From positions 3,623,501-3,687,500 of the forward strand of contig NZ_CP048411.1 of assembly GCF_019355055.1 (NCBI RefSeq): a stretch of DNA of 64,000 bases, in the 5' to 3' direction. The translations under genes were made by a program, and so were the position numbers. Source of the stretch: Pseudomonas sp. MTM4. GTDB lineage: Bacteria > Pseudomonadota > Gammaproteobacteria > Pseudomonadales > Pseudomonadaceae. Below are positions 1 to 64,000 of this stretch, piece after piece; position 1 is the first letter of the stretch, and every line of letters starts with the position of its first letter. The notes under the pieces are model-generated. The model saw only the letters and a program-made list of their open reading frames with translations, was not told the DNA's origin and ran no database searches.

Positions 1-560
1 CCCAAGCGCATGCTGAGCATCAGGGTCAGCGCCAGCAGGATCAGGCTGAGCAGGCCCATGCTCTGCAGGCTGATGGTCATCGGCTGCTGAAGCTGGCGCA
101 TGTCGAGGCTGATGCGCAGATGTCCGGCAATCACTTCCTGGAAGCTGATGGGGGTGGAGTAGAGGCCTTCCTCATCGCCCAGCAGGTTTCGCGGCGGGCG
201 CGTGCCCGATTCCGCCAATATGCGGTTGTCGACGCTGTAAACCGCCGCGTGTGCCACCAGCGGGTTCTTCACCAGGTTACTCAGCAGCACGTTGAGGCTG
301 AGAATGTCATTGGCCACCAGCAGATCGGTCGCCGAGGCGGCTGTCTGGGTGATCAGGCTCTGACCCAGCGCATCGGTATGCTGCTCCATGGCGTGCTTGA
401 ACTGCATGCCCATGACCCAGGCATACATGATCAGCGCCAGGGCGACCAGCAGCAGCGTGTGACTGGCTACCCGCAGCACCAGCGGAACGCGCCGCTGGCG
501 TAATGCACGATAGATCAGCAAAAAGAAATTGTCGGGTTTGACGGATGCGGGCCGGTTCAC
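1..560 (-). CDS. AhpA/Smp (YtjB)-family membrane protein, C-terminus outside window
   Basis: Only the first ~186 codons are in the window; the gene continues past position 1. Translation from a GTG at 558-560 gives an N-terminus rich in Arg/Lys (including FFLLIYRALRQRR), one clear membrane segment (around LLLVALALIMYAWVMG), then a periplasmic part containing LISVALVANDILSLN-like polar sequence, and a second hydrophobic stretch at the window edge. A short protein with two membrane segments divergent from serB matches the Smp/YtjB (AhpA, haemolysin-regulator) family, which sits next to serB in enterics and pseudomonads. The family's molecular role is poorly known. A weak GAGTAG lies about 12 bases before the GTG. 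The family call rests on position and topology, so it is moderately sure. Confidence 0.6.
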   Translation of the reverse strand, partial: MNRPASVKPDNFFLLIYRALRQRRVPLVLRVASHTLLLVALALIMYAWVMGMQFKHAMEQHTDALGQSLITQTAASATDLLVANDILSLNVLLSNLVKNPLVAHAAVYSVDNRILAESGTRPPRNLLGDEEGLYSTPISFQEVIAGHLRISLDMRQLQQPMTISLQSMGLLSLILLALTLMLSMRL

Positions 561-762
561 AGAGCGCGGCTCTACTCTTGAGGAAAGTGCCGCGCAGTAT
601 ACGGAAAGCGCACTGGCGGCTGAAGGTCTCCCGGGCAAAGCAGACGAATTGCAGAATACCGTTGTCGACGCGTAGAGGCAGCAGTCCAGCGAGCGGTCGT
701 GGCGCGCCGCGGTGGGCCGGCTGTTGTAGAATGCCCGCCTTCTTTGCCATAGGAGTTGCGCC

Positions 763-1977
763 TTGCGCGAAATCGTCCTGATCAACATCACCGGGGAAGA
801 TCGCCCCGGGCTGACCGCGGCCATTACCGGCGTGCTCGCCCAGGGGGGCGTGAATATCCTCGATATCGGTCAGGCCGTGATTCACGACACCTTGTCGTTC
901 GGCATCCTGGTCGAGATTCCGGATACCGAAGGCGCTTCCTCGGTGCTCAAGGACGTGCTGTTCATGGGCTACAAGCATGATCAGCAGGTGCGTTTCACCC
1001 CGGTTGCCGAAGAGGACTACCAGCAGTGGGTCGCCGGCCAGGGCAAGCCGCGGCACATCGTCACGCTGCTGACCCGCAAGGTCACCGCTGAACAATTGCA
1101 GCGAGTCAGCTCTATCACCGCCAAGTATGGCCTCAACATCGATCACATCGACCGTCTCTCCGGACGCCAGCCTCTGGATATGCCAGAGGAGTTGGGCAAG
1201 GGCTGCATCGAGTTCTCGGTGCGCGGCGAGCCCGCCGATACGGCAGCGCTGCGTGCGGAGTTTCTTAGCGTGGCGCAGGAGCTGAACGTCGATATCGCCT
1301 TTCAGCGTGACTCGGTGTTCCGGCGCAATCGCCGGCTGGCGGTATTCGACATGGACTCGACGCTGATCGAGGCGGAAGTGATCGACGAGCTGGCCAAGGT
1401 GGCCGGCGTCGGCGATCAAGTGGCGGAAATCACCGAGCGTGCGATGCGTGGCGAACTGGACTTCCGCGCCAGTTTCAAGGAGCGCCTAGCGTTGCTCGAA
1501 GGCTTGGAGGAGCGCGCGCTGGCCGAAGTCGGTGCCAGTCTGCGGCTTACCGAGGGCGCCGAACTGCTGTTTGCCGAGCTGAAGCGGCTGGGCTACAAGA
1601 CCGCGATCCTGTCCGGCGGCTTCACCTATTTCGCGCGCCAGCTGCAAACTAGGCTCGGCATCGATTACGTGTACGCCAACGAACTCGAGATCGTCGACGG
1701 CAAACTCACGGGCATCGCCCAGGAGCCCATCGTCGATGCTCAGCGCAAGGCCGATCTGCTTCGTGAACTGGCCAAGCGGGAAGGCTTGCGCCTGGAACAG
1801 ACCATCGCCGTCGGCGACGGCGCCAACGATCTGCCCATGCTCGGGCTGGCCGGGCTGGGTGTGGCGTTCCGGGCAAAACCCTTGGTCAAGCAGTCGGCCA
1901 AACAGGCGATTTCTACCCTGGGGCTGGACGGGATACTTTACCTGCTGGGGTTCAGGGATCGGGAAGGGACGGAGTAA
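763..1977 (+). CDS. serB: Phosphoserine phosphatase SerB
   Basis: Last step of L-serine synthesis: hydrolyses O-phosphoserine to serine and phosphate in the cytoplasm. The 404-residue protein starts at a TTG (763) preceded by AGGAG at 751-755; the protein sequence begins directly with an ACT domain (VLINITGEDRPGLTA), followed by a second ACT-like domain to about residue 170. The HAD phosphatase domain carries the nucleophile motif DMDSTL (Asp196) and the late acidic motif GDGANDLPML (Asp352). The long form with tandem ACT domains is the usual pseudomonad type. It is divergent from the partial gene at 1-560 and convergent with fimX. No in-frame ATG gives a complete ACT domain, so the TTG start is favoured. 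Confidence 0.95.
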   Translation: MREIVLINITGEDRPGLTAAITGVLAQGGVNILDIGQAVIHDTLSFGILVEIPDTEGASSVLKDVLFMGYKHDQQVRFTPVAEEDYQQWVAGQGKPRHIVTLLTRKVTAEQLQRVSSITAKYGLNIDHIDRLSGRQPLDMPEELGKGCIEFSVRGEPADTAALRAEFLSVAQELNVDIAFQRDSVFRRNRRLAVFDMDSTLIEAEVIDELAKVAGVGDQVAEITERAMRGELDFRASFKERLALLEGLEERALAEVGASLRLTEGAELLFAELKRLGYKTAILSGGFTYFARQLQTRLGIDYVYANELEIVDGKLTGIAQEPIVDAQRKADLLRELAKREGLRLEQTIAVGDGANDLPMLGLAGLGVAFRAKPLVKQSAKQAISTLGLDGILYLLGFRDREGTE

Positions 1978-1978
1978 A

Positions 1979-2084
1979 GGCAGCTGGAAGCCAGGATAGG
2001 TAGTTGGGGCGTGCAGCGCTTTTTGCGACAGGATAAGGGCGGCTTGACTGACTACTGACAGGCCGCAAGCTGACCAGCTTTCAG
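1979..2084. repeat. Diverged member of the intergenic AGCTTCCAGC-type repeat family
   Basis: Between the converging serB and fimX genes. CAGCTGGAAGCC near 1981 and GACCAGCTTTCAGC just before the fimX stop codon form imperfect inverted arms of the kind seen more clearly at 14175, 41836 and 45950. The shared core ACTGATTCGCTT is not present here, so membership is tentative. It may act as a shared terminator for the two genes. Confidence 0.3.
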
Positions 2085-4151
2085 CTATTCGTCGTCTGAA
2101 GAGAAATCGTAGTCCATCGACTGGCTCGGGCCTTGCAGATACTGCCCCTGAATGTAGCCGACACCGGCTTGCCACAGCGTAGCCAGCACGGTGGCGCTGT
2201 CGACGAAGGGGACGATGGTCTGTTTGTTCTGTTCGTGAAGGTCGGCCAGTAGCTGCTTGAGTGCTTCCTGGTTTTCCTGGCGGCTCAGGTCCTGGGTGTA
2301 GGAGCCGTCGATCTTCACGAACTCGGCATCGAGGTGCTTGAGCGTGTTGAACGGGTTCAGCACGCAGCCGAACTGATTCAGAGCGATGCGACAGCCCAGT
2401 CCGGTCAGTCCCTGGTTGAGCGCCTTTGCCTGCTTCAGATAGGCGACAGCGTCGTTTTCGTCGAGCTGGAACACCAGCGAGTCAGTTGGCAGGCGCGATG
2501 CCTTGAGCGCAACCCCTAGCCAGCTGAGCAATGACGGATCCTGCAAGCTGGCGCTCGATAGGTGGACGAACAGCCGTGTGCTGTGGCCTTTGCTGCGATG
2601 CTCGGCGAGCAGCTTGATCGAGTTGAGCAATACCCAGCGGTCGATCCGGGGAGCCAGGCCTGCTTCTTTCGCGGCGCCGAGGAATTCCGCCGGCGGCACT
2701 TCCACCCCTTGCGGGTCGAGCAGGCGCAGCAGGACTTCGTAATGCTCGTGACTATCGCCACGCAAGCTGATGATCGGCTGGAATAGCAGACGGAAGCTGT
2801 TCTTTTCCAGCGCCTGCTGCAGCATCGCCAGGACATTGCCGCGGCTGGCAGCGGCGGCCAGTTCGTCGGCCGGATTGTAGATGCTCAGCGCATTGCCATC
2901 GGTGAGTTCTTCGGCACAGCGGTGGGCACGGTCGATCACGTCGCGGGCCTTGGCTGTCTGTTCATCGAGCGCGGCGGCACCGATGCTGAGGCTGGTCTGC
3001 ACGGTGCGACCGCCGATTTCGAAGAGATGGCCCTCGACCTTGCGCAGCAATTTGGTCAATGGTTGCTCGAGTTGCTGCGGCGTAGTCTCAGGTGCCAGCA
3101 CCGCGAATGCGTCGTCACCGAAGCGAGCCAGCTCGGCCGTCTCTTTGAATTGCTCACGCAGCAGCTGGGCCAGCTCGGCCAGCAGACGGTCCGAGTCGCC
3201 CAAGCCGATTTCGGCTTGCAGACTGGCGAAGCGGTCGACGCGGATGTAGGCAAGGCTCGAACGCTGCCCGGCGTTTACCGCGCGTTCGATGGCGGCGTCC
3301 AGCGTTCCGAGGAAATGGTTGCGGTTGTATAGTCCCGTCACCAGATCCTGGCTGCTGATTTCGCGCAGTTTTTCCAGCTCGGCATTGTCGCTTTCCGCGC
3401 GGATGACCACCTGTATGCAGGGTTCGCCGTCATAGCTGGCCGGTGAAAAATGCATGCGCGCCTTGAAGTTGCCGCCATCGGCGCGAATGCCGCCACACAC
3501 CAGTTCGGCGCTGCCTTGCAGGCTTTGGTAGTTCTTCAGGAAGCCTTTGAATTCTCCCTGATCACAGGAAGCGATCAGATCGATCATCGGCATGCCTTCG
3601 AGTTCGTCCACGTCCTCGTAGCCGAACAGGTCGAGGTAGGCCCGGTTGGCGTAAATGTGCATGCCGTCGTGGACGTAAGCGATGGCGTCCACCGAGCTGT
3701 CGAGCAACAGCTGGCAGCGCTTCTCGGCTTCACGCAGTGCCAGCTCCGCGGAGCGGCGTGCGCGGCGTTCTTCGAGGTTTGCCAGTTCACGTTTGGAGAT
3801 CAGGATCAGCCACTCGTCTTCACCCTGAGGCAGCGCGCCTTGCGCACCCAGCGTGAGGGCTTCGGTGATCGCGTCGGCATCGTTACCGTCGATCAGCTGG
3901 ATGATCGGGATGTCCTTGGCTTGCTTGCGGATGGCGCCTATGGCTTCAGCGGGGTCGAGATTAGCGCTGGTGGGCGCGTTGATCAGTAGATCCCAGGTCT
4001 GCTGCAGCGCATCGGCAAGGTCCTCACTCGATGTGAGACGGTGCACGCGTGTCGCCTGGCCCGCGTTACGAAACAGGCTGACTAGTCGCTCGGCTTCATT
4101 CTGCGAGTCCTCGAGGATCAGCAGGCGGATGGTTTTCTTTTGCGGGGCCAT
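2085..4151 (-). CDS. fimX: FimX-like c-di-GMP receptor (REC-PAS-degenerate GGDEF-degenerate EAL)
   Basis: FimX binds c-di-GMP and controls type IV pilus assembly and twitching at the cell pole. At 688 residues it matches the known ~690-residue FimX. Order: receiver-like domain (about 1-125) with no obvious phospho-acceptor signature, PAS (about 135-255), GGDEF-like (about 265-425) whose signature reads GDDAF (residues 345-349) instead of GGDEF, and EAL-like (about 440-685) whose signature reads EVL (Glu472) instead of EAL. Both active sites are therefore altered, as in true FimX, where the EAL domain is a binding domain rather than an enzyme. It lies beside serB, the same place as in P. aeruginosa, 63 bases downstream of the PilZ-like gene on the same strand. 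Confidence 0.9.
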   Translation of the reverse strand: MAPQKKTIRLLILEDSQNEAERLVSLFRNAGQATRVHRLTSSEDLADALQQTWDLLINAPTSANLDPAEAIGAIRKQAKDIPIIQLIDGNDADAITEALTLGAQGALPQGEDEWLILISKRELANLEERRARRSAELALREAEKRCQLLLDSSVDAIAYVHDGMHIYANRAYLDLFGYEDVDELEGMPMIDLIASCDQGEFKGFLKNYQSLQGSAELVCGGIRADGGNFKARMHFSPASYDGEPCIQVVIRAESDNAELEKLREISSQDLVTGLYNRNHFLGTLDAAIERAVNAGQRSSLAYIRVDRFASLQAEIGLGDSDRLLAELAQLLREQFKETAELARFGDDAFAVLAPETTPQQLEQPLTKLLRKVEGHLFEIGGRTVQTSLSIGAAALDEQTAKARDVIDRAHRCAEELTDGNALSIYNPADELAAAASRGNVLAMLQQALEKNSFRLLFQPIISLRGDSHEHYEVLLRLLDPQGVEVPPAEFLGAAKEAGLAPRIDRWVLLNSIKLLAEHRSKGHSTRLFVHLSSASLQDPSLLSWLGVALKASRLPTDSLVFQLDENDAVAYLKQAKALNQGLTGLGCRIALNQFGCVLNPFNTLKHLDAEFVKIDGSYTQDLSRQENQEALKQLLADLHEQNKQTIVPFVDSATVLATLWQAGVGYIQGQYLQGPSQSMDYDFSSDDE

Positions 4152-4214
4152 GGCAGCAGCTTTGGAACGCGCCGTAGACGGGGCGTGGGGGGCTAAATAA
4201 CGATGAGCCGCAAT

Positions 4215-6044
4215 CTACAGCGTGTTCCAGAGTGAGTCAAAATCTTCACCCCGTGGCGCTGCCTGGGTTGTCTTGGCTGTGATCGGCTTCTCCTGGGGAG
4301 TGCTCCCCAGGCCTACTCGCTGGAATTCGAACTGGTTGTAACTGCTGGTGCCCGTTTGGCGGCGGCAGAGCAGCGCGCGCTCCTCGTCGCCATTTTGGTT
4401 GATCTGTACCTTCTGCCCTTCCTGAAATGGCAGGCGCGGCACGATCAGAGCTGCCGGGCGGGAGATCACGCTGATTTCCGGTAGCAGCAAGGTGCGCAGA
4501 TACTCGCTGCCCTGCTCGGTCTTGCGCAGCAGACGCAGGCCGCAAGGCTGGGCATGCGGCGCGATGAGCTCAACGCCCATCTGTGGTCCGTGCCCGCGGA
4601 CTTGGCGGATCCAGCGCACTACTGCGACGCTCCAGGCCGGGCTGGTCGAATCCTGCAGGCCGAGCAGTTCGCCTGCCTGGAGTTGCGCCGGCACCTCGCC
4701 CGGCCAGGATAGGCAGTAGCCCCCGGGGCTGTGGTCGACCAGCTGCACCTCGAAAGTCGGGTACGACGCATCTGCCGGCGGCTTTTCAGGTTTGTCCTCG
4801 GCGGTCGTAGGCGCAGCGGTGTTTGCCAGGACGGGGCGGACGAACTCGATGTGGTCGCTCGGCAGAATGCCGTCCTCGTTGATCGCCTGCGCGTCGAAAG
4901 CGACGGCCCAGACATCAGGCGCCGCATTGTTCAGTTTGTACTTGGCGGATTGAGCAGCTTCCGGCCGTTTCAACAGATCGGCGAACGACCGTTGCCCCGC
5001 CAGGTGGTAATGCAATGCACTCATACCGATGCACAGTTTCATCTGGCCCTGCGCTGGGGTACGTTGGAAGCTGCGCTCGGAAATATCCCCCCAGGCGGCG
5101 CATAGATGTTGCAGGAAATCGGGGCTCAAACCCTCAGGCATTGCAAGCGCGCTGTTTTCGTGGGGCTGTGATGGTGATTGCAGGTGTAGCTGGATGGCAT
5201 TGACCAGGCCATGCGGGTCGATGCCGAGCAGGTGGAGCCGCTCCTCGGCTGCAAACAGCGATCGATAGCGCGGCGGGTGATCGACGCGTGACGACAGGCA
5301 GAACAGGCTGGACGGACTTTGCCCGGACTGCAGACGAATCAGTGCGCTCCAGGGCTCTAGCACCTCAGCCAATTGCGCGATGTTCTGCTGGCGCATCTGG
5401 TTGCAGCGGGCGCTGCCGACCATGAGGGCGACGATGTAGCTCTGTTCGATGCTCAGGCCTTTGACGCGATAGCCGAGGTCGTCGCGCACGAGGGTGCGGT
5501 GCACGCCACGCTCGCCAGCGATGGCGTACAGCTGGTGAAGTTCGAGCCATAGCCCATCGGGTGTCGGGCTGTACAGCTGCGTCGAGCGAACCAGCATCGC
5601 GCAGAGGCTGCGGACCGCGCGCTGCAGGGCAATAGTGAGCAGTTGCTGGGATTCGCGTCCTGGCTGGGACGACAGCTCGACGGAGATCAGCTTGTAACCG
5701 GTGGCAAGGTGGTTCTGCAGCGCCTGGCACAGGCTGGCGACCTTACGCGGCTGTTCGCTGAGGACGATCGGCTGATTGACGAAGTAGCGCTCCAGGGCCT
5801 TGCAGACCATATGGATTTCCGGTCGCAACAGTTCGAGCAGTTGCAGCCGGCCCTGGGCGGTGGTGCGGAGTCGGTTGAGTTCCTGGATGGCCTGGTACAG
5901 CTGTCGCGCGGTTTCGCCCAGGTTTGCCTTGGGCAGGCCGGAAAGCCAGCGCCGGACGCCGCGTATGCTGGGTTCGCAGAAAGACAGCCCCTGGCAATCC
6001 GGCGTCGGGACGCGCAATAGCGATGGCTGACTCTGGTTATCCAA
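4215..6044 (-). CDS. Large protein with C-terminal PilZ-like domain
   Basis: A 609-residue cytoplasmic protein of unknown function; no signal peptide or membrane segment is visible. The first ~400 residues are mainly helical and unassigned. From about residue 435 a PilZ-like fold is suggested by VDHSPGGYCLSW, which fits the D/N-x-S-x-x-G half of the c-di-GMP-binding motif, followed by alternating beta-type segments (AGELLGLQ, VAVVRWIRQV, MGVELIAP). The arginine half of the motif (RxxxR) that normally lies 20-30 residues earlier is not evident, so binding of c-di-GMP is uncertain. It is followed by fimX after 63 bases on the same strand, and co-transcription with that c-di-GMP receptor is likely. 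An interaction between the two is inference only. Confidence 0.7.
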   Translation of the reverse strand: MDNQSQPSLLRVPTPDCQGLSFCEPSIRGVRRWLSGLPKANLGETARQLYQAIQELNRLRTTAQGRLQLLELLRPEIHMVCKALERYFVNQPIVLSEQPRKVASLCQALQNHLATGYKLISVELSSQPGRESQQLLTIALQRAVRSLCAMLVRSTQLYSPTPDGLWLELHQLYAIAGERGVHRTLVRDDLGYRVKGLSIEQSYIVALMVGSARCNQMRQQNIAQLAEVLEPWSALIRLQSGQSPSSLFCLSSRVDHPPRYRSLFAAEERLHLLGIDPHGLVNAIQLHLQSPSQPHENSALAMPEGLSPDFLQHLCAAWGDISERSFQRTPAQGQMKLCIGMSALHYHLAGQRSFADLLKRPEAAQSAKYKLNNAAPDVWAVAFDAQAINEDGILPSDHIEFVRPVLANTAAPTTAEDKPEKPPADASYPTFEVQLVDHSPGGYCLSWPGEVPAQLQAGELLGLQDSTSPAWSVAVVRWIRQVRGHGPQMGVELIAPHAQPCGLRLLRKTEQGSEYLRTLLLPEISVISRPAALIVPRLPFQEGQKVQINQNGDEERALLCRRQTGTSSYNQFEFQRVGLGSTPQEKPITAKTTQAAPRGEDFDSLWNTL

Positions 6045-6193
6045 ACGGTGAACTCCGTGGCAAATCCGACGTACTGCCTAGGTTCGGCAATGACGGCAGG
6101 ATTTGCTACCTGTGATGTCAAAACGCAATCTTCGGCTGACATCATAACGAACACAGAGACGTTGGCTAGCCGCAACCGACCATTGGTTTGGCT

Positions 6194-7096
6194 TTAAGGC
6201 TGTGTGAAATCGTCCACTGGAGTAACGGCCGGGGGTATCGGCTTGGCCTGTCCCAGGCCTTCGCCCATACATACCGGCGTCAGTGCCGTAAGCTGCTCGG
6301 CCCAGCTGACCTGATCCGGACCGAACAGCAGAATCACCGTGGAGCCCAGTTTGAAGCGGCCCATCTCCGCGCCTTTTTCCAGATGAATCGGCGCGCGTGC
6401 CGTTTCGTCGTAACGGGTGGTCTTGAGGGTGCGTTTGGGCGGCGTTACCAGCCCGGCCCATACGGTCTCGATACTGGCGACGATCATCGCGCCGACCAGC
6501 ACCATGGCCATCGGCCCGCGGTCGGTATCGAACAGGCAAACCACGCGCTCGTTGCGCGCGAACAGCTCCGGTACGCCTTCGGCGGTCACGGTGTTCACCG
6601 AGAAGATGCGGCCCGGTACGTAGACCATTTCGCGCAGGGTGCCGGACAGCGGCATGTGTACACGATGGTAATCCTTGGGCGACAGGTACACGGTGGCGAA
6701 GTCACCGCCCATGAAGGGCGCCGCGCGCTCATGGTCGCCACCGAGCAGCTCCATCACGCTGTAGCTGTGGCCCTTGGCCTGGAAGATCCGGCCCTGCTCG
6801 ATCCGGCCCAACTGGCTGATGGCACCATCGCAGGGGTTGAGGATCGCACCTGGCGTCAGATCCAGCGGGCGGGCGCCGTCTTTCAAGGCGCGGGTGAAAA
6901 ACGCGTTGAAATGCTCGTAGGCCATCGGGTCTTCGATCTGCGCCTCGCGCATGTCCACCTGAAAATGCCGCACGAACCATTTGATGAAGGTGTTCTTCAC
7001 CCATGGCAGGCGGCATTCGGCGAGGCAGCCGGCGAGGCGCGAGATCAGGTGGTGCGGGAGCAGGTACTGACTGAATACGAACAAGCGATCTTTCAT
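6194..7096 (-). CDS. psd: Phosphatidylserine decarboxylase proenzyme
   Basis: Makes phosphatidylethanolamine from phosphatidylserine at the inner membrane, using a pyruvoyl group formed by self-cleavage. The cleavage motif LGST is present near the C-terminus ([12 protein letters not shown]), as are the family stretches DYHRVHMP and [10 protein letters not shown]. The chosen start, 300 residues, has AAAAGG 7 bases upstream and gives the usual N-terminus ([14 protein letters not shown]). An ATG at 7109-7111 in the same frame overlaps the rhdA stop codon (ATGA) and would add five residues, so translational coupling to rhdA is possible. Order HDOD gene - rhdA - psd on one strand suggests an operon. 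Confidence 0.95.
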
Positions 7097-7107
7097 GGAT
7101 GACCTTT

Positions 7108-7923
7108 TCATTGCTGAATCGGGGTGTCGGGCAGGTTGCCCCATTCGCCCCAGGAACCGGGGTATCCCTTCACCTTTGGATAGCCCAGGGCCTTGGCCAG
7201 AAGGTAAGTGAAACCGGAGCGGTGATGCGTCTGGCAGTGGGTGACGATTTCCTTGTCCGCGGTGATGCCGAGCGCGACCAGCCGCTCGGCGATGTCTTCG
7301 CGAATGCGCATGGCGCGGGACGGGTCCATCGCCGCGGTCCATTCGAAGTTGATCGCACCGGGAATATGACCGCCGCGTGCCGCCAGCACCTTTTCGCCGC
7401 GGTACTCTTCGGGCGAACGCGCGTCCCAGACGACCAGGTCCGCAGCGCCGAGCCGGCTTTCGATGTATTCGCGGGTCGCGCTCGGGCTTTCATCGAGCTG
7501 GAGTGCGACTGAGTCGCCCACGGCGTCAGGAACCTCTTGCGACAGCGGACGTTGTTCGGCCAGCCAGGCGTGCAGGCCGCCGTTCAGGTAGTGGTAGTGG
7601 CGATGGCCGATGACGTCCAGCAGCCAGATGAAACGCCCGGCCCAACCGCCGCCTTCATCGTCATAGATGACATAAACCGCATCGGCGCGATGCCCCAGCG
7701 CGCCGAACAGCGATTCCAGCTGGTCCTTGCCGGGCAACTTTCCCGGTGCTGGCGGCAGGCCGAGCTGGGTCCGCTTGGGATCGACGAATCGCGCGCCAGG
7801 TATATGGCCGTCGGCGTAGCGGCTCGCACTGGTCAGGTCGACCAGGATCAGCTCGGGGGCATTCAAACGTTCGGCCAGATCGACCGGTTCGATTACCAGA
7901 GGCAGGTTTGAAAAGGCAGACAC
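7108..7923 (-). CDS. rhdA: Rhodanese-type thiosulfate:cyanide sulfurtransferase RhdA
   Basis: Transfers sulfane sulfur from thiosulfate to cyanide or other acceptors through a cysteine persulfide. The protein is 271 residues and has two rhodanese domains; the C-terminal one holds the active-site loop HCQTHHRSG with the catalytic Cys230, the same loop and residue number I recall for Azotobacter vinelandii RhdA. The N-terminal domain (residues about 10-135) lacks a catalytic cysteine, as usual. It lies between an HDOD gene (45 bases upstream) and psd (overlapping or 11 bases downstream). Confidence 0.93.
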
Positions 7924-7968
7924 GGTAAGTCTCGGGCTGTCAGAAAGGAGCCAGTCTAGCGAAAAATG

Positions 7969-9507
7969 TCAGCGGCCGCGTTTGCTGAACGTTGCCAGGG
8001 CGCGCTCGATGCACTGGACGGTCTTAGTGAACGCCTGCACACCCGTTTCGCTGAACGCAGTGTTGCCCTGATCAGCCACCACCAGCATGACCACCCGACC
8101 CTCCTGACCCACGGAGCGCAACAGGACATGCTCGCTGGGAAACAGCGCCTTCAGCGCGCCCGGTAGCAAGGCGGAGAATTGCGCCACGTTGTCGGGCGTG
8201 AGTCGCAGCAGGGCGGGCTTTTCCAGCAGCCTGCGCAACACCTGGCTCTGATCCGGCTCGAGAGTAAGTCGGGAGGCCTCGCGCGGCAGGCCGCTGGCTT
8301 GCTGGCTGACCAGGCGCTGCTGCCTGCGGTCGACGATCATCAGCAGCACCCGCTGCATGCCGGCACAGGTCAGCGCTTTGCACGCAGTGGCGGTGAGCTG
8401 GATGACATTGTCGTATGGACAGGGCTCGCTGAGCAGTTCACGGCAATGCGTGCGCCATTGCGTCAGCGCTTCGGTATTGGGCAGCCTGGCGACCTTTTCG
8501 ACCTGAAACACCGTTTCCCATGGCCACAGCAGGGCCTGAGCCGGATGCCAAAGGTCGGTCTTCCCGATCGTCTGCGCACTGGCTGCGGCCTGCTGGTGCA
8601 CCATTTGCTGCAGTTCGGTCAGCGGGACCTGCAGATACAGCCCGGCGAGCCGCTGCCAGCGCAGGCTGTGAATGCCGCTCCAACTATGGTGCGCAGAAAG
8701 CGCCAGGCCGTTGGCCAGCACGATGGTATTGCTCGGCAGGGTAAGCCAGCGACGCAGCTCCGGATCGGCATCGAGCATCTGTTGCTGATGCAACGGATGT
8801 TCGTTATCGCGGGCGACGTGCAGCGCCTTGATCAGCATTCGTCGATTTTGGCTGAGCAGCCGATAACCTTGGGCGATCCATCCGGGCAGCCCCCAATGCT
8901 CGGAGACCGCCACGCAAAGATCCAATAACGGGATGCCCAGCAAGGCCTGTTCGACCTGGGGCGCCGGCTCGCGTCTGACCAGCACGCGTTGTTCCCAGGC
9001 CTCGAGCAGTTCCGGATGCGCCGCGACCAGAGTCCACACGGGGGCGAGGAACAGCAGGCTGCTCCAGTGAATTTCCTGCCAGAGCCGCGCGAGGCGGGCT
9101 GCGAACAGTCCATTGGCCTGTTGGCTGGCGTGTCGACTGATCAGCACCATCTGCCGCAACGGCGCAGGGATTTCGCTGGGTCGGGCTGCCGGAATCCCTG
9201 CGATCAATGCTTCGGCTCGTTTCAAGCCGATGCGGCTGAGCGCGACTTCGAGACTCTCTGCCGGCTTGCCGGCCGATGCCGCGCTGCGGTTGGCTTCGCG
9301 AATCACGTTGAGCGCCAGGATCGGACTTTCCTGAATCAGCTCGGCGATCTGGCGCATGGACTTGCTGCTGTCGCGCATTGCCCGCTGAACTCGTGCATGC
9401 GGGTCGGCGAACGCAGGCAGCACAACGGCGTCCAGCGCCTTGATCCAGGCGGGGAGCGTGCGTGGGAGAGGGGGTGTGGTCATGGCGCTACCGAACTGGC
9501 ATTTCAT
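7969..9507 (-). CDS. HDOD-domain signalling protein
   Basis: A 512-residue cytoplasmic protein. The first ~220 residues look like an HDOD domain (a non-catalytic HD relative): a run of helices with MRDSSKSMRQIAELIQESP and LEVALSRIGLKRAEALI typical of the family, which in pseudomonads often works in c-di-GMP or stress signalling. The C-terminal ~150 residues (around ACKALTCAGMQRVLLMIVD) may be a GAF-like sensor, less sure. The start at 9507 has AAAGG 8 bases upstream; an alternative ATG at 9483 removes eight residues. It is transcribed away from motA, so the 138-base gap holds divergent promoters. Its target is unknown. Confidence 0.75.
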   Translation of the reverse strand: MKCQFGSAMTTPPLPRTLPAWIKALDAVVLPAFADPHARVQRAMRDSSKSMRQIAELIQESPILALNVIREANRSAASAGKPAESLEVALSRIGLKRAEALIAGIPAARPSEIPAPLRQMVLISRHASQQANGLFAARLARLWQEIHWSSLLFLAPVWTLVAAHPELLEAWEQRVLVRREPAPQVEQALLGIPLLDLCVAVSEHWGLPGWIAQGYRLLSQNRRMLIKALHVARDNEHPLHQQQMLDADPELRRWLTLPSNTIVLANGLALSAHHSWSGIHSLRWQRLAGLYLQVPLTELQQMVHQQAAASAQTIGKTDLWHPAQALLWPWETVFQVEKVARLPNTEALTQWRTHCRELLSEPCPYDNVIQLTATACKALTCAGMQRVLLMIVDRRQQRLVSQQASGLPREASRLTLEPDQSQVLRRLLEKPALLRLTPDNVAQFSALLPGALKALFPSEHVLLRSVGQEGRVVMLVVADQGNTAFSETGVQAFTKTVQCIERALATFSKRGR

Positions 9508-9517
9508 CGGGTTGGCC

Positions 9518-9544
9518 TTTAGTCTGGCGCAAAAGCTCCGATAA
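9518..9544 (+). promoter_or_regulatory. Sigma28 (FliA)-like promoter for motAB
   Basis: TTTAGTCT (9518-9525), an 11-base spacer and TCCGATAA (9537-9544). The classic FliA promoter is TAAAGTTT-N11-GCCGATAA; the -10 box matches 7 of 8 bases, the -35 box 5 of 8, and the spacing is exact. It points towards motA about 100 bases downstream. Strength and use are unproven. Confidence 0.5.
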
Positions 9545-9645
9545 CCAGAACAATTCTTTCATACGCCCCGCCTGTGACCCCGGAGCGCGCGATGTCGCGT
9601 GGCTTGTTTCAGGTGCCTTGTGATCAGGTTTTAGACGTACCTCCT

Positions 9646-10497
9646 ATGGCAAAGATTATTGGCATCCTCGTAGTAATCGGCAGCGTGCTCGGCGGTTTCA
9701 TGCTGTCCGGCGGCAAGCTCGGCGCGCTTATCCACCCATTCGAGGTCATGATCATCGGGGGAGCGGCGCTCGGTGGCTTCTTGCAGGCCAACCCCGGCAG
9801 CACCACCAAAGTGGTGTTCAAGAAATCACTGCAGATGTTCAGCACCCGGTTTACTCACAAGTACTATCTGGAAGTGCTGGGGATGCTCTATGAAATCCTC
9901 AACAAGAGCCGCCGCGAGGGGATGATGGCGATCGAGGCGGACCTCGAAGACCCCAAGGCCAGCCCGATCTTCAGTAAATATCCTGCGATCCTCAAGGATG
10001 AACGCATGACGGCGTTCGTCTGCGATTACTTGCGCATCATGTCGTCCGGCAATATGGCTCCGCACGAGCTGGAAGGGCTGTTCGACATGGAATTGAATAG
10101 CCTCAAGGAAGAACTCGAACATCCCTCGCACGCCGTGGCCAAGGTCGCCGACGGCTTGCCCGCGATGGGGATCGTGGCCGCCGTTCTGGGGATCGTGATC
10201 ACCATGTCGATTCTGGCGTCCGCCTCGAACGCCGAGATCGGAGAAAAGGTCGCCACGGCGCTGGTGGGTACATTCCTCGGTATTCTCGCCTCCTACGGCT
10301 TCTTCGGTCCGCTGGCCGGTGCGCTCGAGCACGACGCCAAAGAAGAGCTCAATCTCTACGAAAGCATCAAAGCCACGCTGGTGGCGTCGGCGTCGGGCAT
10401 GCCGCCAACGCTCGCCGTGGAGTTTGGCCGCAAGGTACTGCTACCGGCGCATCGCCCGAGCTTCTCCGAGCTCGAACAAGCCATGCGTGGTAGCTAA
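9646..10497 (+). CDS. motA: Flagellar stator protein MotA
   Basis: Proton-channel subunit of the flagellar stator in the inner membrane, working with MotB. The 283-residue protein starts MAKIIGILVVIGSVLGGFML and has four membrane segments: two near the N-terminus (to about residue 50) and two at about 170-220 (including the conserved proline of GLPAMGIVAAVLGIV), with the large cytoplasmic loop (FTHKYYLEVLGML to ELEHPSHAVAKVADG) between. A longer in-frame reading from a GTG at 9574 exists, but the ATG at 9646 gives the family N-terminus. No clear Shine-Dalgarno sequence precedes it. motB follows after 8 bases. Confidence 0.95.
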   Translation: MAKIIGILVVIGSVLGGFMLSGGKLGALIHPFEVMIIGGAALGGFLQANPGSTTKVVFKKSLQMFSTRFTHKYYLEVLGMLYEILNKSRREGMMAIEADLEDPKASPIFSKYPAILKDERMTAFVCDYLRIMSSGNMAPHELEGLFDMELNSLKEELEHPSHAVAKVADGLPAMGIVAAVLGIVITMSILASASNAEIGEKVATALVGTFLGILASYGFFGPLAGALEHDAKEELNLYESIKATLVASASGMPPTLAVEFGRKVLLPAHRPSFSELEQAMRGS

Positions 10498-10505
10498 GCG
10501 CGATC

Positions 10506-11531
10506 ATGGACAATACCCAACCGATTATCGTCAAACGGGTCAAGAAATCCGCGGCCGGGCACCATGGCGGTGCCTGGAAGATCGCCTTCGCCGACTTTGC
10601 CACGGCCATGATGGCGTTCTTTCTGGTGATGTGGCTGATGTCCTCGGCAACGCCGGAACAGAAACGCGCCATTTCGGGCTACTTCCAGGACCCGATCGGC
10701 TTCACGGAAAGTGCCAGCCCGCACGTGATAGATCTGGGCGGTACGCCGACGCCAGCGCCGGACCGTACGCTCAACGATGTGGTCGACCCGGCCGTGCAAC
10801 AGACCGAAGCAGCGCTCGACGCCGATCAGGCGCAAACCTTTGCCGAGCAGCTGGAGCGCGAGCGGCTGGAACTACTGTTGCAGGAGTTGCAGAACAAGAT
10901 CGACGAAAATCCCGACCTGACCCGCTTCAAGGATCAGATCTTGTTCGAGATCACTCAGGACGGGCTGCGCATTCAGATCATGGATGCCGAGAACCGCCCG
11001 ATGTTCGCCTTGGGTAGCGCGCAGCTGCAGCCCTACTTCGAGGACATTCTGCTGGCGATGGCCGACACCATTCGCGCCGTGCCGAACAAGATCAGCATCA
11101 GCGGGCACACCGATGCCAAGCCATACTCGGGACGAGGTGATTTCGGTAACTGGGAGCTATCGGCAGGGCGCGCCAACGCGGCTCGGCGCACGCTGGTCGC
11201 CGGAGGCTATCCGGAGGATCAGATTGCCCGCGTTGTGGGTTATGCCTCATCGGCCCTGTTCGATCGGGATGATCCGCTGAATCCGGTCAATCGTCGCATC
11301 GACATTCTGGTGCTGACCAAGAAGGCCCAGCGCAACATTGAAGGGGAACAGTCGGACGCGGATGCGGTTGACGCTTCTGTTGAATCGCAATTGTCGGGGG
11401 CCGCGACGGCCAATCCCGACGGAGCTTCAATCATCGAAGTACCCGATCCGTTGCCACCGACGCAATTGCGCGAGCGGTTGAATATCTTCGAGGAAGGGGT
11501 GCTGCAGTTCGACGAGCCTCGAAGCCAATAA
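10506..11531 (+). CDS. motB: Flagellar stator protein MotB
   Basis: Anchors the stator to peptidoglycan and forms the proton path with MotA. It is 341 residues long. The N-terminal membrane helix reads IAFADFATAMMAFFLVMWLM and contains the essential proton-carrying aspartate (in ADFATAMM). A periplasmic linker (about 55-150) precedes an OmpA-like peptidoglycan-binding domain (about 150-270) with ISGHTDAKPYS and NRRIDILV. The C-terminal ~60 residues after the OmpA domain are acidic and low in predicted structure. It follows motA by 8 bases, so the two are one transcription unit. Confidence 0.95.
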   Translation: MDNTQPIIVKRVKKSAAGHHGGAWKIAFADFATAMMAFFLVMWLMSSATPEQKRAISGYFQDPIGFTESASPHVIDLGGTPTPAPDRTLNDVVDPAVQQTEAALDADQAQTFAEQLERERLELLLQELQNKIDENPDLTRFKDQILFEITQDGLRIQIMDAENRPMFALGSAQLQPYFEDILLAMADTIRAVPNKISISGHTDAKPYSGRGDFGNWELSAGRANAARRTLVAGGYPEDQIARVVGYASSALFDRDDPLNPVNRRIDILVLTKKAQRNIEGEQSDADAVDASVESQLSGAATANPDGASIIEVPDPLPPTQLRERLNIFEEGVLQFDEPRSQ

Positions 11532-11544
11532 GCCGATACAAGCG

Positions 11545-11626
11545 CTTGAGGCTGGAAGGCTGGAAGGGAAAGCTGGAAAGAAACAGCTTAAATACAGCAG
11601 CGAACCGAATGCTATCCAGCCCCAGG
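11545..11626. repeat. Diverged intergenic repeat between motB and rsgA
   Basis: Three GGCTGGAA-type units (GAGGCTGGAAGGCTGGAAG, then AAGCTGGAAAG) face CCGAATGCTATCCAGCCCCAGG just before the rsgA stop codon, giving imperfect inverted arms. The layout resembles the clearer repeats at 14175 and 41836, with CCGAATGCTATCCAGC in the place of CTGATTCGCTTCCAGC. It lies between two converging genes. Confidence 0.4.
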
Positions 11627-12658
11627 CTAATAATCCGCTTCCGACAGGGTGCTGATGATGTAGCGATAACTGGCCATGCGTTGTGGCTGGACCTGTCCTT
11701 GCTCCAGCGCCTTCAGCAGAGCGCAGCCGGGCTCGCGGTCGTGCTTGCAGTCGCGGAACCGGCAGTGCCCCAACAGATCCTGGAACTCGACGAATCCGGC
11801 TTCCACATCGGCTCGGCTGACGTGTCCCAGACCGAATTCACGGATGCCGGGCGAGTCGATCAATTCGCCGCCGCCGGGAAAATGGAATAGCCGCGCGGTG
11901 GTCGTAGTGTGGGTGCCCTTGCCGGTCATTTCCGACAATGCGCCGACGCGCGTGTCGACGCCCGGTAGCAGGCTGTTCACCAACGATGATTTACCCACGC
12001 CTGACTGGCCGACGAATACGCTGACATGGCCGTCGAGCCGCGCTTTCAGTGCATCCATGCCTGCGCCGTCGTGGGCGGAGACTTCCATCAGCGGGTAGCC
12101 GAGTTCGCGGTAGACCGAGAGCAGCGCGTTGAGTGCACCTTCGTTTTGCGCATTGATCAGGTCCGCCTTGTTCAACAGCAGCAGTGGGGTGATACCCGCA
12201 TGCTCGGCGGCGATCAGATAGCGGTCGATGAGGTTGGCGTGCGGCTCCGGCAAGGGGGCGAAGACGATGACGATCAGATCGACATTGGCCGCGACCGGCT
12301 TGAGTTGGCCGCGCGTGTCGGGCCGGCAGAGTTCGGATTGGCGGGGCAACTGCGCGACGATTACGCCGATGCCCTGATTGCCCGGCCTCCAGACCACCCT
12401 GTCGCCCGTGACCAGGGCAGGCAGATTGGCGCGCAAGTGGCAGCGGAAAACCTGGCCGCGGTGCTCGCCTTCCTGCGCCTCGACTTCGACCTGCACGCCG
12501 AAGTGCGCGATGACCAGGCCCGTCTGCTCCGGCCCCAGATCACCGCCTTCCAGTTCTTCCACTGCGCGTGATTCCCGTCGCGCCGCACGCGAGGCGCGCT
12601 CTTCCTGGATCTTCTCGATGCGCCAGCTTTGCCGGCGGTTGAGTTGGCGTTTGGCCAT
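11627..12658 (-). CDS. rsgA: Ribosome small-subunit GTPase RsgA (YjeQ)
   Basis: A circularly permuted GTPase that helps mature the 30S ribosomal subunit. The 343-residue protein has an N-terminal basic segment and OB fold (about 40-110), then GTPase motifs in permuted order: G4 (LLNKADL), G1/P-loop ([15 protein letters not shown]) and G3 (DSPGIREFG). A C-terminal zinc-binding region follows ([14 protein letters not shown]). Start [18 protein letters not shown] is the typical family N-terminus. It sits near orn, a frequent neighbour in gammaproteobacteria. Confidence 0.95.
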
Positions 12659-12783
12659 TTGCGTAGGGTGCCCAGGCTTGGAAAGTAGGCGAGTCTAGCA
12701 TGCCGACGATGGCGCGCTGGGGCCTGTATGGCGTGGTTCTGGCCAGTTAGACTCGACGTCACATCTCGCTAAGACATGACCTC

Positions 12784-14164
<1,381 letters not shown>

Positions 14165-14174
14165 AGAAACAGCG

Positions 14175-14274
14175 GCAAGCTCCAAGCTCTAAGTGAAAGC
14201 AGGCAGAGTTTGGCAGCAAGTACCTGCCCGCACACTGATTCGCTTGCAGCTTGCAGCTTGCAGCTTGCAGCTTC
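14175..14274. repeat. Intergenic repeat, copy A (between orn and the Rossmann-fold gene)
   Basis: GCAAGCTCCAAGCT at 14175-14188 pairs with AGCTTGCAGCTTGC in the right part (13 of 14 bases). The right arm is four tandem GCTTGCA units (14242-14269). The core ACTGATTCGCTT is at 14234-14245, as in copies at 41883 and 45988. The right arm ends 5 bases before the stop codon of the gene at 14279-14920. Likely a hairpin between converging genes; a terminator or a small dispersed repeat. Confidence 0.6.
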
Positions 14275-14278
14275 TTCG

Positions 14279-14920
14279 TTACCGCCCCAATCGCCTCAAT
14301 TCGTCCGACTCGACCACCCGAGTCCCTTCTCCGTCTTCCAATGCCAGGCGCCAGAGTGCGCGGGCGAGGATGCAGGCCGAGATGCCGCGATACTTGCCGG
14401 GCAACAGATAGGAAAGTGGGGCGGTCAACCGCTCCATGGGGCGCACTTCCATGCGTGGGCCCAGAAGTTGGGCCGGGCGGACGATAGTCAGTTGCGGCCA
14501 GTCCTGAGCGCGCAGCGCTTCTTCCATCTCACCTTTGACTCGGCAATAGAAGATCGAGCTGTCCGGGTTGGCGCCTAGTGCGCTAATCACTAGCAGGTGC
14601 CTCGCGCCCAGTTCGCGGGCGCGTTTAGCGAATTCCACGACCAAGTCGTGATCGATGGCGCGGAAGGCGTCCTGACTTCCCGCTTCCTTGATGGTACTGC
14701 CCAGGCAGCAGAACGCGGTATCGAGCTCGCCCGACAGGTGCGGCAAGAGTGTTTGCAGGGGGCCGACCGGGTTTTCCAACCGCGGGTGCTCGGCCAGCGA
14801 TTTGCGGCTGGGAGCCAGAACGCACTCCACGGTGGGTTCGTTGAGCAGGCGGTCGAGCAGATGCTCGCCGGTCAGCCCGGTGGCGCCGGCAAGCAAAATA
14901 CGCTGTGGCGTCAAATACAT
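14279..14920 (-). CDS. NAD(P)-binding Rossmann-fold protein (HTATIP2/atypical SDR-like)
   Basis: A 213-residue protein with a dinucleotide-binding start [19 protein letters not shown] (GxTGxxG type), an early LAPSRK strand end, and a middle [13 protein letters not shown] motif typical of the short atypical SDRs related to HTATIP2. [22 protein letters not shown] contains a Y-x3-K-like pair (Y-C-R-V-K). This family holds putative oxidoreductases of unknown substrate. It is convergent with orn and 20 bases downstream of the MORN-protease lipoprotein gene, so the two may be co-transcribed. Confidence 0.75.
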
Positions 14921-14940
14921 GGTTTGGCTTCCTGTAACGA

Positions 14941-16620
14941 TCAGTCGGTCGACGTGGACGGTTGTTCGGTCAGTGCACGCCAGTGTTCGACAACCTGCTC
15001 CGGCGCCCAGATTTGTGGTTCCGAAGCCTGATAGTGGTCGGCTTGCTCCCGTTCGGCAACCTTCGCCTGCGCCAGTGTGAACGCTTGCAGAATATCGCTG
15101 GTTTCATGCAGGGCTTCGGCGAACAAGGCACGGCCGAAATAGGTGAAGTCGCTTTCCTCGGAGCAGCCGAAGGACACCCGGTCGGCGCGCGCGGCGGTAA
15201 TCACCAAGGTGTTCTGGCTTTTCAATGGCTCGATGAAACCGCCGGAATAGCAGGCGGAGATCACCACCAACTTGTTGCGATCGGCGAGCGGGGCCAGCAA
15301 TCGTGCCAGCTCGGCGGCAGGCAAATCTTCCAGCGCCAGCCGCGGCTGCGCTACCGCAAGCTCGTGATCAGCCGAGCCGTGGCTGGTGAGGTAAATGAAG
15401 ATCAGGTCCTCGGGGCCGCTGCGCTCGGCGAGCGTCTGGATGGCCCGTGAAAGATTCTCGCGCGTGGCCAGCGGGCGGTCGGCGATATGGTCGCGGTGGT
15501 TGGCCAGGCTGATCTGGCCTCGCGCGGCGAAACGCTCGGTCAGCAGCCGGTCGACGTAATCCACTTCGCGAAGAAACACGCTTTGCTGGCCATCGCCGGC
15601 GAAGGTCAGGCTGTAGAGCTCGGCGGCCGGCGTCGAGGGCGGAACCGCGTCGAGCGCCTCGGAGAGTAGACGCCCTTGATTCAACAGACCCAGCTCCAGC
15701 GGGTCGCTCAGGTGCTTGCCGCTGCTGTCCTCGATGAGGCGACCGGCGCGCCATGTGCCGGATTGTTTGGTGCCGTCGGCACGGGTAAGGGTGCCGGTGC
15801 CTTCGAAACGTCCCGCACGGAAATCGCCCTGGTAGAGGCTGCCGTCCGGCTGCTCCAGACGGCCCTTGCCGTGATACTGCCACTGTCTGAACTCACCGCT
15901 GTAGCGCGTACCGTCGATGCTGGCGTACTCACCTTTGCCGCTCAGTTCGCCCTGCTTGAAGGTGCCTTTCCAAACGTCGCCGTTGGCGTCCTCATAGCGG
16001 CCTTGCCCGTGAAACAGATCGTTCTCGAAACCGCCCAGGTAGTGCTCGCCGCTGCTGCCGCGATAGACGCCTTCACCGTTCAGGCTGCCATTGACGAAGG
16101 TGCCGATGAACACCCCGCTCGCGTCGCTGCGGGTGCCTTCGCCATGGAGCTGGCCGGCGGCGAATTCGCCTTCGTACGTGACGCCGTCGGCGCTCGCCAG
16201 TTTGCCGGTGCCCTCGTAGAGGTCGTTTTTGAATTCTCCCTCGTAGCTCAGGCCCGGCTCGCTATAGCGCCCCGCGCCGTTGAGGCTGCCGCGCTCGAAA
16301 CGGCCTTCATACACGCCGCCTGTTGCATAGCTGAAGCGCCCTTGGCCATCGAACAGCCCCTGTTTGAATTCACCGTCGTAGCGGTCACCGTTGGCGCCTT
16401 GCCAGCGGCCGTGGCCGTGCCATTGGCCGTCCTTGAATGTCCCTGTGTAGTAGCTGCCGTTGGGGTAGTCGATGCGTCCTTGGCCCTGCAAAAGACCATC
16501 GACGATCTCGCCCCGATAGCGTCCTCCATCTGGCAGTACGGCATCGGCGGGCAGCAGCGGCTCGCCGTCGCCACACGCGGCAAGGAGGCTGACAAACAGG
16601 AGCGGGGCGAGGTGGCGCAT
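14941..16620 (-). CDS. Lipoprotein with MORN repeats and C13/caspase-like protease domain
   Basis: A 559-residue protein with three parts. Residues 1-16 are a lipoprotein signal ([16 protein letters not shown], lipid cysteine expected at the C of LLAAC). Residues about 35-300 are twelve MORN-type repeats of 22-23 residues (for example [20 protein letters not shown]). Residues about 345-540 resemble peptidase family C13 (legumain/GPI8 fold): a strand ending LTSHGS gives His414 and one ending [10 protein letters not shown] gives Cys457, spaced as a catalytic dyad. Since the start at 16620 fits the signal peptide, longer in-frame starts are unlikely. Anchoring to the outer or inner membrane with the protease in the periplasm is predicted; substrate and role are unknown. 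It lies between a MaoC gene and a Rossmann-fold gene on the same strand. Confidence 0.8.
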
Positions 16621-16696
16621 GCGGTCATCCGGAAGGCGGGATACCCGCAGTATGCCGTAAACGGGACGGGGTGCGGGACCGGCGCACCCGGCCTGA

Positions 16697-17152
16697 TCAG
16701 AGGATGCAGAGCGCCAGGGTTTCGGCGATGTAGGCGGGTTTTTCCACACCTTCGATTTCCATCACGGCGCGGCATTTGAGCAGCCATTGCCCCGGATTCT
16801 TCTCGTGTGCGTCCAGCAGCGTCGCCGCCACGCGAACCCGCGACCCGACCCTGACCGGCTGGATGAAGCGCAGGCTGTCGAGGCCATAATTCACGCCCAT
16901 CTTGATGCCTTCGGGGCGGACCATCAGGTCCTCCATCAGCATTGGCAGTAACGACAGAGACAGGAAGCCATGCGCGATGGTCCCACCGAACGGCGTCTGT
17001 GCGGCCTTTTCGGGATCGATATGGATGAATTGGTGATCGCCAGTGCAATCGGCGAACTGGTCGACTCGCTGCTGGTCGACAGTGAACCATTCGGAGCGGC
17101 CAAGCTCCTTGCCAATGTAGTCCTTGAGTTCTGCTACGGGTACCTGCGGCAT
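16697..17152 (-). CDS. MaoC-family hydratase/dehydratase
   Basis: A 151-residue single hot-dog domain enzyme of the MaoC/(R)-specific enoyl-CoA hydratase family, which hydrates enoyl-CoA substrates in fatty-acid or polyester metabolism. The hydratase signature with the Asp/His dyad is visible in FADCTGDHQFIHIDPEKA, followed by GGTIAHGFLSLSLLP. Substrate chain length cannot be told from sequence. It is divergent from the lrgA-like gene and 76 bases upstream of the MORN-protease lipoprotein gene on the same strand. Confidence 0.85.
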   Translation of the reverse strand: MPQVPVAELKDYIGKELGRSEWFTVDQQRVDQFADCTGDHQFIHIDPEKAAQTPFGGTIAHGFLSLSLLPMLMEDLMVRPEGIKMGVNYGLDSLRFIQPVRVGSRVRVAATLLDAHEKNPGQWLLKCRAVMEIEGVEKPAYIAETLALCIL

Positions 17153-17283
17153 ATGTCCTCCGGGTTTTTTGTTTTAGTTAGATCAGCACGCGCCTGGTGA
17201 TGAATCAACCAAGCATGGTTGCCGCGAATGGTGGGTCATAGGTCGAGCCGGCCTGTGACAGGGCTCGTTGTGGAAGCGGGACG

Positions 17284-17289
17284 TATAAT
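17284..17289 (+). promoter_or_regulatory. Possible -10 box (TATAAT) for the lrgAB-like pair
   Basis: A perfect TATAAT lies 28 bases before the start codon of the lrgA-like gene. No convincing -35 box is found 16-18 bases upstream, so an activator may be needed or the match may be chance. Confidence 0.35.
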
Positions 17290-17316
17290 CGCGCGTCTTT
17301 TGCTTCGGAGGCTTTC

Positions 17317-17679
17317 ATGCTGCTACGCGGGCTAACCTGGCTGGTGCTGTTCCAATTGCTCGGCACTGCACTCAACGTGCTGATGCTGCCGATATTGCCG
17401 GGGCCGATCATTGGTCTTCTGCTGCTGTTCGTGGCGCTGCTGATGCGCGGCCAGGCCAGCGAGTCGCTGCAATTGGCGGCCAGGAGTCTATTGCGTTATC
17501 TGCCGCTGCTGCTGGTCCCGCCAGCTGTGGGCGTGATGGCCTATACCGAGGCGATTCTCGAGGATTTCTGGGCCATCGTCGGGGTGCTGGTGGTTTCTCT
17601 GGTGGTGTCGCTGGTATTCACCGGCTGGTTGATGCAGGCACTGATTCGCCGCCAGCAGCGCAAGGCGGAGCGAGCATGA
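17317..17679 (+). CDS. CidA/LrgA-family holin-like protein
   Basis: A 120-residue inner-membrane protein with four hydrophobic segments (LVLFQLLGTALNVLML, GPIIGLLLLFVALLM, LLVPPAVGVMAYTEAIL, VLVVSLVVSLVFTGWLM). The PGPIIGLLLLF stretch is typical of the LrgA/CidA/YohJ family, which acts as a holin-like or small-molecule exporter pair with LrgB/CidB and affects autolysis and pyruvate or overflow metabolism. GGAGG lies 7 bases before the ATG. Its stop codon overlaps the ATG of the next gene (ATGA), so the pair is translationally coupled. The cid and lrg types cannot be told apart here. Confidence 0.9.
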   Translation: MLLRGLTWLVLFQLLGTALNVLMLPILPGPIIGLLLLFVALLMRGQASESLQLAARSLLRYLPLLLVPPAVGVMAYTEAILEDFWAIVGVLVVSLVVSLVFTGWLMQALIRRQQRKAERA

Positions 17680-18395
17680 TCGCGGTGCAATGGCAGGCGG
17701 CCTGGGAGGCGGTGATTCACCATCCGCTATTTGGCGTGGCGATTACCCTGGCGGCATTCCAGTTGGCGTTCGCCGCCTACGAAAAGACCCGTTGGGTGTT
17801 TCTGCAGCCGGTGCTGGTTTCGATGCTGGTGGTCGTCGGCATTCTGCTGGCCTGTGGTCTCAGCTATTACGAATACCGTGACAGTGCGCAGATGCTCACC
17901 GTGCTGCTCGGCCCGGCCACGGTGGCGCTGGCCGTGCCGCTGTATCTCAATCTGCGGCGGATTCGCGAGTTGTTCGGGCCGATCATGCTCACCCTGCTGT
18001 TGGCCGGTACCGGCGCTACGGCGCTGGGCATGGCGCTGGCCTGGGCATTCGGTGCCGATCAGATGATCCTGATGACGCTGGCGCCCAAGTCCGTGACCTC
18101 GCCCATTGCCATGCTGGTGGCCGAGCAGATCGGCGGCGTGGTGGCGCTGGCGGCGGTGTTCGTGATGATCACCGGTATCATCGGCGCGATCATCGGTCCG
18201 GAACTGTTGCGCCGATTCGGCGTTCAGCATCCAGCGGCCCGGGGCATGGCGCTGGGCCTGACCGCTCACGCGGTGGGCACCGCGCAAGCGCTGCAGGAAG
18301 GCGACGAGTGCGGTGCTTTCGCGGCGCTGGCCATGAGTTTGATGGGTGTCATGACGGCGGTGCTGCTGCCGCTGGCCGTGTTGCTGTTGTCATAG
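17676..18395 (+). CDS. LrgB/CidB-family membrane protein
   Basis: A 239-residue polytopic inner-membrane protein, partner of the preceding LrgA/CidA-like protein. Family stretches include LAVPLYLNLRRI, TLAPKSVTSPIAMLVAEQIGG and ARGMALGLTAHAVGTAQAL. About six to seven membrane segments are expected. The start ATG overlaps the upstream stop. The TAG stop at 18393-18395 uses the last TA before, and the first G of, the 293-bp structured element, so that insertion probably set or replaced the end of this reading frame. Confidence 0.9.
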   Translation: MIAVQWQAAWEAVIHHPLFGVAITLAAFQLAFAAYEKTRWVFLQPVLVSMLVVVGILLACGLSYYEYRDSAQMLTVLLGPATVALAVPLYLNLRRIRELFGPIMLTLLLAGTGATALGMALAWAFGADQMILMTLAPKSVTSPIAMLVAEQIGGVVALAAVFVMITGIIGAIIGPELLRRFGVQHPAARGMALGLTAHAVGTAQALQEGDECGAFAALAMSLMGVMTAVLLPLAVLLLS

Positions 18396-18687
18396 GGTCT
18401 GTTGACGTTTCGTCGCGAGCCGCGTTGCTGTGACAAATGTCGCCAGGCCGGGCGGCGTTCCGCAAGGCGCGGGACGCAGGTAATGGTCGCTCCCTTGCCA
18501 AGTCCCGCAACGCCGCATGGCGTCATTTGCCGCGCAACCTAGGCGGCCCCACCCGAAGGGGCGGGCCGGTTTTAGCGCGATACTGCGTTTCTCGTCGCTT
18601 ATTTGGAACTACCAAACTGCGCGACTCGCGCCTTGTCTCGCGCTAAAACCGGCTCCGCCGCGGCCGTGACGAAACGCCAACAGACCC
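18395..18687. mobile_element. 293-bp MITE-like element with inverted ends and cloverleaf-like internal hairpins
   Basis: Ends are inverted repeats: GGGTCTGTTGrCGTTTCGTC, one mismatch over 20 bases (18395-18414 and 18668-18687), extended with gaps by about 10 more. A TA dinucleotide flanks each end (18393-18394 and 18688-18689), as for elements that duplicate TA. Inside: hairpin A, arms 18424-18445 and 18518-18538; hairpin C, GCCCC 18546-18550 with GGGGC 18558-18562; hairpin B, perfect 16-bp arms GCCGGTTTTAGCGCGA (18565-18580) and 18638-18653, capped by TTTGG/CCAAA. No coding sequence is apparent. It fills nearly all the space between lrgB and the next gene's ribosome-binding site. Confidence 0.7.
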
Positions 18688-18699
18688 TAAGGAGTCCGA

Positions 18700-19290
18700 A
18701 TGAAGCTGCCGTTGTTTCCGCTCGATACCGTGTTGTTCCCCGGTTGCACCCTGGATTTGCAGATATTCGAGGCGCGCTATCTGGACATGGTCAGCAGTTG
18801 CCTGAAAGCGGGGCACGGCTTTGGTGTGGTCCGCATCATCGAGGGCAGCGAGGTGGGCTTGGCAGCGAGCGAATACGCACTGACCGGTTGCGAGGCGCTG
18901 ATCCGCGATTGGCAGCAGCGCCCCAATGGCTTGCTCGGCATCCGCGTTGAGGGTGGTCGTCGTTTCGATGTGCATTCGGCCGAGGTGCAGCGCGACCAGC
19001 TGACGGTCGCCGACATCAGCTGGCGCGACGAAATCGATGAGCGCCCCTTGGGCGACGAGCATGCCGATCTGGTGACGTTGCTCGAAGCCTTGGGCCAGCA
19101 TCCCGTGGTCGAGACGCTGGGCATGGGCGGAGCGGTGCAGGGGCAATGCTCGCTGGCGCATCAACTGGCCTATCTGTTGCCTTTTCAGCCGGAGCAGAAA
19201 ATCGAACTGCTCCAGCTGGACGATCCGCGGTTGCAACTACAGCGCATTCAGCGTTGGCTCGAACAATTGCAGGGTGATGCCGGCGAATAG
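18700..19290 (+). CDS. Lon-substrate-binding (LAN/PUA-like) domain protein
   Basis: A 196-residue cytoplasmic protein made of one Lon N-terminal domain without any ATPase or protease part. The domain signature is clear at the N-terminus: LPLFPLDTVLFPGCTLDLQIFEARYLDM. Stand-alone proteins of this kind are widespread in gammaproteobacteria; their role is not established, with substrate or peptide binding inferred from Lon. AAGGAG is 7 bases before the ATG and lies directly after the right end of the 293-bp element. It converges with the DedA-PAP2 gene, leaving only 10 bases between stop codons. Confidence 0.88.
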   Translation: MKLPLFPLDTVLFPGCTLDLQIFEARYLDMVSSCLKAGHGFGVVRIIEGSEVGLAASEYALTGCEALIRDWQQRPNGLLGIRVEGGRRFDVHSAEVQRDQLTVADISWRDEIDERPLGDEHADLVTLLEALGQHPVVETLGMGGAVQGQCSLAHQLAYLLPFQPEQKIELLQLDDPRLQLQRIQRWLEQLQGDAGE

Positions 19291-19300
19291 CGACGGTGCG

Positions 19301-20620
19301 TTATTGATAGCGATACAGCAGCATGGCGCCTGGCAGCGCCCAGATGGTAAAGGCGCCGATCAGTCCTACGGTCGCCGGCAGAATCAGCCACCAGACTTTA
19401 GGTGCGAGCGCCGCCATGGGCGTACGCCATTGCACGATGGTCAGGCTCGCCGCGCAGAAGACTGAGGCGAGTAGGGCGCCGGCGATCACATCGGTAGGCC
19501 AGTGCACGCCCAGGTAAACCCGTGACAGCGCGATGGCGGTTGCCGGCAGTCCGCCCAGCAGCACCCAGGCAAGGCGCAGGCGCGGCGGCTGTCCGCGCCC
19601 GGCGAGCACTCCAAGGGTAAGAAAGAACGCGAACGCCGCCGAACTGTGGCCGCTGGGAAAGCTGTAAGTGCTCAGGGGCTCGACCAGAATATCCGGTCGG
19701 ATCCGCCCGAACGTCGCCTTCAGCGCGCCGTTCGCCAGCGCGGTGCCCAGCAGCGTGAGAATGGCGAAAACCGCCGCGCGAGTCTGTCTCAGGGCGAGCA
19801 GCAGCACGCTCAATAGCACTGCCGCCCACAGTTGTGTGTGGTAATCACCGGCACGGGTTACCACCACCATGAAACGGTCGAATATCGGGCTGCGTTCACC
19901 CTGCACGACCGCCATTAGGCCCTCGTCGAACTCGACCAGATAAGGCCAGCCGATGAACAGGCCGATCAGAATGGCGGTGCTCAGGGCGGCAGCCAGCGGC
20001 GTGACCCAGCGCACCTGATGCAGGCTGCAATGCACGACCCCACCGATGAGCAGCAATAGCGCGCCAATGACGATCCCTGCCTCGCCCCAGAAACCATCCG
20101 GTAGTGGCAATCGTACGGCGGCGCCGGCCGTCCAGCCTGGTAGCAGATAGGCCATCGACCAGCCTGCCGCGGCGAACAGGCTCACCAGCAGAAAACGCCC
20201 GAACGGCATGTCCAGCATGCCAGCGGTAAGCGGCAACATGGGTCGCAGGGGGCCGATGAAACGCCCCACGAGAAGGCTGGCAATGCCGTAACGGCCAAAA
20301 TACAGCTCGGCTCGCGTCAGCCATTCCGGATGGTTGCGCAGGCCGCGCATGCTGCGGATGTTCTGGTGATAACGGCGTCCGAGTCCGTAGGACAGCAGAT
20401 CGCCCAGCAGGCCGCCGGCATAGCCCAGTAGCAATGTCTCGCCGAGACTCAGAACGCCACTGCCGGCGAGCACGGCGATGGCGAACACCAGCACGGTGCC
20501 GGGCATCAGCAGGCCGACCACGGCCAGACATTCCAGGCAGGCCACCAGAAACAGACTCAGCCCCAGCCATTGCGGATGCTCGGAGAGCCAGCTGGTGAGC
20601 GCGGTGAGCCATTCGGGCAT
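19301..20620 (-). CDS. DedA/VTT-domain and PAP2 phosphatase fusion protein
   Basis: A 439-residue inner-membrane protein joining two families. The N-terminal ~200 residues are a DedA (SNARE-associated/VTT) domain with VGLLMPGTVLVFAIAVLAG and FIGPLRPMLPLTAGM, the latter family being undecaprenyl-phosphate/phospholipid flippases. The C-terminal ~220 residues are a PAP2 acid phosphatase with all three motifs: KATFGRIRPD, YSFPSGHSSAAF and SRVYLGVHWPTD. The pairing suggests lipid-phosphate dephosphorylation coupled to lipid movement, possibly undecaprenyl pyrophosphate recycling (inference). The ATG at 20620 gives the normal DedA start and has AGGAAAACC upstream. Confidence 0.88.
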   Translation of the reverse strand: MPEWLTALTSWLSEHPQWLGLSLFLVACLECLAVVGLLMPGTVLVFAIAVLAGSGVLSLGETLLLGYAGGLLGDLLSYGLGRRYHQNIRSMRGLRNHPEWLTRAELYFGRYGIASLLVGRFIGPLRPMLPLTAGMLDMPFGRFLLVSLFAAAGWSMAYLLPGWTAGAAVRLPLPDGFWGEAGIVIGALLLLIGGVVHCSLHQVRWVTPLAAALSTAILIGLFIGWPYLVEFDEGLMAVVQGERSPIFDRFMVVVTRAGDYHTQLWAAVLLSVLLLALRQTRAAVFAILTLLGTALANGALKATFGRIRPDILVEPLSTYSFPSGHSSAAFAFFLTLGVLAGRGQPPRLRLAWVLLGGLPATAIALSRVYLGVHWPTDVIAGALLASVFCAASLTIVQWRTPMAALAPKVWWLILPATVGLIGAFTIWALPGAMLLYRYQ

Positions 20621-20835
20621 CGGAGGTTTTCCTTTCGTCGAGACGGTTTCGACCGGCCGTGGGTGTTCCGGTTTCAATGCGCTGCATGATAGCGCCGGAG
20701 GCATGGGGCTCGGTTCCGGCCGGCGACGGCTTGATCTCGCGGGTTGCCGTGCAATGAGTGGCGGTTATCGCGCAAGCATTGGTGCGCTTGCCTGCCATTC
20801 GCCCGGCGCCGCTGTGCGTGGGGCGCGTGGGTGGC

Positions 20836-20841
20836 TATAAT
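20836..20841 (+). promoter_or_regulatory. Possible -10 box (TATAAT) for proA
   Basis: A perfect TATAAT, 34 bases before the proA start codon, in a GC-rich context where it stands out. No good -35 box is seen at the proper distance. It could drive the long downstream run proA to lipB. Confidence 0.35.
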
Positions 20842-20875
20842 CAGCCGCTTTCCCTCCAGTCAGGCCAGCCAGACC

Positions 20876-22141
20876 ATGACCGAGTCCGTAATCGACTACA
20901 TGACCCGCCTCGGTCGCGCCGCGCGCGAGGCGTCGCGTGTGCTCGCCCGTGCCACCACCGCACAGAAGAATCGCGCACTGCATGCCGCCGCCGCTGCGCT
21001 GGACGCTGCGCGCAGCGAGCTGGTCGAAGCCAATCAGCGAGACCTGGCGGCAGGACGCGCCTATGGTCTGGACGAGGCGATGATCGATCGCCTGGCGCTG
21101 ACCCCAGCGCGTATCGACGACATGATCGAGGGCCTGCGCCAGGTCGCGACCCTGCCGGACCCCATCGGCGAAATTCGCGACATGCGCTACCTGCCGTCCG
21201 GCATTCAGGTTGGCAAGATGCGTGTGCCGCTCGGCGTGGTAGGCATCATCTACGAATCGCGGCCGAACGTGACCATCGACGCCGCCAGCCTTTGCTTGAA
21301 ATCCGGTAACGCCACCATCCTGCGTGGCGGCTCGGAGGCGATTCATTCGAATCAGGCGATTGCTCGCTGCATCCAGCTGGGGCTGGCCGAAGCCGAATTG
21401 CCAGCCGCTGCGGTGCAGGTCGTCGAAACCACCGATCGTGCCGCTGTCGGTGCGCTGATCACCATGCCGGAATTTGTTGATGTGATCGTTCCGCGTGGCG
21501 GCAAGGGCCTGATCGAACGCATCAGTCGCGACGCCAAGGTCCCGGTGATCAAGCACCTGGACGGCATCTGCCATGTGTTCATCGACCAGGCCGCCGATAT
21601 CGACAAGGCCATTCGCGTCGCCGACAACGCCAAAACCCAGCGCTACGCACCCTGCAACACCATGGAAACGTTGCTGGTGCACGCTGCCGTTGCCGGCCGC
21701 GTGCTGCCGCCGCTGGCCGCTATCTACCGCGACAAGGGCGTCGAATTGCGCGGTTGCCCGCGTACCTGCGAACTGCTCGGTGGTGAGGTGCTGACCGCGA
21801 GTGAGGAAGATTGGTCCACCGAATACAACGCGCCGATTCTTTCGATCCGGCTGGTCGATTCCCTGGGCGAGGCCATCGAACATATCAACCGTTACGGCTC
21901 GCAGCATACCGATGCGATCGTCACGGAAAATTTCACCGATGCCCGCCGTTTCATCACCGAAGTCGACTCGGCGTCGGTGATGGTCAACGCCTCCACGCGT
22001 TTCGCGGACGGCTTCGAATACGGCCTGGGTGCAGAAATCGGCATTTCTACCGATAAGCTGCACGCACGCGGACCGGTTGGCCTGGAAGGTCTGACCAGCG
22101 AGAAATATGTGGTCTTCGGCGACGGCCACGTGCGTACTTGA
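20876..22141 (+). CDS. proA: Gamma-glutamyl phosphate reductase ProA
   Basis: Second enzyme of proline synthesis: reduces gamma-glutamyl phosphate to glutamate semialdehyde with NADPH. It is 421 residues long and belongs to the aldehyde dehydrogenase superfamily. The catalytic cysteine lies in [30 protein letters not shown] and [15 protein letters not shown] are family signatures. The ATG at 20876 gives the standard start ([20 protein letters not shown]), and a longer in-frame reading upstream is not supported. Its TGA stop overlaps the nadD ATG (TGATG), so the two are coupled. First gene of a compact plus-strand run. Confidence 0.96.
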
Positions 22142-22800
22142 TGAGCATTGCCCGCACGCCACGGCGCATCGGTGTTCTCGGTGGCACCTTCGATCCGGTG
22201 CACATCGGGCACTTGCGCGGGGCTGTGGAAGTGGCTGAAGCGCTCGGGCTCGACGAGGTTCGCCTGGTTCCGAATTTCCGCCCGCCGCACCGTGAAACGC
22301 CGAACAGCTCCGCGCAAGACCGGCTGGCGATGGTCCGGCTGGCGGCGCGGGAATTGCCCCTACTCAAAGTCGACTCTCGCGAGCTGGAGCGCGACAAGCC
22401 GTCGTATACGCTCGACACGCTGGAATCGCTACGTGAGGAGATGGAAGCTGACGATCAGCTCTTTCTTATCATGGGTTGGGACGCGTTCTGCGGCTTACCC
22501 AGCTGGCATCGCTGGGATGAGCTGCTCGATCACTGCCACGTCCTCGTCATGCAACGGCCTGACGCCGACAGCGAAGCCCCCGAAGCTCTGCGTGATCTGC
22601 TGGCGGCACGCAACGTGAACGATCCGCTGGCGCTGGCCGGCAGCAGCGGGCAAATCGCTTTCGTCTGGCAGGCGCCTCTCGGGGTTTCTGCGACGCGAAT
22701 TCGTCAATTTCTGGCCAGTGGTCGATCGGTCCGTTTTCTGGTTCCCGACGCCGTACTGGCCTATATCAACGCGCACGGACTCTACCGGGCGTCGAACTGA
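22141..22800 (+). CDS. nadD: Nicotinate-nucleotide adenylyltransferase NadD
   Basis: Adenylates nicotinate mononucleotide to deamido-NAD in NAD synthesis. The 219-residue protein has the nucleotidyltransferase motif [15 protein letters not shown] near the N-terminus and the C-terminal [14 protein letters not shown] (ISSTxIR type). The ATG at 22141 overlaps the proA stop; a TTG one codon upstream is in frame but less likely. Followed by rsfS after 14 bases. The order proA-nadD-rsfS-rlmH-mrdA-rodA is conserved in Pseudomonas. Confidence 0.95.
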
Positions 22801-22814
22801 GGTTGTTTCAAGTT

Positions 22815-23174
22815 ATGCAAAATGATTCGTTGGTCCAGCTGGCCGTGAGCGCCCTGGAAGATCTGAAAGGCGCTGACATCACCACCATCGATGTTCGCGG
22901 CAAGACCAGTGTCACCGATTTCATGGTGATCGCCAGCGGTACCTCCAGCCGCCACGTGAAGTCGCTGGCCGATAACGTGCTCGAGAAGGTCAAGGAGCAG
23001 GGCGTTCGTCCGCTGGGCAGCGAAGGTCTGGACGGCGGTGAGTGGGCGCTGCTCGACCTGGGCGATGTCGTCGTTCATGTCATGCAGGTGCCGACTCGTC
23101 AGTTCTATGACCTCGAACGCCTCTGGCAGGGCGCCGAACAGAGCCGCGCCCAGCATGCGGGTGAGCAGGAATAA
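22815..23174 (+). CDS. rsfS: Ribosome silencing factor RsfS
   Basis: Binds the large ribosomal subunit protein L14 and blocks subunit joining when nutrients are short. The 119-residue protein shows the family stretches [20 protein letters not shown] and [16 protein letters not shown]. The ATG at 22815 gives the usual start ([14 protein letters not shown]); a TTG at 22803 in the same frame would add four residues. Only a weak GAGG lies upstream. It sits between nadD and rlmH, its common place. Confidence 0.93.
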
Positions 23175-23183
23175 GGTAGATCC

Positions 23184-23651
23184 GTGCGAATCAAGCTGAT
23201 CGCGGTGGGGTCGAAGATGCCGCGCTGGGTCGAGGATGGCTGGCATGAATACGCCAAGCGTCTGCCCTCGGAGCTGCCTCTGGAGCTGCATGAAATATCG
23301 CTCAACACACGCGGCAAGAATGCTGACGTAGCGCGGTTGATTCGCCAGGAAGGCGAAGCCATGCTGGCGAAGGTGCAGCCCGGCGAGCGTATCGTCACTC
23401 TGGAAGTGACGGGTCGACCCTGGAGCACCGAGCAGCTGGCGACCGAGCTGGAGCGTTGGCGGCTCGATGCGCGCAACGTCAACCTGATGGTTGGCGGGCC
23501 GGAGGGCCTGGCTCCCGAGGTCTGCGCACGTAGCGAACAACGCTGGTCGCTGTCGCCGCTGACGTTGCCGCACCCGCTTGTACGCATTCTGATCGGCGAG
23601 CAGATTTATCGCGCCTGGTCATTGCTGTCGGGCCACCCTTACCACAAGTAG
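23184..23651 (+). CDS. rlmH: 23S rRNA pseudouridine-1915 N3-methyltransferase RlmH
   Basis: A SPOUT-class methyltransferase that modifies Psi1915 in helix 69 of 23S rRNA on assembled ribosomes. The 155-residue length is standard. SAM-binding knot motifs are [14 protein letters not shown] and the C-terminal [19 protein letters not shown]. It starts with a GTG ([16 protein letters not shown] is the usual N-terminus), 9 bases after the rsfS stop with AAGGTAGA before it. mrdA follows after 16 bases. Confidence 0.95.
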
Positions 23652-23667
23652 TACGGCCAAACCCAAG

Positions 23668-25557
23668 ATGTCCCAGCCGATACCCCTCAAGGACCACGAA
23701 AAGGACGCCCGTCTGGTGCGCCAGCGCGTGCTTGTGGGTGCGGCATTCGTGTTGTTGCTCACCGGCATGCTGATTGCGCGTCTGTATTACCTGCAGGTCG
23801 TGCAGTATCAGCACCATTCCACGCTCTCGGAAAACAACCGCGTCCATGTCCAGCCCATTCCGCCGAACAGAGGGCTGATCTTCGATCGGACCGGCAAGAT
23901 CATTGCCGACAACCGACCGAGTTTCAGCCTGACGGTGACGCGCGAGCGCGCCGAGGATTGGCGCAAGACGCTGGATACCGTGGTCGAGGTGCTCGAATTG
24001 TCGAGCGAGGAGCGCGAGCTGTTCGAGAAGCGCGTGCTGCAAGGGCGTCGGCCCTTCGAACCGGTGCCGATTATGTACGAACTGTCGGAGGAGCAGATTG
24101 CGCGCATCGCCGTCGACCAGTTCCGACTGCCAGGCGTCGAGGTCGCAGCGCAATTGGTCCGGCATTACCCGCAGCGCGAACATTTCGCGCACTCGGTCGG
24201 CTATGTCGGGCGCATCAACGAGGCGGAGCTCAAGCGGCTCGATCCGGTCAATTATGCGGGGACCCACCACATCGGCAAGACCGGCATCGAGCGGTTCTAC
24301 GAAGACTCGCTGCATGGTCAGGTGGGCTACGAAGAAGTAGAAACCAATGCGCGCGGGCGCGTGCTGCGGGTGCTCAAACGCACCGATCCGATACCGGGCA
24401 AGGACATCACCCTGACCCTCGATCTGGATCTACAAGAGGCAGCCGAGGCCGCACTGGCGGGGCGCCGTGGGGCTGTGGTGGCATTGCAACCGGCAACTGG
24501 CGAAGTGCTGGCGATGGTCAGTCAGCCGAGTTTCGACCCCAATCTGTTCGTTACCGGCATCAGCTTCAAGGCCTACGGCGAACTGCGCGATTCCATCGAC
24601 CAGCCGCTGTTCAACCGCGTGCTGCGCGGCCTGTATCCGCCCGGGTCGACCATCAAGCCGATGATGGCGGTGGCTGGCCTCGATTCGGGCGTGGTAACCG
24701 AAAACAGCAAGGTGTTCGATCCCGGTTTTTTTCAATTGCCGAACGTGAAGCACAAGTACCGCAACTGGAACCGGGGCGGCGATGGTTGGGTGGATCTGGA
24801 GGCTGCGATTTATCGCTCCAACGACACCTACTTCTACGACATGGCCCACAAGATGGGCATCGATCGGATGCACGAATACATGACCCGCTTCGGCATCGGT
24901 CAGCGTGTGTCGCTGGACATGTTCGAGGAAACCGCCGGCCTGATGCCGTCCCGGGAATGGAAGCGGGCCCGTTACCGCCAGCCCTGGTATCCGGGCGAAA
25001 CCGTCATTCTCGGCATCGGACAGGGCTATATGCAGACCACGCCATTGCAGTTGGCTCAGGCGACCTCCTTGATGGCCACTCACGGTAAGTGGATTCGGCC
25101 GCATCTGGCGAAAAGCATCGAGGGCGTGTCCCCGGTCGATCCGGAGCCGATGCCGGATATCGAGTTGCGTGACCCGGACTACTGGGATGCTGCCATCGAC
25201 GGCATGGTGGCGGTTCTGCACGGCGCGCGCGGTACCGCGAGAAAGGTCGGCGATACGGCCAGCTATCGTATTGCCGGCAAGAGCGGTACCGCGCAGGTGG
25301 TCGCCATCAAGCAAGGCGAGCGATACGACAGCGAGAAACTTGCCGAACGGCATCGTGACCATGCGCTGTTCGTCGCGTTCGCGCCGGTGCATGACCCGCA
25401 GATTGCGGTGGCGGTGATGGTCGAGAACGGTGAGTCCGGCTCTGGTGTCGCCGCCCCGGTTGCCAAGCAGGTCATGGATGCCTGGTTGTTGAACGAGGCG
25501 GGCGAGCTGAAAGCCGAGTATGCGCCGCCACTGACGGCCGAGGTGGAAGAGCCATGA
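23668..25557 (+). CDS. mrdA: Penicillin-binding protein 2 (elongasome transpeptidase)
   Basis: Class B PBP that cross-links peptidoglycan during cell elongation together with RodA. The 629-residue protein has a short cytoplasmic tail, one membrane anchor (VLLLTGMLIARLYYLQV, about 25-45), a dimerisation domain, and a transpeptidase domain with PPGSTIKPM (active Ser327), the SxN motif in RSNDTYFYD and GKSGTAQV. Also called pbpA in Pseudomonas. Its stop overlaps the rodA ATG. It is a beta-lactam target (mecillinam-sensitive class). Confidence 0.96.
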   Translation: MSQPIPLKDHEKDARLVRQRVLVGAAFVLLLTGMLIARLYYLQVVQYQHHSTLSENNRVHVQPIPPNRGLIFDRTGKIIADNRPSFSLTVTRERAEDWRKTLDTVVEVLELSSEERELFEKRVLQGRRPFEPVPIMYELSEEQIARIAVDQFRLPGVEVAAQLVRHYPQREHFAHSVGYVGRINEAELKRLDPVNYAGTHHIGKTGIERFYEDSLHGQVGYEEVETNARGRVLRVLKRTDPIPGKDITLTLDLDLQEAAEAALAGRRGAVVALQPATGEVLAMVSQPSFDPNLFVTGISFKAYGELRDSIDQPLFNRVLRGLYPPGSTIKPMMAVAGLDSGVVTENSKVFDPGFFQLPNVKHKYRNWNRGGDGWVDLEAAIYRSNDTYFYDMAHKMGIDRMHEYMTRFGIGQRVSLDMFEETAGLMPSREWKRARYRQPWYPGETVILGIGQGYMQTTPLQLAQATSLMATHGKWIRPHLAKSIEGVSPVDPEPMPDIELRDPDYWDAAIDGMVAVLHGARGTARKVGDTASYRIAGKSGTAQVVAIKQGERYDSEKLAERHRDHALFVAFAPVHDPQIAVAVMVENGESGSGVAAPVAKQVMDAWLLNEAGELKAEYAPPLTAEVEEP

Positions 25558-26699
25558 GCGGGACGTTCGATCGCACGCTGTCCACCACCGATGTGATGCG
25601 CCGACGCGCGACCTTGTTGCAGCGCATGCACATCGATGGCGTGCTGCTGTTGCTTCTGCTGTCACTCGCGGCGGGCAGTCTGTTCATTCTTTATTCGGCC
25701 GGCGGCAAAAACTGGGATCTGCTGATCAAGCAGGCCTCCTCGTTCGGCATAGGCCTGACTGCCATGCTGGTCATCGCTCAGCTGGAACCGCGCTTCATGG
25801 CGCGCTGGGTGCCGCTCGGCTATCTCGGTGTCGTCGCGTTGCTCTTGGCGGTGGAGTTCGTGGGCTATACGGCAATGGGCGCGACCCGCTGGATCAACAT
25901 TCCTGGCGTGATTCGCTTTCAGCCATCGGAATTCATGAAAATCATCATGCCGATGACCATTGCCTGGTACCTGTCCACCCGCGCACTGCCGCCCGGTATT
26001 AAGCACACCGTCATCACTCTGTGCCTGATCCTGGTGCCCTTCGTGCTGATTCTCAAACAGCCGGACCTGGGCACTTCGCTGCTGGTGCTGGTTTCCGGTG
26101 CCTTCGTGCTGTTCATCGCCGGGCTGCGCTGGCGCTGGGTCCTGGGCGCGATTGCGGCGCTCGTGCCCATCGCTGTCGGCATGTGGTATTTCGTGCTGCA
26201 TAACTACCAGAAGCAGCGCGTGCATACCTTCCTCGACCCGGAAAGCGATCCGCTGGGGACCGGCTGGAACATCATCCAGTCGAAGGCGGCGATCGGCTCG
26301 GGCGGGGTATTTGGCAAAGGCTGGTTGCTCGGCACCCAGTCGCACCTGGATTTTTTGCCCGAAAGCCATACGGACTTTATCATTGCGGTCCTGGCCGAGG
26401 AGTTCGGCCTGGTTGGCGTCTGTCTACTGCTGCTGCTGTATCTTCTGCTGATCGCGCGGGGGTTGGTCATCACGGTTCAGGCGCAGACATTGTTTGGCAA
26501 GTTGCTTGCCGGCGCGCTGACGATGACGTTCTTCGTATACGTCTTCATCAATATCGGGATGGTCAGCGGATTGCTGCCGGTCGTAGGGGTGCCGTTGCCC
26601 TTTATCAGTTTTGGTGGCACTTCATTGGTGACCCTGCTATCAGGGTTCGGGGTTTTGATGTCGATCCACACCCATCGCAAGTGGATCGCGCAGGTTTGA
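25554..26699 (+). CDS. rodA: RodA glycosyltransferase of the elongasome
   Basis: SEDS-family peptidoglycan polymerase, inner-membrane partner of PBP2. The 381-residue protein has about ten membrane segments. SEDS signatures are visible: GATRWINIPGVIRFQPSEFMK (read in parts as GATRWI and QPSEFMK), LKQPDLGTSLLVL, and the C-terminal PLPFISFGGTSLV. ATG overlaps the mrdA stop (ATGA). Also called mrdB. Confidence 0.95.
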   Translation: MSGTFDRTLSTTDVMRRRATLLQRMHIDGVLLLLLLSLAAGSLFILYSAGGKNWDLLIKQASSFGIGLTAMLVIAQLEPRFMARWVPLGYLGVVALLLAVEFVGYTAMGATRWINIPGVIRFQPSEFMKIIMPMTIAWYLSTRALPPGIKHTVITLCLILVPFVLILKQPDLGTSLLVLVSGAFVLFIAGLRWRWVLGAIAALVPIAVGMWYFVLHNYQKQRVHTFLDPESDPLGTGWNIIQSKAAIGSGGVFGKGWLLGTQSHLDFLPESHTDFIIAVLAEEFGLVGVCLLLLLYLLLIARGLVITVQAQTLFGKLLAGALTMTFFVYVFINIGMVSGLLPVVGVPLPFISFGGTSLVTLLSGFGVLMSIHTHRKWIAQV

Positions 26700-26704
26700 T
26701 TAGA

Positions 26705-27730
26705 GTGAATTTCTTGAATCCATTACGACGTGGCTGGTTGGCACGAGTGCTCTGCGGAGCGGGGCTGTTCGGTGTGGTTGGCGGAATCCCGACGGCGTTC
26801 GCGGCAGACTATCAGGGCGACAAGGTTGCCGAATTCGTGCGTGAAATGACTCACGACTACGGCTTCGCTAGCGAGCAGTTGGTTGAAATACTGGCCGAAG
26901 CAGAGCGCAAACAGGCGATTCTCGACGCCATTTCCCGTCCGGCGGAGCGCGTCAAACCCTGGAAGGAATACCGGCCGATCTTCATAACCGATTCGCGGGT
27001 GGCCCAGGGTGTCGACTTCTGGCGTGAAAATGAGGCCGCGCTATCGCGGGCAGAGCAGGAGTACGGCGTGCCGGCCGAGGTGATCGTTTCGATCATTGGC
27101 GTTGAGACCTTCTATGGCCGCAACACCGGCAGCTATCGTGTCATCGATGCGCTGGCGACCTTGGGCTTCGATTATCCGCCGCGCCAGCCATTCTTCCGTC
27201 AGCAGCTCAAGGAATTCCTGCTGCTGGCTCGCGAAGAACAGGTCGACCCGCTGGCTTTGACTGGCTCCTATGCCGGTGCGATGGGGCTACCGCAATTCAT
27301 GCCGAGTAGCTTCCGCGCCTATGCCGTGGACTTCGATGCCGACGGCCGTATCGACATCTGGAAGAATCCGGTCGATGCCATCGGCAGTGCCGCCAATTAC
27401 TTCAAGCAGCACGGCTGGGTAGCCGATGCACCTGTGGTCGCCAAGGCTACGGTCAACGGCGAGCGGCACGGTGAAGGCCTGACCGAAGGGCTCGAACCGG
27501 TCAAGAATGCTGCCGAGCTACGCCAGCTCGGCTGGCAGTGGCAGACCGAGGCGGAGCTCGCAGACGACACGGCCGTGACCGCCTTCCGACTGGACGGCGC
27601 CGAAGGTGATGAATACTGGGTAGGCTTGCCCAATTTCTACGTCATCACGCGTTACAACCGCAGCGTGATGTACGCCATGGCAGTGCATCAGCTTGCCGAG
27701 CAACTGGCCCAGGCACGAGGCGCGCAATGA
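26705..27730 (+). CDS. mltB: Membrane-bound lytic murein transglycosylase B
   Basis: Cleaves the glycan strand of peptidoglycan to give 1,6-anhydromuramic ends (GH103 family). The 341-residue protein (GTG start at 26705) begins with a signal peptide (LARVLCGAGLFGVVGGIPTAFA). The catalytic glutamate lies in IIGVETFYGRNTGSYRV, and YAGAMGLPQFMPSSFRAYAVDFD is diagnostic. There is no lipobox, so it may be the soluble/periplasmic form known in P. aeruginosa as SltB1, the homologue at this rodA-proximal place. A GTG at 26681 overlapping rodA would add eight residues. The stop overlaps the rlpA ATG. Confidence 0.92.
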   Translation: MNFLNPLRRGWLARVLCGAGLFGVVGGIPTAFAADYQGDKVAEFVREMTHDYGFASEQLVEILAEAERKQAILDAISRPAERVKPWKEYRPIFITDSRVAQGVDFWRENEAALSRAEQEYGVPAEVIVSIIGVETFYGRNTGSYRVIDALATLGFDYPPRQPFFRQQLKEFLLLAREEQVDPLALTGSYAGAMGLPQFMPSSFRAYAVDFDADGRIDIWKNPVDAIGSAANYFKQHGWVADAPVVAKATVNGERHGEGLTEGLEPVKNAAELRQLGWQWQTEAELADDTAVTAFRLDGAEGDEYWVGLPNFYVITRYNRSVMYAMAVHQLAEQLAQARGAQ

Positions 27731-28719
27731 TCGCTCGTCTGCTGGCGGTATCTGCCGTTCTCGCGCTCGTGGCGGGTTGCGCCTCGTCACCGACACCGCC
27801 GCAGCCTTCGACGCCTGCGCCGAGCACGGGCATCAGCGGCCCCGATAACTATTCACGGCCACACAAGGACGGCGCGCCCTGGTGGGACGTCGACGTCTCG
27901 GCCATTCCCGACGCGACGCCCGTGCCGCATAACGGCCCGTTCAAAGCCAATCCCTACACCGTGTTGGGCAAGACCTACTATCCGATCGGTGATGGACGCA
28001 ACTATCAGGCAACCGGTACCGCATCCTGGTATGGCACCAAGTTCCACGGGCAGCCTACCGCCAACGGCGAGAAGTACGATCTGTACGGCATGAGCGCAGC
28101 ACACAAGACGTTACCGCTGCCCAGCTACGTCCGGGTGACCAACGTCGACAACGGTAAGACTGTGGTACTGCGGGTCAACGATCGCGGCCCCTTCTACTCG
28201 GACCGGATCATCGATCTGTCATTTGCGGCGGCGAAAAAACTGGGCTATGCCGAGACCGGAACCGCCCGGGTCAAGGTCGAAGGTATCGACCCCGAGCGGT
28301 GGTGGGCCGAGCGCGGCCAGTCTGCGCCGATGGTACTGGCGCAGCCGCAGAAGGTCGCCGGTCAGCCCGCTGGTCGCTCGCTGTCACAGCCTGTCGAACA
28401 GTACACTCCTCCGCCAGCGCAGCATGCCGGCGCTACGTTGCCGGTGCAGGTCGATCGCGGCAACACGATTGCCGCAGGCCAGTCGGGAGTGTTTCTGCAG
28501 GTCGGTGCGTTTGCCAATCCAGATGCCGCTCAGCTGCTACGCGACAAGCTCAGCGGCATGACTACGGCACCGGTATTCGTCAGTTCGGTGGTTCATCAGG
28601 AGCAGGTTTTGCACCGGGTGCGCCTCGGGCCGATCGACTCGCCGGATGAGGCCGCGCAGCTGGAGCAGAGCGTCCGCCTTGCCAATCTGGGAAATCCGCG
28701 GCGTGTGAGTGGCGAATGA
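27727..28719 (+). CDS. rlpA: RlpA, septal ring lytic transglycosylase lipoprotein
   Basis: Outer-membrane lipoprotein that in P. aeruginosa cuts denuded (peptide-free) glycan at the septum. The 330-residue protein starts with a lipoprotein signal (AVLALVAGCASS). A double-psi beta-barrel domain spans about 95-190 (GTASWYGTKFHGQPTANGE, VLRVNDRGPFYSDRIIDLS with the catalytic-type Asp). A C-terminal SPOR domain from about 250 (GVFLQVGAFANPDAAQLL) targets it to division-site peptidoglycan. Overlaps mltB by ATGA. Confidence 0.95.
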   Translation: MIARLLAVSAVLALVAGCASSPTPPQPSTPAPSTGISGPDNYSRPHKDGAPWWDVDVSAIPDATPVPHNGPFKANPYTVLGKTYYPIGDGRNYQATGTASWYGTKFHGQPTANGEKYDLYGMSAAHKTLPLPSYVRVTNVDNGKTVVLRVNDRGPFYSDRIIDLSFAAAKKLGYAETGTARVKVEGIDPERWWAERGQSAPMVLAQPQKVAGQPAGRSLSQPVEQYTPPPAQHAGATLPVQVDRGNTIAAGQSGVFLQVGAFANPDAAQLLRDKLSGMTTAPVFVSSVVHQEQVLHRVRLGPIDSPDEAAQLEQSVRLANLGNPRRVSGE

Positions 28720-28780
28720 GGCCATTCCATGTCTTGGCCGAGCGCCGTTTGTTTTTGTCTACACCACTTCTGAGAGCGCA

Positions 28781-29938
28781 ATGACTATAACCACCTTCGT
28801 GCACCGCCTGTTCCTCCTCGTCGTGTTGGCCGTCGCGCCCGCCGCTTGGGCCGCGCCGATCATCCCGTCACCGCCGCAGCTGGCTGCAAAATCCTACGTT
28901 CTGATGGACGCGGCCAGCGGCAAAGTGCTGGTCGAAAATGCAGGTGACGAGCGTTTGCCACCGGCGAGCCTGACCAAGCTGATGACCGCGTACATCGCGA
29001 CGCTGGAAATCAATAAGGGTCAGATATCCGAAAGCGACATGGTCACCGTCAGCGAAAAAGCCTGGCGAACCGGCGGCTCCCGGATGTTCATCCAGGTCAA
29101 CACCCAGGTTTCGGTCGATGATCTGCTGCACGGCATCATCATCCAGTCCGGTAACGACGCCAGTGTGGCGATAGCCGAGCATATCGCCGGCAGCGAGGAA
29201 GCCTTCGCTGATCTCATGAACAGCGCGGCCCAGCGGTTGGGCATGACCAATACCCATTTCATGAATGCCACGGGCCTGCCTCACCCGGATCACTATTCCT
29301 CGGCGGCCGACATGGCCAAGCTGGCTCGCGCAATCATCTATGAGGATCCGGCGCATTACGGCATTTATGCGCAGAAGGAATTCTTCTGGAACAACATCAA
29401 GCAACCCAACCGCAATCTGCTGCTGTGGCGGGACAAGACAGTCGATGGTCTTAAAACCGGACATACCGAAGAGGCGGGCTACTGCCTGGTGGCGTCGGCA
29501 GTACGCGACGACATGCGTTTGATCAGCGTCGTGTTCGGCACCAACAGCGAGCAGGCGCGCGCTGCCGAGACGCAGAAATTGCTGACCTATGGCTTCCGCT
29601 TCTTCGAGACGCGCACGTTCTACAAAAAGGGTGTCGAACTGGCCCAGTCGCGGGTCTGGAAAGGCGAGCAGGACCAGATCAGCGCCGGATTGGCAAATGA
29701 CCTGACGCTCACCCTTCCGCGTGGTCAGATGGACAAGCTGCAGGCCGGCCTGACGTTCAACCCCGAACTGACGGCGCCGATCCAACAGGGCGACGTGGTC
29801 GGTAAGGTCGAAGTCAGTCTCGAAGGCGAGGTGCTGCAGAGCACCGATCTGATTGCCCTGCAGGCCGTGGAGGAAGGTGGGCTGTTCAGCCGTTTCTGGG
29901 ATAGCATTCGGCTGTTCTTCTTCAACCTCTTCAACTGA
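28781..29938 (+). CDS. dacC: D-alanyl-D-alanine carboxypeptidase (PBP5/6 type)
   Basis: Trims the terminal D-Ala from peptidoglycan pentapeptides in the periplasm. The 385-residue protein has a signal peptide (FVHRLFLLVVLAVAPAAWA), the serine motif PASLTKLM (Ser63), SGNDASV and GLKTGHTEEAGYC, and a C-terminal beta domain ending in an amphipathic anchor (FSRFWDSIRLFFFNLFN). The ATG at 28781 is chosen because it begins the signal peptide; longer frames upstream are not supported. It is the PBP5/6-like enzyme at the rlpA-lipB place, where Pseudomonas carries dacC. Confidence 0.93.
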   Translation: MTITTFVHRLFLLVVLAVAPAAWAAPIIPSPPQLAAKSYVLMDAASGKVLVENAGDERLPPASLTKLMTAYIATLEINKGQISESDMVTVSEKAWRTGGSRMFIQVNTQVSVDDLLHGIIIQSGNDASVAIAEHIAGSEEAFADLMNSAAQRLGMTNTHFMNATGLPHPDHYSSAADMAKLARAIIYEDPAHYGIYAQKEFFWNNIKQPNRNLLLWRDKTVDGLKTGHTEEAGYCLVASAVRDDMRLISVVFGTNSEQARAAETQKLLTYGFRFFETRTFYKKGVELAQSRVWKGEQDQISAGLANDLTLTLPRGQMDKLQAGLTFNPELTAPIQQGDVVGKVEVSLEGEVLQSTDLIALQAVEEGGLFSRFWDSIRLFFFNLFN

Positions 29939-29998
29939 TACCACCTGAGCGCGCTCGGCTATCCGCCGGGCGTGCTTGCGGATCACGAGTCCGTCGTC

Positions 29999-30283
29999 AT
30001 GACCGAAAGCAAAAGCGAAACACAGCCACCCAAAATCGAATTTCCTTGCGAACGCTATCCGATCAAGGTGATCGGCGACGCGGGCGAGGGCTTCAACGAG
30101 GCGGTGGTAGAAGTGATCCGGCGGCATGCGCCGAACTTCGACGAAACCACGACGGTGACACGCGACAGCCGCAACGGGCGCTTTCTTTCCGTTCAGGTGC
30201 TGATCACCGCGACTAGCGTCGAGCAGTTGCAGGCGATCCACGCCGATCTGCGCGCTACCGGGCGCGTGCATATGGTGCTGTGA
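29999..30283 (+). CDS. YbeD-like DUF493 protein
   Basis: A 94-residue cytoplasmic protein of the DUF493/YbeD family, an ACT-like small fold of unproven role that is almost always next to lipB. The family stretches [18 protein letters not shown] and [21 protein letters not shown] are visible. ATG at 29999 is the family start; an in-frame GTG at 29972 would add nine residues. It lies between dacC (60 bases) and lipB (73 bases). Confidence 0.9.
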
Positions 30284-30356
30284 TGGGCAGCGCTCCATTG
30301 GCTCGCAACGTTACCGACAAGACGGTAATTAATTCTTCTGAATCTGGTGTTCGCTG

Positions 30357-30995
30357 ATGGCTTCCGCAACGCTCGGTGTTCGTGACCTTGGGCTGGTCGA
30401 GTACGAGCCCACCTGGCAGGCCATGCAGCGCTTCACCAACGAGCGTGTGCCGACTACCAAGGACGAAATCTGGCTGCTGCAGCATCCACCGGTGTTTACC
30501 CAGGGGCAGGCCGGCAAAGCCGAACACCTGTTGCTACCCGGCGATATACCGGTGGTTCAGGTCGACCGCGGTGGTCAGGTGACCTACCACGGCCCGGGAC
30601 AGCTGGTGTGTTATCTGATGCTGGATGTGAGGCGCTTGGGCATCGGTGTGCGTGAGCTGGTCAGCCGCATTGAACAAAGCCTAATCGATCTGCTTGCCAG
30701 CTACGATGTGCAGGCCTTGGCCAAACCCGACGCCCCCGGCGTGTATGTCGAAGGGGCGAAGATCGCTTCGCTGGGTCTGCGCATCCGTAATGGACGCTCG
30801 TTTCATGGTCTGGCGCTGAATGTGGACATGGATCTGGAGCCCTTCAGACGGATCAACCCCTGCGGTCACGCCGGCTTGAGCATGACCCAACTGGCCGATC
30901 TGGTTGCCAGGCCGGTCGCGTTTTCCGAGGTCGGTGCCCGGCTGCGTGAACAGCTGGTCAAGCACCTCGGCTACGCAGAGCTACAGACGCTATAG
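30357..30995 (+). CDS. lipB: Octanoyl-[acyl carrier protein]:protein N-octanoyltransferase LipB
   Basis: Moves octanoate from acyl-ACP to lipoyl domains, first step of protein lipoylation. The 212-residue protein shows [35 protein letters not shown] (catalytic Lys) and [13 protein letters not shown] with the acyl-thioester Cys169. Last gene of the plus-strand run; it converges with lipA, which performs the next step. Confidence 0.96.
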
Positions 30996-31037
30996 ATAGC
31001 TAAGCCGGGCGCAATGTGAGCGGGACTGGCGCATATA

Positions 31038-31071
31038 ACGCCTGACCCAGGCAAAGCCCAGGGTCCGGCGT
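31038..31071. terminator. Hairpin between converging lipB and lipA
   Basis: ACGCCTGACCCAGG (31038-31051) pairs with CCAGGGTCCGGCGT (31058-31071) except at two positions, with a short loop and TTGTT following on the plus strand. Placed between two stop codons, it probably ends both transcripts. Confidence 0.55.
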
Positions 31072-31083
31072 TGTTCGGCCCGA

Positions 31084-32136
31084 TCAGTTCAGAGTGAGGG
31101 TCGGAATCAGATTGCTGTCAAATGCCTGGCCCGGCACTGGCACCGGGGCAGCCAGGCCCAGGTTGTTCTTCTCGAACACCCGGTCGGCTCGGTAGCTTGA
31201 GCGCACCAGCGGGCCGGCGGCGACTTCCATAAAGCCCTTTTCCAGACCGATATCGCGCAAACGGCTGAATTCTTCCGGGCTAACCCAGCGTTTGACCGGC
31301 AGGTGGTTGCGGGTCGGCTGCAGGTACTGGCCGAGGGTGAGGATGTCCACGCCGATGGCGCGCAGATCATCCATGGTCTGCAGAATTTCTTCATCGGTCT
31401 CGCCCAGGCCGAGCATCAGGCTGGTCTTTGTGAGCACCTCCGGGCGGTGATTCTTGGCGTGCTCGAGAACCTTGAGGGTCTTCTCGTAGCCAGCGCGGGG
31501 GTCGCGTACTTCGCGGGTAAGGCGCTTGACCGTCTCGACGTTCTGCGCGAATACCTCCAGGCCGGAATCCACGACGCGTTCTATGGCCTGGTGGTCGCCG
31601 TCGAAATCCGGCGTCAATGCCTCGACCACAACTTGCGGGGTGTTTTCCTTGATTGCCCGCACGCAGGCCGCGTAATGGCTGGCGCCACCATCTTCAAGGT
31701 CGTCGCGATCTACTGAGGTCAGCACGATGTAGCGCAGCGCCATCAGCTCCACAGACTTGGCGGTGTTCTGTGGCTCCTCCTGATCAAGCCAACCGTTGGG
31801 ATTGCCAGTATCCACCGCGCAGAAGCGGCACGCGCGGGTGCATACCGAGCCCATCAGCATGATGGTGGCCGTGCCGTTGGACCAGCATTCGCCCATGTTC
31901 GGGCAGTGGGATTCCTGGCATACGGTGCTCAGACGGTGCTCGCCGACATTGCGCTTGACCGCTTCGAAGCGGCTGCCGCTGGGTGCCTTGACCCGCAGCC
32001 ACTTGGGCTTGGGTTCGAACACTTGGGGTTCGCTTGAGGCGCGGCGTTTCTGCCCGTCCTTGATCGCGGTGATGCCCTGAGTGGTGCGGAATTTTTCGCC
32101 GCTGGCAACGGTTTTGGGCTGGGAGGTATCGGACAT
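31084..32136 (-). CDS. lipA: Lipoyl synthase LipA
   Basis: Radical-SAM enzyme that inserts two sulfurs into octanoyl groups on lipoyl domains. The 350-residue protein has both iron-sulfur cysteine sets: [12 protein letters not shown] (auxiliary, sacrificial cluster) and CTRACRFC (radical-SAM CxxxCxxC), plus the C-terminal [10 protein letters not shown] family motif. Start [16 protein letters not shown]. It converges with lipB, so the two lipoate genes are not co-transcribed here. Confidence 0.96.
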
Positions 32137-32492
32137 CGGCTTTCTGGGCTCCGCTAGAGGCTCCGGGGACGAGGCGGCTCGTGGCCGCCGCGCAGTTTAT
32201 CACAGGCATTGGCCGTTCAGTCCGTCTAGCACCGTGCAGTCCAGCCTGGCGGCCAGCCGCCGAGCGTGCGCGAGTCAATCGTGCAGCTGGCTGGCGATCT
32301 GCTTCGGTCAGCACTACGGTGAGCGTCGCACACTGGCCACTCGCCAGTGGGGCTGGTCAATGTGCATGCCGCGCTCATCCCCGGCAGCTGACCTACCGGC
32401 CAGCGCTGCATTACTAAAAGGCGGTACTGCCGGTCAGGAATGGGCTACCGAAGCCGCGTGACCTGCCTGAGAAATGAGTGGCTCGGGGCAGG
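32137..32492. other. Non-coding stretch upstream of lipA
   Basis: About 355 bases between the lipA start and the hairpin after the transglycosylase gene. Short open frames are present on both strands, but none has a ribosome-binding site or recognisable protein. No strong repeat or promoter was seen; the lipA promoter should be in this space. Confidence 0.5.
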
Positions 32493-32517
32493 GTATGGCC
32501 GAGTAGTTCGGCCATAC
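32493..32517 (-). terminator. Perfect 10-bp hairpin after the SltB-type gene
   Basis: GTATGGCCGA (32493-32502) and TCGGCCATAC (32508-32517) form a perfect stem with a 5-base loop, directly after the stop codon of the gene at 32521-33825. There is no T run on the minus strand, so it may end transcription weakly or protect the 3' end. Confidence 0.5.
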
Positions 32518-32520
32518 TCG

Positions 32521-33825
32521 CTACGGCTCCGCCCGCAACCGACCTAGTAGCTCCTGAGTCGGATGGCCGTCAGCGGGCCAGCCGAGTTGCTGCTGGAATC
32601 CGCGAATGGCGCTGCGGGTGTTGGCGCCGATGATGCCATCCGCCGTGCCGGGATCGAAGCCCTGCTTGAGCAGGCGCTCCTGCAACTCCACTCGTTCCGA
32701 TCGGCTCAGCGGCTGCTCGCCCAGCGGCCAGCTGCCACGCACCTTGCCGGCTCCATCGAAACGCTCCGAGAGCAGCCCGATCGCCAAGGCATAGGAGGAC
32801 GAATTGTTGTACCGCAAGATCGAGCGGAAGTTATCCAGAATCAGGAAGGCTGGGCCGCGATGGCCCGCCGGAAGCAACAGGCTGGCCGTGGCGTCATCAT
32901 TACCCGTCGGCACATCGCGCAAGCCCAGAGCGCGCCACGCTGGCAGCGACTTGCGCAGGCTGCTGTCGGCGAGGGCATAATCGAATCCGTCCGGCAGCTT
33001 GACTTCGAATCCCCACGGCTGCCCGGCTTGCCAGCCCGACGCCTGAAGGTAATGGGCGGCTGAAGCCAGCGCGTCGGCCGAGCTGTTCCAGATGTCCCGG
33101 CGACCGTCTCCATCGAAATCCACCGCATGGGTGTTATAGGTGGTCGGAATGAATTGCGTCTGGCCCATGGCGCCAGCCCAGGAGCCGCGTAGCTGAGAGG
33201 GTTCGACGTCACCATGCGCGAGGATGTCCAGCGCCGCCAGCAACTGGCTCTTGGCGAACCCTGGCCGGCGACCTTCGTGTGCGAGCGTAGCCAGCGAGCG
33301 GATCACCGACTTGTCGCCCATGATCTGTCCAAAGCTGCTCTCCAGCCCCCAGATCGCAACGAGTGTGTTGCGATCGACGCCGTAGCGCGCTTCGATCTCA
33401 TCCAGGGTTTTGGCGTGCTGTTGAAGCAGGCGCTGACCGCCTTGCACGCGTTGGTTCGACAGCGCGCCTTCCAGGTATTGCCATACTGGACGGGAGAACT
33501 CCGGCTGGCTGCGGTCGGCGGCGATAATGCTGGGGTCGGGGGTGACGTCGGAAAATGCGCGATCAAACAGCTCGGCGGACACGCCGGCTTGTAGCGCCTC
33601 GTTGCGGAATTTATCTCGCCATTCGGCGAAGGTTTGCTGCTGCACGAGCGCAGTCTGCGGCTGTGCGGCTGCGCTGGCATCGGTGGCGGGCGCCGCGACT
33701 GGCTGACTTGGGCGCTCTGCCGGGGCCTGTTCGACAGGCTCTGCGGCGCAGGCAACCATGATGCTCAGTGCTGATCCGGCAATAAGGGTACGCAACAGCA
33801 GTACGGGAACGAAGGCGTAAAACAT
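32521..33825 (-). CDS. Lytic murein transglycosylase with peptidoglycan-binding domain (SltB3-like)
   Basis: A second MltB-family (GH103) transglycosylase, 434 residues from the ATG at 33825. A lipoprotein-type signal is visible (LIAGSALSIMVACAAEP), then a Pro/Ala-rich linker (about 25-60), a catalytic domain with the glutamate in IWGLESSFGQIMG and SWAGAMGQTQFIPTTYNTHAVDFD, and a C-terminal PG_binding_1 domain (LQERLLKQGFDPGTADGIIG, about 365-430). This domain set and its place near lipA match SltB3 of P. aeruginosa. An ATG nine codons upstream (33852) would put charged residues before the signal and is less likely. Confidence 0.9.
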   Translation of the reverse strand: MFYAFVPVLLLRTLIAGSALSIMVACAAEPVEQAPAERPSQPVAAPATDASAAAQPQTALVQQQTFAEWRDKFRNEALQAGVSAELFDRAFSDVTPDPSIIAADRSQPEFSRPVWQYLEGALSNQRVQGGQRLLQQHAKTLDEIEARYGVDRNTLVAIWGLESSFGQIMGDKSVIRSLATLAHEGRRPGFAKSQLLAALDILAHGDVEPSQLRGSWAGAMGQTQFIPTTYNTHAVDFDGDGRRDIWNSSADALASAAHYLQASGWQAGQPWGFEVKLPDGFDYALADSSLRKSLPAWRALGLRDVPTGNDDATASLLLPAGHRGPAFLILDNFRSILRYNNSSSYALAIGLLSERFDGAGKVRGSWPLGEQPLSRSERVELQERLLKQGFDPGTADGIIGANTRSAIRGFQQQLGWPADGHPTQELLGRLRAEP

Positions 33826-33885
33826 GCACCACTCTCGACAGGTCATCGGCACGTGACCTTATCACGCTTTGAATTGCTTGGCTTT

Positions 33886-34044
33886 TCAGGCCGCCAGAAG
33901 GACCGAAGCCTCCCAGCTGCTGGACTGGGAGGCTTCGCGGCGGTAACTACCTTTACCTTTTCTCGGTTGTTCCTGGCGGCTGCGAAACAGCGGCTGCGCC
34001 ACTAGGGATTTGGCCTTGTTCGGCCGTTTACGGTTTTTTGCCAT
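33886..34044 (-). CDS. arfA: Alternative ribosome-rescue factor ArfA
   Basis: Recruits release factor 2 to ribosomes stalled at the end of non-stop mRNA, backing up trans-translation. The 52-residue protein starts MAKNRKRPNKAKSLVAQPLF and contains the family core PLFRSRQEQPRKGKGSYRRE followed by SWEAS; E. coli ArfA has PLFRQR, KGKGSY and NWEAS at equivalent places. A perfect hairpin lies inside the coding sequence over codons 36-47 (see separate entry), as in other ArfA genes, where it causes truncated, stop-less mRNA. Start 34044 is chosen over in-frame ATGs upstream because it begins the conserved basic segment. Confidence 0.9.
   Translation of the reverse strand: MAKNRKRPNKAKSLVAQPLFRSRQEQPRKGKGSYRREASQSSSWEASVLLAA
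33904..33937 (-). promoter_or_regulatory. Intragenic hairpin in arfA (non-stop mRNA signal)
   Basis: CGAAGCCTCCCAG (33904-33916) and CTGGGAGGCTTCG (33925-33937) form a perfect 13-bp stem with an 8-base loop, 18 bases before the end of arfA. In E. coli and relatives a hairpin at this place leads to RNase III cleavage or termination, so that ArfA is made from mRNA lacking a stop codon and is removed by tmRNA tagging. Cutting here would leave the conserved KGKGSYRRE core. Confidence 0.75.
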
Positions 34045-34304
34045 GGGCTGTTCCTCTGCGATTGGAAGCGGGCGCATCATAGGCGTTGCGTAAAAAATGT
34101 CCAGATGCAAAAGCGGCCGAACAAGTTCAGCCCTATGGGTCATAAGCGTGGGTGCGTAGTTATGCGGCCGTGAGGGACGGCTGCTGAGTGGCGTGGATGG
34201 CAGTCAAGGTTGTAGGCCAGGATAGTAATCGACCCTACATGACCCGAGGGCTTAATTTGCTCGGCTAGTCTGCGCCGGGCAGATGCCGGCCAGTACCGAA
34301 TAGG

Positions 34305-35333
34305 TTAAACCCCGATCCGCTTTCCGCTCAGTTGCAGGCAGAGATTCGTCAGGCCGATCCAGGGATCGCCTTCGGCCTGTCCTTTGATCTGTTCGTCAAT
34401 GTGCTGCGCACTCATCAGTAGGCGTTGCCAGCCGGCTAGGTCGTGTCGTTGCAAGGCCTTGCTGACCAGCGGTTTGCGCTTGTCCCATACCGGCGGGCGG
34501 GCCTGGCTGAAGGCGCGGTCCAGCGGCACGCCCTGGCTGTATTGCTGGGCGATGTTGGCCAGTTGGCGAACCTCGCGGGCCGCGGCCCAGAGAATGACCG
34601 GCGCCTCGACGCCTTCGCCGCGCAAGCCTGTCAGTATCTGTAGGATGTGCTCCGGCTGGCCCAGCAATGCGGCATCGATGAGGCCGAAAACGTCGTAGCG
34701 GGCACTGTCGGCGACGGCGGCCTGGACGGTTTCAACCGTGACCCGATCCGCCTCGGCAACCAGTCTGAGCTTTTCAATTTCCTGGGCGGCGGCGAGCAGA
34801 TTACCTTCGATGCGTGCTGCGATCAGCTCGACCGCGTCCTGATCGGCGGCAAGCCCGGCACTGGATAGGCGCTGGCGTATCCACTGCGGTAATTGCTGGG
34901 CGTCGACGGGCCAGATCTGCAGAAACTGCACTTGCTTGCCATCGATCAGCGCCTTGGCCCATTTGGTCTTCTGCGTATTACCGTCGAGCTTGGGCAGGGT
35001 GATCAGCAGCACGGTGTCCTCGGCAGGCCGTGCGAGGTAATCGATCAATGCTGCGGCACCCTTGTCGCCGGGCTTGCCGTTGGGAATACGCAGCTCCAGC
35101 AGGCGCTTCTCGGCAAACAGCGAGAGGCTTGCACCTGCTTCGATGAGCTGGCCCCAATCGAAGCCGGTCTCGACGTTAAGCACTTGACGCTCGCTGAAGT
35201 CCTGCTGACGACAGGCGCTGCGGATGGCATCGCAGGCTTCCTGGCAGAGGAGGTGCTCATCGCCGCTCACCACGTAGACCGGTGCTAGAGGGACTTGCAG
35301 ATGTTTGGCGAGCTGGGCGGGAGGTAATTTCAT
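34305..35333 (-). CDS. holA: DNA polymerase III subunit delta HolA
   Basis: Clamp-loader subunit that opens the beta sliding clamp. The 342-residue protein matches HolA in length; visible family stretches are YVVSGDEHLLCQEACDAIR near the N-terminus, LITLPKLDGNTQKTKWAKAL, and RIEGNLLAAAQEIEKLRL. It lies 39 bases downstream of lptE on the same strand, the standard leuS-lptE-holA order of gammaproteobacteria. Confidence 0.95.
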   Translation of the reverse strand: MKLPPAQLAKHLQVPLAPVYVVSGDEHLLCQEACDAIRSACRQQDFSERQVLNVETGFDWGQLIEAGASLSLFAEKRLLELRIPNGKPGDKGAAALIDYLARPAEDTVLLITLPKLDGNTQKTKWAKALIDGKQVQFLQIWPVDAQQLPQWIRQRLSSAGLAADQDAVELIAARIEGNLLAAAQEIEKLRLVAEADRVTVETVQAAVADSARYDVFGLIDAALLGQPEHILQILTGLRGEGVEAPVILWAAAREVRQLANIAQQYSQGVPLDRAFSQARPPVWDKRKPLVSKALQRHDLAGWQRLLMSAQHIDEQIKGQAEGDPWIGLTNLCLQLSGKRIGV

Positions 35334-35372
35334 CGCGGGGGCGAGAGCCAGCGCTGGCTGGCTCCCGATCGG

Positions 35373-35978
35373 TCACTGGATAGGCAGTTCGACGGGCGAT
35401 TGCTGCGGTTGCGAGGCCTGCTCGCGCATCTGTGCTTCGATGGCTTCGGCCTCGGCGCGTTTCTTCGCCTCGGCGGTCTGCTGCAGCTGGTCCAGCTGTG
35501 CGGGGGTGACGCCACGGATCCGCATGCTCAGCTGTTGCAGAAGTTCACGGCGCATTTCCTGACGCAGCTGGTTCGCTTCCTGGTCCGAGCTGATCAGGTT
35601 GTTGCTGTCATGGACGTAGACCTTCTGCACTTCGACGCTGTCCTGTAGCAGAACGGTGTTCTGCGGGCCGCGGAATTCATACGCGAGCACGCTGGTCAGC
35701 TCGTACTCGGCACTGCGCGCCGAGCTGGTATAGCTGGCGGTGCGCTGCTGGTTCTGCTCGCGCACCAGATCAAGCGTGTAGGGCGCGCCAGGATGAACCC
35801 TGACGCCATTGTCCTTGAGCAGTTCTTCGAGTTGCTTGGCGGTCTCGCCATGACTGTTGCGCGCCTGCAGATTGATTTCCTCAAGGGCAAAGCTGGTTTC
35901 GCCAGTGCCACGCAGGTGGAAACCGCAGGCGCTCAACAGCAGGGTCAGGCCGACCACCACCAGATTGCGTTTGATCAT
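35373..35978 (-). CDS. lptE: LPS-assembly lipoprotein LptE
   Basis: Outer-membrane lipoprotein that plugs and assembles the LptD barrel for LPS insertion. The 201-residue protein has a lipoprotein signal (VVVGLTLLLSACGFHLRG) with the cysteine in LSAC, and the post-signal GFHLRGTGE typical of LptE. The tail (from about residue 165) is Gln/Pro-rich and basic/acidic mixed (AEAKKRAEAEAIEAQM), longer than the E. coli form but usual for Pseudomonas. 44 bases downstream of leuS. Confidence 0.93.
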   Translation of the reverse strand: MIKRNLVVVGLTLLLSACGFHLRGTGETSFALEEINLQARNSHGETAKQLEELLKDNGVRVHPGAPYTLDLVREQNQQRTASYTSSARSAEYELTSVLAYEFRGPQNTVLLQDSVEVQKVYVHDSNNLISSDQEANQLRQEMRRELLQQLSMRIRGVTPAQLDQLQQTAEAKKRAEAEAIEAQMREQASQPQQSPVELPIQ

Positions 35979-36022
35979 CTTGTTATCCCCTTGCCAGCCC
36001 TGGCGTCCTGCGCCAAGGCGAA

Positions 36023-38662
<2,640 letters not shown>

Positions 38663-38882
38663 CTAAGCGGCGGCTGGCTGCGGCAACGCCAGGTCGAGAC
38701 TGGCGAACGGCGGCGTAACGGGCTGGATGCGAAAGCATGGAAGCGCCGTAGCATACATGACCCCCAGCGACCGAGGGAAACCCATTTGCCGGGAGCCACG
38801 CGGGCCCCGTTTGTCGCTCGCGGTGGTGTCGTTCGAGTCTGAGCTACGCTTGTACAGGGGGCGGGACGAACGGAGGTGAATC

Positions 38883-39335
38883 ATGGGTGGAGAGCGCGAA
38901 GCGGATGAGGGCAATCTATATGGGCGTGTGCTGCAGCGGCTGACCCTGGCGCTGGAAGAGGCGGAACGAGCTTCGGGCGGTAATGCCGGTGCCGCGACCG
39001 AACTGGAGGTCGGCGGGTTGACGCCTGCCGAGTTCGATCTGATCCGCGCTTATCTGCAGCAGGACTCACAGTGGCTGTCGGGCTGGCATGCCGCGGCCGA
39101 GGAGCAGGCGCAGCTGGAGCGTCAGGCCGCGCGCCCGGCCCTGCGCAACGTGCTGCGCCACCATTCGGGCAAGCGAAGTAAACAGGCGCCCGTGTCGCTG
39201 CAACAGTCCATGAGCTGCGCACTATGCGGCGCTTGTGTGACCTGGCCCGACGGGGCGGGTCCGGTGGCCTGCCCGGCCTGCGGTTCGCAATTGCTAAGGG
39301 CCCGGCAGCGGTTGCATACCTACCCAAAGCATTGA
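38883..39335 (+). CDS. YbeL-like zinc-ribbon protein (DUF1451)
   Basis: A 150-residue protein with a helical N-terminal part (LYGRVLQRLTLALEEAERA) and a C-terminal zinc ribbon CALCGACVTW...CPACGSQLL with two CxxC pairs. The layout fits DUF1451/YbeL, a family without known function that sits next to leuS in many gammaproteobacteria; here it is divergent from leuS. GGAGG is placed 6 bases before the ATG. Confidence 0.82.
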   Translation: MGGEREADEGNLYGRVLQRLTLALEEAERASGGNAGAATELEVGGLTPAEFDLIRAYLQQDSQWLSGWHAAAEEQAQLERQAARPALRNVLRHHSGKRSKQAPVSLQQSMSCALCGACVTWPDGAGPVACPACGSQLLRARQRLHTYPKH

Positions 39336-39404
39336 TGGCGTCCGCCTTACCGGGCGGACGCCTCGGCAGGTAAAGTTGCAGCAACCAGAGTGCTGGAGCT
39401 GCGT

Positions 39405-40178
39405 ATGCCGATTCGTTATTTCTTCAAACACCTATTGCTGCCACCGGGCGGCCTGTTTCTGCTGTTGCTTGCCGCCTGGTGGCTTCGGCGGCGTGCGCCG
39501 CGGCTGGCCGCGTTCTGTTTCGTAATCGGCTTCGGCGGGCTGTGGTTGATGAGCTTGCCGGTGACCGTCGAATGGGCAGCACGGGCATTGGAGCGCGAGC
39601 AGGCGCTGGAGTGGACCGATTGGGCCGATCTTGGACAGCAGGCACAAGCCATCGTGGTGCTCGGCGCCGGTCGCGAGCAGGCTGATCCAGGTTGGGGCTC
39701 CGACCAGCCCAGCCATATCGCACTCGAGCGACTGCGTTACGCCTCGCGATTGGCCAAGGCCTCGGAGCTGCCGATCCTGGCCAGCGGCGGCCTGCACTAT
39801 GGGCAACCGCCGAGCGAAGCTTTGCTGGCCGCCGAAGCGCTGCAACGCGACTTCGCCACGCCGACACGCTGGCTGGAAGAGCGTAGCCGCACCACCTGGG
39901 AAAACGCGGTGTACAGCGCGCAGATGCTCAAGACCGCAGGAATCGAGCGCATCGTGCTGGTGACCTCGGCCTCGCATATGCCACGGGCGCGCTGGTGTTT
40001 CGAGCAGGTCGGTCTGCGGGTGATCACCGCGCCGGTGGGCTTCCTTGGCGTGCCCAACGGGAGGCCGTTCGGTGGCTGGTTGCCGGAAACGAAATCCGTC
40101 TGGCAGAACGGCATGCTGCTCAACGAAGCCGTCGGGATGTTGGTTTATCCGATTCTTTATGGAAAAGAGGATGATTAA
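39405..40178 (+). CDS. YdcF/ElyC-family (DUF218) membrane protein
   Basis: A 257-residue protein with two N-terminal membrane segments (LLLPPGGLFLLLLAAWWL, LAAFCFVIGFGGLWLMSLPV) and a DUF218 domain. Family marks are IVVLGAGREQ, PILASGGLHYGQPPSEA, LEERSRTTWENAVYSA and LVTSASHMPRARWCFEQVG. In E. coli the ElyC/SanA relatives affect envelope integrity and undecaprenyl-phosphate use; the reaction here is not known. GGAG stands 7 bases before the ATG. Convergent with lnt. Confidence 0.88.
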   Translation: MPIRYFFKHLLLPPGGLFLLLLAAWWLRRRAPRLAAFCFVIGFGGLWLMSLPVTVEWAARALEREQALEWTDWADLGQQAQAIVVLGAGREQADPGWGSDQPSHIALERLRYASRLAKASELPILASGGLHYGQPPSEALLAAEALQRDFATPTRWLEERSRTTWENAVYSAQMLKTAGIERIVLVTSASHMPRARWCFEQVGLRVITAPVGFLGVPNGRPFGGWLPETKSVWQNGMLLNEAVGMLVYPILYGKEDD

Positions 40179-40180
40179 AA

Positions 40181-40239
40181 AGCGCTGGAGGACTGGGCAA
40201 AGGGGCATCCGCCCTACGATTCTGACTAGCCTCAGCGCT
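40181..40239. terminator. Inverted repeat between the DUF218 gene and lnt
   Basis: AGCGCTGGAGG (40181-40191) and CCTCAGCGCT (40230-40239) pair with one bulge around a 38-base loop that itself holds GGGGCATCCGCCC, a smaller hairpin. It lies between two converging stop codons and resembles the other repeat-like intergenic signals in this window. Confidence 0.4.
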
Positions 40240-40240
40240 G

Positions 40241-41752
40241 TTAGCGGCCTCTTCGCCTCAACGACGCGTAGCCCAATAGCAGTAGGCAAACGATGATCAG
40301 CGGCCAGGAGCGCCATTGCAGGTATGGCGTCAGTCCCTGCATGGGCGTGACTTCGCCGTAGAGTACGGCTTCTTCGAATGCCGGGATCTGCTCGACGATA
40401 CGGCCCTGCGGGTCGATCAGTACCGTGACGCCATTGTTGGTGGCGCGAATCATCCAACGTCCGGCTTCCAGCGCGCGCATCTGCGCCATCTGCAAATGCT
40501 GCAATGGACCGATGGAATGACCGAACCAGGCGTCGTTGCTGACGGTGAGCAGGATGTCGCTCTGTGCCGCGAGGCTGGCGGCGAACTCAGGGTAGACGAC
40601 CTCATAGCAGATGAAAGGCGCGATCTGATAACCCTTCGCCTGCAGCAATGCCTGCCCTGGCGAGCCACGGGCAAAATCGGACATCGGCAAGTCGAAGAAG
40701 GCGATCAGGCCACGCAACAGATCCTGAAGGGGCACGTATTCGCCAAAGGGCACCAGTTTCTGTTTCAGATAGGTGCCTTGCGCATCGCCAGCGGTGGTCA
40801 GGCCGTTGTAGTAGCGTAGTTCGCCGTCGGTGTTGGGCTGGCGCACCGGCACCCCGGTGATCAGCGCCGACTGCCGTTGTTGGGCGAATCGATTCATCAT
40901 CGTCAGGTAGCCATCGGCGTGCTCCTTAAGGATGGGTACCGCGGTTTCGGGCCAGACGATGAGGTCGGTAGAGCGGCTGTGGAAGGTCATGTCGCGGTAG
41001 AGCAGCAGCTGCATCTCGAGTTTCTTCGGATCCCATTTGATGCTCTGCGCGACGTTGCCCTGCATTGCAGCAACCGTGAGCGGCTCGCCCTTGGTCTGCG
41101 TCCAGGCGTGTTGTCCGATGCCCATCGCGCCGCCCCAGAGCGCCACCAGGATCGCCAGCGAGCCGATCAGCGCACTTTTACGGGCAAACAGTCGAGGCAG
41201 TTCGATCAGCAATGTCGCCGTCAGCACGATGGCGAAGCTGAGCAGCCAGACCCCACCAAGCGGTGCAAGCGCCGCCAAGGGGCCGTCGAGTTGGCTGTAG
41301 CCGGCATAGAGCCACGGAAATCCGGTCAGCACCCAACCACGCAACGCGTCTAGCGCCAGCCACAACGCGGCGAACGTCAGGGCGCTGAGTAGCGGCGCGT
41401 GTTGTGGCCGCAGCCAGCGCGACCAGAGCCAGCCGAGCAGGGCGAAGAACAATGCCAGGCCGGCGACGAAGCCCAGCGTCAGCGCGCCCGCCAGCACAGG
41501 CGGCGCCGCACCGAAGTCATGAATACTGACGTAAACCCAGCTCACGCCTGAGGCGAACAGGCCGAAGCCGTAGCACCAGCCGCGGCCAGCCGCCTGCTTT
41601 GGTGTCAGCTCGCGCAGGCCCAGGTAGATCAATCCGATCGACAGCAGAGCCAGCGGCCAGATATCGAAGGGAGCGAGCGACAAGGTTGTCAGGGCGCCGG
41701 CGGCTAGCGCCAGCAGGTTACCCGGCCAGCCGGAGCGGGTTATCCAGTGCAT
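40241..41752 (-). CDS. lnt: Apolipoprotein N-acyltransferase Lnt
   Basis: Adds the third acyl chain to lipoproteins in the inner membrane. The 503-residue protein has about six to seven N-terminal membrane segments (to about residue 210) and a periplasmic nitrilase-fold domain with the catalytic triad in VWPETAVPIL (Glu), KLVPFGEYVPL (Lys) and PFICYEVVYPEF (Cys). A final membrane helix lies at the C-terminus. Follows corC on the same strand with 148 bases between them. Confidence 0.95.
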   Translation of the reverse strand: MHWITRSGWPGNLLALAAGALTTLSLAPFDIWPLALLSIGLIYLGLRELTPKQAAGRGWCYGFGLFASGVSWVYVSIHDFGAAPPVLAGALTLGFVAGLALFFALLGWLWSRWLRPQHAPLLSALTFAALWLALDALRGWVLTGFPWLYAGYSQLDGPLAALAPLGGVWLLSFAIVLTATLLIELPRLFARKSALIGSLAILVALWGGAMGIGQHAWTQTKGEPLTVAAMQGNVAQSIKWDPKKLEMQLLLYRDMTFHSRSTDLIVWPETAVPILKEHADGYLTMMNRFAQQRQSALITGVPVRQPNTDGELRYYNGLTTAGDAQGTYLKQKLVPFGEYVPLQDLLRGLIAFFDLPMSDFARGSPGQALLQAKGYQIAPFICYEVVYPEFAASLAAQSDILLTVSNDAWFGHSIGPLQHLQMAQMRALEAGRWMIRATNNGVTVLIDPQGRIVEQIPAFEEAVLYGEVTPMQGLTPYLQWRSWPLIIVCLLLLGYASLRRRGR

Positions 41753-41835
41753 CGGAATCCTTTAAAGACGATAAATCTGAAAGATGACAGAAGTGCTGGA
41801 GGCGGGACGATAGAAGCAGCTTGAGGTCGAAAGCT

Positions 41836-41903
41836 TGAAGCTGGAAGGAAAAGCTTGACGGCACTGATACAACAATCCCGGCACTGATTCGCTTCCAGCT
41901 TCA
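41836..41903. repeat. Intergenic repeat, copy B (upstream of lnt, at the corC stop)
   Basis: TGAAGCTGGAAG (41836-41847) and CTTCCAGCTTCA (41892-41903) form a perfect 12-bp inverted repeat with a 44-base spacer. The spacer contains AAAAGCTTGACGG and the core ACTGATTCGCTT (41883-41894). The right arm includes the corC stop codon (41901-41903). Confidence 0.6.
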
Positions 41904-42740
41904 GCCGCTGATCCGGCTGACTCTCAGCATATGCACCCGGCGGCTGTCAGCGTTCAGTACCCGGAAGCGGAAACCGTCGATCTCGGTGACTTCGTTACGC
42001 TTGGGGAGATGACCGAAGGTGCTCATGACCAGTCCTGCAACGGTGTCGAATTCTTCGTCGGGAAATTCGCTTTCGAAGAACTCATTGAAACTGTCGATCG
42101 GCGTCAGCGCCTTGACCAAGAAGTCGCCGCTGGGCAATGGGCGGATGTAACTGTCTTCTTCGATGTCATGCTCATCTTCGATGTCACCGACGATCTGCTC
42201 CAGCACGTCTTCGATGGTCACCAGGCCGGCGACTCCGCCGTATTCGTCGATGACGATGGCCATATGGCTGTGGTTGGCGCGGAATTCGCGCAGCAGCACG
42301 TTGAGGCGCTTGGACTCCGGCACGAAGGTGGCGGGGCGCAGCAGGTCCTTGATGTCGAAATTCTGGTGGTCGTCCTGCAGGATCAGAGGAAGCAGATCCT
42401 TGGCCAGCAGTACGCCGATCACTTCGTCGAGGCTGTCGCCGACGACCGGATAGCGCGAGTGCGCGGCGGAAATGATCGCCGGCAGGAACTCCTTAGGCGT
42501 CTGGTCGGCCCGGATGCTCATCACTTGCGAGCGCGGCACCATGATGTCGCGCACCTGCAGGTCAGCGACCTGAATGGCGCCCTCGACAATGGCCAGCGCT
42601 TCGTTGTCTAGCAGTTTGTTCTGATGGGCACCGCGCAGGACCTCCAGCAGCTCCTCGCGGTTTTTCGGCTCTTGGGCAAAAGCCTGGGTGATTTTCCCAA
42701 ACCAGGACTTCTGCCCGTTGCTCGATTGGTCTTCGCTCAT
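41901..42740 (-). CDS. corC: CorC/HlyC-family CBS-domain protein (YbeX)
   Basis: A 279-residue cytoplasmic protein with two CBS domains (about 65-190; IMVPRSQVMSIRAD and MAIVIDEYGGVAGLVTIEDVLE) and a C-terminal CorC/HlyC domain (about 200-279; DTVAGLVMSTFGHLPKRNE). E. coli YbeX/CorC has been linked to magnesium/cobalt efflux and to ribosome metabolism. It lies in the conserved order phoH-ybeY-corC-lnt. The stop codon lies inside the right arm of an intergenic repeat. Confidence 0.93.
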   Translation of the reverse strand: MSEDQSSNGQKSWFGKITQAFAQEPKNREELLEVLRGAHQNKLLDNEALAIVEGAIQVADLQVRDIMVPRSQVMSIRADQTPKEFLPAIISAAHSRYPVVGDSLDEVIGVLLAKDLLPLILQDDHQNFDIKDLLRPATFVPESKRLNVLLREFRANHSHMAIVIDEYGGVAGLVTIEDVLEQIVGDIEDEHDIEEDSYIRPLPSGDFLVKALTPIDSFNEFFESEFPDEEFDTVAGLVMSTFGHLPKRNEVTEIDGFRFRVLNADSRRVHMLRVSRISG

Positions 42741-42778
42741 GTCTTTGACTCGATGGTCCTTGCAGTTGCCCGTACGGG

Positions 42779-43246
42779 CTATTCGGTGGCGTAGGGGTCG
42801 GCATGACCCAGTTCCGCCAGTAGGTGGCGCTCGATGCTTTCCATTTCTTCGGCTTCGTCGTCGTCGATGTGATCGTAGCCGAGCAGGTGCAGGCAGCCGT
42901 GAATGACGAGATGCGCCCAGTGCGCCTGCGGCGTCTTGCCCTGTTCGGCCGCTTCGCGCTCGACTACCGGTACGCAGATCACCAGATCGCCCAGAAGCGG
43001 GATATCCAATAGCGGAACGCCGCCCGGCCCGTCCGGCACATCAGCGGGAAAGGAAAGCACGTTGGTGGCGTAGTCCTTCTGCCGCCAGGTGCGATTCAGC
43101 TCGCGGCCCTCGGGTTCGTCGACCAGGCGAATGGTCAGCTCCGAATCCCCGCTGCGCTGGCGCAGCGCCAGCTCACACCAGCGGCGCAGGTCCGCTTCAT
43201 CAGGCATCGCGCCGTTGCTGGCGCATTGCACGTCGAGTTCAATCAC
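42779..43246 (-). CDS. ybeY: Endoribonuclease / rRNA maturation factor YbeY
   Basis: Metallo-endoribonuclease involved in 16S rRNA 3' end processing and ribosome quality control. The 155-residue protein has the zinc motif [15 protein letters not shown] and the family stretch [17 protein letters not shown]. It starts at a GTG (43246) that overlaps the phoH stop codon, giving the usual IELDVQ-type N-terminus; no ATG would keep that segment. Between phoH and corC. Confidence 0.95.
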
Positions 43247-44246
43247 TTTCGCGGTCCTGGGCGTTGCGCTTGCCCGGCTGGGGCTGCTTGTCCTCGAAGG
43301 CCTCGTACGCCTCGACGATGCGCTGCACCAGTGGGTGACGCACCACATCCTTGGGCTTGAAGTGAGTGAAGCTGATGCCGTTGACGTCCTTGAGCACCTC
43401 GATCACGTGGGCCAGCCCGCTCTTGGTGCCGCGCGGCAGGTCGACCTGGGTGATGTCGCCAGTGATCACGGCGGTCGAGCCGAAGCCGATACGCGTCAGG
43501 AACATCTTCATCTGTTCCAGCGTGGTGTTCTGGCTTTCGTCGAGAATGATGAAGCTGTTGTTCAACGTCCGGCCGCGCATGTACGCCAGCGGTGCAATCT
43601 CGATCACCTGTTTTTCGATCAATCGCGCCACGTGCTCGAAGCCGAGCATTTCGTAGAGCGCGTCGTACAGCGGACGCAGATAGGGGTCGATCTTCTGTGC
43701 CAGGTCACCCGGCAGGAAGCCCAGCTTTTCACCGGCCTCGACCGCCGGACGCACCAGAAGAATGCGGCGAATCTGCTCGCGTTCGAGGGCATCGACGGCA
43801 CAGGCGACGGCCAGATAGGTCTTGCCTGTACCGGCCGGGCCGATGCCGAAGTTGATGTCGTTGTCGAGGATGGATTGCACGTAGCGCTGCTGGTTGGCAC
43901 CGCGCGGGCGAATGTTGCCCTTGCGCGTGCGCAGCGAGATGTTCGGCGTGGTGGAAGGATTGGCAAACTCCTCCATGCCCGATTCCTGCAGGAACAGATG
44001 AACCATGTCTGGCGAGAGCTCGGTGCTCTTGGTCTCGCGATACAGGCGGCGCAGAAGGTTTTCGGCGGATTTCGCCACATCGGCTGGTCCAATCAGTTCG
44101 AACTGATTGCCACGGTTGCGGATCTCCAGCTCGAGGCGTTGCTCGATCAGACGCAGATGCTCGTCGAACTGACCGCATAAATTGGCGAAGCGGTTGGCTT
44201 CAAAGGGCTCGAGGGTAAAACGATGAGGCTCTGTAGGGGCGTTCAA
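43239..44246 (-). CDS. phoH: PhoH-family ATPase (YbeZ)
   Basis: A 335-residue cytoplasmic P-loop NTPase, partner of YbeY in many bacteria and thought to act in RNA/ribosome metabolism. The Walker A motif is [12 protein letters not shown] and Walker B is in [12 protein letters not shown]. The start is taken as a TTG at 44246 giving (M)[19 protein letters not shown], which agrees with the Pseudomonas family N-terminus; longer frames upstream are unlikely. Its ribosome-binding site is poor. Overlaps ybeY by 8 bases. Confidence 0.93.
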
Positions 44247-44449
44247 GGGCTTTTGATTGACCTGCTTTGATAAGGGGTTGGGTGAGAATAGCGCCGCGCA
44301 GCGAAAAAAGCAGCGGCGGAAAGCAGCTGTAAAAAGTCGAAAGATGATAAAAAACGCTGGAAGCTGAGGGCTCGACGAAAAAATCGCGGTGGCCCAGGGC
44401 GGTGAAATCCGCCGAACGGAGCTGGCTTCGCGCATGCCTGGCGGGTTTA

Positions 44450-44479
44450 TCGGCCCTCCGGTTTTTTCCGTAGGGCCGA
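44450..44479 (-). terminator. Hairpin after miaB
   Basis: TCGGCCCTCCGG (44450-44461) and CCGTAGGGCCGA (44468-44479) pair at 11 of 12 positions around a loop of six T (plus strand). It follows the miaB stop codon by 28 bases and precedes phoH, so it is probably a terminator or attenuator separating them. A second small hairpin, GGCGGTGAAATCCGCC, lies near 44398-44413. Confidence 0.5.
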
Positions 44480-44507
44480 AACGCAATAGCGCCGACTCGG
44501 TCCGGAT

Positions 44508-45836
44508 TCAGCCGATCAAACTACCGCGCAGCGAATGCGGCAGGGCATCGTCGATGTAAACCTCGACGAACTGACCGATCAGGCGGGGATTGTCGCAGCG
44601 GAAGTTGACAATGCGGTTGTGCTCGGTGCGGCCCTGGAGCATGCCGGGGTCTTTCTTGGAATAGTCCGTGACCAGGATGCGCTGGGTGGTACCAGCCATC
44701 CGTCGGCTGTTTTCGAAGCCCTGCTGGTTGATCCGCTGTTGCAGGATCGCCAGGCGCTGCTTCTTCACGTCTTCCGGGGTCTCGTCGACCAGATCCGCCG
44801 CCGGTGTACCGGGGCGCGAGCTGTAGACGAAGGAGTAGGAGAAATCGAAGCCGACATCCTCGATCAGCTTCATGGTCTGCTCGAAATCCTTATCGGTTTC
44901 GCCCGGGAAGCCAACGATGAAGTCAGAGCTGATCAGGATGTCCGGAACGGCGGCCTTGAGCTTGCGGATGCGCGATTTGTATTCGAGCGCGGTGTGGTTG
45001 CGTTTCATGCCGGCGAGCACGCGGTCCGAGCCGGACTGCACGGGCAGGTGCAGGTACTTGACCAGCTCCGGCACCTCCGCATGGGCCTGGATCAGGGCAT
45101 CGGAAAACTCAAGCGGATGGCTGGTGGTGTAGCGAATACGGTCGATGCCGTCGATAGCCGCCACTACACGTATCAGCTCGGCCAGATCGGCTGTTTGCCC
45201 GTCATGGGTTGCGCCACGGTATCCGTTGACGTTCTGGCCGAGCAGTGTCACTTCGCGGACGCCGTTCTCGGCCAGGTGAATCACCTCGGCGATCACGTCG
45301 TCGAAGGGGCGGCTGACCTCTTCGCCGCGGGTGTAGGGCACCACGCAGAAGGTGCAATATTTACTGCAGCCTTCCATGACCGAGACGAAGGCGGTCGGGC
45401 CGTCAACGCGCGGCTCGGGCAGGCGATCGAATTTCTCGATTTCGGGGAAGGAAATATCGACCTGCGGCTGTTTCGTCGTGCGCGCCGCGTCGATCATCTC
45501 CGGCAGGCGATGCAGGGTTTGCGGGCCGAAAACGACATCCACGTAGGGCGCACGGTCGCGAATCGCCGCGCCTTCCTGGCTCGCCACGCAGCCGCCGACG
45601 CCGATGACCAGTTGCGGGTTTTCCAGTTTCAACTCACGCCAGCGACCCAGCTGAGAAAACACCTTCTCCTGCGCCTTTTCGCGAATCGAGCAGGTGTTGA
45701 GCAGAATCACGTCGGCATCCGCCGGATTCGCAGTGATTTCGAGGGGTTGCTGCTCACCCAGCAGGTCTACCATGCGCGAGCTGTCGTACTCGTTCATTTG
45801 GCAGCCGTGGGTTTCGATATAGAGCTTGCGGGTCAT
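44508..45836 (-). CDS. miaB: tRNA-2-methylthio-N6-dimethylallyladenosine synthase MiaB
   Basis: Radical-SAM methylthiotransferase that modifies A37 of tRNAs. The 442-residue protein has the N-terminal cluster cysteines ([28 protein letters not shown]), the radical-SAM motif [15 protein letters not shown] and a C-terminal TRAM domain (about 380-442). Standard neighbour of phoH-ybeY-corC-lnt. Confidence 0.97.
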
Positions 45837-45949
45837 GTTACGGGCCGGCGTTGTGCAAAAAATGACCGGCGATTATAGGCGCAGGACGGGGGCGAGAAAA
45901 GCGCAAGGAAGAACAAGGAGAGCTTCAAGCCACAGGCTTCAGGTAAAAG

Positions 45950-46007
45950 CGGAAAAAGCTTGACCGTGTTTAGGCGCTGGCCCGAATACTGATTCGCTTG
46001 CAGCTTG
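45950..46007. repeat. Intergenic repeat, copy C (between miaB and the Sel1 gene)
   Basis: GGAAAAAGCTTGACC (about 45951) and the core ACTGATTCGCTT (45988-45999) followed by GCAGCTTGC match copies at 41849-41903 and 14234-14261, with nearly the same spacing as copy B (31-32 bases). The repeat abuts the stop codon of the gene at 46008. The left arm is less clear than in the other copies. Confidence 0.55.
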
Positions 46008-46532
46008 CTATTCGCCCGCCGTTTGCAAATCCATCAAATAGTCGCGAAAGATCTGTCCCAAGACTTGGGTGGCGATTTCCAATTCGTCGCGGCGCATCTG
46101 GGCGGAGACGCGATCAGCGGTGTCCAGCGCGTCTTCCGCGCCGTTGACCGCCGACATCTTCAGCACCACATAGGCCTGTACGTTGTTGGCCGGCACACCT
46201 TCGCCGCGAAAGAACATTACCCCGAGCCGGTGCTGAGCCAAGGCGTGCCCCTGCAGCGATGCCTGCTCGAACCAGTGCAGTGCCTTAGCCAGGTCGCGCG
46301 GCGCGCGGCGGCCATCGTAGTGGTACTCGCCGAGCTCGTATGCCGCTTGCAGATCGCCTTCGCCAGCGGCCCGCTCGCACGCGCGCAGGGCTTCGTGCAT
46401 TTCTTCCGGCACGGTATTGAGGGCGCAGCGTGAGGTTGCGGGAATCAGCAGCGAATTGCCGCCCGCCATGGCCAGCATGGGCGAGAGAAGCAGCAGGCAG
46501 CCAAGGGCGAGGCTGCGACCGGTGCGAGTCAT
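46008..46532 (-). CDS. Secreted Sel1-repeat protein
   Basis: A 174-residue protein with a signal peptide (ALGCLLLLSPMLAMAGG) and two to three Sel1-like helical repeats (AAYELGEYHYDGRRAPRDLAKAL, HRLGVMFFRGEGVPANNVQAY as pairs of short helices, read in parts). Such proteins are usually periplasmic adaptors; no partner can be named. It is at the end of the minus-strand run after hemL and a small membrane protein, 122 bases further on. Confidence 0.8.
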   Translation of the reverse strand: MTRTGRSLALGCLLLLSPMLAMAGGNSLLIPATSRCALNTVPEEMHEALRACERAAGEGDLQAAYELGEYHYDGRRAPRDLAKALHWFEQASLQGHALAQHRLGVMFFRGEGVPANNVQAYVVLKMSAVNGAEDALDTADRVSAQMRRDELEIATQVLGQIFRDYLMDLQTAGE

Positions 46533-46654
46533 GGATCAAAGCGCCTCGGAGATCAGGGCGGTGATTGAAGGTCCGGCTCAAAACGAGCCGACGGTCACAT
46601 TATGGATAAGCCGTTGCCGGCTTACAAAGGCTTTGATCGCGCCTGCCGAGCTTT

Positions 46655-47284
46655 TTACGCGGGCGCGCTGCCCACCTTGAGAGGATTGCCGGTGAGATTG
46701 AGCAGCAGCCAGGCTGTGACCGGGCAGGCCAGCGCAAGCCAGAGTTGCTGATAAGCACCGAGCGGGTTGGGTCCGATCGACAGCCCGGTCCAGGGCAGCG
46801 CGATCAGTATCAGGGCGCCGCCGACCACGCCAGCGCTGGCCTGCAGGCGCGCGGGCCATTGCAACAGGCCTGCGTAAAGCACCAGCAGCGCGCTGATCAG
46901 ACCCAGTGCGAGCTCATAAGGCGCGCTCCAACCGAGCTGCCTGGCGAGTTCGAAAAAGGCGCACAGCCCCAATACGATTCGGCCCCAGTTCGGGCGGCTC
47001 CAACGCCATCTGCGGCTCAGGGTCAACGCCGCCATGCCGACCAGCGGTAGCCCGAGCAGTATCGTCGCCTGCAATAACCAGCGTTCTGCCTCGAGGGTGT
47101 CGTGGCCAAGCGCCAATCTCGCCACGGCACAGGCACCCGTTCCGGCGGCCATGCTGAAGGCGAGCAGGGCGCAGAACAGCGCCGGCTGCTCCGGCTCGTC
47201 ATAACCGCGGCGGGCCGTGCCGATCCAGACTGCGCTGACCAGTGCGGCCAGCGTCAAAAGGGTGGCTTGCAACAGCGCGGGCAT
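46655..47284 (-). CDS. Six-helix membrane protein of unknown function
   Basis: A 209-residue, very hydrophobic protein with about six to seven membrane segments (for example LQATLLTLAALVSAVWIG, LLALFCALLAFSMAAGTGA-like sequence and LALACPVTAWLLLNLTG). No catalytic motif is seen. It follows hemL by only 5 bases on the same strand, so it is translated from the same message. The same kind of gene is present next to hemL in other pseudomonads. Function unknown. Confidence 0.75.
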   Translation of the reverse strand: MPALLQATLLTLAALVSAVWIGTARRGYDEPEQPALFCALLAFSMAAGTGACAVARLALGHDTLEAERWLLQATILLGLPLVGMAALTLSRRWRWSRPNWGRIVLGLCAFFELARQLGWSAPYELALGLISALLVLYAGLLQWPARLQASAGVVGGALILIALPWTGLSIGPNPLGAYQQLWLALACPVTAWLLLNLTGNPLKVGSAPA

Positions 47285-47289
47285 CGGGC

Positions 47290-48573
47290 TTACTTCAATC
47301 GGGCGAAGGCGCGCTCGGCGGCATCGAGGGTTATCTGCAACTCCTTATCGCCATGGGCGATGGAGGTGAAACCGGCTTCGAACGCGCTGGGCGCCAGGTA
47401 CACGCCGCCATCGAGCATGGCGTGGAAGAATTGCTTGAAGCGCTCGGCGTCGCTCGCCATCACGTCTTCGAAGGTGACGATGTCGTCCGCGTCGCTAAAA
47501 TACAGACCGAACATGCCGCCCACCTGAGTGGTGACGAACGGGATGCCGGCGGCCACCGCGCGCTCTTTCAGGCCCTGCAGCATGCGTGTGGTGTAGTCGG
47601 TGAGCTCGGCATGAAAGCCCGGGCGTTTGATCAAATTCAGCGTGGTCAGGCCGGCAGCCATAGCCAGCGGATTACCTGAGAGCGTGCCGGCCTGGTAGAC
47701 CGGGCCCAGTGGTGCGATACGTTCCATGATGGCGCGCTTGCCGCCAAAGCAGCCGACCGGCATACCGCCGCCGATGATCTTGCCGAAGGTGGTCAGATCC
47801 GGGGTGACGCCATAGTGAGCCTGCGCGCCGCCGAGCGCGACGCGAAAGCCGGTCATCACTTCGTCGAAGATCAGCACCACGCCGTGCTTGTCGCATTGCT
47901 CGCGCAGCCCTTGCAGGTAACCGGGCGCCGGCGGTACGCAGTTCATGTTGCCGGCAACCGGCTCGACGATGATGCAGGCGACCTCGCTGCCGACCTCTGC
48001 GAGCATTTGCTCGACTGCGGCCAGGTCATTGAACGGCAGCGTCAGGGTGTGCTTGGCGAATGCCGCCGGCACGCCTGCGGAGCTGGGTACGCCCTGGGTC
48101 AGCGCGCCCGAACCGGCCTTGACCAGCAGGCTATCGGAATGACCGTGGTAGCAGCCCTCGAATTTGATGATGCTGTCGCGGCCGGTATGGCCGCGAGCCA
48201 GGCGGATGGCGCTCATCGTCGCCTCGGTGCCGGAACTGACCATGCGCACCATCTCCATCGACGGCACCAGGCTGCAAACCAGTTCGGCCATCTCGGTTTC
48301 CATGGCGGTCGGCGCGCCATACGACAGGCCGTGCGCCAGCTGACGGCGTACCGCGTCGAGGACTTCCGGATGGCTGTGGCCGAGAATCATCGGGCCCCAG
48401 GAGCCGACGTAATCGACATAGCGCTTGTCATCCTCGTCCGTGACGTATGCACCTTCGGCGTGCTTGAGAAACAGCGGCGTGCCGCCGACGCTGCGGAAGG
48501 CGCGCACCGGAGAGTTGACACCGCCTGGGATGTGATTCTGGGCGCTGGCGAAGAGGGTTTCGGAACGGGACAT
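47290..48573 (-). CDS. hemL: Glutamate-1-semialdehyde 2,1-aminomutase HemL
   Basis: PLP enzyme of the C5 pathway to 5-aminolevulinate, for haem and tetrapyrroles. The 427-residue protein shows the aminotransferase aspartate in [13 protein letters not shown] and the PLP lysine in [13 protein letters not shown]; the start [20 protein letters not shown] is standard. Longer upstream reading is rejected. Downstream of thiE by 69 bases on the same strand. Confidence 0.96.
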
Positions 48574-48642
48574 GCGTGGCCTCTCGGAAATAGAGAAAAA
48601 TACAGAGTGGACTGGCGCGGCGGCCGCTGCCAATGACACCGA

Positions 48643-49281
48643 TCAGTTACCGGCGAACAGCTCGCTGAATGCCCGCGCGCGGCGTTCGACCTCACTGGCC
48701 GAATCCGTTGCAAACAGCGCATGCACCACGGCAACCAGGCTGGCGCCGCGAGCGATCAGGTCAGGTGCGTTCTCCAGTGTCACGCCGCCGATCACGGTGA
48801 TCGGTTGGCTGAAGCGCTGGCGTGCCTGTTCGAGCATTTCCGGGGTGGCGGCCGGGGCGCCGGGTTTAGTGTTGGAGTCGAAGAATCTGCCGAAGGCGAC
48901 ATAGCTCGCACCTTCGTCGATTGCCTGTTCGGCTAGTTCCAGCCGCGCATGGCAGGTTGCGCCGATGATCGCATGGCGGCCCAACAGGGCGCGGGCAGCG
49001 GACAGCGAGCCGTCTCCCTGGCCCAGATGCAGGCCGACGTCGAGGCGCGCGGCCAGCTCGGCATCGTCGTTGATGATCAGTTGCGCGCCATGGCGATGGC
49101 AGAGTTCGCGCAATGCTTCGGCTTCGCGTAGGCGCCGGGCCGCGTCATCGGATTTGTCGCGGTATTGCAGCAGACGCGCGCCACCCTTCAACGCCGCTTC
49201 GGCGTACGGCAACAGGCGCCCATCGGCCAGCAGCTTGCTGTCGGTGATGGCGTAGAGGCCGCGCAACTTGGTGCCTTTCAT
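48643..49281 (-). CDS. thiE: Thiamine-phosphate synthase ThiE
   Basis: Joins HMP-pyrophosphate and thiazole phosphate to give thiamine phosphate. The 212-residue TIM-barrel protein shows [46 protein letters not shown] (read in parts), GATCHARLE and [14 protein letters not shown] at 49281 is 14 bases after the thiD stop. No TPP riboswitch-like element was recognised upstream of the pair. Confidence 0.95.
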
Positions 49282-49294
49282 GGCAATTCTCCAA

Positions 49295-50089
49295 TCAGGC
49301 CAGATCCAACGGCAGGCGACGGGGAATGTATTGCCCGCGCCCCGGCGCTTCGGCATCGCGCAAGGTGCGCCATGTGTAATCCAGGGCGGACTTCACGGCG
49401 CTGACGATGTTTTCGCCAAGAGCCAGACGGCCCGCGAGCGCGCTGGCCAGGGTGCAGCCGGAGCCGTGATAGCCGCCCGGCAGGCGCTGACAGCTGAAGT
49501 CGTGACGTTCGCCGTCGCGTGAATACAGGCGGTTATGCACTTCGGTCTCATCGCCATGTCCGCCGGTGATCAGCAGATAGCGAATGTAGGGCAGCAATTT
49601 CTCCGCGCATTCATCGGCGCTGCCTTCGGGCAGTCCGGCGAGAATTCGCGCTTCCGGCAGGTTCGGGGTCGCGATGGTCGATACGGGGAAAAGGCGCTCG
49701 CGCATGGCATAGCCAACTTCGTCCTTGCCCAGCGCGCCGCCGCCGCCGGCACGCAGCACCGGGTCGCAAACCAATGGCACTCCGGGCAGTTTCTGCATGA
49801 TTTCAATGACGGTCTCGACCATCTCCACCGAGCCGAGCATGCCCAGTTTGACCGCGGCAACAGGCAGGTCGGCGATGACGGCGTGGGCCTGAGCCAACAC
49901 CCAGTCGCGATCCAATACACGGAAATCAGACACGTCGACGGTGTCCTGCACGGTCAGCGCAGTGACGGCCGGGGCTGCGTGGCAACCCTGAGCGATCAGC
50001 GCCTCGATGTCCGCCTGCAACCCGGCGCCCCCGCTCGGGTCGTGGCCGGAAAGGCAGAGAACGACAGGACGGGAGCAAGGGCCGGACAT
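49295..50089 (-). CDS. thiD: Hydroxymethylpyrimidine (phosphate) kinase ThiD
   Basis: Phosphorylates HMP and HMP-phosphate for thiamine synthesis; ribokinase fold. The 264-residue protein shows [19 protein letters not shown] at the N-terminus and [16 protein letters not shown] with the GSGC anion-hole/catalytic region at the C-terminus. It is the first gene of thiD-thiE-hemL on the minus strand and is divergent from the LadS-like kinase. Confidence 0.95.
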
Positions 50090-50327
50090 CGATGGGTTCC
50101 CCGAATACAGAGTGTGATGGCGCTAGGCAGCCAGATTTAAGGCGTGCGAGCTTATCACCAATCGACCCGTGCGGCTTGCCTGGGCGACCGTGGCGCGTGC
50201 AGTGTGACGCCAGCAGAACGCGGCGTGCCGGTCTGCTGGATCATGCTAAAGTGCCATCCATTTCGAGTGGCGCATGTTTTAGGGGAGCCGGGTTCTCCTG
50301 GCGCGGCTCGGCGGGGCGTTCGCAGTT

Positions 50328-52271
50328 ATGCGCCAGATCTTGTTATTCCTATTCAGTCTGCTGCCGGCATTGGCCGGCGCTGTCGACTTCGACGATAAAA
50401 CCCGGCGTCTTCCGCTGGGTCAGGTCATGGCCTTGCTGGAAGATCCTGAGCGGGACGCCAGCATCGAGGAGGTGCTCGCACGCGACGCGGCCGGGCACTT
50501 CGTCCGTCATGACAAGGACGTGCTCAACGCCGGTTATTCGCGTTCAGCGTTCTGGCTGCGCATCGACCTGCATTACCGAACCGATCGACCCCAAGGGCCT
50601 GGACGATGGTGGCTGGAGCTGGCCTATCCGCCGCTGGATCATCTGGATCTGTATCTACCCGACGGCCAGGGCGGCTACCGTCTGGCGCAAGCGAGTGGCG
50701 ACGCGCTGCCTTTCGGCGAGCGGCAAATCCAGCACCGCAATCATTTATTCGAGCTGGAACTGCCGCCCAATCAGCCGCAGCGAATCTACCTGCGACTGGA
50801 AAGCCAGGGTTCGATCCAGGTTCCGTTGACCCTGTGGGCGCCAGCGGCTTATCTGGAGGCGCAATCGGCACACATCTATATGCTGGCAATCATCTACGGC
50901 GCGCTGCTGGTAATGCTGGTCTACAACCTGTTTATCTTCCTCAGCGTGCGTGATCGCAGTTATCTCTACTACATCTTCTATATCGCCTCGTTCGGCCTGT
51001 ACCAGGTCTCGGTCAATGGGCTGGGCGTCCAGTTTCTGTGGCCGGATTCGCCGTGGTGGGCCAATGTCTCGACACCGTTCCTGATCGGCGCGGCGGGCGT
51101 CTTCGGTTGCCAATTCGCCCGTAGTTTCCTGCACACGGGCAAGCACAGCCCCTGGATCGACACCGCGTTATTGATGTTGGTGGGGCTAGGCGCGCTGACC
51201 ATGGTGCTGTCGCTGACCGCCAGTTATGCGCTGGCGCTGCGGTTGGCGACGTTCATGGCGCTCTGGTTCATCCTGGTCATCTTCGTCGCCGGTAGTGTCG
51301 CCTGGTACCGTGGCATGCGGGTCGCGCGCTATTTCATGATTGCCTGGACGACCTTTCTGATCGGTGGGCAGATCAATACGCTGATGGTGCTGGGCTATCT
51401 ACCGCACAACTTCTTCACCATGTATGCCGGGCAGATCGGCTCGGCGATCGAAGTGGCTCTGCTGTCGCTGGCATTGGCCGACCGCATCAATGCGATGAAG
51501 GAAGAGCGCGCCAAGGTGCTGCAGGAGACAGGTCGCAAACTTGAGGAAATGAACCGGGAACTGGCCGAAAGCAACCGACTCAAGGATCAGTTTCTGGCCA
51601 ACGTAACCCATGAGTTGCGTACGCCGATGCACGGCGTTCTTGGCAGCCTCGACCTGATGCGAACGCTGGAGCTGAGCGGCGAACTAGAACAGTACCAGCG
51701 CATCGCAACCGGCTCGGCGCGCGACATGATGCGATTGGTTAACGACATTCTTGCGCTGACCGAACTGCAGGCCGGCAAGTTGCAGCTGCGCAACGAGTCG
51801 TTTGGTGTGCGTGCCATGATCGACGAGCTTGACGTGATCTACGGCGCCCGAGCGACGAAGCGTGGATTGACCTTCTCGATCGAAACCAGCAGCGAGCTGC
51901 CTCGTATCCTGGTGGGTGATGCCGGCAAGCTGAAACAGAGCCTTGGCTATCTGCTCGACAACGCCATCAAGTTCACCCTGACGGGCAGCGTGACGCTGGC
52001 GCTGGCCGGGCATGACGACGGGGAATCCGGGTTCGTTCTTGCGGTGGACGTGATCGATACCGGCGTGGGTTTCGAAGCGCCGGCCGATGGCTCGCTTTAT
52101 CAATATTTCCGCCAGCTCGATGGCAGCATGACTCGGCCCTATGGCGGCTTGGGCATCGGCCTTTCGCTATGCCGACAGCTGATCGAGCTGCAGGGCGGCA
52201 GTATTTCCTGCCAATCCATGCCTGGCCGCGGCACTCACTTCCAGGTGCGCGTGCCGCTGCAGGTTGCCTGA
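50328..52271 (+). CDS. ladS: LadS-like 7TMR-DISM sensor histidine kinase lacking a receiver domain
   Basis: In P. aeruginosa LadS feeds the Gac/Rsm system and promotes biofilm and chronic-infection traits. This 647-residue homologue has a signal peptide (ILLFLFSLLPALAGA), a periplasmic DISMED2 sensor (about 30-170), seven membrane segments (about 185-390), a short coiled segment, a HisKA domain with FLANVTHELRTPMHG (phospho-His428) and a HATPase domain (DNAIKFT, DVIDTGVGF, GGLGIGLSL). The reading frame stops right after the ATPase domain, while P. aeruginosa LadS carries a further C-terminal receiver domain. The place next to thiD is the same as for ladS. Whether it is an orthologue or paralogue is unresolved. 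Confidence 0.8.
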   Translation: MRQILLFLFSLLPALAGAVDFDDKTRRLPLGQVMALLEDPERDASIEEVLARDAAGHFVRHDKDVLNAGYSRSAFWLRIDLHYRTDRPQGPGRWWLELAYPPLDHLDLYLPDGQGGYRLAQASGDALPFGERQIQHRNHLFELELPPNQPQRIYLRLESQGSIQVPLTLWAPAAYLEAQSAHIYMLAIIYGALLVMLVYNLFIFLSVRDRSYLYYIFYIASFGLYQVSVNGLGVQFLWPDSPWWANVSTPFLIGAAGVFGCQFARSFLHTGKHSPWIDTALLMLVGLGALTMVLSLTASYALALRLATFMALWFILVIFVAGSVAWYRGMRVARYFMIAWTTFLIGGQINTLMVLGYLPHNFFTMYAGQIGSAIEVALLSLALADRINAMKEERAKVLQETGRKLEEMNRELAESNRLKDQFLANVTHELRTPMHGVLGSLDLMRTLELSGELEQYQRIATGSARDMMRLVNDILALTELQAGKLQLRNESFGVRAMIDELDVIYGARATKRGLTFSIETSSELPRILVGDAGKLKQSLGYLLDNAIKFTLTGSVTLALAGHDDGESGFVLAVDVIDTGVGFEAPADGSLYQYFRQLDGSMTRPYGGLGIGLSLCRQLIELQGGSISCQSMPGRGTHFQVRVPLQVA

Positions 52272-52482
52272 ACGCTTCCGCCCATCATCCGGTGGCCATG
52301 CCGTGCGTGTTCGCGCGCGTGGTTTGGCTGAAACCCCGCTTTTTCCCGGCAAACATGCGTGCTTCACTTCTTCTCGCGGGCCGACAAGATGCCGACTCGC
52401 ATCGACCCGGCGAACTGTGAAGGTAGCTGAGAACGCATCTTCAATCAGGTCGTCGCCACTTCGCCTGCCGAGGAGATCCGCC

Positions 52483-54132
52483 ATGAGCCTGCACCAGTAC
52501 GCTGAAACCCACGAGGTGCTGAACCAGGTGCCGCCGCTCGATGGCGCCAACCTGTACCGCCTTGACCTACCGTTGCAGCAATGGGTGCATCGCTACCATG
52601 GCGGCTGGGCCGAGTCACGGTTGGATGCCTACGGCGCGCTGGCCGGCGGGCCGCTGATGGCGGCAGGCTTTCTGGCCAATGAGAACAAGCCGGTTTTCAA
52701 GAGCCATGACCGCTATGGTCATCGCATCGATGTGGTGGAGTTTCATCCCGCCTATCACGAGCTGATGCGCACGGCTATCGCCCATGGCATCACGTCGCTG
52801 CCCTGGACCGACCCGCAGCCCGGCGCCCAGGTGGCCCGCGCGGCGCTGATGTACCTGCACAACCAGACCGAAGCCGGCAGCAGTTGCCCACTGACCATGA
52901 CTTACGCCAGCGTGCCCGCGCTGCGCCTGCAGGGAGAGGTGGGCAACCTCTGGTTGCCGAAAATCCTCAGCCTGGAATACGACCCGCGCAACCTACCGAT
53001 GGAGCAGAAGGCCGGAGTCACCATCGGCATGGCGATGACTGAAAAGCAGGGCGGCACCGATGTGCGCGCCAACACCACCCGCGCCCACCCGGTTGGCGCT
53101 GGCGGCCCGGGACAGGCCTACGAGCTGGTCGGGCATAAATGGTTCTGCTCGGCGCCGATGTGCGACGCCTTTCTGACCCTGGCGCAGACCGACCAGGGCC
53201 TGTCCTGTTTTCTGCTGCCGCGCCATCGCCCCGACGGCAGCCGCAACCAGTTCTATATCCAGCGACTGAAGAACAAGCTCGGCAACTGGGCTAACGCGTC
53301 CAGTGAAGTTGAATACCGCGGCGCCCTGGCCTGGATGATCGGCGAGGAAGGGCGCGGTGTGCCGACCATCATCGAGATGGTGTCCTCGACCCGCTTCGAT
53401 TGCATGATCGGCTCCAGTTCCTTGATGCGCCAAGCTCTGACCCAGGCCATGCACCATTGCACCCATCGCAGCGTCGGCGGGCGGGCACTGATCGAACAAC
53501 CGCTGATGCGCAACGTGCTGGCTGACCTGGCGCTGGAAAGCGAAGCCGCGCTGGCGCTGACCATGCGCATGGGTCGTGCTCAGGACAATCGCCAGGATGA
53601 ACAGGAAGACAAGTTCGCGCGTCTGGTCACTGCCATCGGCAAGTACTGGATCTGCAAGCGCGCGCCGGAAATGATCGCCGAAGCCGGCGAATGCCTGGGC
53701 GGCGCCGGTTACGTCGAGGAAACCATCCTGCCGCGGCTGTACCGCGAGGCGCCGGTCAATTCCATCTGGGAGGGCTCCGGCAACGTGCAATGCCTGGACG
53801 TGTTGCGCGCCCTGTCGAAAGAGCCGGGCGTGCTCGAAGTGCTGTTCGCCGAACTCGGCGACGGCCACGGCGATGCGCGTCTTCAGGCGCATATCGCCAG
53901 GCTGCAAACAGCCTTCCGCGACACCGACGACATCCAATACCGCGCCCGACAGCTCACCGAAGACGTAGCCGTCGCGCTGCAGGCCAAGCTGCTGCTGGAG
54001 GCCGGCAACGCGGCGGTGTCGGATGCGTTCATCGCCAGTCGACTGGAAGGACGCGGGCGGGTATTCGGCACTTTGCCGAGAGGGCTGGATATCACGGCGT
54101 TGTTGGCGAGGAGTGCGCCGTTTATTGATTGA
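52483..54132 (+). CDS. AidB-like acyl-CoA dehydrogenase
   Basis: A 549-residue flavoprotein of the AidB branch of acyl-CoA dehydrogenases. The first ~180 residues form the AidB N-terminal domain (YAETHEVLNQVPPLDGANLY), followed by the dehydrogenase core with CPLTMTYASVPAL, GMAMTEKQGGTDVRANTTRA and a C-terminal AGECLGGAGYVEETILPRLY. E. coli AidB is an alkylation-response protein with weak dehydrogenase activity; this homologue may instead act on branched acyl-CoA. GAGGAG is 9 bases before the ATG; a longer in-frame reading from 52264 overlapping the kinase gene is not supported. Confidence 0.88.
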   Translation: MSLHQYAETHEVLNQVPPLDGANLYRLDLPLQQWVHRYHGGWAESRLDAYGALAGGPLMAAGFLANENKPVFKSHDRYGHRIDVVEFHPAYHELMRTAIAHGITSLPWTDPQPGAQVARAALMYLHNQTEAGSSCPLTMTYASVPALRLQGEVGNLWLPKILSLEYDPRNLPMEQKAGVTIGMAMTEKQGGTDVRANTTRAHPVGAGGPGQAYELVGHKWFCSAPMCDAFLTLAQTDQGLSCFLLPRHRPDGSRNQFYIQRLKNKLGNWANASSEVEYRGALAWMIGEEGRGVPTIIEMVSSTRFDCMIGSSSLMRQALTQAMHHCTHRSVGGRALIEQPLMRNVLADLALESEAALALTMRMGRAQDNRQDEQEDKFARLVTAIGKYWICKRAPEMIAEAGECLGGAGYVEETILPRLYREAPVNSIWEGSGNVQCLDVLRALSKEPGVLEVLFAELGDGHGDARLQAHIARLQTAFRDTDDIQYRARQLTEDVAVALQAKLLLEAGNAAVSDAFIASRLEGRGRVFGTLPRGLDITALLARSAPFID

Positions 54133-54284
54133 CTGAGCCGCAGCAATGCGGCGCCATGGGAGAGCGGGTGTGAGGGACGGCAGTGCTAACTGCATGCTCG
54201 CCGATAAACAGTCGGCCGTTGCCGCTACCGCTGTCATCGAACAGCAGGCAAGATGTTTTCAACGACTGAACAAGGAAACCCACC

Positions 54285-55757
54285 ATGACTCCAGCAGGCG
54301 AAGCCTTTCGCGTTGCCACCAGCGCCGAAGCGGCGGTGGATTATCTTGCCGAGCTGCACGAGCACGCCACCGCTTCATTGCACCAGGCGCTGAAGCGTTA
54401 CGTGGCCAGCCGCAGCGAGCCGAGTGCGGCCGAGCGTGCGTCGTTTCGCTATCCCGAACTGCGCTTGACCTACGAGTGCCACGGTGAGGTGCCGGCATCC
54501 ACTCGCGCCTATGCCAAGGTGCAGGCGCCGGGCGTCTACAGCGTGACCGTGACGCATCCGGCAGCGTTTCGCAGTTACTTGCTCGATCAGCTGCAGCCGT
54601 TGATGCATGACTTTGGCGTGAAGGTGGAAGTCGGGATCAGCGACCGCAACATCCCCTATCCCTATGTGATCGAGCAGGGCGACGAGCTGGCCGGCTCCGG
54701 CGTGACCGCAGCTGAACTGGCGCGGGTATTTCCCAGCACCGATCTGTCCGCCGCCACCGATGACATCGCCGACGGGCTCTATGACTGGGAGCACGCCGAT
54801 CCCTATCCGCTGGCGCTGTTCGACGGTGCGCGGATGGATTTCTCGCTGCGTCGGCTGGTGCATTACACCGGCAGCGACTGGCGGCATGTGCAGCCCTGGA
54901 TACTGCTGACCAACTATCACCGTTACGTCGATCAGTTCATCCGTCACGGCCTCGACATGTTGCGCGACGACACCCGCTTCGTGCGCATGGTGCTGCCGGG
55001 CAACATCATCATCGAGCGCGGCATGGAAGAGGGTGAGGCCCAGGCGATCATCGGCGGCGTGCTCTGGCATCGCTACCAGATGCCGGCCTACCACCTGATC
55101 GCCGAGGATGGCGACGGCGTCACCCTGGTCAACATCGGCGTCGGTCCTTCGAACGCCAAGAACATCACCGATCACCTGGCTGTGCTGCGCCCCCATTGCT
55201 GGCTGATGATCGGCCACTGCGGCGGCTTGCGGCAGTCGCAATCGATCGGTGACTACGTGCTGGCCCACGCCTATATGCGTCGAGATGGCATCCTCGACCG
55301 GGTGCTGCCGCCGCACATTCCGCTGCCGGCACTGGCCGAGGTGCAGCAAGCGCTGCAGGAGGCCGCCGCGCAGGTCACCGGCGACAAGGGCGAGGCGCTG
55401 AAGCGGCGTTTGCGCACCGGCACCGTGCTGACTTACGACGACCGCAATTGGGAGCTGCGCTGGGCGCAGGAGCGGCCGTTGATCAACCTGTCGCGAGCCG
55501 TGGCGGTGGATATGGAAAGCGGCACCATCGCCGCTCAGGGCTATCGCCTGCGTGTGCCTTATGGGACGTTGCTATGCGTGTCGGACAAGCCGCTACATAG
55601 TGAAATCAAGTTGCCGGGCTCGGCCAATGCCTTCTATGAGCGCGCCGTGACCCAGCACCTGAAAATCGGCATCGCCGCGCTCGATCTGCTGCGCAACCAG
55701 CTCAACTCGCTGCACTCGCGCAAGCTGCGCAGCTTCGACGAGCCGCCGTTCCGGTAG
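54285..55757 (+). CDS. amn: AMP nucleosidase Amn
   Basis: Splits AMP to adenine and ribose 5-phosphate; regulates adenylate pools. The 490-residue length matches Amn. An N-terminal regulatory domain (1 to about 190) is followed by a nucleoside-phosphorylase-type catalytic domain (WLMIGHCGGLRQSQSIGDY, VAVDMESGTIAAQGYRLRVP, LCVSDKPLHSEIKLPGSA). AAGGAAA lies 7-13 bases upstream of the ATG. It ends before a strong bidirectional terminator. Confidence 0.95.
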   Translation: MTPAGEAFRVATSAEAAVDYLAELHEHATASLHQALKRYVASRSEPSAAERASFRYPELRLTYECHGEVPASTRAYAKVQAPGVYSVTVTHPAAFRSYLLDQLQPLMHDFGVKVEVGISDRNIPYPYVIEQGDELAGSGVTAAELARVFPSTDLSAATDDIADGLYDWEHADPYPLALFDGARMDFSLRRLVHYTGSDWRHVQPWILLTNYHRYVDQFIRHGLDMLRDDTRFVRMVLPGNIIIERGMEEGEAQAIIGGVLWHRYQMPAYHLIAEDGDGVTLVNIGVGPSNAKNITDHLAVLRPHCWLMIGHCGGLRQSQSIGDYVLAHAYMRRDGILDRVLPPHIPLPALAEVQQALQEAAAQVTGDKGEALKRRLRTGTVLTYDDRNWELRWAQERPLINLSRAVAVDMESGTIAAQGYRLRVPYGTLLCVSDKPLHSEIKLPGSANAFYERAVTQHLKIGIAALDLLRNQLNSLHSRKLRSFDEPPFR

Positions 55758-55782
55758 GGGCAGTGGCAAGCGCAGCCACAAA

Positions 55783-55807
55783 AAAGCCCGAGGTCAGCTC
55801 GGGCTTT
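55783..55807. terminator. Bidirectional rho-independent terminator between amn and a GNAT gene
   Basis: AAAGCCCGAG (55783-55792), loop GTCAG, CTCGGGCTTT (55798-55807): a perfect 10-bp stem with an A run on the left and T-rich sequence on the right, so it works for both strands. It sits between the amn stop and the stop of the acetyltransferase gene. Confidence 0.88.
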
Positions 55808-55830
55808 GCATTTCTCTACTTCTGCATTCG

Positions 55831-56331
55831 TTAATGCAGCGCGCGCACCATATACACGGCGGGGATCTGGTAGCTGGCCAGGTTGCTGGCCTGCGGCTGA
55901 TCCAGTTCGTCATGCGCGGCGTAGCCGAGGCGGGCCCAGAACGCTTCTGAATCCTGTACCGAAACCAGTGCCGAATAACGCAGCTGCTGGGTTCGGGCCT
56001 GTTCCAGATTCTTCTGCACCAGCGCCGGGCCGATGCCACGACCGCTGGCGCGACGGGATACGGCGAGGTCGTGCAGATAGAGGCAATCTGCTTCGGCGTG
56101 GGACTGGAATTCGCCGTCCAGCGGCGTCACCTTGCCAACCCGCGAATGATAGGCGAAGAGGTAGGCGCAGACGCCGAGGGTATCTTCAGCGACCCAGGCC
56201 AGTTGCGGGCACGCGGCAAGGCGGGCGCGGATCACCGCTTCGTCTTCAAGGACTTCGGCGGCATAGGATTCTTCCTGAATCGACATCACGGCAGGAATAT
56301 CGCGCACCTGCATCGCTCTCAACTTGAACAT
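55831..56331 (-). CDS. GNAT-family N-acetyltransferase
   Basis: A 166-residue acetyltransferase of the GNAT fold. The acetyl-CoA pyrophosphate loop is in RRASGRGIGPALVQK (R/Q-x-x-G-x-G/A) after a central strand LYLHDLAVS. FWARLGYAAHDEL is the common C-terminal aromatic/β-bulge region. The substrate cannot be told from sequence. An internal ATG at codon 7 would also fit the family start (MQVRDIPAVMSIQEESY). Confidence 0.85.
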   Translation of the reverse strand: MFKLRAMQVRDIPAVMSIQEESYAAEVLEDEAVIRARLAACPQLAWVAEDTLGVCAYLFAYHSRVGKVTPLDGEFQSHAEADCLYLHDLAVSRRASGRGIGPALVQKNLEQARTQQLRYSALVSVQDSEAFWARLGYAAHDELDQPQASNLASYQIPAVYMVRALH

Positions 56332-56593
56332 CTTGGTTACTCGAACGGGCTCGGGCCGGCTGTGCGACCTGCAACGGGCCGGCGATCATACGCGATCGGC
56401 AGAGCAAGGGTGAGCCAGGCGACGAAGGACGCGGCGGCACGATGCCGCACATGACACAGCCGTGTCGCTGTCGTCTCGAAGGGCATCAGCGCAAGCGGCA
56501 GGCGGTCGGGCGACGCGAACTCGCGACTGACGGCATCGCGTTTTGCGGGCATAATTCATCGTTAGTTAGCTAGCTATCCCTCTGGTCTTCTCT

Positions 56594-57466
56594 TTGAACA
56601 ATTCACCCCAGCCGTTGCTCGGCGTCCTGCTCATTCTCGTCTCGTGCCTGGTCCTTGCCACGCACGACGGGCTGTCCAAGCACTTGACGCTGCTTTATCC
56701 GGTGTTCCTGGTCATCTGGGCGCGCTACATGGCGCAGACGGTGCTGATGGCCGCGCTGTTCGCGCCGCGCATGGGGCGCCGCGTGTTCCATACGCTACGG
56801 CCCGGATTGCAGTTATGCCGTGGCTTGAGTCTGGTGAGCGTGAGCATGTTGTTCATCAGCGGCCTGAGTTTCATCCCGCTGGCCGAGGCCACGGCGGTGA
56901 TCTTTCTGACGCCGTTGCTGGTGACCATCGCCTCTGCGTTGCTGGGGGAACACGTCAGCCGCAGCCAGTGGCTGGCGGTGGGTTGCGGGCTGATAGGGGT
57001 GATGATCATCGTGCGGCCAGGCGGGGCGCTGTTCACTCCGGCGATCCTGCTGCCGTTCGGCGCGGCGGTCAGTTTCACGCTCTACCAGCTGGTTACGCGT
57101 CGGCTCAGCGCTACCGACCATCCGGTGACCAGCAACTTCCTCACCAGTGTGGTCGGTAGTCTGGTGATGAGCGTGCTGGTGATTTTCAACTGGCAGACAC
57201 CGACCCTGCACGACGCCTTGCTGATGGCGGCACTCGGCGCCATGGCGATGAGCGGCCACCTGTTGCTGACCAATGCGTTCCGTTTCGCAAGCGCGGCGAC
57301 CCTGGCCCCCTTTACCTATGCGCAGATCATCTTCGCCGGTGTCGTGGGCTTCTTCGCCTTCGGCCACGTACCGGATCTCGGCGCGATCCTGGGCATGACT
57401 ATCATCATTGCCAGCGGCCTATGCATGGCCTGGGTGCAGGGGCGCGCACCGCGCCCCCGGCTCTGA
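56594..57466 (+). CDS. EamA/DMT-superfamily transporter
   Basis: A 290-residue inner-membrane protein with ten probable membrane segments in two EamA repeats (GVLLILVSCLVLATHDGLSKHL at the start of the first, PFGAAVSFTLYQLVTRRLSA at the start of the second). Members export amino acids or other small metabolites; the substrate is not known. The frame begins at a TTG (56594); no ATG keeps the first helix, so the start is uncertain. It is followed by the oxaloacetate decarboxylase-like gene after 96 bases. Confidence 0.82.
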   Translation: MNNSPQPLLGVLLILVSCLVLATHDGLSKHLTLLYPVFLVIWARYMAQTVLMAALFAPRMGRRVFHTLRPGLQLCRGLSLVSVSMLFISGLSFIPLAEATAVIFLTPLLVTIASALLGEHVSRSQWLAVGCGLIGVMIIVRPGGALFTPAILLPFGAAVSFTLYQLVTRRLSATDHPVTSNFLTSVVGSLVMSVLVIFNWQTPTLHDALLMAALGAMAMSGHLLLTNAFRFASAATLAPFTYAQIIFAGVVGFFAFGHVPDLGAILGMTIIIASGLCMAWVQGRAPRPRL

Positions 57467-57562
57467 TTACCGCAGCGGATGTGCCGTCGGGCCTTCCGCG
57501 TAGCTTCCAACATCGACTAACAAGGGCGACTCGACCCTTGCGTGCTTTATTCAGGAAAAATC

Positions 57563-58426
57563 ATGCAAAGAATTTCTCATCACACCCTGCGCAACGAATT
57601 CCGCCAATTGCTGGCCTCTAACCGCTGTTACCACACCGCTTCGGTGTTCGACCCGATGTCGGCGCGTATCGCTGCCGACCTCGAATTCGAAGTCGGCATC
57701 CTCGGCGGCTCGGTCGCCTCGTTGCAGGTGCTGGCGGCGCCGGACTTCGCGCTGATCACCCTGAGTGAATTCGTCGAACAGGCCACGCGCATCGGTCGCG
57801 TGTCGCGCCTGCCGATCATCGCTGACGCCGATCACGGCTACGGCAATGCGCTCAACGTGATGCGCACGGTGGTCGAGCTGGAGCGCGCCGGAATCGCCGC
57901 GCTGACCATCGAAGACACCCTGCTGCCAGCCAAATTCGGCCGCAAATCCACGGACCTGATCGGCATGTTCGAGGCGGTCGGCAAGATTCAGGCGGCGCTC
58001 GAAGCGCGTATTGACCCCGCGCTCGCCATCATCGCCCGCACCAACGCCGGCGTGATCGGCCTGGAAGAGGTGATCGCCCGGGTGCAGGCCTACGAGGCGG
58101 CGGGTGCCGATGGCATCTGCCTGGTCGGCATCGAGGATTTCGAGCAGCTTGAGCAGGTTGCGGAAAAACTCAGCGTGCCGTTGATGCTGGTGACGTACGG
58201 CAACCCGCGCCTGCGTGACAACGAGCGGCTGGCTGCGCTTGGCGTGCGCATCGTGGTCAACGGTCACGCCGCCTACTTCGCGGCGATCAAGGCGACCTAC
58301 GACTGCCTGCGCGAACAACGTCAGATCGACGCATCGGATCTCAACGCATCGCAGCTCTCGGTCAAATACTCGACCGCTGACGAATACATGGCCTGGGCTG
58401 AAGACTTCATGCAGGTTAAGGAATAA
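57563..58426 (+). CDS. Oxaloacetate decarboxylase-like enzyme (ICL/PEP mutase superfamily)
   Basis: A 287-residue TIM-barrel protein of the isocitrate lyase/PEP mutase superfamily. [37 protein letters not shown] (metal-binding Asp residues) and [13 protein letters not shown] match the Pseudomonas oxaloacetate decarboxylase of this superfamily (PA4872 type, 287 residues). Predicted reaction: oxaloacetate to pyruvate and carbon dioxide. CAGGAAAA precedes the ATG at 57563; an in-frame GTG at 57542 is less likely. Confidence 0.87.
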
Positions 58427-58461
58427 CCGCTGCGCCGCTCTTCCATCGCTCGGGGAATTCA

Positions 58462-59613
58462 ATGAGCCCACGCCTGCTGACCTTCATGGTGGCTTTCGCC
58501 GCGTTCCTCGGGCCGTTCACCCAGACCGTCTACGCGCCGATTCTGCCGGAGCTGGGAGCGGCGCTGGAGACTACGCCGCTGATGATCAACCTCAGCATCT
58601 CGATCTTCACCTTCGTGCTGGCGTTCATGCAGATCGTCTACGGCCCGCTGGTCGACCGTCGAGGGCGCAAGCGCACGCTGCTGGTGGGGCTGGCGATCTA
58701 TGTCGGTGCTTCGCTGGGCTGCTTCCTGGCGCCGAATATCGAGATGCTGCTGCTGTTTCGCGCGCTGCAGGCGGTGGGTATCGCCGCCGGTGCGGTGGTG
58801 GCGGTCACGGTGATTGGCGATCGTTTCGAAGGGGCTGAGCGTGGCCGGGCGATGGGCTCGTTTCAGATGATGGTGGCGCTGGGGCCGGTGGTCGGCCCGG
58901 TGGTGGGCGGCTTCGTTGGCGAACACCTGGACTTCCATTTCGTGTTTCTGCTGCTGGCGGTGGTCGGCGCCGCCGCACTGCTGACCAATGCCATCTGGCT
59001 TCAGGAAACGCGCCCCGTCGGGGCCACGCCCAAGGCTTTCCATCCCGCCGACTATCTGGATGTGCTGCGCAACCATCAGGGGCTGGCGATCATGCTGCTG
59101 AGCTTCGTGCAGTACTACGCTTTCTATAACTATCTGGTTTTCATGCCGCGTGTGCTGGACACCAGCTACGGCCTTAGCGCCAGCGAAAAGGGCTTGGTCT
59201 TCCTGCCGCTGTCGATTGCCGTGGTGATCGGCAGCTTCGCTGGCGGTCGGTTACTGGGACGCTGGCGGGCCCGCCCAACGTTGCTGGTGACGGCCGGGTT
59301 GAATGCCCTCAGTGTGCTGCTGTTTCTCGCCGTTGCGCAGTGGTCACTGGCGGCGCTTGTCGTGGCGGTGAGCGCCTTTGGGCTGTTTCTAGGTCTGTCG
59401 CTGCCAGTACAGACCAGTCTGCTGATGGACCTTTACCCGCACAATCGCGCCACCGCCGTTGGCAGCTACAACTTCTTTCGTTTCATGGGTATGGCCACCG
59501 GACCGGTGCTGGGATCCTGGTTGTTTCAGCATGGGAATCTGGGGTTGCTGTACGGCTTCGCGGCCGCGGTATTCCTGCTGGCGGTGCTGCACGCGCAAAG
59601 GCGCTTTCGCTAG
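58462..59613 (+). CDS. MFS transporter (Bcr/CflA-type drug efflux)
   Basis: A 383-residue major-facilitator protein with twelve probable membrane segments. Motif A between helices 2 and 3 reads GPLVDRRGRKRTLLVG, and the helix-5 motif C region GPVVGPVVGGFVG points to the drug:H+ antiporter-1 group, Bcr/CflA branch. Substrate unknown. It follows the decarboxylase-like gene by 35 bases; co-transcription is likely. Confidence 0.87.
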   Translation: MSPRLLTFMVAFAAFLGPFTQTVYAPILPELGAALETTPLMINLSISIFTFVLAFMQIVYGPLVDRRGRKRTLLVGLAIYVGASLGCFLAPNIEMLLLFRALQAVGIAAGAVVAVTVIGDRFEGAERGRAMGSFQMMVALGPVVGPVVGGFVGEHLDFHFVFLLLAVVGAAALLTNAIWLQETRPVGATPKAFHPADYLDVLRNHQGLAIMLLSFVQYYAFYNYLVFMPRVLDTSYGLSASEKGLVFLPLSIAVVIGSFAGGRLLGRWRARPTLLVTAGLNALSVLLFLAVAQWSLAALVVAVSAFGLFLGLSLPVQTSLLMDLYPHNRATAVGSYNFFRFMGMATGPVLGSWLFQHGNLGLLYGFAAAVFLLAVLHAQRRFR

Positions 59614-59632
59614 TGCAGACCTCAGGGCTCGC

Positions 59633-60352
59633 TCAGAACAGCTGGCGCTCGGCCTTGAACATGAAAAAGCCCTCGCAGTGAGCGTTCAACCCCGAGTACA
59701 CGCCGCATTGGTCGCCGCTCAGGCTGGAGTCGGTATAGGACAGGTTCAGATCCATGCCGAGCAGCGGGCGGGACAGGTTCAGTGACCAGTCGTTGAAGAC
59801 GCGCACGCTGCCGCCGGGGTGATACATGGGGCTGTCCATCGAGTGGCTGGCGTACTTCAGGCGAACCCCGACATCGAATGGCTGAACCGAACCCAGCTCC
59901 AGGAACAGCGTCCCGTCGGTGCGCCCTGGCGCGCTGCGTAGCGCGCCTCCCAGGCGGCTGCCGACCAGGTTGATGCCGGCGTAGTACTCGTGACGATCGT
60001 GGTTTTCCAGCTCTGGAAAGCTGTAGCGGATCACGCCCAGCTCGAAGCCAGGCGTGTCGTCAAGGCGCGGCTGGGCATAGCCGACGTAGCTATTAAGCTC
60101 CAGCTGACTGCCGTCAAGAATGCCCATGCTCGGCGCCCATTGCCCCATGTACAGGCCGCCTGCGTGGGTCAGGTCCAGCCCTCCGCGAAAGGTGCCGGCG
60201 GCGGTCGGGTTGACCAGGCCTTGCGCCATGCTCCGGGTCGGTGCAGTGCCGAGCTTGAGGTCGAACGCCCCGACCTCGTGTTCGACGACGTCCGGTTGGC
60301 TGGCGCATCCGCCCAGAGCAAGCGCCAGGGCCGTCAGGATATTTTTGTTCAT
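59633..60352 (-). CDS. TorF-family putative outer-membrane porin
   Basis: A 239-residue protein of the TorF (conserved 'gcw_chp') family, predicted outer-membrane beta-barrels of unclear cargo. Alternating strands such as TFRGGLDLTHAGGLYMGQW, ELNSYVGYAQPR, EYYAGINLVGS and WSLNLSRPLLGMDLNLSY fit it. The signal peptide ends in ALALGGCASQP, which looks like a lipobox and is unusual for a barrel; it may be a lipoprotein. An in-frame longer start at 60538 is not supported. Converges with the MFS gene (19 bases between stops). Confidence 0.8.
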   Translation of the reverse strand: MNKNILTALALALGGCASQPDVVEHEVGAFDLKLGTAPTRSMAQGLVNPTAAGTFRGGLDLTHAGGLYMGQWAPSMGILDGSQLELNSYVGYAQPRLDDTPGFELGVIRYSFPELENHDRHEYYAGINLVGSRLGGALRSAPGRTDGTLFLELGSVQPFDVGVRLKYASHSMDSPMYHPGGSVRVFNDWSLNLSRPLLGMDLNLSYTDSSLSGDQCGVYSGLNAHCEGFFMFKAERQLF

Positions 60353-60618
60353 ACACCGTTTCGCTGGTGGATAGTTGTGCCAGCCGTACGTGCGCAAGGG
60401 CGCAATGCAGAGCGGGTGCGGTTCGGCTTGGCCATCGATCGGCTGGAAAGGGTAGTGCATGCCTTCGCGACTCAAGCCCCGCTCGTCGTTTTGACGCCAA
60501 GCAAACGACAGGCGGTGCCGGAGGATGAATCCCAGCACTGTGCGTCACGGGCTGAACCGCTCACGCCGCAGCAGCTCAAATGTCGGAGAGTGATTGCTCG
60601 AACAGGCAGGAGGTTGCT

Positions 60619-60885
60619 ATGGCCACCGGTTGGGCGAACGAAGGCGCCGTGCAGGACCAGATCGACAGCACGATCGAGGACGCCGTTCAGCGTGCACGCA
60701 GCAAATTGGGGCGGGGCGAAAGCCTGACGCACTGTGAAGAATGCGACGCCAAGATTCCCGAGGCGCGGCGGCAGGCGGTCCCGGGCGTACGGTTGTGCGT
60801 GAAGTGCCAGTCCGAACAGGACAAGCGAGAAGCCGCATACAGTGGTTATAACCGCCGCGGCAGCAAGGATAGCCAGCTGCGGTGA
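60619..60885 (+). CDS. DksA/TraR-type C4 zinc-finger protein (YbiI-like)
   Basis: An 88-residue protein with one DksA/TraR zinc finger: HCEECDAKIPEARRQAVPG...CVKCQ (CxxC-x17-CxxC). The N-terminus is a helix (VQDQIDSTIEDAVQRARSKL). Small YbiI-like members may bind RNA polymerase as DksA does, but this is unproven. GGAGG is 6 bases before the ATG. It is divergent from the TorF-type gene. Confidence 0.88.
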   Translation: MATGWANEGAVQDQIDSTIEDAVQRARSKLGRGESLTHCEECDAKIPEARRQAVPGVRLCVKCQSEQDKREAAYSGYNRRGSKDSQLR

Positions 60886-60933
60886 GTGGTAAGGAGTCTG
60901 GAAATGGCGGACCTGGCGGCTGCCGTCGGTTTC

Positions 60934-60959
60934 GGTGGAAAGGCATCAGCGTTTCCACC
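60934..60959. terminator. Hairpin between the zinc-finger gene and a GNAT gene
   Basis: GGTGGAAA (60934-60941) and TTTCCACC (60952-60959) form an 8-bp perfect stem between two converging genes. No T run follows, so it is only a candidate terminator. Confidence 0.35.
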
Positions 60960-61016
60960 TATGCGATCGGATGCTTCATGCATGCAGGCGGGCATCGAAC
61001 TCGAAGATGAGCGTAA

Positions 61017-61580
61017 CTACGGGTTGGCTGTGCGGCGCAGGGTCAGCTGCATGACCGTCAGGTCCAGCCAACGGCCAAACTTGCAGCCGACCTGTCGCAT
61101 CTGCCCGACGTGGATGAAACCCAGTTGCTGATGCATATGGATCGAGGCACGGTTCTCGCTCTCGATGGCCGCGACCATTACGTGTTTGTCCAACTGCCGG
61201 GCGCGCTGGATCAACGCCTGCATCAGGCTGCGTCCGATGCCGCTACCACGCTGACCGGGACCCACGTAGACCGAATTCTCCACCGTGTGGCGGAAACCAT
61301 CGTGCGGGCGCCAAGGGCCGAAGGATGCGTAACCTGCGACCCGTTGCTCGTCGTCGACGGCAACCAATACCGGATAGCGCTGTTCATGGCGTTCGGCCAG
61401 CCAGGCGCGACGATTGGCGAGGTCGACAGTCCGGTCGTTCCAGATCGCTGTGCTGTTCTGCACCGCATCGTTGTAGATCTGCAGGATGCCGTCGAGGTCG
61501 GCGTCCAGGGCGTCACGTATCTGCACGTTGAAGTCCTTCAAAGCGGTTCGGGGCGATGCGGCGTTGGCCGCAACAGTCAT
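61017..61580 (-). CDS. GNAT N-acetyltransferase (phosphinothricin/methionine-sulfone type)
   Basis: A 187-residue acetyltransferase resembling the Pat/MddA group that acetylates phosphinothricin, methionine sulfoximine or similar glutamate analogues. Visible marks are IYNDAVQNSTAIWNDRTVDL near the N-terminus, the acetyl-CoA loop VGPGQRGSGIGRSLMQAL and ASIHMHQQLGFIHVGQM at the C-terminal half. Residues 1-15 before FNVQIRDALDADLDGIL are extra compared with the family, and the true start may be later. The exact substrate is not certain. Confidence 0.87.
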   Translation of the reverse strand: MTVAANAASPRTALKDFNVQIRDALDADLDGILQIYNDAVQNSTAIWNDRTVDLANRRAWLAERHEQRYPVLVAVDDEQRVAGYASFGPWRPHDGFRHTVENSVYVGPGQRGSGIGRSLMQALIQRARQLDKHVMVAAIESENRASIHMHQQLGFIHVGQMRQVGCKFGRWLDLTVMQLTLRRTANP

Positions 61581-61784
61581 TGACCCGTTCTCGCGGGATT
61601 GGTTGATGCCGGCAGGCGCTCGGGTGCCATCTCAGCCTTTTCGACCGAGCCAAAACGCCTTTCGTTTTTTGATCGAGCACGGTTCGATCGTCCTGCCGCT
61701 CGTCGTTTCCAGCCGTCGAGCGCTCAATGTGCGGGTCGGGCGGCCGTAATGCTGCATAACCCAGTTCCTTGGTGACGCAGTCCC
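61581..61784. other. Non-coding stretch left of the insertion sequence
   Basis: About 200 bases between the GNAT start and the IS target duplication, with no supported gene. Together with the left 145 bases of the IS it makes 353 bases without a gene. It should contain the GNAT promoter and probably the original promoter of the chemoreceptor gene now on the far side of the IS. Confidence 0.5.
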
Positions 61785-61788
61785 TTAG

Positions 61789-62979
61789 GGATGGTCTGAA
61801 GTAGTCAGGTATTTCTGGCTGACTCCAGCCCTTGCCGATTTCAAAACGGTGATTCGGCTAAAAAACGATCAAATCATCCCCTCTTTCCGGATTTATAGCC
61901 GGCGCGAGCACCTCGCGCCGGCCATTTCCCGCATTACAAACGCACCTCTCCTGCATTCGTCAGCAAATGTCGGCGCGCCATCCACAGGTTCGACAGCGCG
62001 AACAGTGTCACCAACTGCGCGGTGTTCTTCGCCAGGCCACGGAAGCGTGTCTTCACGTAGCCGAATTGGCGCTTGATCACCCGGAACGGGTGCTCGACTT
62101 TGGCGCGCACCTGGGCCTTGGATTTCTCGATCTTGCGCTTGGCTTTGTACAGCGCACTGCGCTTACTCAGCTTCTTGTACGTACTGCGGCGGGCCGCAAT
62201 CTGCCAGATCACCTCCCGGCCTTCATGTTCCGGGCGTTTCTCTACGCCGGTGTAACCCGCGTCGGCGCCGACCATGTTTTCCTTTCCATGCAGCAGTTTG
62301 TCGACCTGGGTAACGTCAGCAACGTTGGCTGCCGTCCCCACCACGCTGTGCACCAGGCCAGACTCGGTATCCGCGCCGATGTGGGCCTTCATGCCGAAGT
62401 AATACTGATTGCCCTTCTTGGTCTGGTGCATTTCCGGGTCACGCTTACCGTCCTTGTTCTTGGTCGAACTCGGCGCATGGATCAGCGTGGCATCGACGAT
62501 GGTGCCCTGGCGCAGCGACAGGCCCCGATCGCCCAGGTAACCATTGATCACCGCCAGAATCCCGGCCGCCAACTCGTGCTTCTCCAGCAGGCGACGGAAA
62601 TTGAGGATGGTGGTTTCGTCGGGAATACGCTCTAGGTTCAGCCCGGCAAACTGGCGCAAGATTGTGGTCTCGTACAGCGCCTCCTCCATCGCTGGATCGC
62701 TGTAGCCGAACCAGTTCTGCATCAAATGTACGCGCAGCATCGCCATCAGCTGATACGCCGGACGACCACCTTCACCCTTGGGGTAGTGCGGCTCGATCAG
62801 GGCAATCAAACCCTTCCACGGCACCACCTGATCCATCTCGATCAGGAACAACTCTTTGCGGGTCTGCTTGCGCTTGCCGGCGTACTCGGCGTCGGCGAAG
62901 GTCATTTGCTTCATCGGGAAACTCGGGCAACGGGATCGGCGTATTTCACCAGATTCGGGAAGTCTTTTTCAGACCATCC
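61789..62979 (-). mobile_element. Complete IS5-family insertion sequence (1191 bp)
   Basis: Ends are inverted repeats GGATGGTCTGAAGTAGTC (left) and GGATGGTCTGAAAAAGAC (right, reverse complement), 15 of 18 identical. The 4-bp target duplication TTAG flanks both ends (61785-61788 and 62980-62983). One transposase gene fills most of the element. A perfect 11-bp hairpin GCCGGCGCGAG/CTCGCGCCGGC (61898-61922) after the transposase stop codon is probably its terminator. The intact ends, duplication and reading frame suggest a recent, still active copy. Confidence 0.93.
61934..62914 (-). CDS. IS5-family transposase
   Basis: A 326-residue DDE transposase of the IS5 group. The N-terminal part has the DUF772-type stretch GRPAYQLMAMLRVHLMQNWF; the catalytic acids are in TIVDATLIHAPS (D), VGADAGYTGVE (D) and KVEHPFRVIKRQFGY (E; the Y-x2-R/K-type helix). 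The frame is intact from MKQMTFADAEYAGKR to the stop. Length is usual for the IS5 group. Confidence 0.95.
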   Translation of the reverse strand: MKQMTFADAEYAGKRKQTRKELFLIEMDQVVPWKGLIALIEPHYPKGEGGRPAYQLMAMLRVHLMQNWFGYSDPAMEEALYETTILRQFAGLNLERIPDETTILNFRRLLEKHELAAGILAVINGYLGDRGLSLRQGTIVDATLIHAPSSTKNKDGKRDPEMHQTKKGNQYYFGMKAHIGADTESGLVHSVVGTAANVADVTQVDKLLHGKENMVGADAGYTGVEKRPEHEGREVIWQIAARRSTYKKLSKRSALYKAKRKIEKSKAQVRAKVEHPFRVIKRQFGYVKTRFRGLAKNTAQLVTLFALSNLWMARRHLLTNAGEVRL

Positions 62980-63011
62980 TTAGTGATTTAGCCCTTCGTG
63001 GAGTTTGTAGC

Positions 63012-64000
63012 ATGTCCTTCCTGCCTACCCGGATCGCGCCACGCATGACGCTGGGTGTTCTCGTTCTTCTGGTGCTTACCGCACTGGCTATCTTCGGGGT
63101 CATGACCCTGGGTGGCAAACCGAAGCTGGTGGCCACGGGGACCGCCGCCGCTGAGCAGTCAGCCAGCGCCTTGGCCCGCCAGTTGGCGCTGCAGCTCAGC
63201 CGCATCGAAGGCACGACCGCCGCCATGGCGCATCTGGCTGAAAGGATGCCCAATGACGAGGCGCTGGTGTCGTCGACCCTGCCCAACCTGATCGACGGTC
63301 AGGGCGACGCTGCCATTGCTGGCGGCGGGCTGTGGCCTGAGCCGAACGCATTCACGCCTGGCGTCGAGCGGCGCAGCTTCTTCTGGGCGCGCAACGCCAG
63401 TGGCGGACTGGATTATTCGGATGAATACAACGCAGCGCAAACCTCGTCCTACCATGCCGAATCCTGGTACAGCGGGGCTCGCTCGGCAGCGCCGGGACGT
63501 TGCGTCTGGTCGGACGGCTATCAGGATGCCGTCAGCGGCGTGGCGATGACCACCTGCAGCGTGCCCTACAGCCGTGACGGGGCGTTCGCCGGCGTTGCGA
63601 CTCTCGATCTCAAACTCGATGGTCTTGCCAACTTCCTCGAGGCGAACGGTGGCGTAACCGGCGGCTATGCCTTTGCAGTCGATCAGGCTGGCAATCTGCT
63701 GTTTTTCCCAGGCGCCAAGGGCAATGGCGGTTTGCCGGCCATGGGCGATCTGGTGCGTGAGCAGCCCTGGTTCAAGCCGGTTGCCGACGCCGTTGCCGCT
63801 CGCGGCGCGGATGATGCTGCGCTGTTTCTGGAGCACGACGGCCTGGTCGACGGCGCGGCTTACGTGACGCTGGTCACCATGGAGGGCACCGGGTGGCGTG
63901 TTGGGCTGGTGACGCCGGAGGCGAGCGTGACCGGCCTTGCAGACGAACTGACGCGGCAGATGCTGTTGCTTCTGCTGCCGCTGCTGGCACTGCTGCTTGG
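63012..64000 (+). CDS. Methyl-accepting chemotaxis-type protein, C-terminus outside window
   Basis: The first ~329 codons of an open frame running off the window. After a short start (MSFLPTRIAPRMTLG) there is a membrane segment (VLVLLVLTALAIFGVMTL), a long periplasmic region (about 45-310) and a second membrane segment at the window edge (QMLLLLLPLLALLL). The periplasmic part looks like a double-Cache (dCache) sensor: FFWARNASGGLDYSDEYN, AESWYSG, WSDGYQDAVSGVAMTTCSVPY, YAFAVDQAGNLLFFPG and GWRVGLVTPEASV. Two cysteines (in GRCVWSD and TTCSVPY) may form a disulfide. A chemoreceptor is most likely, but a diguanylate cyclase or kinase with the same sensor cannot be excluded without the C-terminus. 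GGAG lies before the ATG; the IS5 element ends 32 bases upstream. Confidence 0.75.
   Translation, partial: MSFLPTRIAPRMTLGVLVLLVLTALAIFGVMTLGGKPKLVATGTAAAEQSASALARQLALQLSRIEGTTAAMAHLAERMPNDEALVSSTLPNLIDGQGDAAIAGGGLWPEPNAFTPGVERRSFFWARNASGGLDYSDEYNAAQTSSYHAESWYSGARSAAPGRCVWSDGYQDAVSGVAMTTCSVPYSRDGAFAGVATLDLKLDGLANFLEANGGVTGGYAFAVDQAGNLLFFPGAKGNGGLPAMGDLVREQPWFKPVADAVAARGADDAALFLEHDGLVDGAAYVTLVTMEGTGWRVGLVTPEASVTGLADELTRQMLLLLLPLLALLL

Follow-up and report, generated by a model that had tools for sequence, protein, structure and literature searches.

MITEs are usually regarded as deletion remnants with an unimportant interior. Among small bacterial repeats, the Correia elements, RUP and ERIC are miniature palindromic intergenic elements which target TA, and the REP/REPIN sequences are numerous dispersed hairpins with conserved imperfections that are tied to RAYT (Y1) and lack TA-flanked inverted ends. 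The element treated here lies in a stretch of 64,000 nucleotides of Pseudomonas sp. MTM4 (NZ_CP048411.1, positions 3,623,501 to 3,687,500 of the forward strand), which was analysed as a whole and is called the window; coordinates below that bear no locus or genome label are those of the window. As the former families are generally described, it is set apart from Correia elements, RUP and ERIC by other ends and other hosts, and from REP/REPIN by its partner, a DDE transposase instead of RAYT (Y1). MITEPsy1 of Pseudomonas syringae is gene-less, 100 nt long, bears ends GGAAGGTCTGAAAAAGCC and is tied to the IS5-family element ISPsy2; its target is CTAG or YTAA, with a duplication of 4 nt reported, and, as far as the accessible part of that report goes, it shares with the window element a short, gene-less and IS5-linked make-up and differs from it in ends and length (PMC3189936). 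QMITE2, in the part of its description that was accessible, has a highly structured predicted transcript and is thus a structured MITE as well, but its direct repeats of 7–9 bp and its host are different (PMC10969869). An IS5-linked MITE as such is therefore a known kind, exemplified by MITEPsy1.

Direct reading of the sequence bears out the TA-flanked element of 293 bp with inverted ends (18395–18687) which a first-pass annotation, made by a model from the letters alone, had described; it is a longer variant of the commonest form of 264–265 bp. The inverted ends are 20 bp long: the left terminal inverted repeat, GGGTCTGTTGACGTTTCGTC (18395–18414, plus strand), matches the ends of ISPa67-type transposons, and the right one (18668–18687, minus strand; reverse complement GGGTCTGTTGGCGTTTCGTC) differs from it in one position. 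They are flanked by the left copy of the target TA (18393–18394), recognised from the sequence and from the single TA at empty sites, and by the right copy (18688–18689), which opens the TAAGGAG made up of the ancestral lrgB stop and the ribosome-binding site of the next gene. The internal arms are as previously described: arm A, a long imperfect stem (18424–18538) in which helices 3 and 5 of alignment A1 (58 copies, 82 pairs) covary; arm C, a short hairpin around CCCGAAGGG (18546–18562) whose stem pairs are nearly invariant in A1; and arm B, a long stem (18565–18653) with a strongly covarying base, where 14 of the 21 pairs of helix 9 have changed on both sides in A1. The tip of arm B (18579–18641, minus strand) is a variant, diverged in this copy, of a core hairpin discussed below; covariance model R2 gives it 80.9 bits, the same copy being part of the training set of R2. 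Folded as a single strand, the element pairs nearly throughout; as RNA, 18393–18689 reaches −179.9 kcal/mol against a mean of −121.75 in 200 shuffles (z −11.0), none of which folds as well as the native sequence. The absence of coding capacity likewise held, as no open reading frame of 90 or more amino acids lies inside the element, the overlapping ones being LrgB and frames that leave or enter the next gene. A role as terminator or promoter was rejected, since no such pattern was found at 18200–18900.

The element is inserted at the end of lrgB (17676–18395, plus strand; Pfam LrgB; stop TAG); downstream follows a gene with a LON substrate-binding domain (18700–19290, plus strand; Pfam). The stop TAG (18393–18395) consists of the TA of the target and the first G of the element, which specifies the claim that the element supplies the lrgB stop: it gives the G, the target gives the TA. 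A search for the site in 56 genomes of the genus yielded, among the matches listed, 30 loci, three of them filled (own genome, G075 and G024, the copy of the latter with an internal deletion). In 11 of the 27 loci lacking the element (again among the matches listed) the sequence reads TAAGGAG with a single TA exactly at the junction; at the remaining unfilled loci TAAGGAG is shifted once (L142), 14 other junctions mostly have TGA stops, and in L147 (G074) an insert of another kind lies close to this position. From the single TA at empty sites it follows that TA was duplicated, that the old TAA became TAG and that the downstream AAGGAG was left intact; the element is an insertion at the TA with which the lrgB stop begins, with duplication of this TA. 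The insert in L147 (about 1900–2070) is itself a miniature TA-flanked element near the same stop codon, with ends CAGGCCGTTGAAAAAC. Eight genomes show the same arrangement as at lrgB at another old site, which lies between proC and yggT (both assigned by Pfam). Over all, a called gene ends exactly at TA|G in 32 of 121 copies (rough gene calls, orthologues counted apart). Targeting of stop codons as a rule was considered and dropped because the frame control is weak (of 207 junctions, 46 fall in the stop frame and 37 and 11 in the two others), and the claim is restricted to lrgB and proC.

Two findings had been named beforehand as speaking against a mobile element, absence of other copies and an ancestral sequence; the empty sites dispose of the second, and the first does not apply either. 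BLAST finds 41 matches in the own genome, including the element itself and end-to-end matches; the pattern of the ends has 34 matches there versus none for the pattern read backwards, and among the loci examined at least 16 copies are bounded by both ends. This count and that of 121 distinct copies include only sequences with two recognisable ends 60–420 bp apart, partial copies being excluded. Matches occur in 34 of 37 genomes of the genus, and 21 genomes belonging to the other families of its order gave none; a family-wide sample, in which three candidates per genome were scored, has them in 138 of 248 genomes and in 13 of 19 genera. Among the distinct copies, 57 of 121 measure 264 or 265 bp and 92 of 121 have TA on both sides, the target settings of the 92 being CTAG (34), TTAG (11), CTAA (10) and TTAA (9). 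Many copies, inverted ends and TA duplication judged against empty sites make the element a non-autonomous DNA transposon, that is, the MITE which had been suspected. Some relatives hold near-identical copies at separate places (for example L127/L128 and L226/L227). Relatives of the element reside on one Pseudomonas aeruginosa plasmid and two Azotobacter plasmids, and a Halomonas plasmid carries one of full length (nhmmer, 205.5 bits); carriage by phages was rejected, no copy having been found in a phage collection. In G023, two MITE copies form a tandem pair with a common middle TA (L100:1003–1563). A Catenovulum plasmid contains an AT-rich, mostly diverged 311-bp element (L062:4003–4313) with similar ends and three-arm layout, including ACCCGAAGGG.

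Because MITEs that duplicate TA are typically associated with IS630/Tc1-type transposases, mobilisation by an enzyme of that type had been proposed, and the TA duplication is the only observation in its favour. However, full-length transposons with these ends, the search for which had been recommended, do exist, and those found encode an IS5-family transposase (NF033580; Pfam DDE_Tnp_1 and DUF4096); moreover, the commonest target setting is CTAG. The IS630/Tc1 assignment is thus extremely improbable. The named relative is ISPa67, an IS5-family element of 855 bp known from a plasmid record, which has the same kind of ends as the MITE (GGGTCTGTTGCC[A/G]TTT) and the same TA flanks; it is unlike the MITE in length and in encoding a transposase, the common sequence being confined to the ends. 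On an Aeromonas plasmid, almost identical ends (GGGG in place of GGGT) enclose an IS5-family transposase scoring 267.6 bits with NF033580, and the genus search met, in G022, a stop-free transposase homologue with TA flanks and ends identical over 16 bp. Members of the IS427 group duplicate TA in YTAR/CTAG targets, a habit which the MITE follows, as seen from its TA flanks and the prevalence of CTAG. Judged by sequence comparison, the ends of the MITE are those of ISPa67-like IS5-family transposons, and an ISPa67-like transposase presumably moved it in trans.

Of 40 cross-genus loci examined for ends, one (L245) has no recognisable pair. MITE and transposon match over about 18–25 bp at the ends only, and for this reason the idea that the interior is a deletion product of the transposon was abandoned. 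In the own genome no intact matching transposase gene was found: the genus search met only a piece of 66 residues there, and no two matches of the end pattern are spaced as in a transposon. The copy in the window is therefore probably a relic that stays in place. The 66-residue piece (L072; G000:C1:2046952-2047149) is N-terminal and of ISPa67 type, lies in a frame of 163 codons with one terminal repeat, and is also present in nine other genomes; it may be a relic or a recruited DNA-binding domain. A further locus, L449 of G023, has a TA-flanked pair of ends, GGGAAGGTCTGAAAAAG, 1194 bp in extent around an IS5-type match; these ends resemble those of MITEPsy1.

That no intact parent transposase was found in the own genome would suit an ordinary MITE in decay, whose hairpins have no role. 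So would two of 14 orthologous sets (L192 and L058/L177, both with shortened copies), in which the element diverges more than its flanks. However, in 10 of the 14 sets the copies of the element resemble each other more closely than either flank does (L202 of the proC set is set apart here); the exceptions, L048, L192, L058/L177 and L044/L201, include shortened copies. Together with the narrow length class of 264 or 265 bp and the covariation in A1, this renders mere decay rather improbable. At the site between proC and yggT, orthologous copies are found in eight genomes (L040, L041, L042, L043, L053, L111, L112 and L202): between two genomes which differ at 27% of fourfold sites, one of 265 element positions differs, and over the 28 pairs from the eight genomes the element changes at 0.01–0.35 of the fourfold-site rate. 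In the limited collection at hand no full-length copy located elsewhere is 97% or more identical to this set, so that recent independent insertion between proC and yggT is not favoured, and the copy may have taken on a function at this site.

The recommended covariation test gave a strong signal, which accompanies the folding energy reported above. In A1, 36 of the 82 pairs have changed on both sides, with 230 double-change cells compared to a mean of 48.4 after shuffling and at most 22 with slid partners. On a tree of 102 distinct copies of 262–270 bp, 38 of them from other genera (parsimony on one short sequence, recombination ignored), 168 branch changes strike both sides of a pair versus 10.3 with shuffled partners. 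The interior thus forms a predicted cloverleaf, in which copies belonging to several genera show strong compensatory change. With terminal branches ordered from short to long, double changes make up 0/6, 5/30, 29/80, 40/79 and 11/16 of the stem changes, and on internal branches 55/79; near-identical copies differ almost entirely by single changes, broken pairs increase with terminal branch length (rho 0.33), and paired columns change 0.48–0.75 times as often as unpaired ones. Resident copies seem to decay while foldable copies propagate, since single-sided breaks dominate the short terminal branches and compensated pairs the internal ones.

The same paired changes could stem from correction between the arms of a palindrome at the DNA level, by template switching in replication, with no selection for structure. 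The changes are in fact strand-neutral, and with 77 transversions and 63 transitions the double changes are not routed through GU; both ends of one copy change in concert; and neighbouring pairs change on one branch 11 times versus 4.9 in shuffles (the highest of 500 shuffles being 12), which mildly favours correction. Against it stand the shortest terminal branches, void of double changes that prevail on internal ones, although slow correction could still fit; the almost exclusively single differences of near-identical copies; and the reduced rate of paired columns, which correction alone does not predict. Nor does it explain the non-canonical loops shared by the core hairpins described below. 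Correction alone is therefore an unlikely source of the pattern, more probable nonetheless than mere decay.

The strand neutrality also bears on the earlier proposal of a structured non-coding RNA spread as a MITE, acting in cis or in trans and kept by selection on its transcript. Initially, 77 GT versus 34 AC cells were counted, from pairs chosen by plus-strand folding; this proved to be an effect of the choice, and RNA selection over the whole element was dropped. In pairs predicted from both strands, GU and AC cells number 34 and 28 (19 versus 13 sites, p 0.38), and single-sided departures from Watson–Crick pairing on the tree of the whole element lead to GU 54 times and to AC 51 times. Covariation of the whole element being strand-neutral, it is by itself no evidence of RNA.

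A different picture emerged from the hairpin which the tip of arm B resembles. The insert of L147, met through its position at the lrgB site, has a central motif resembling this tip. A scan pattern drawn from both the L147-type insert and the ISPa67-type element, with AAATGA, AGCG.AGTTT and one CGAG fixed, found at least 119 stretches (none in the window); the 80 matches listed are mostly from Pseudomonas and Stutzerimonas, others from Methylophaga, Marinomonas, Halomonas, Rheinheimera, Chitinimonas and further genera. When 40 cores are read on the other strand, their consensus forms a hairpin of about 70 nt which has internal loops GA/GA and GGAG/TGA and is flanked by CAAGGC and AACGC. These 40 of the 54 cores listed constitute alignment A2, from which two ISPa67-like cores and twelve others, mostly with rearranged outer stems, were omitted by eye (near-duplicates and L295 having been dropped earlier). 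The stems covary (102 double cells versus 23); invariance in A2 at the GGAG/TGA loop and one CGAG is partly imposed, since the scan pattern fixed part of these letters, which largely persist in 36 cores found by the model.

Some of the cores reside in small TA-flanked elements. Inverted ends with up to three mismatches plus TA on both sides were found at 22 of 91 core loci and at none of 232 random positions; allowing four mismatches, the number is 25, of which 16 are 140–143 bp long. By eye there are about ten kinds of ends; those of the L328 type, GGCTCTGTACGAAAAG, are one or two bases off the ends GGTTCTGTACGAAAAG of a second IS5-family transposon of the genus, TA-flanked and 911–914 bp long. 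Model R1, built without ISPa67-type copies, finds no core in eight transposon loci (seven distinct places, two end types). In a class-wide sample the core model matches 78 of 185 genomes and 73 of 176 genera, and the own genome has 14 core matches at E 0.001 or better outside ISPa67-type copies. One core match there directly adjoins a copy of the ISPa67-type MITE (G000:C1:3118523-3118803; L393, L009), as if one element had landed beside or inside the other.

Arm-B tips from 52 copies read CAAGGC-AC-GAGGAGCGAAGTTTGG-loop-CCAAAT(A/G)AGCGACGAGTAACGC and correspond to the core minus the outer stem; the scan pattern contained neither CAAGGC nor AACGC, nor the second CGAG, nor the GC next to AAATGA. 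R1 reaches seven of 29 scanned ISPa67-type loci at E <0.01 (best 2.3e-6), with no match to the copy of the window. Conversely, R2, built from arm-B tips, ranks L147 first in 92 kb, weakly (E 0.045), and at 22 of 36 core loci its hit, in most cases a weak one, has the correct position and strand. The link is partly circular in that the scan pattern was drawn from both element types, L147 being the independent case. A common origin of the arm-B tip and the core hairpin of the 140-bp elements is quite probable, and is put no higher since some of the loop letters conserved in A2 were dictated by the pattern.

The RNA proposal draws on this core. In elements of the 140-bp type, one strand of the core gives the better fold in 71 of 76 cases, the GA/GA and GGAG/TGA loops (partly pattern-imposed) are largely kept in the 36 model-found cores, and in the outer stems GU outnumbers AC 35 to 12 (cells that are not independent, one of the two alignments being model-fitted; first 36 of 38 matches, 13 of 21 pairs), by which a strand-specific single-stranded form is favoured; the slow change of the element between proC and yggT fits as well. 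Opposed to it are the equal GU and AC changes over the whole element and the absence both of an Rfam match and of a promoter or terminator pattern around the window's copy, as well as of a clear orientation bias to genes. Among 71 cores with gene calls on both sides (nine without calls and two inside a call were omitted), 19 are sense, 24 antisense, 20 convergent and 8 divergent, and of the ISPa67-type copies 19 are sense and 31 antisense, orthologues counted apart. So even an orientation tells against action in cis within messages; the remaining candidates are DNA in single-stranded form and an RNA transcribed on its own. Of the RNA proposal, then, the preference of the core for one strand stands, and the support sought in whole-element covariation does not; as an account of the element it is doubtful.

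As a whole, the observations are best explained, with a probability of about 0.7, by a MITE with ISPa67-type ends, mobilised in trans, with a folded interior that carries the core as a passenger. Insertion at the TA of the lrgB stop kept both a stop codon, TAG, and the AAGGAG of the next gene, and an ISPa67-like transposase would mobilise the MITE in trans. The core may be a passenger module which aids propagation of the element whatever its ends, its folded single strand (a transcript, or DNA laid bare while the element replicates or transposes) being recognised by a factor of the host or of the element; copies that no longer fold would stay put and decay. That the core promotes spread in this way, recognised as a folded single strand, is the most likely of its possible roles, at roughly even odds. 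Somewhat less probable, and tentative, is the wider reading that a gammaproteobacterial mobile hairpin of about 70 nt, with tandem G-A pairs and a single-stranded function, has repeatedly been packaged between different IS5-family ends, the cloverleaf in the window being an elaborated member.

The first-pass annotation could name no described family into which the element fits. This is true in so far as neither the element nor the core matches Rfam, two weak matches and the tRNA/intron lying elsewhere, and no description of the element, its ends or its core was found in the literature searched, a scope with ISfinder and most subscription journals outside it; it is not true of the transposon that supplies the ends, ISPa67 being known. 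Within that same scope of Rfam and searched papers, a covarying cloverleaf and a core common to differently ended MITEs were not met either. A covariance model is now supplied for this repeat. In these elements the interior is the conserved part and covaries across a bacterial family; across a class, elements with unrelated ends contain a hairpin that resembles part of this interior. Together this makes the determinants of MITE success directly testable. If the mobile-module reading is true, the ends would be interchangeable and the hairpin would be the true unit of success.
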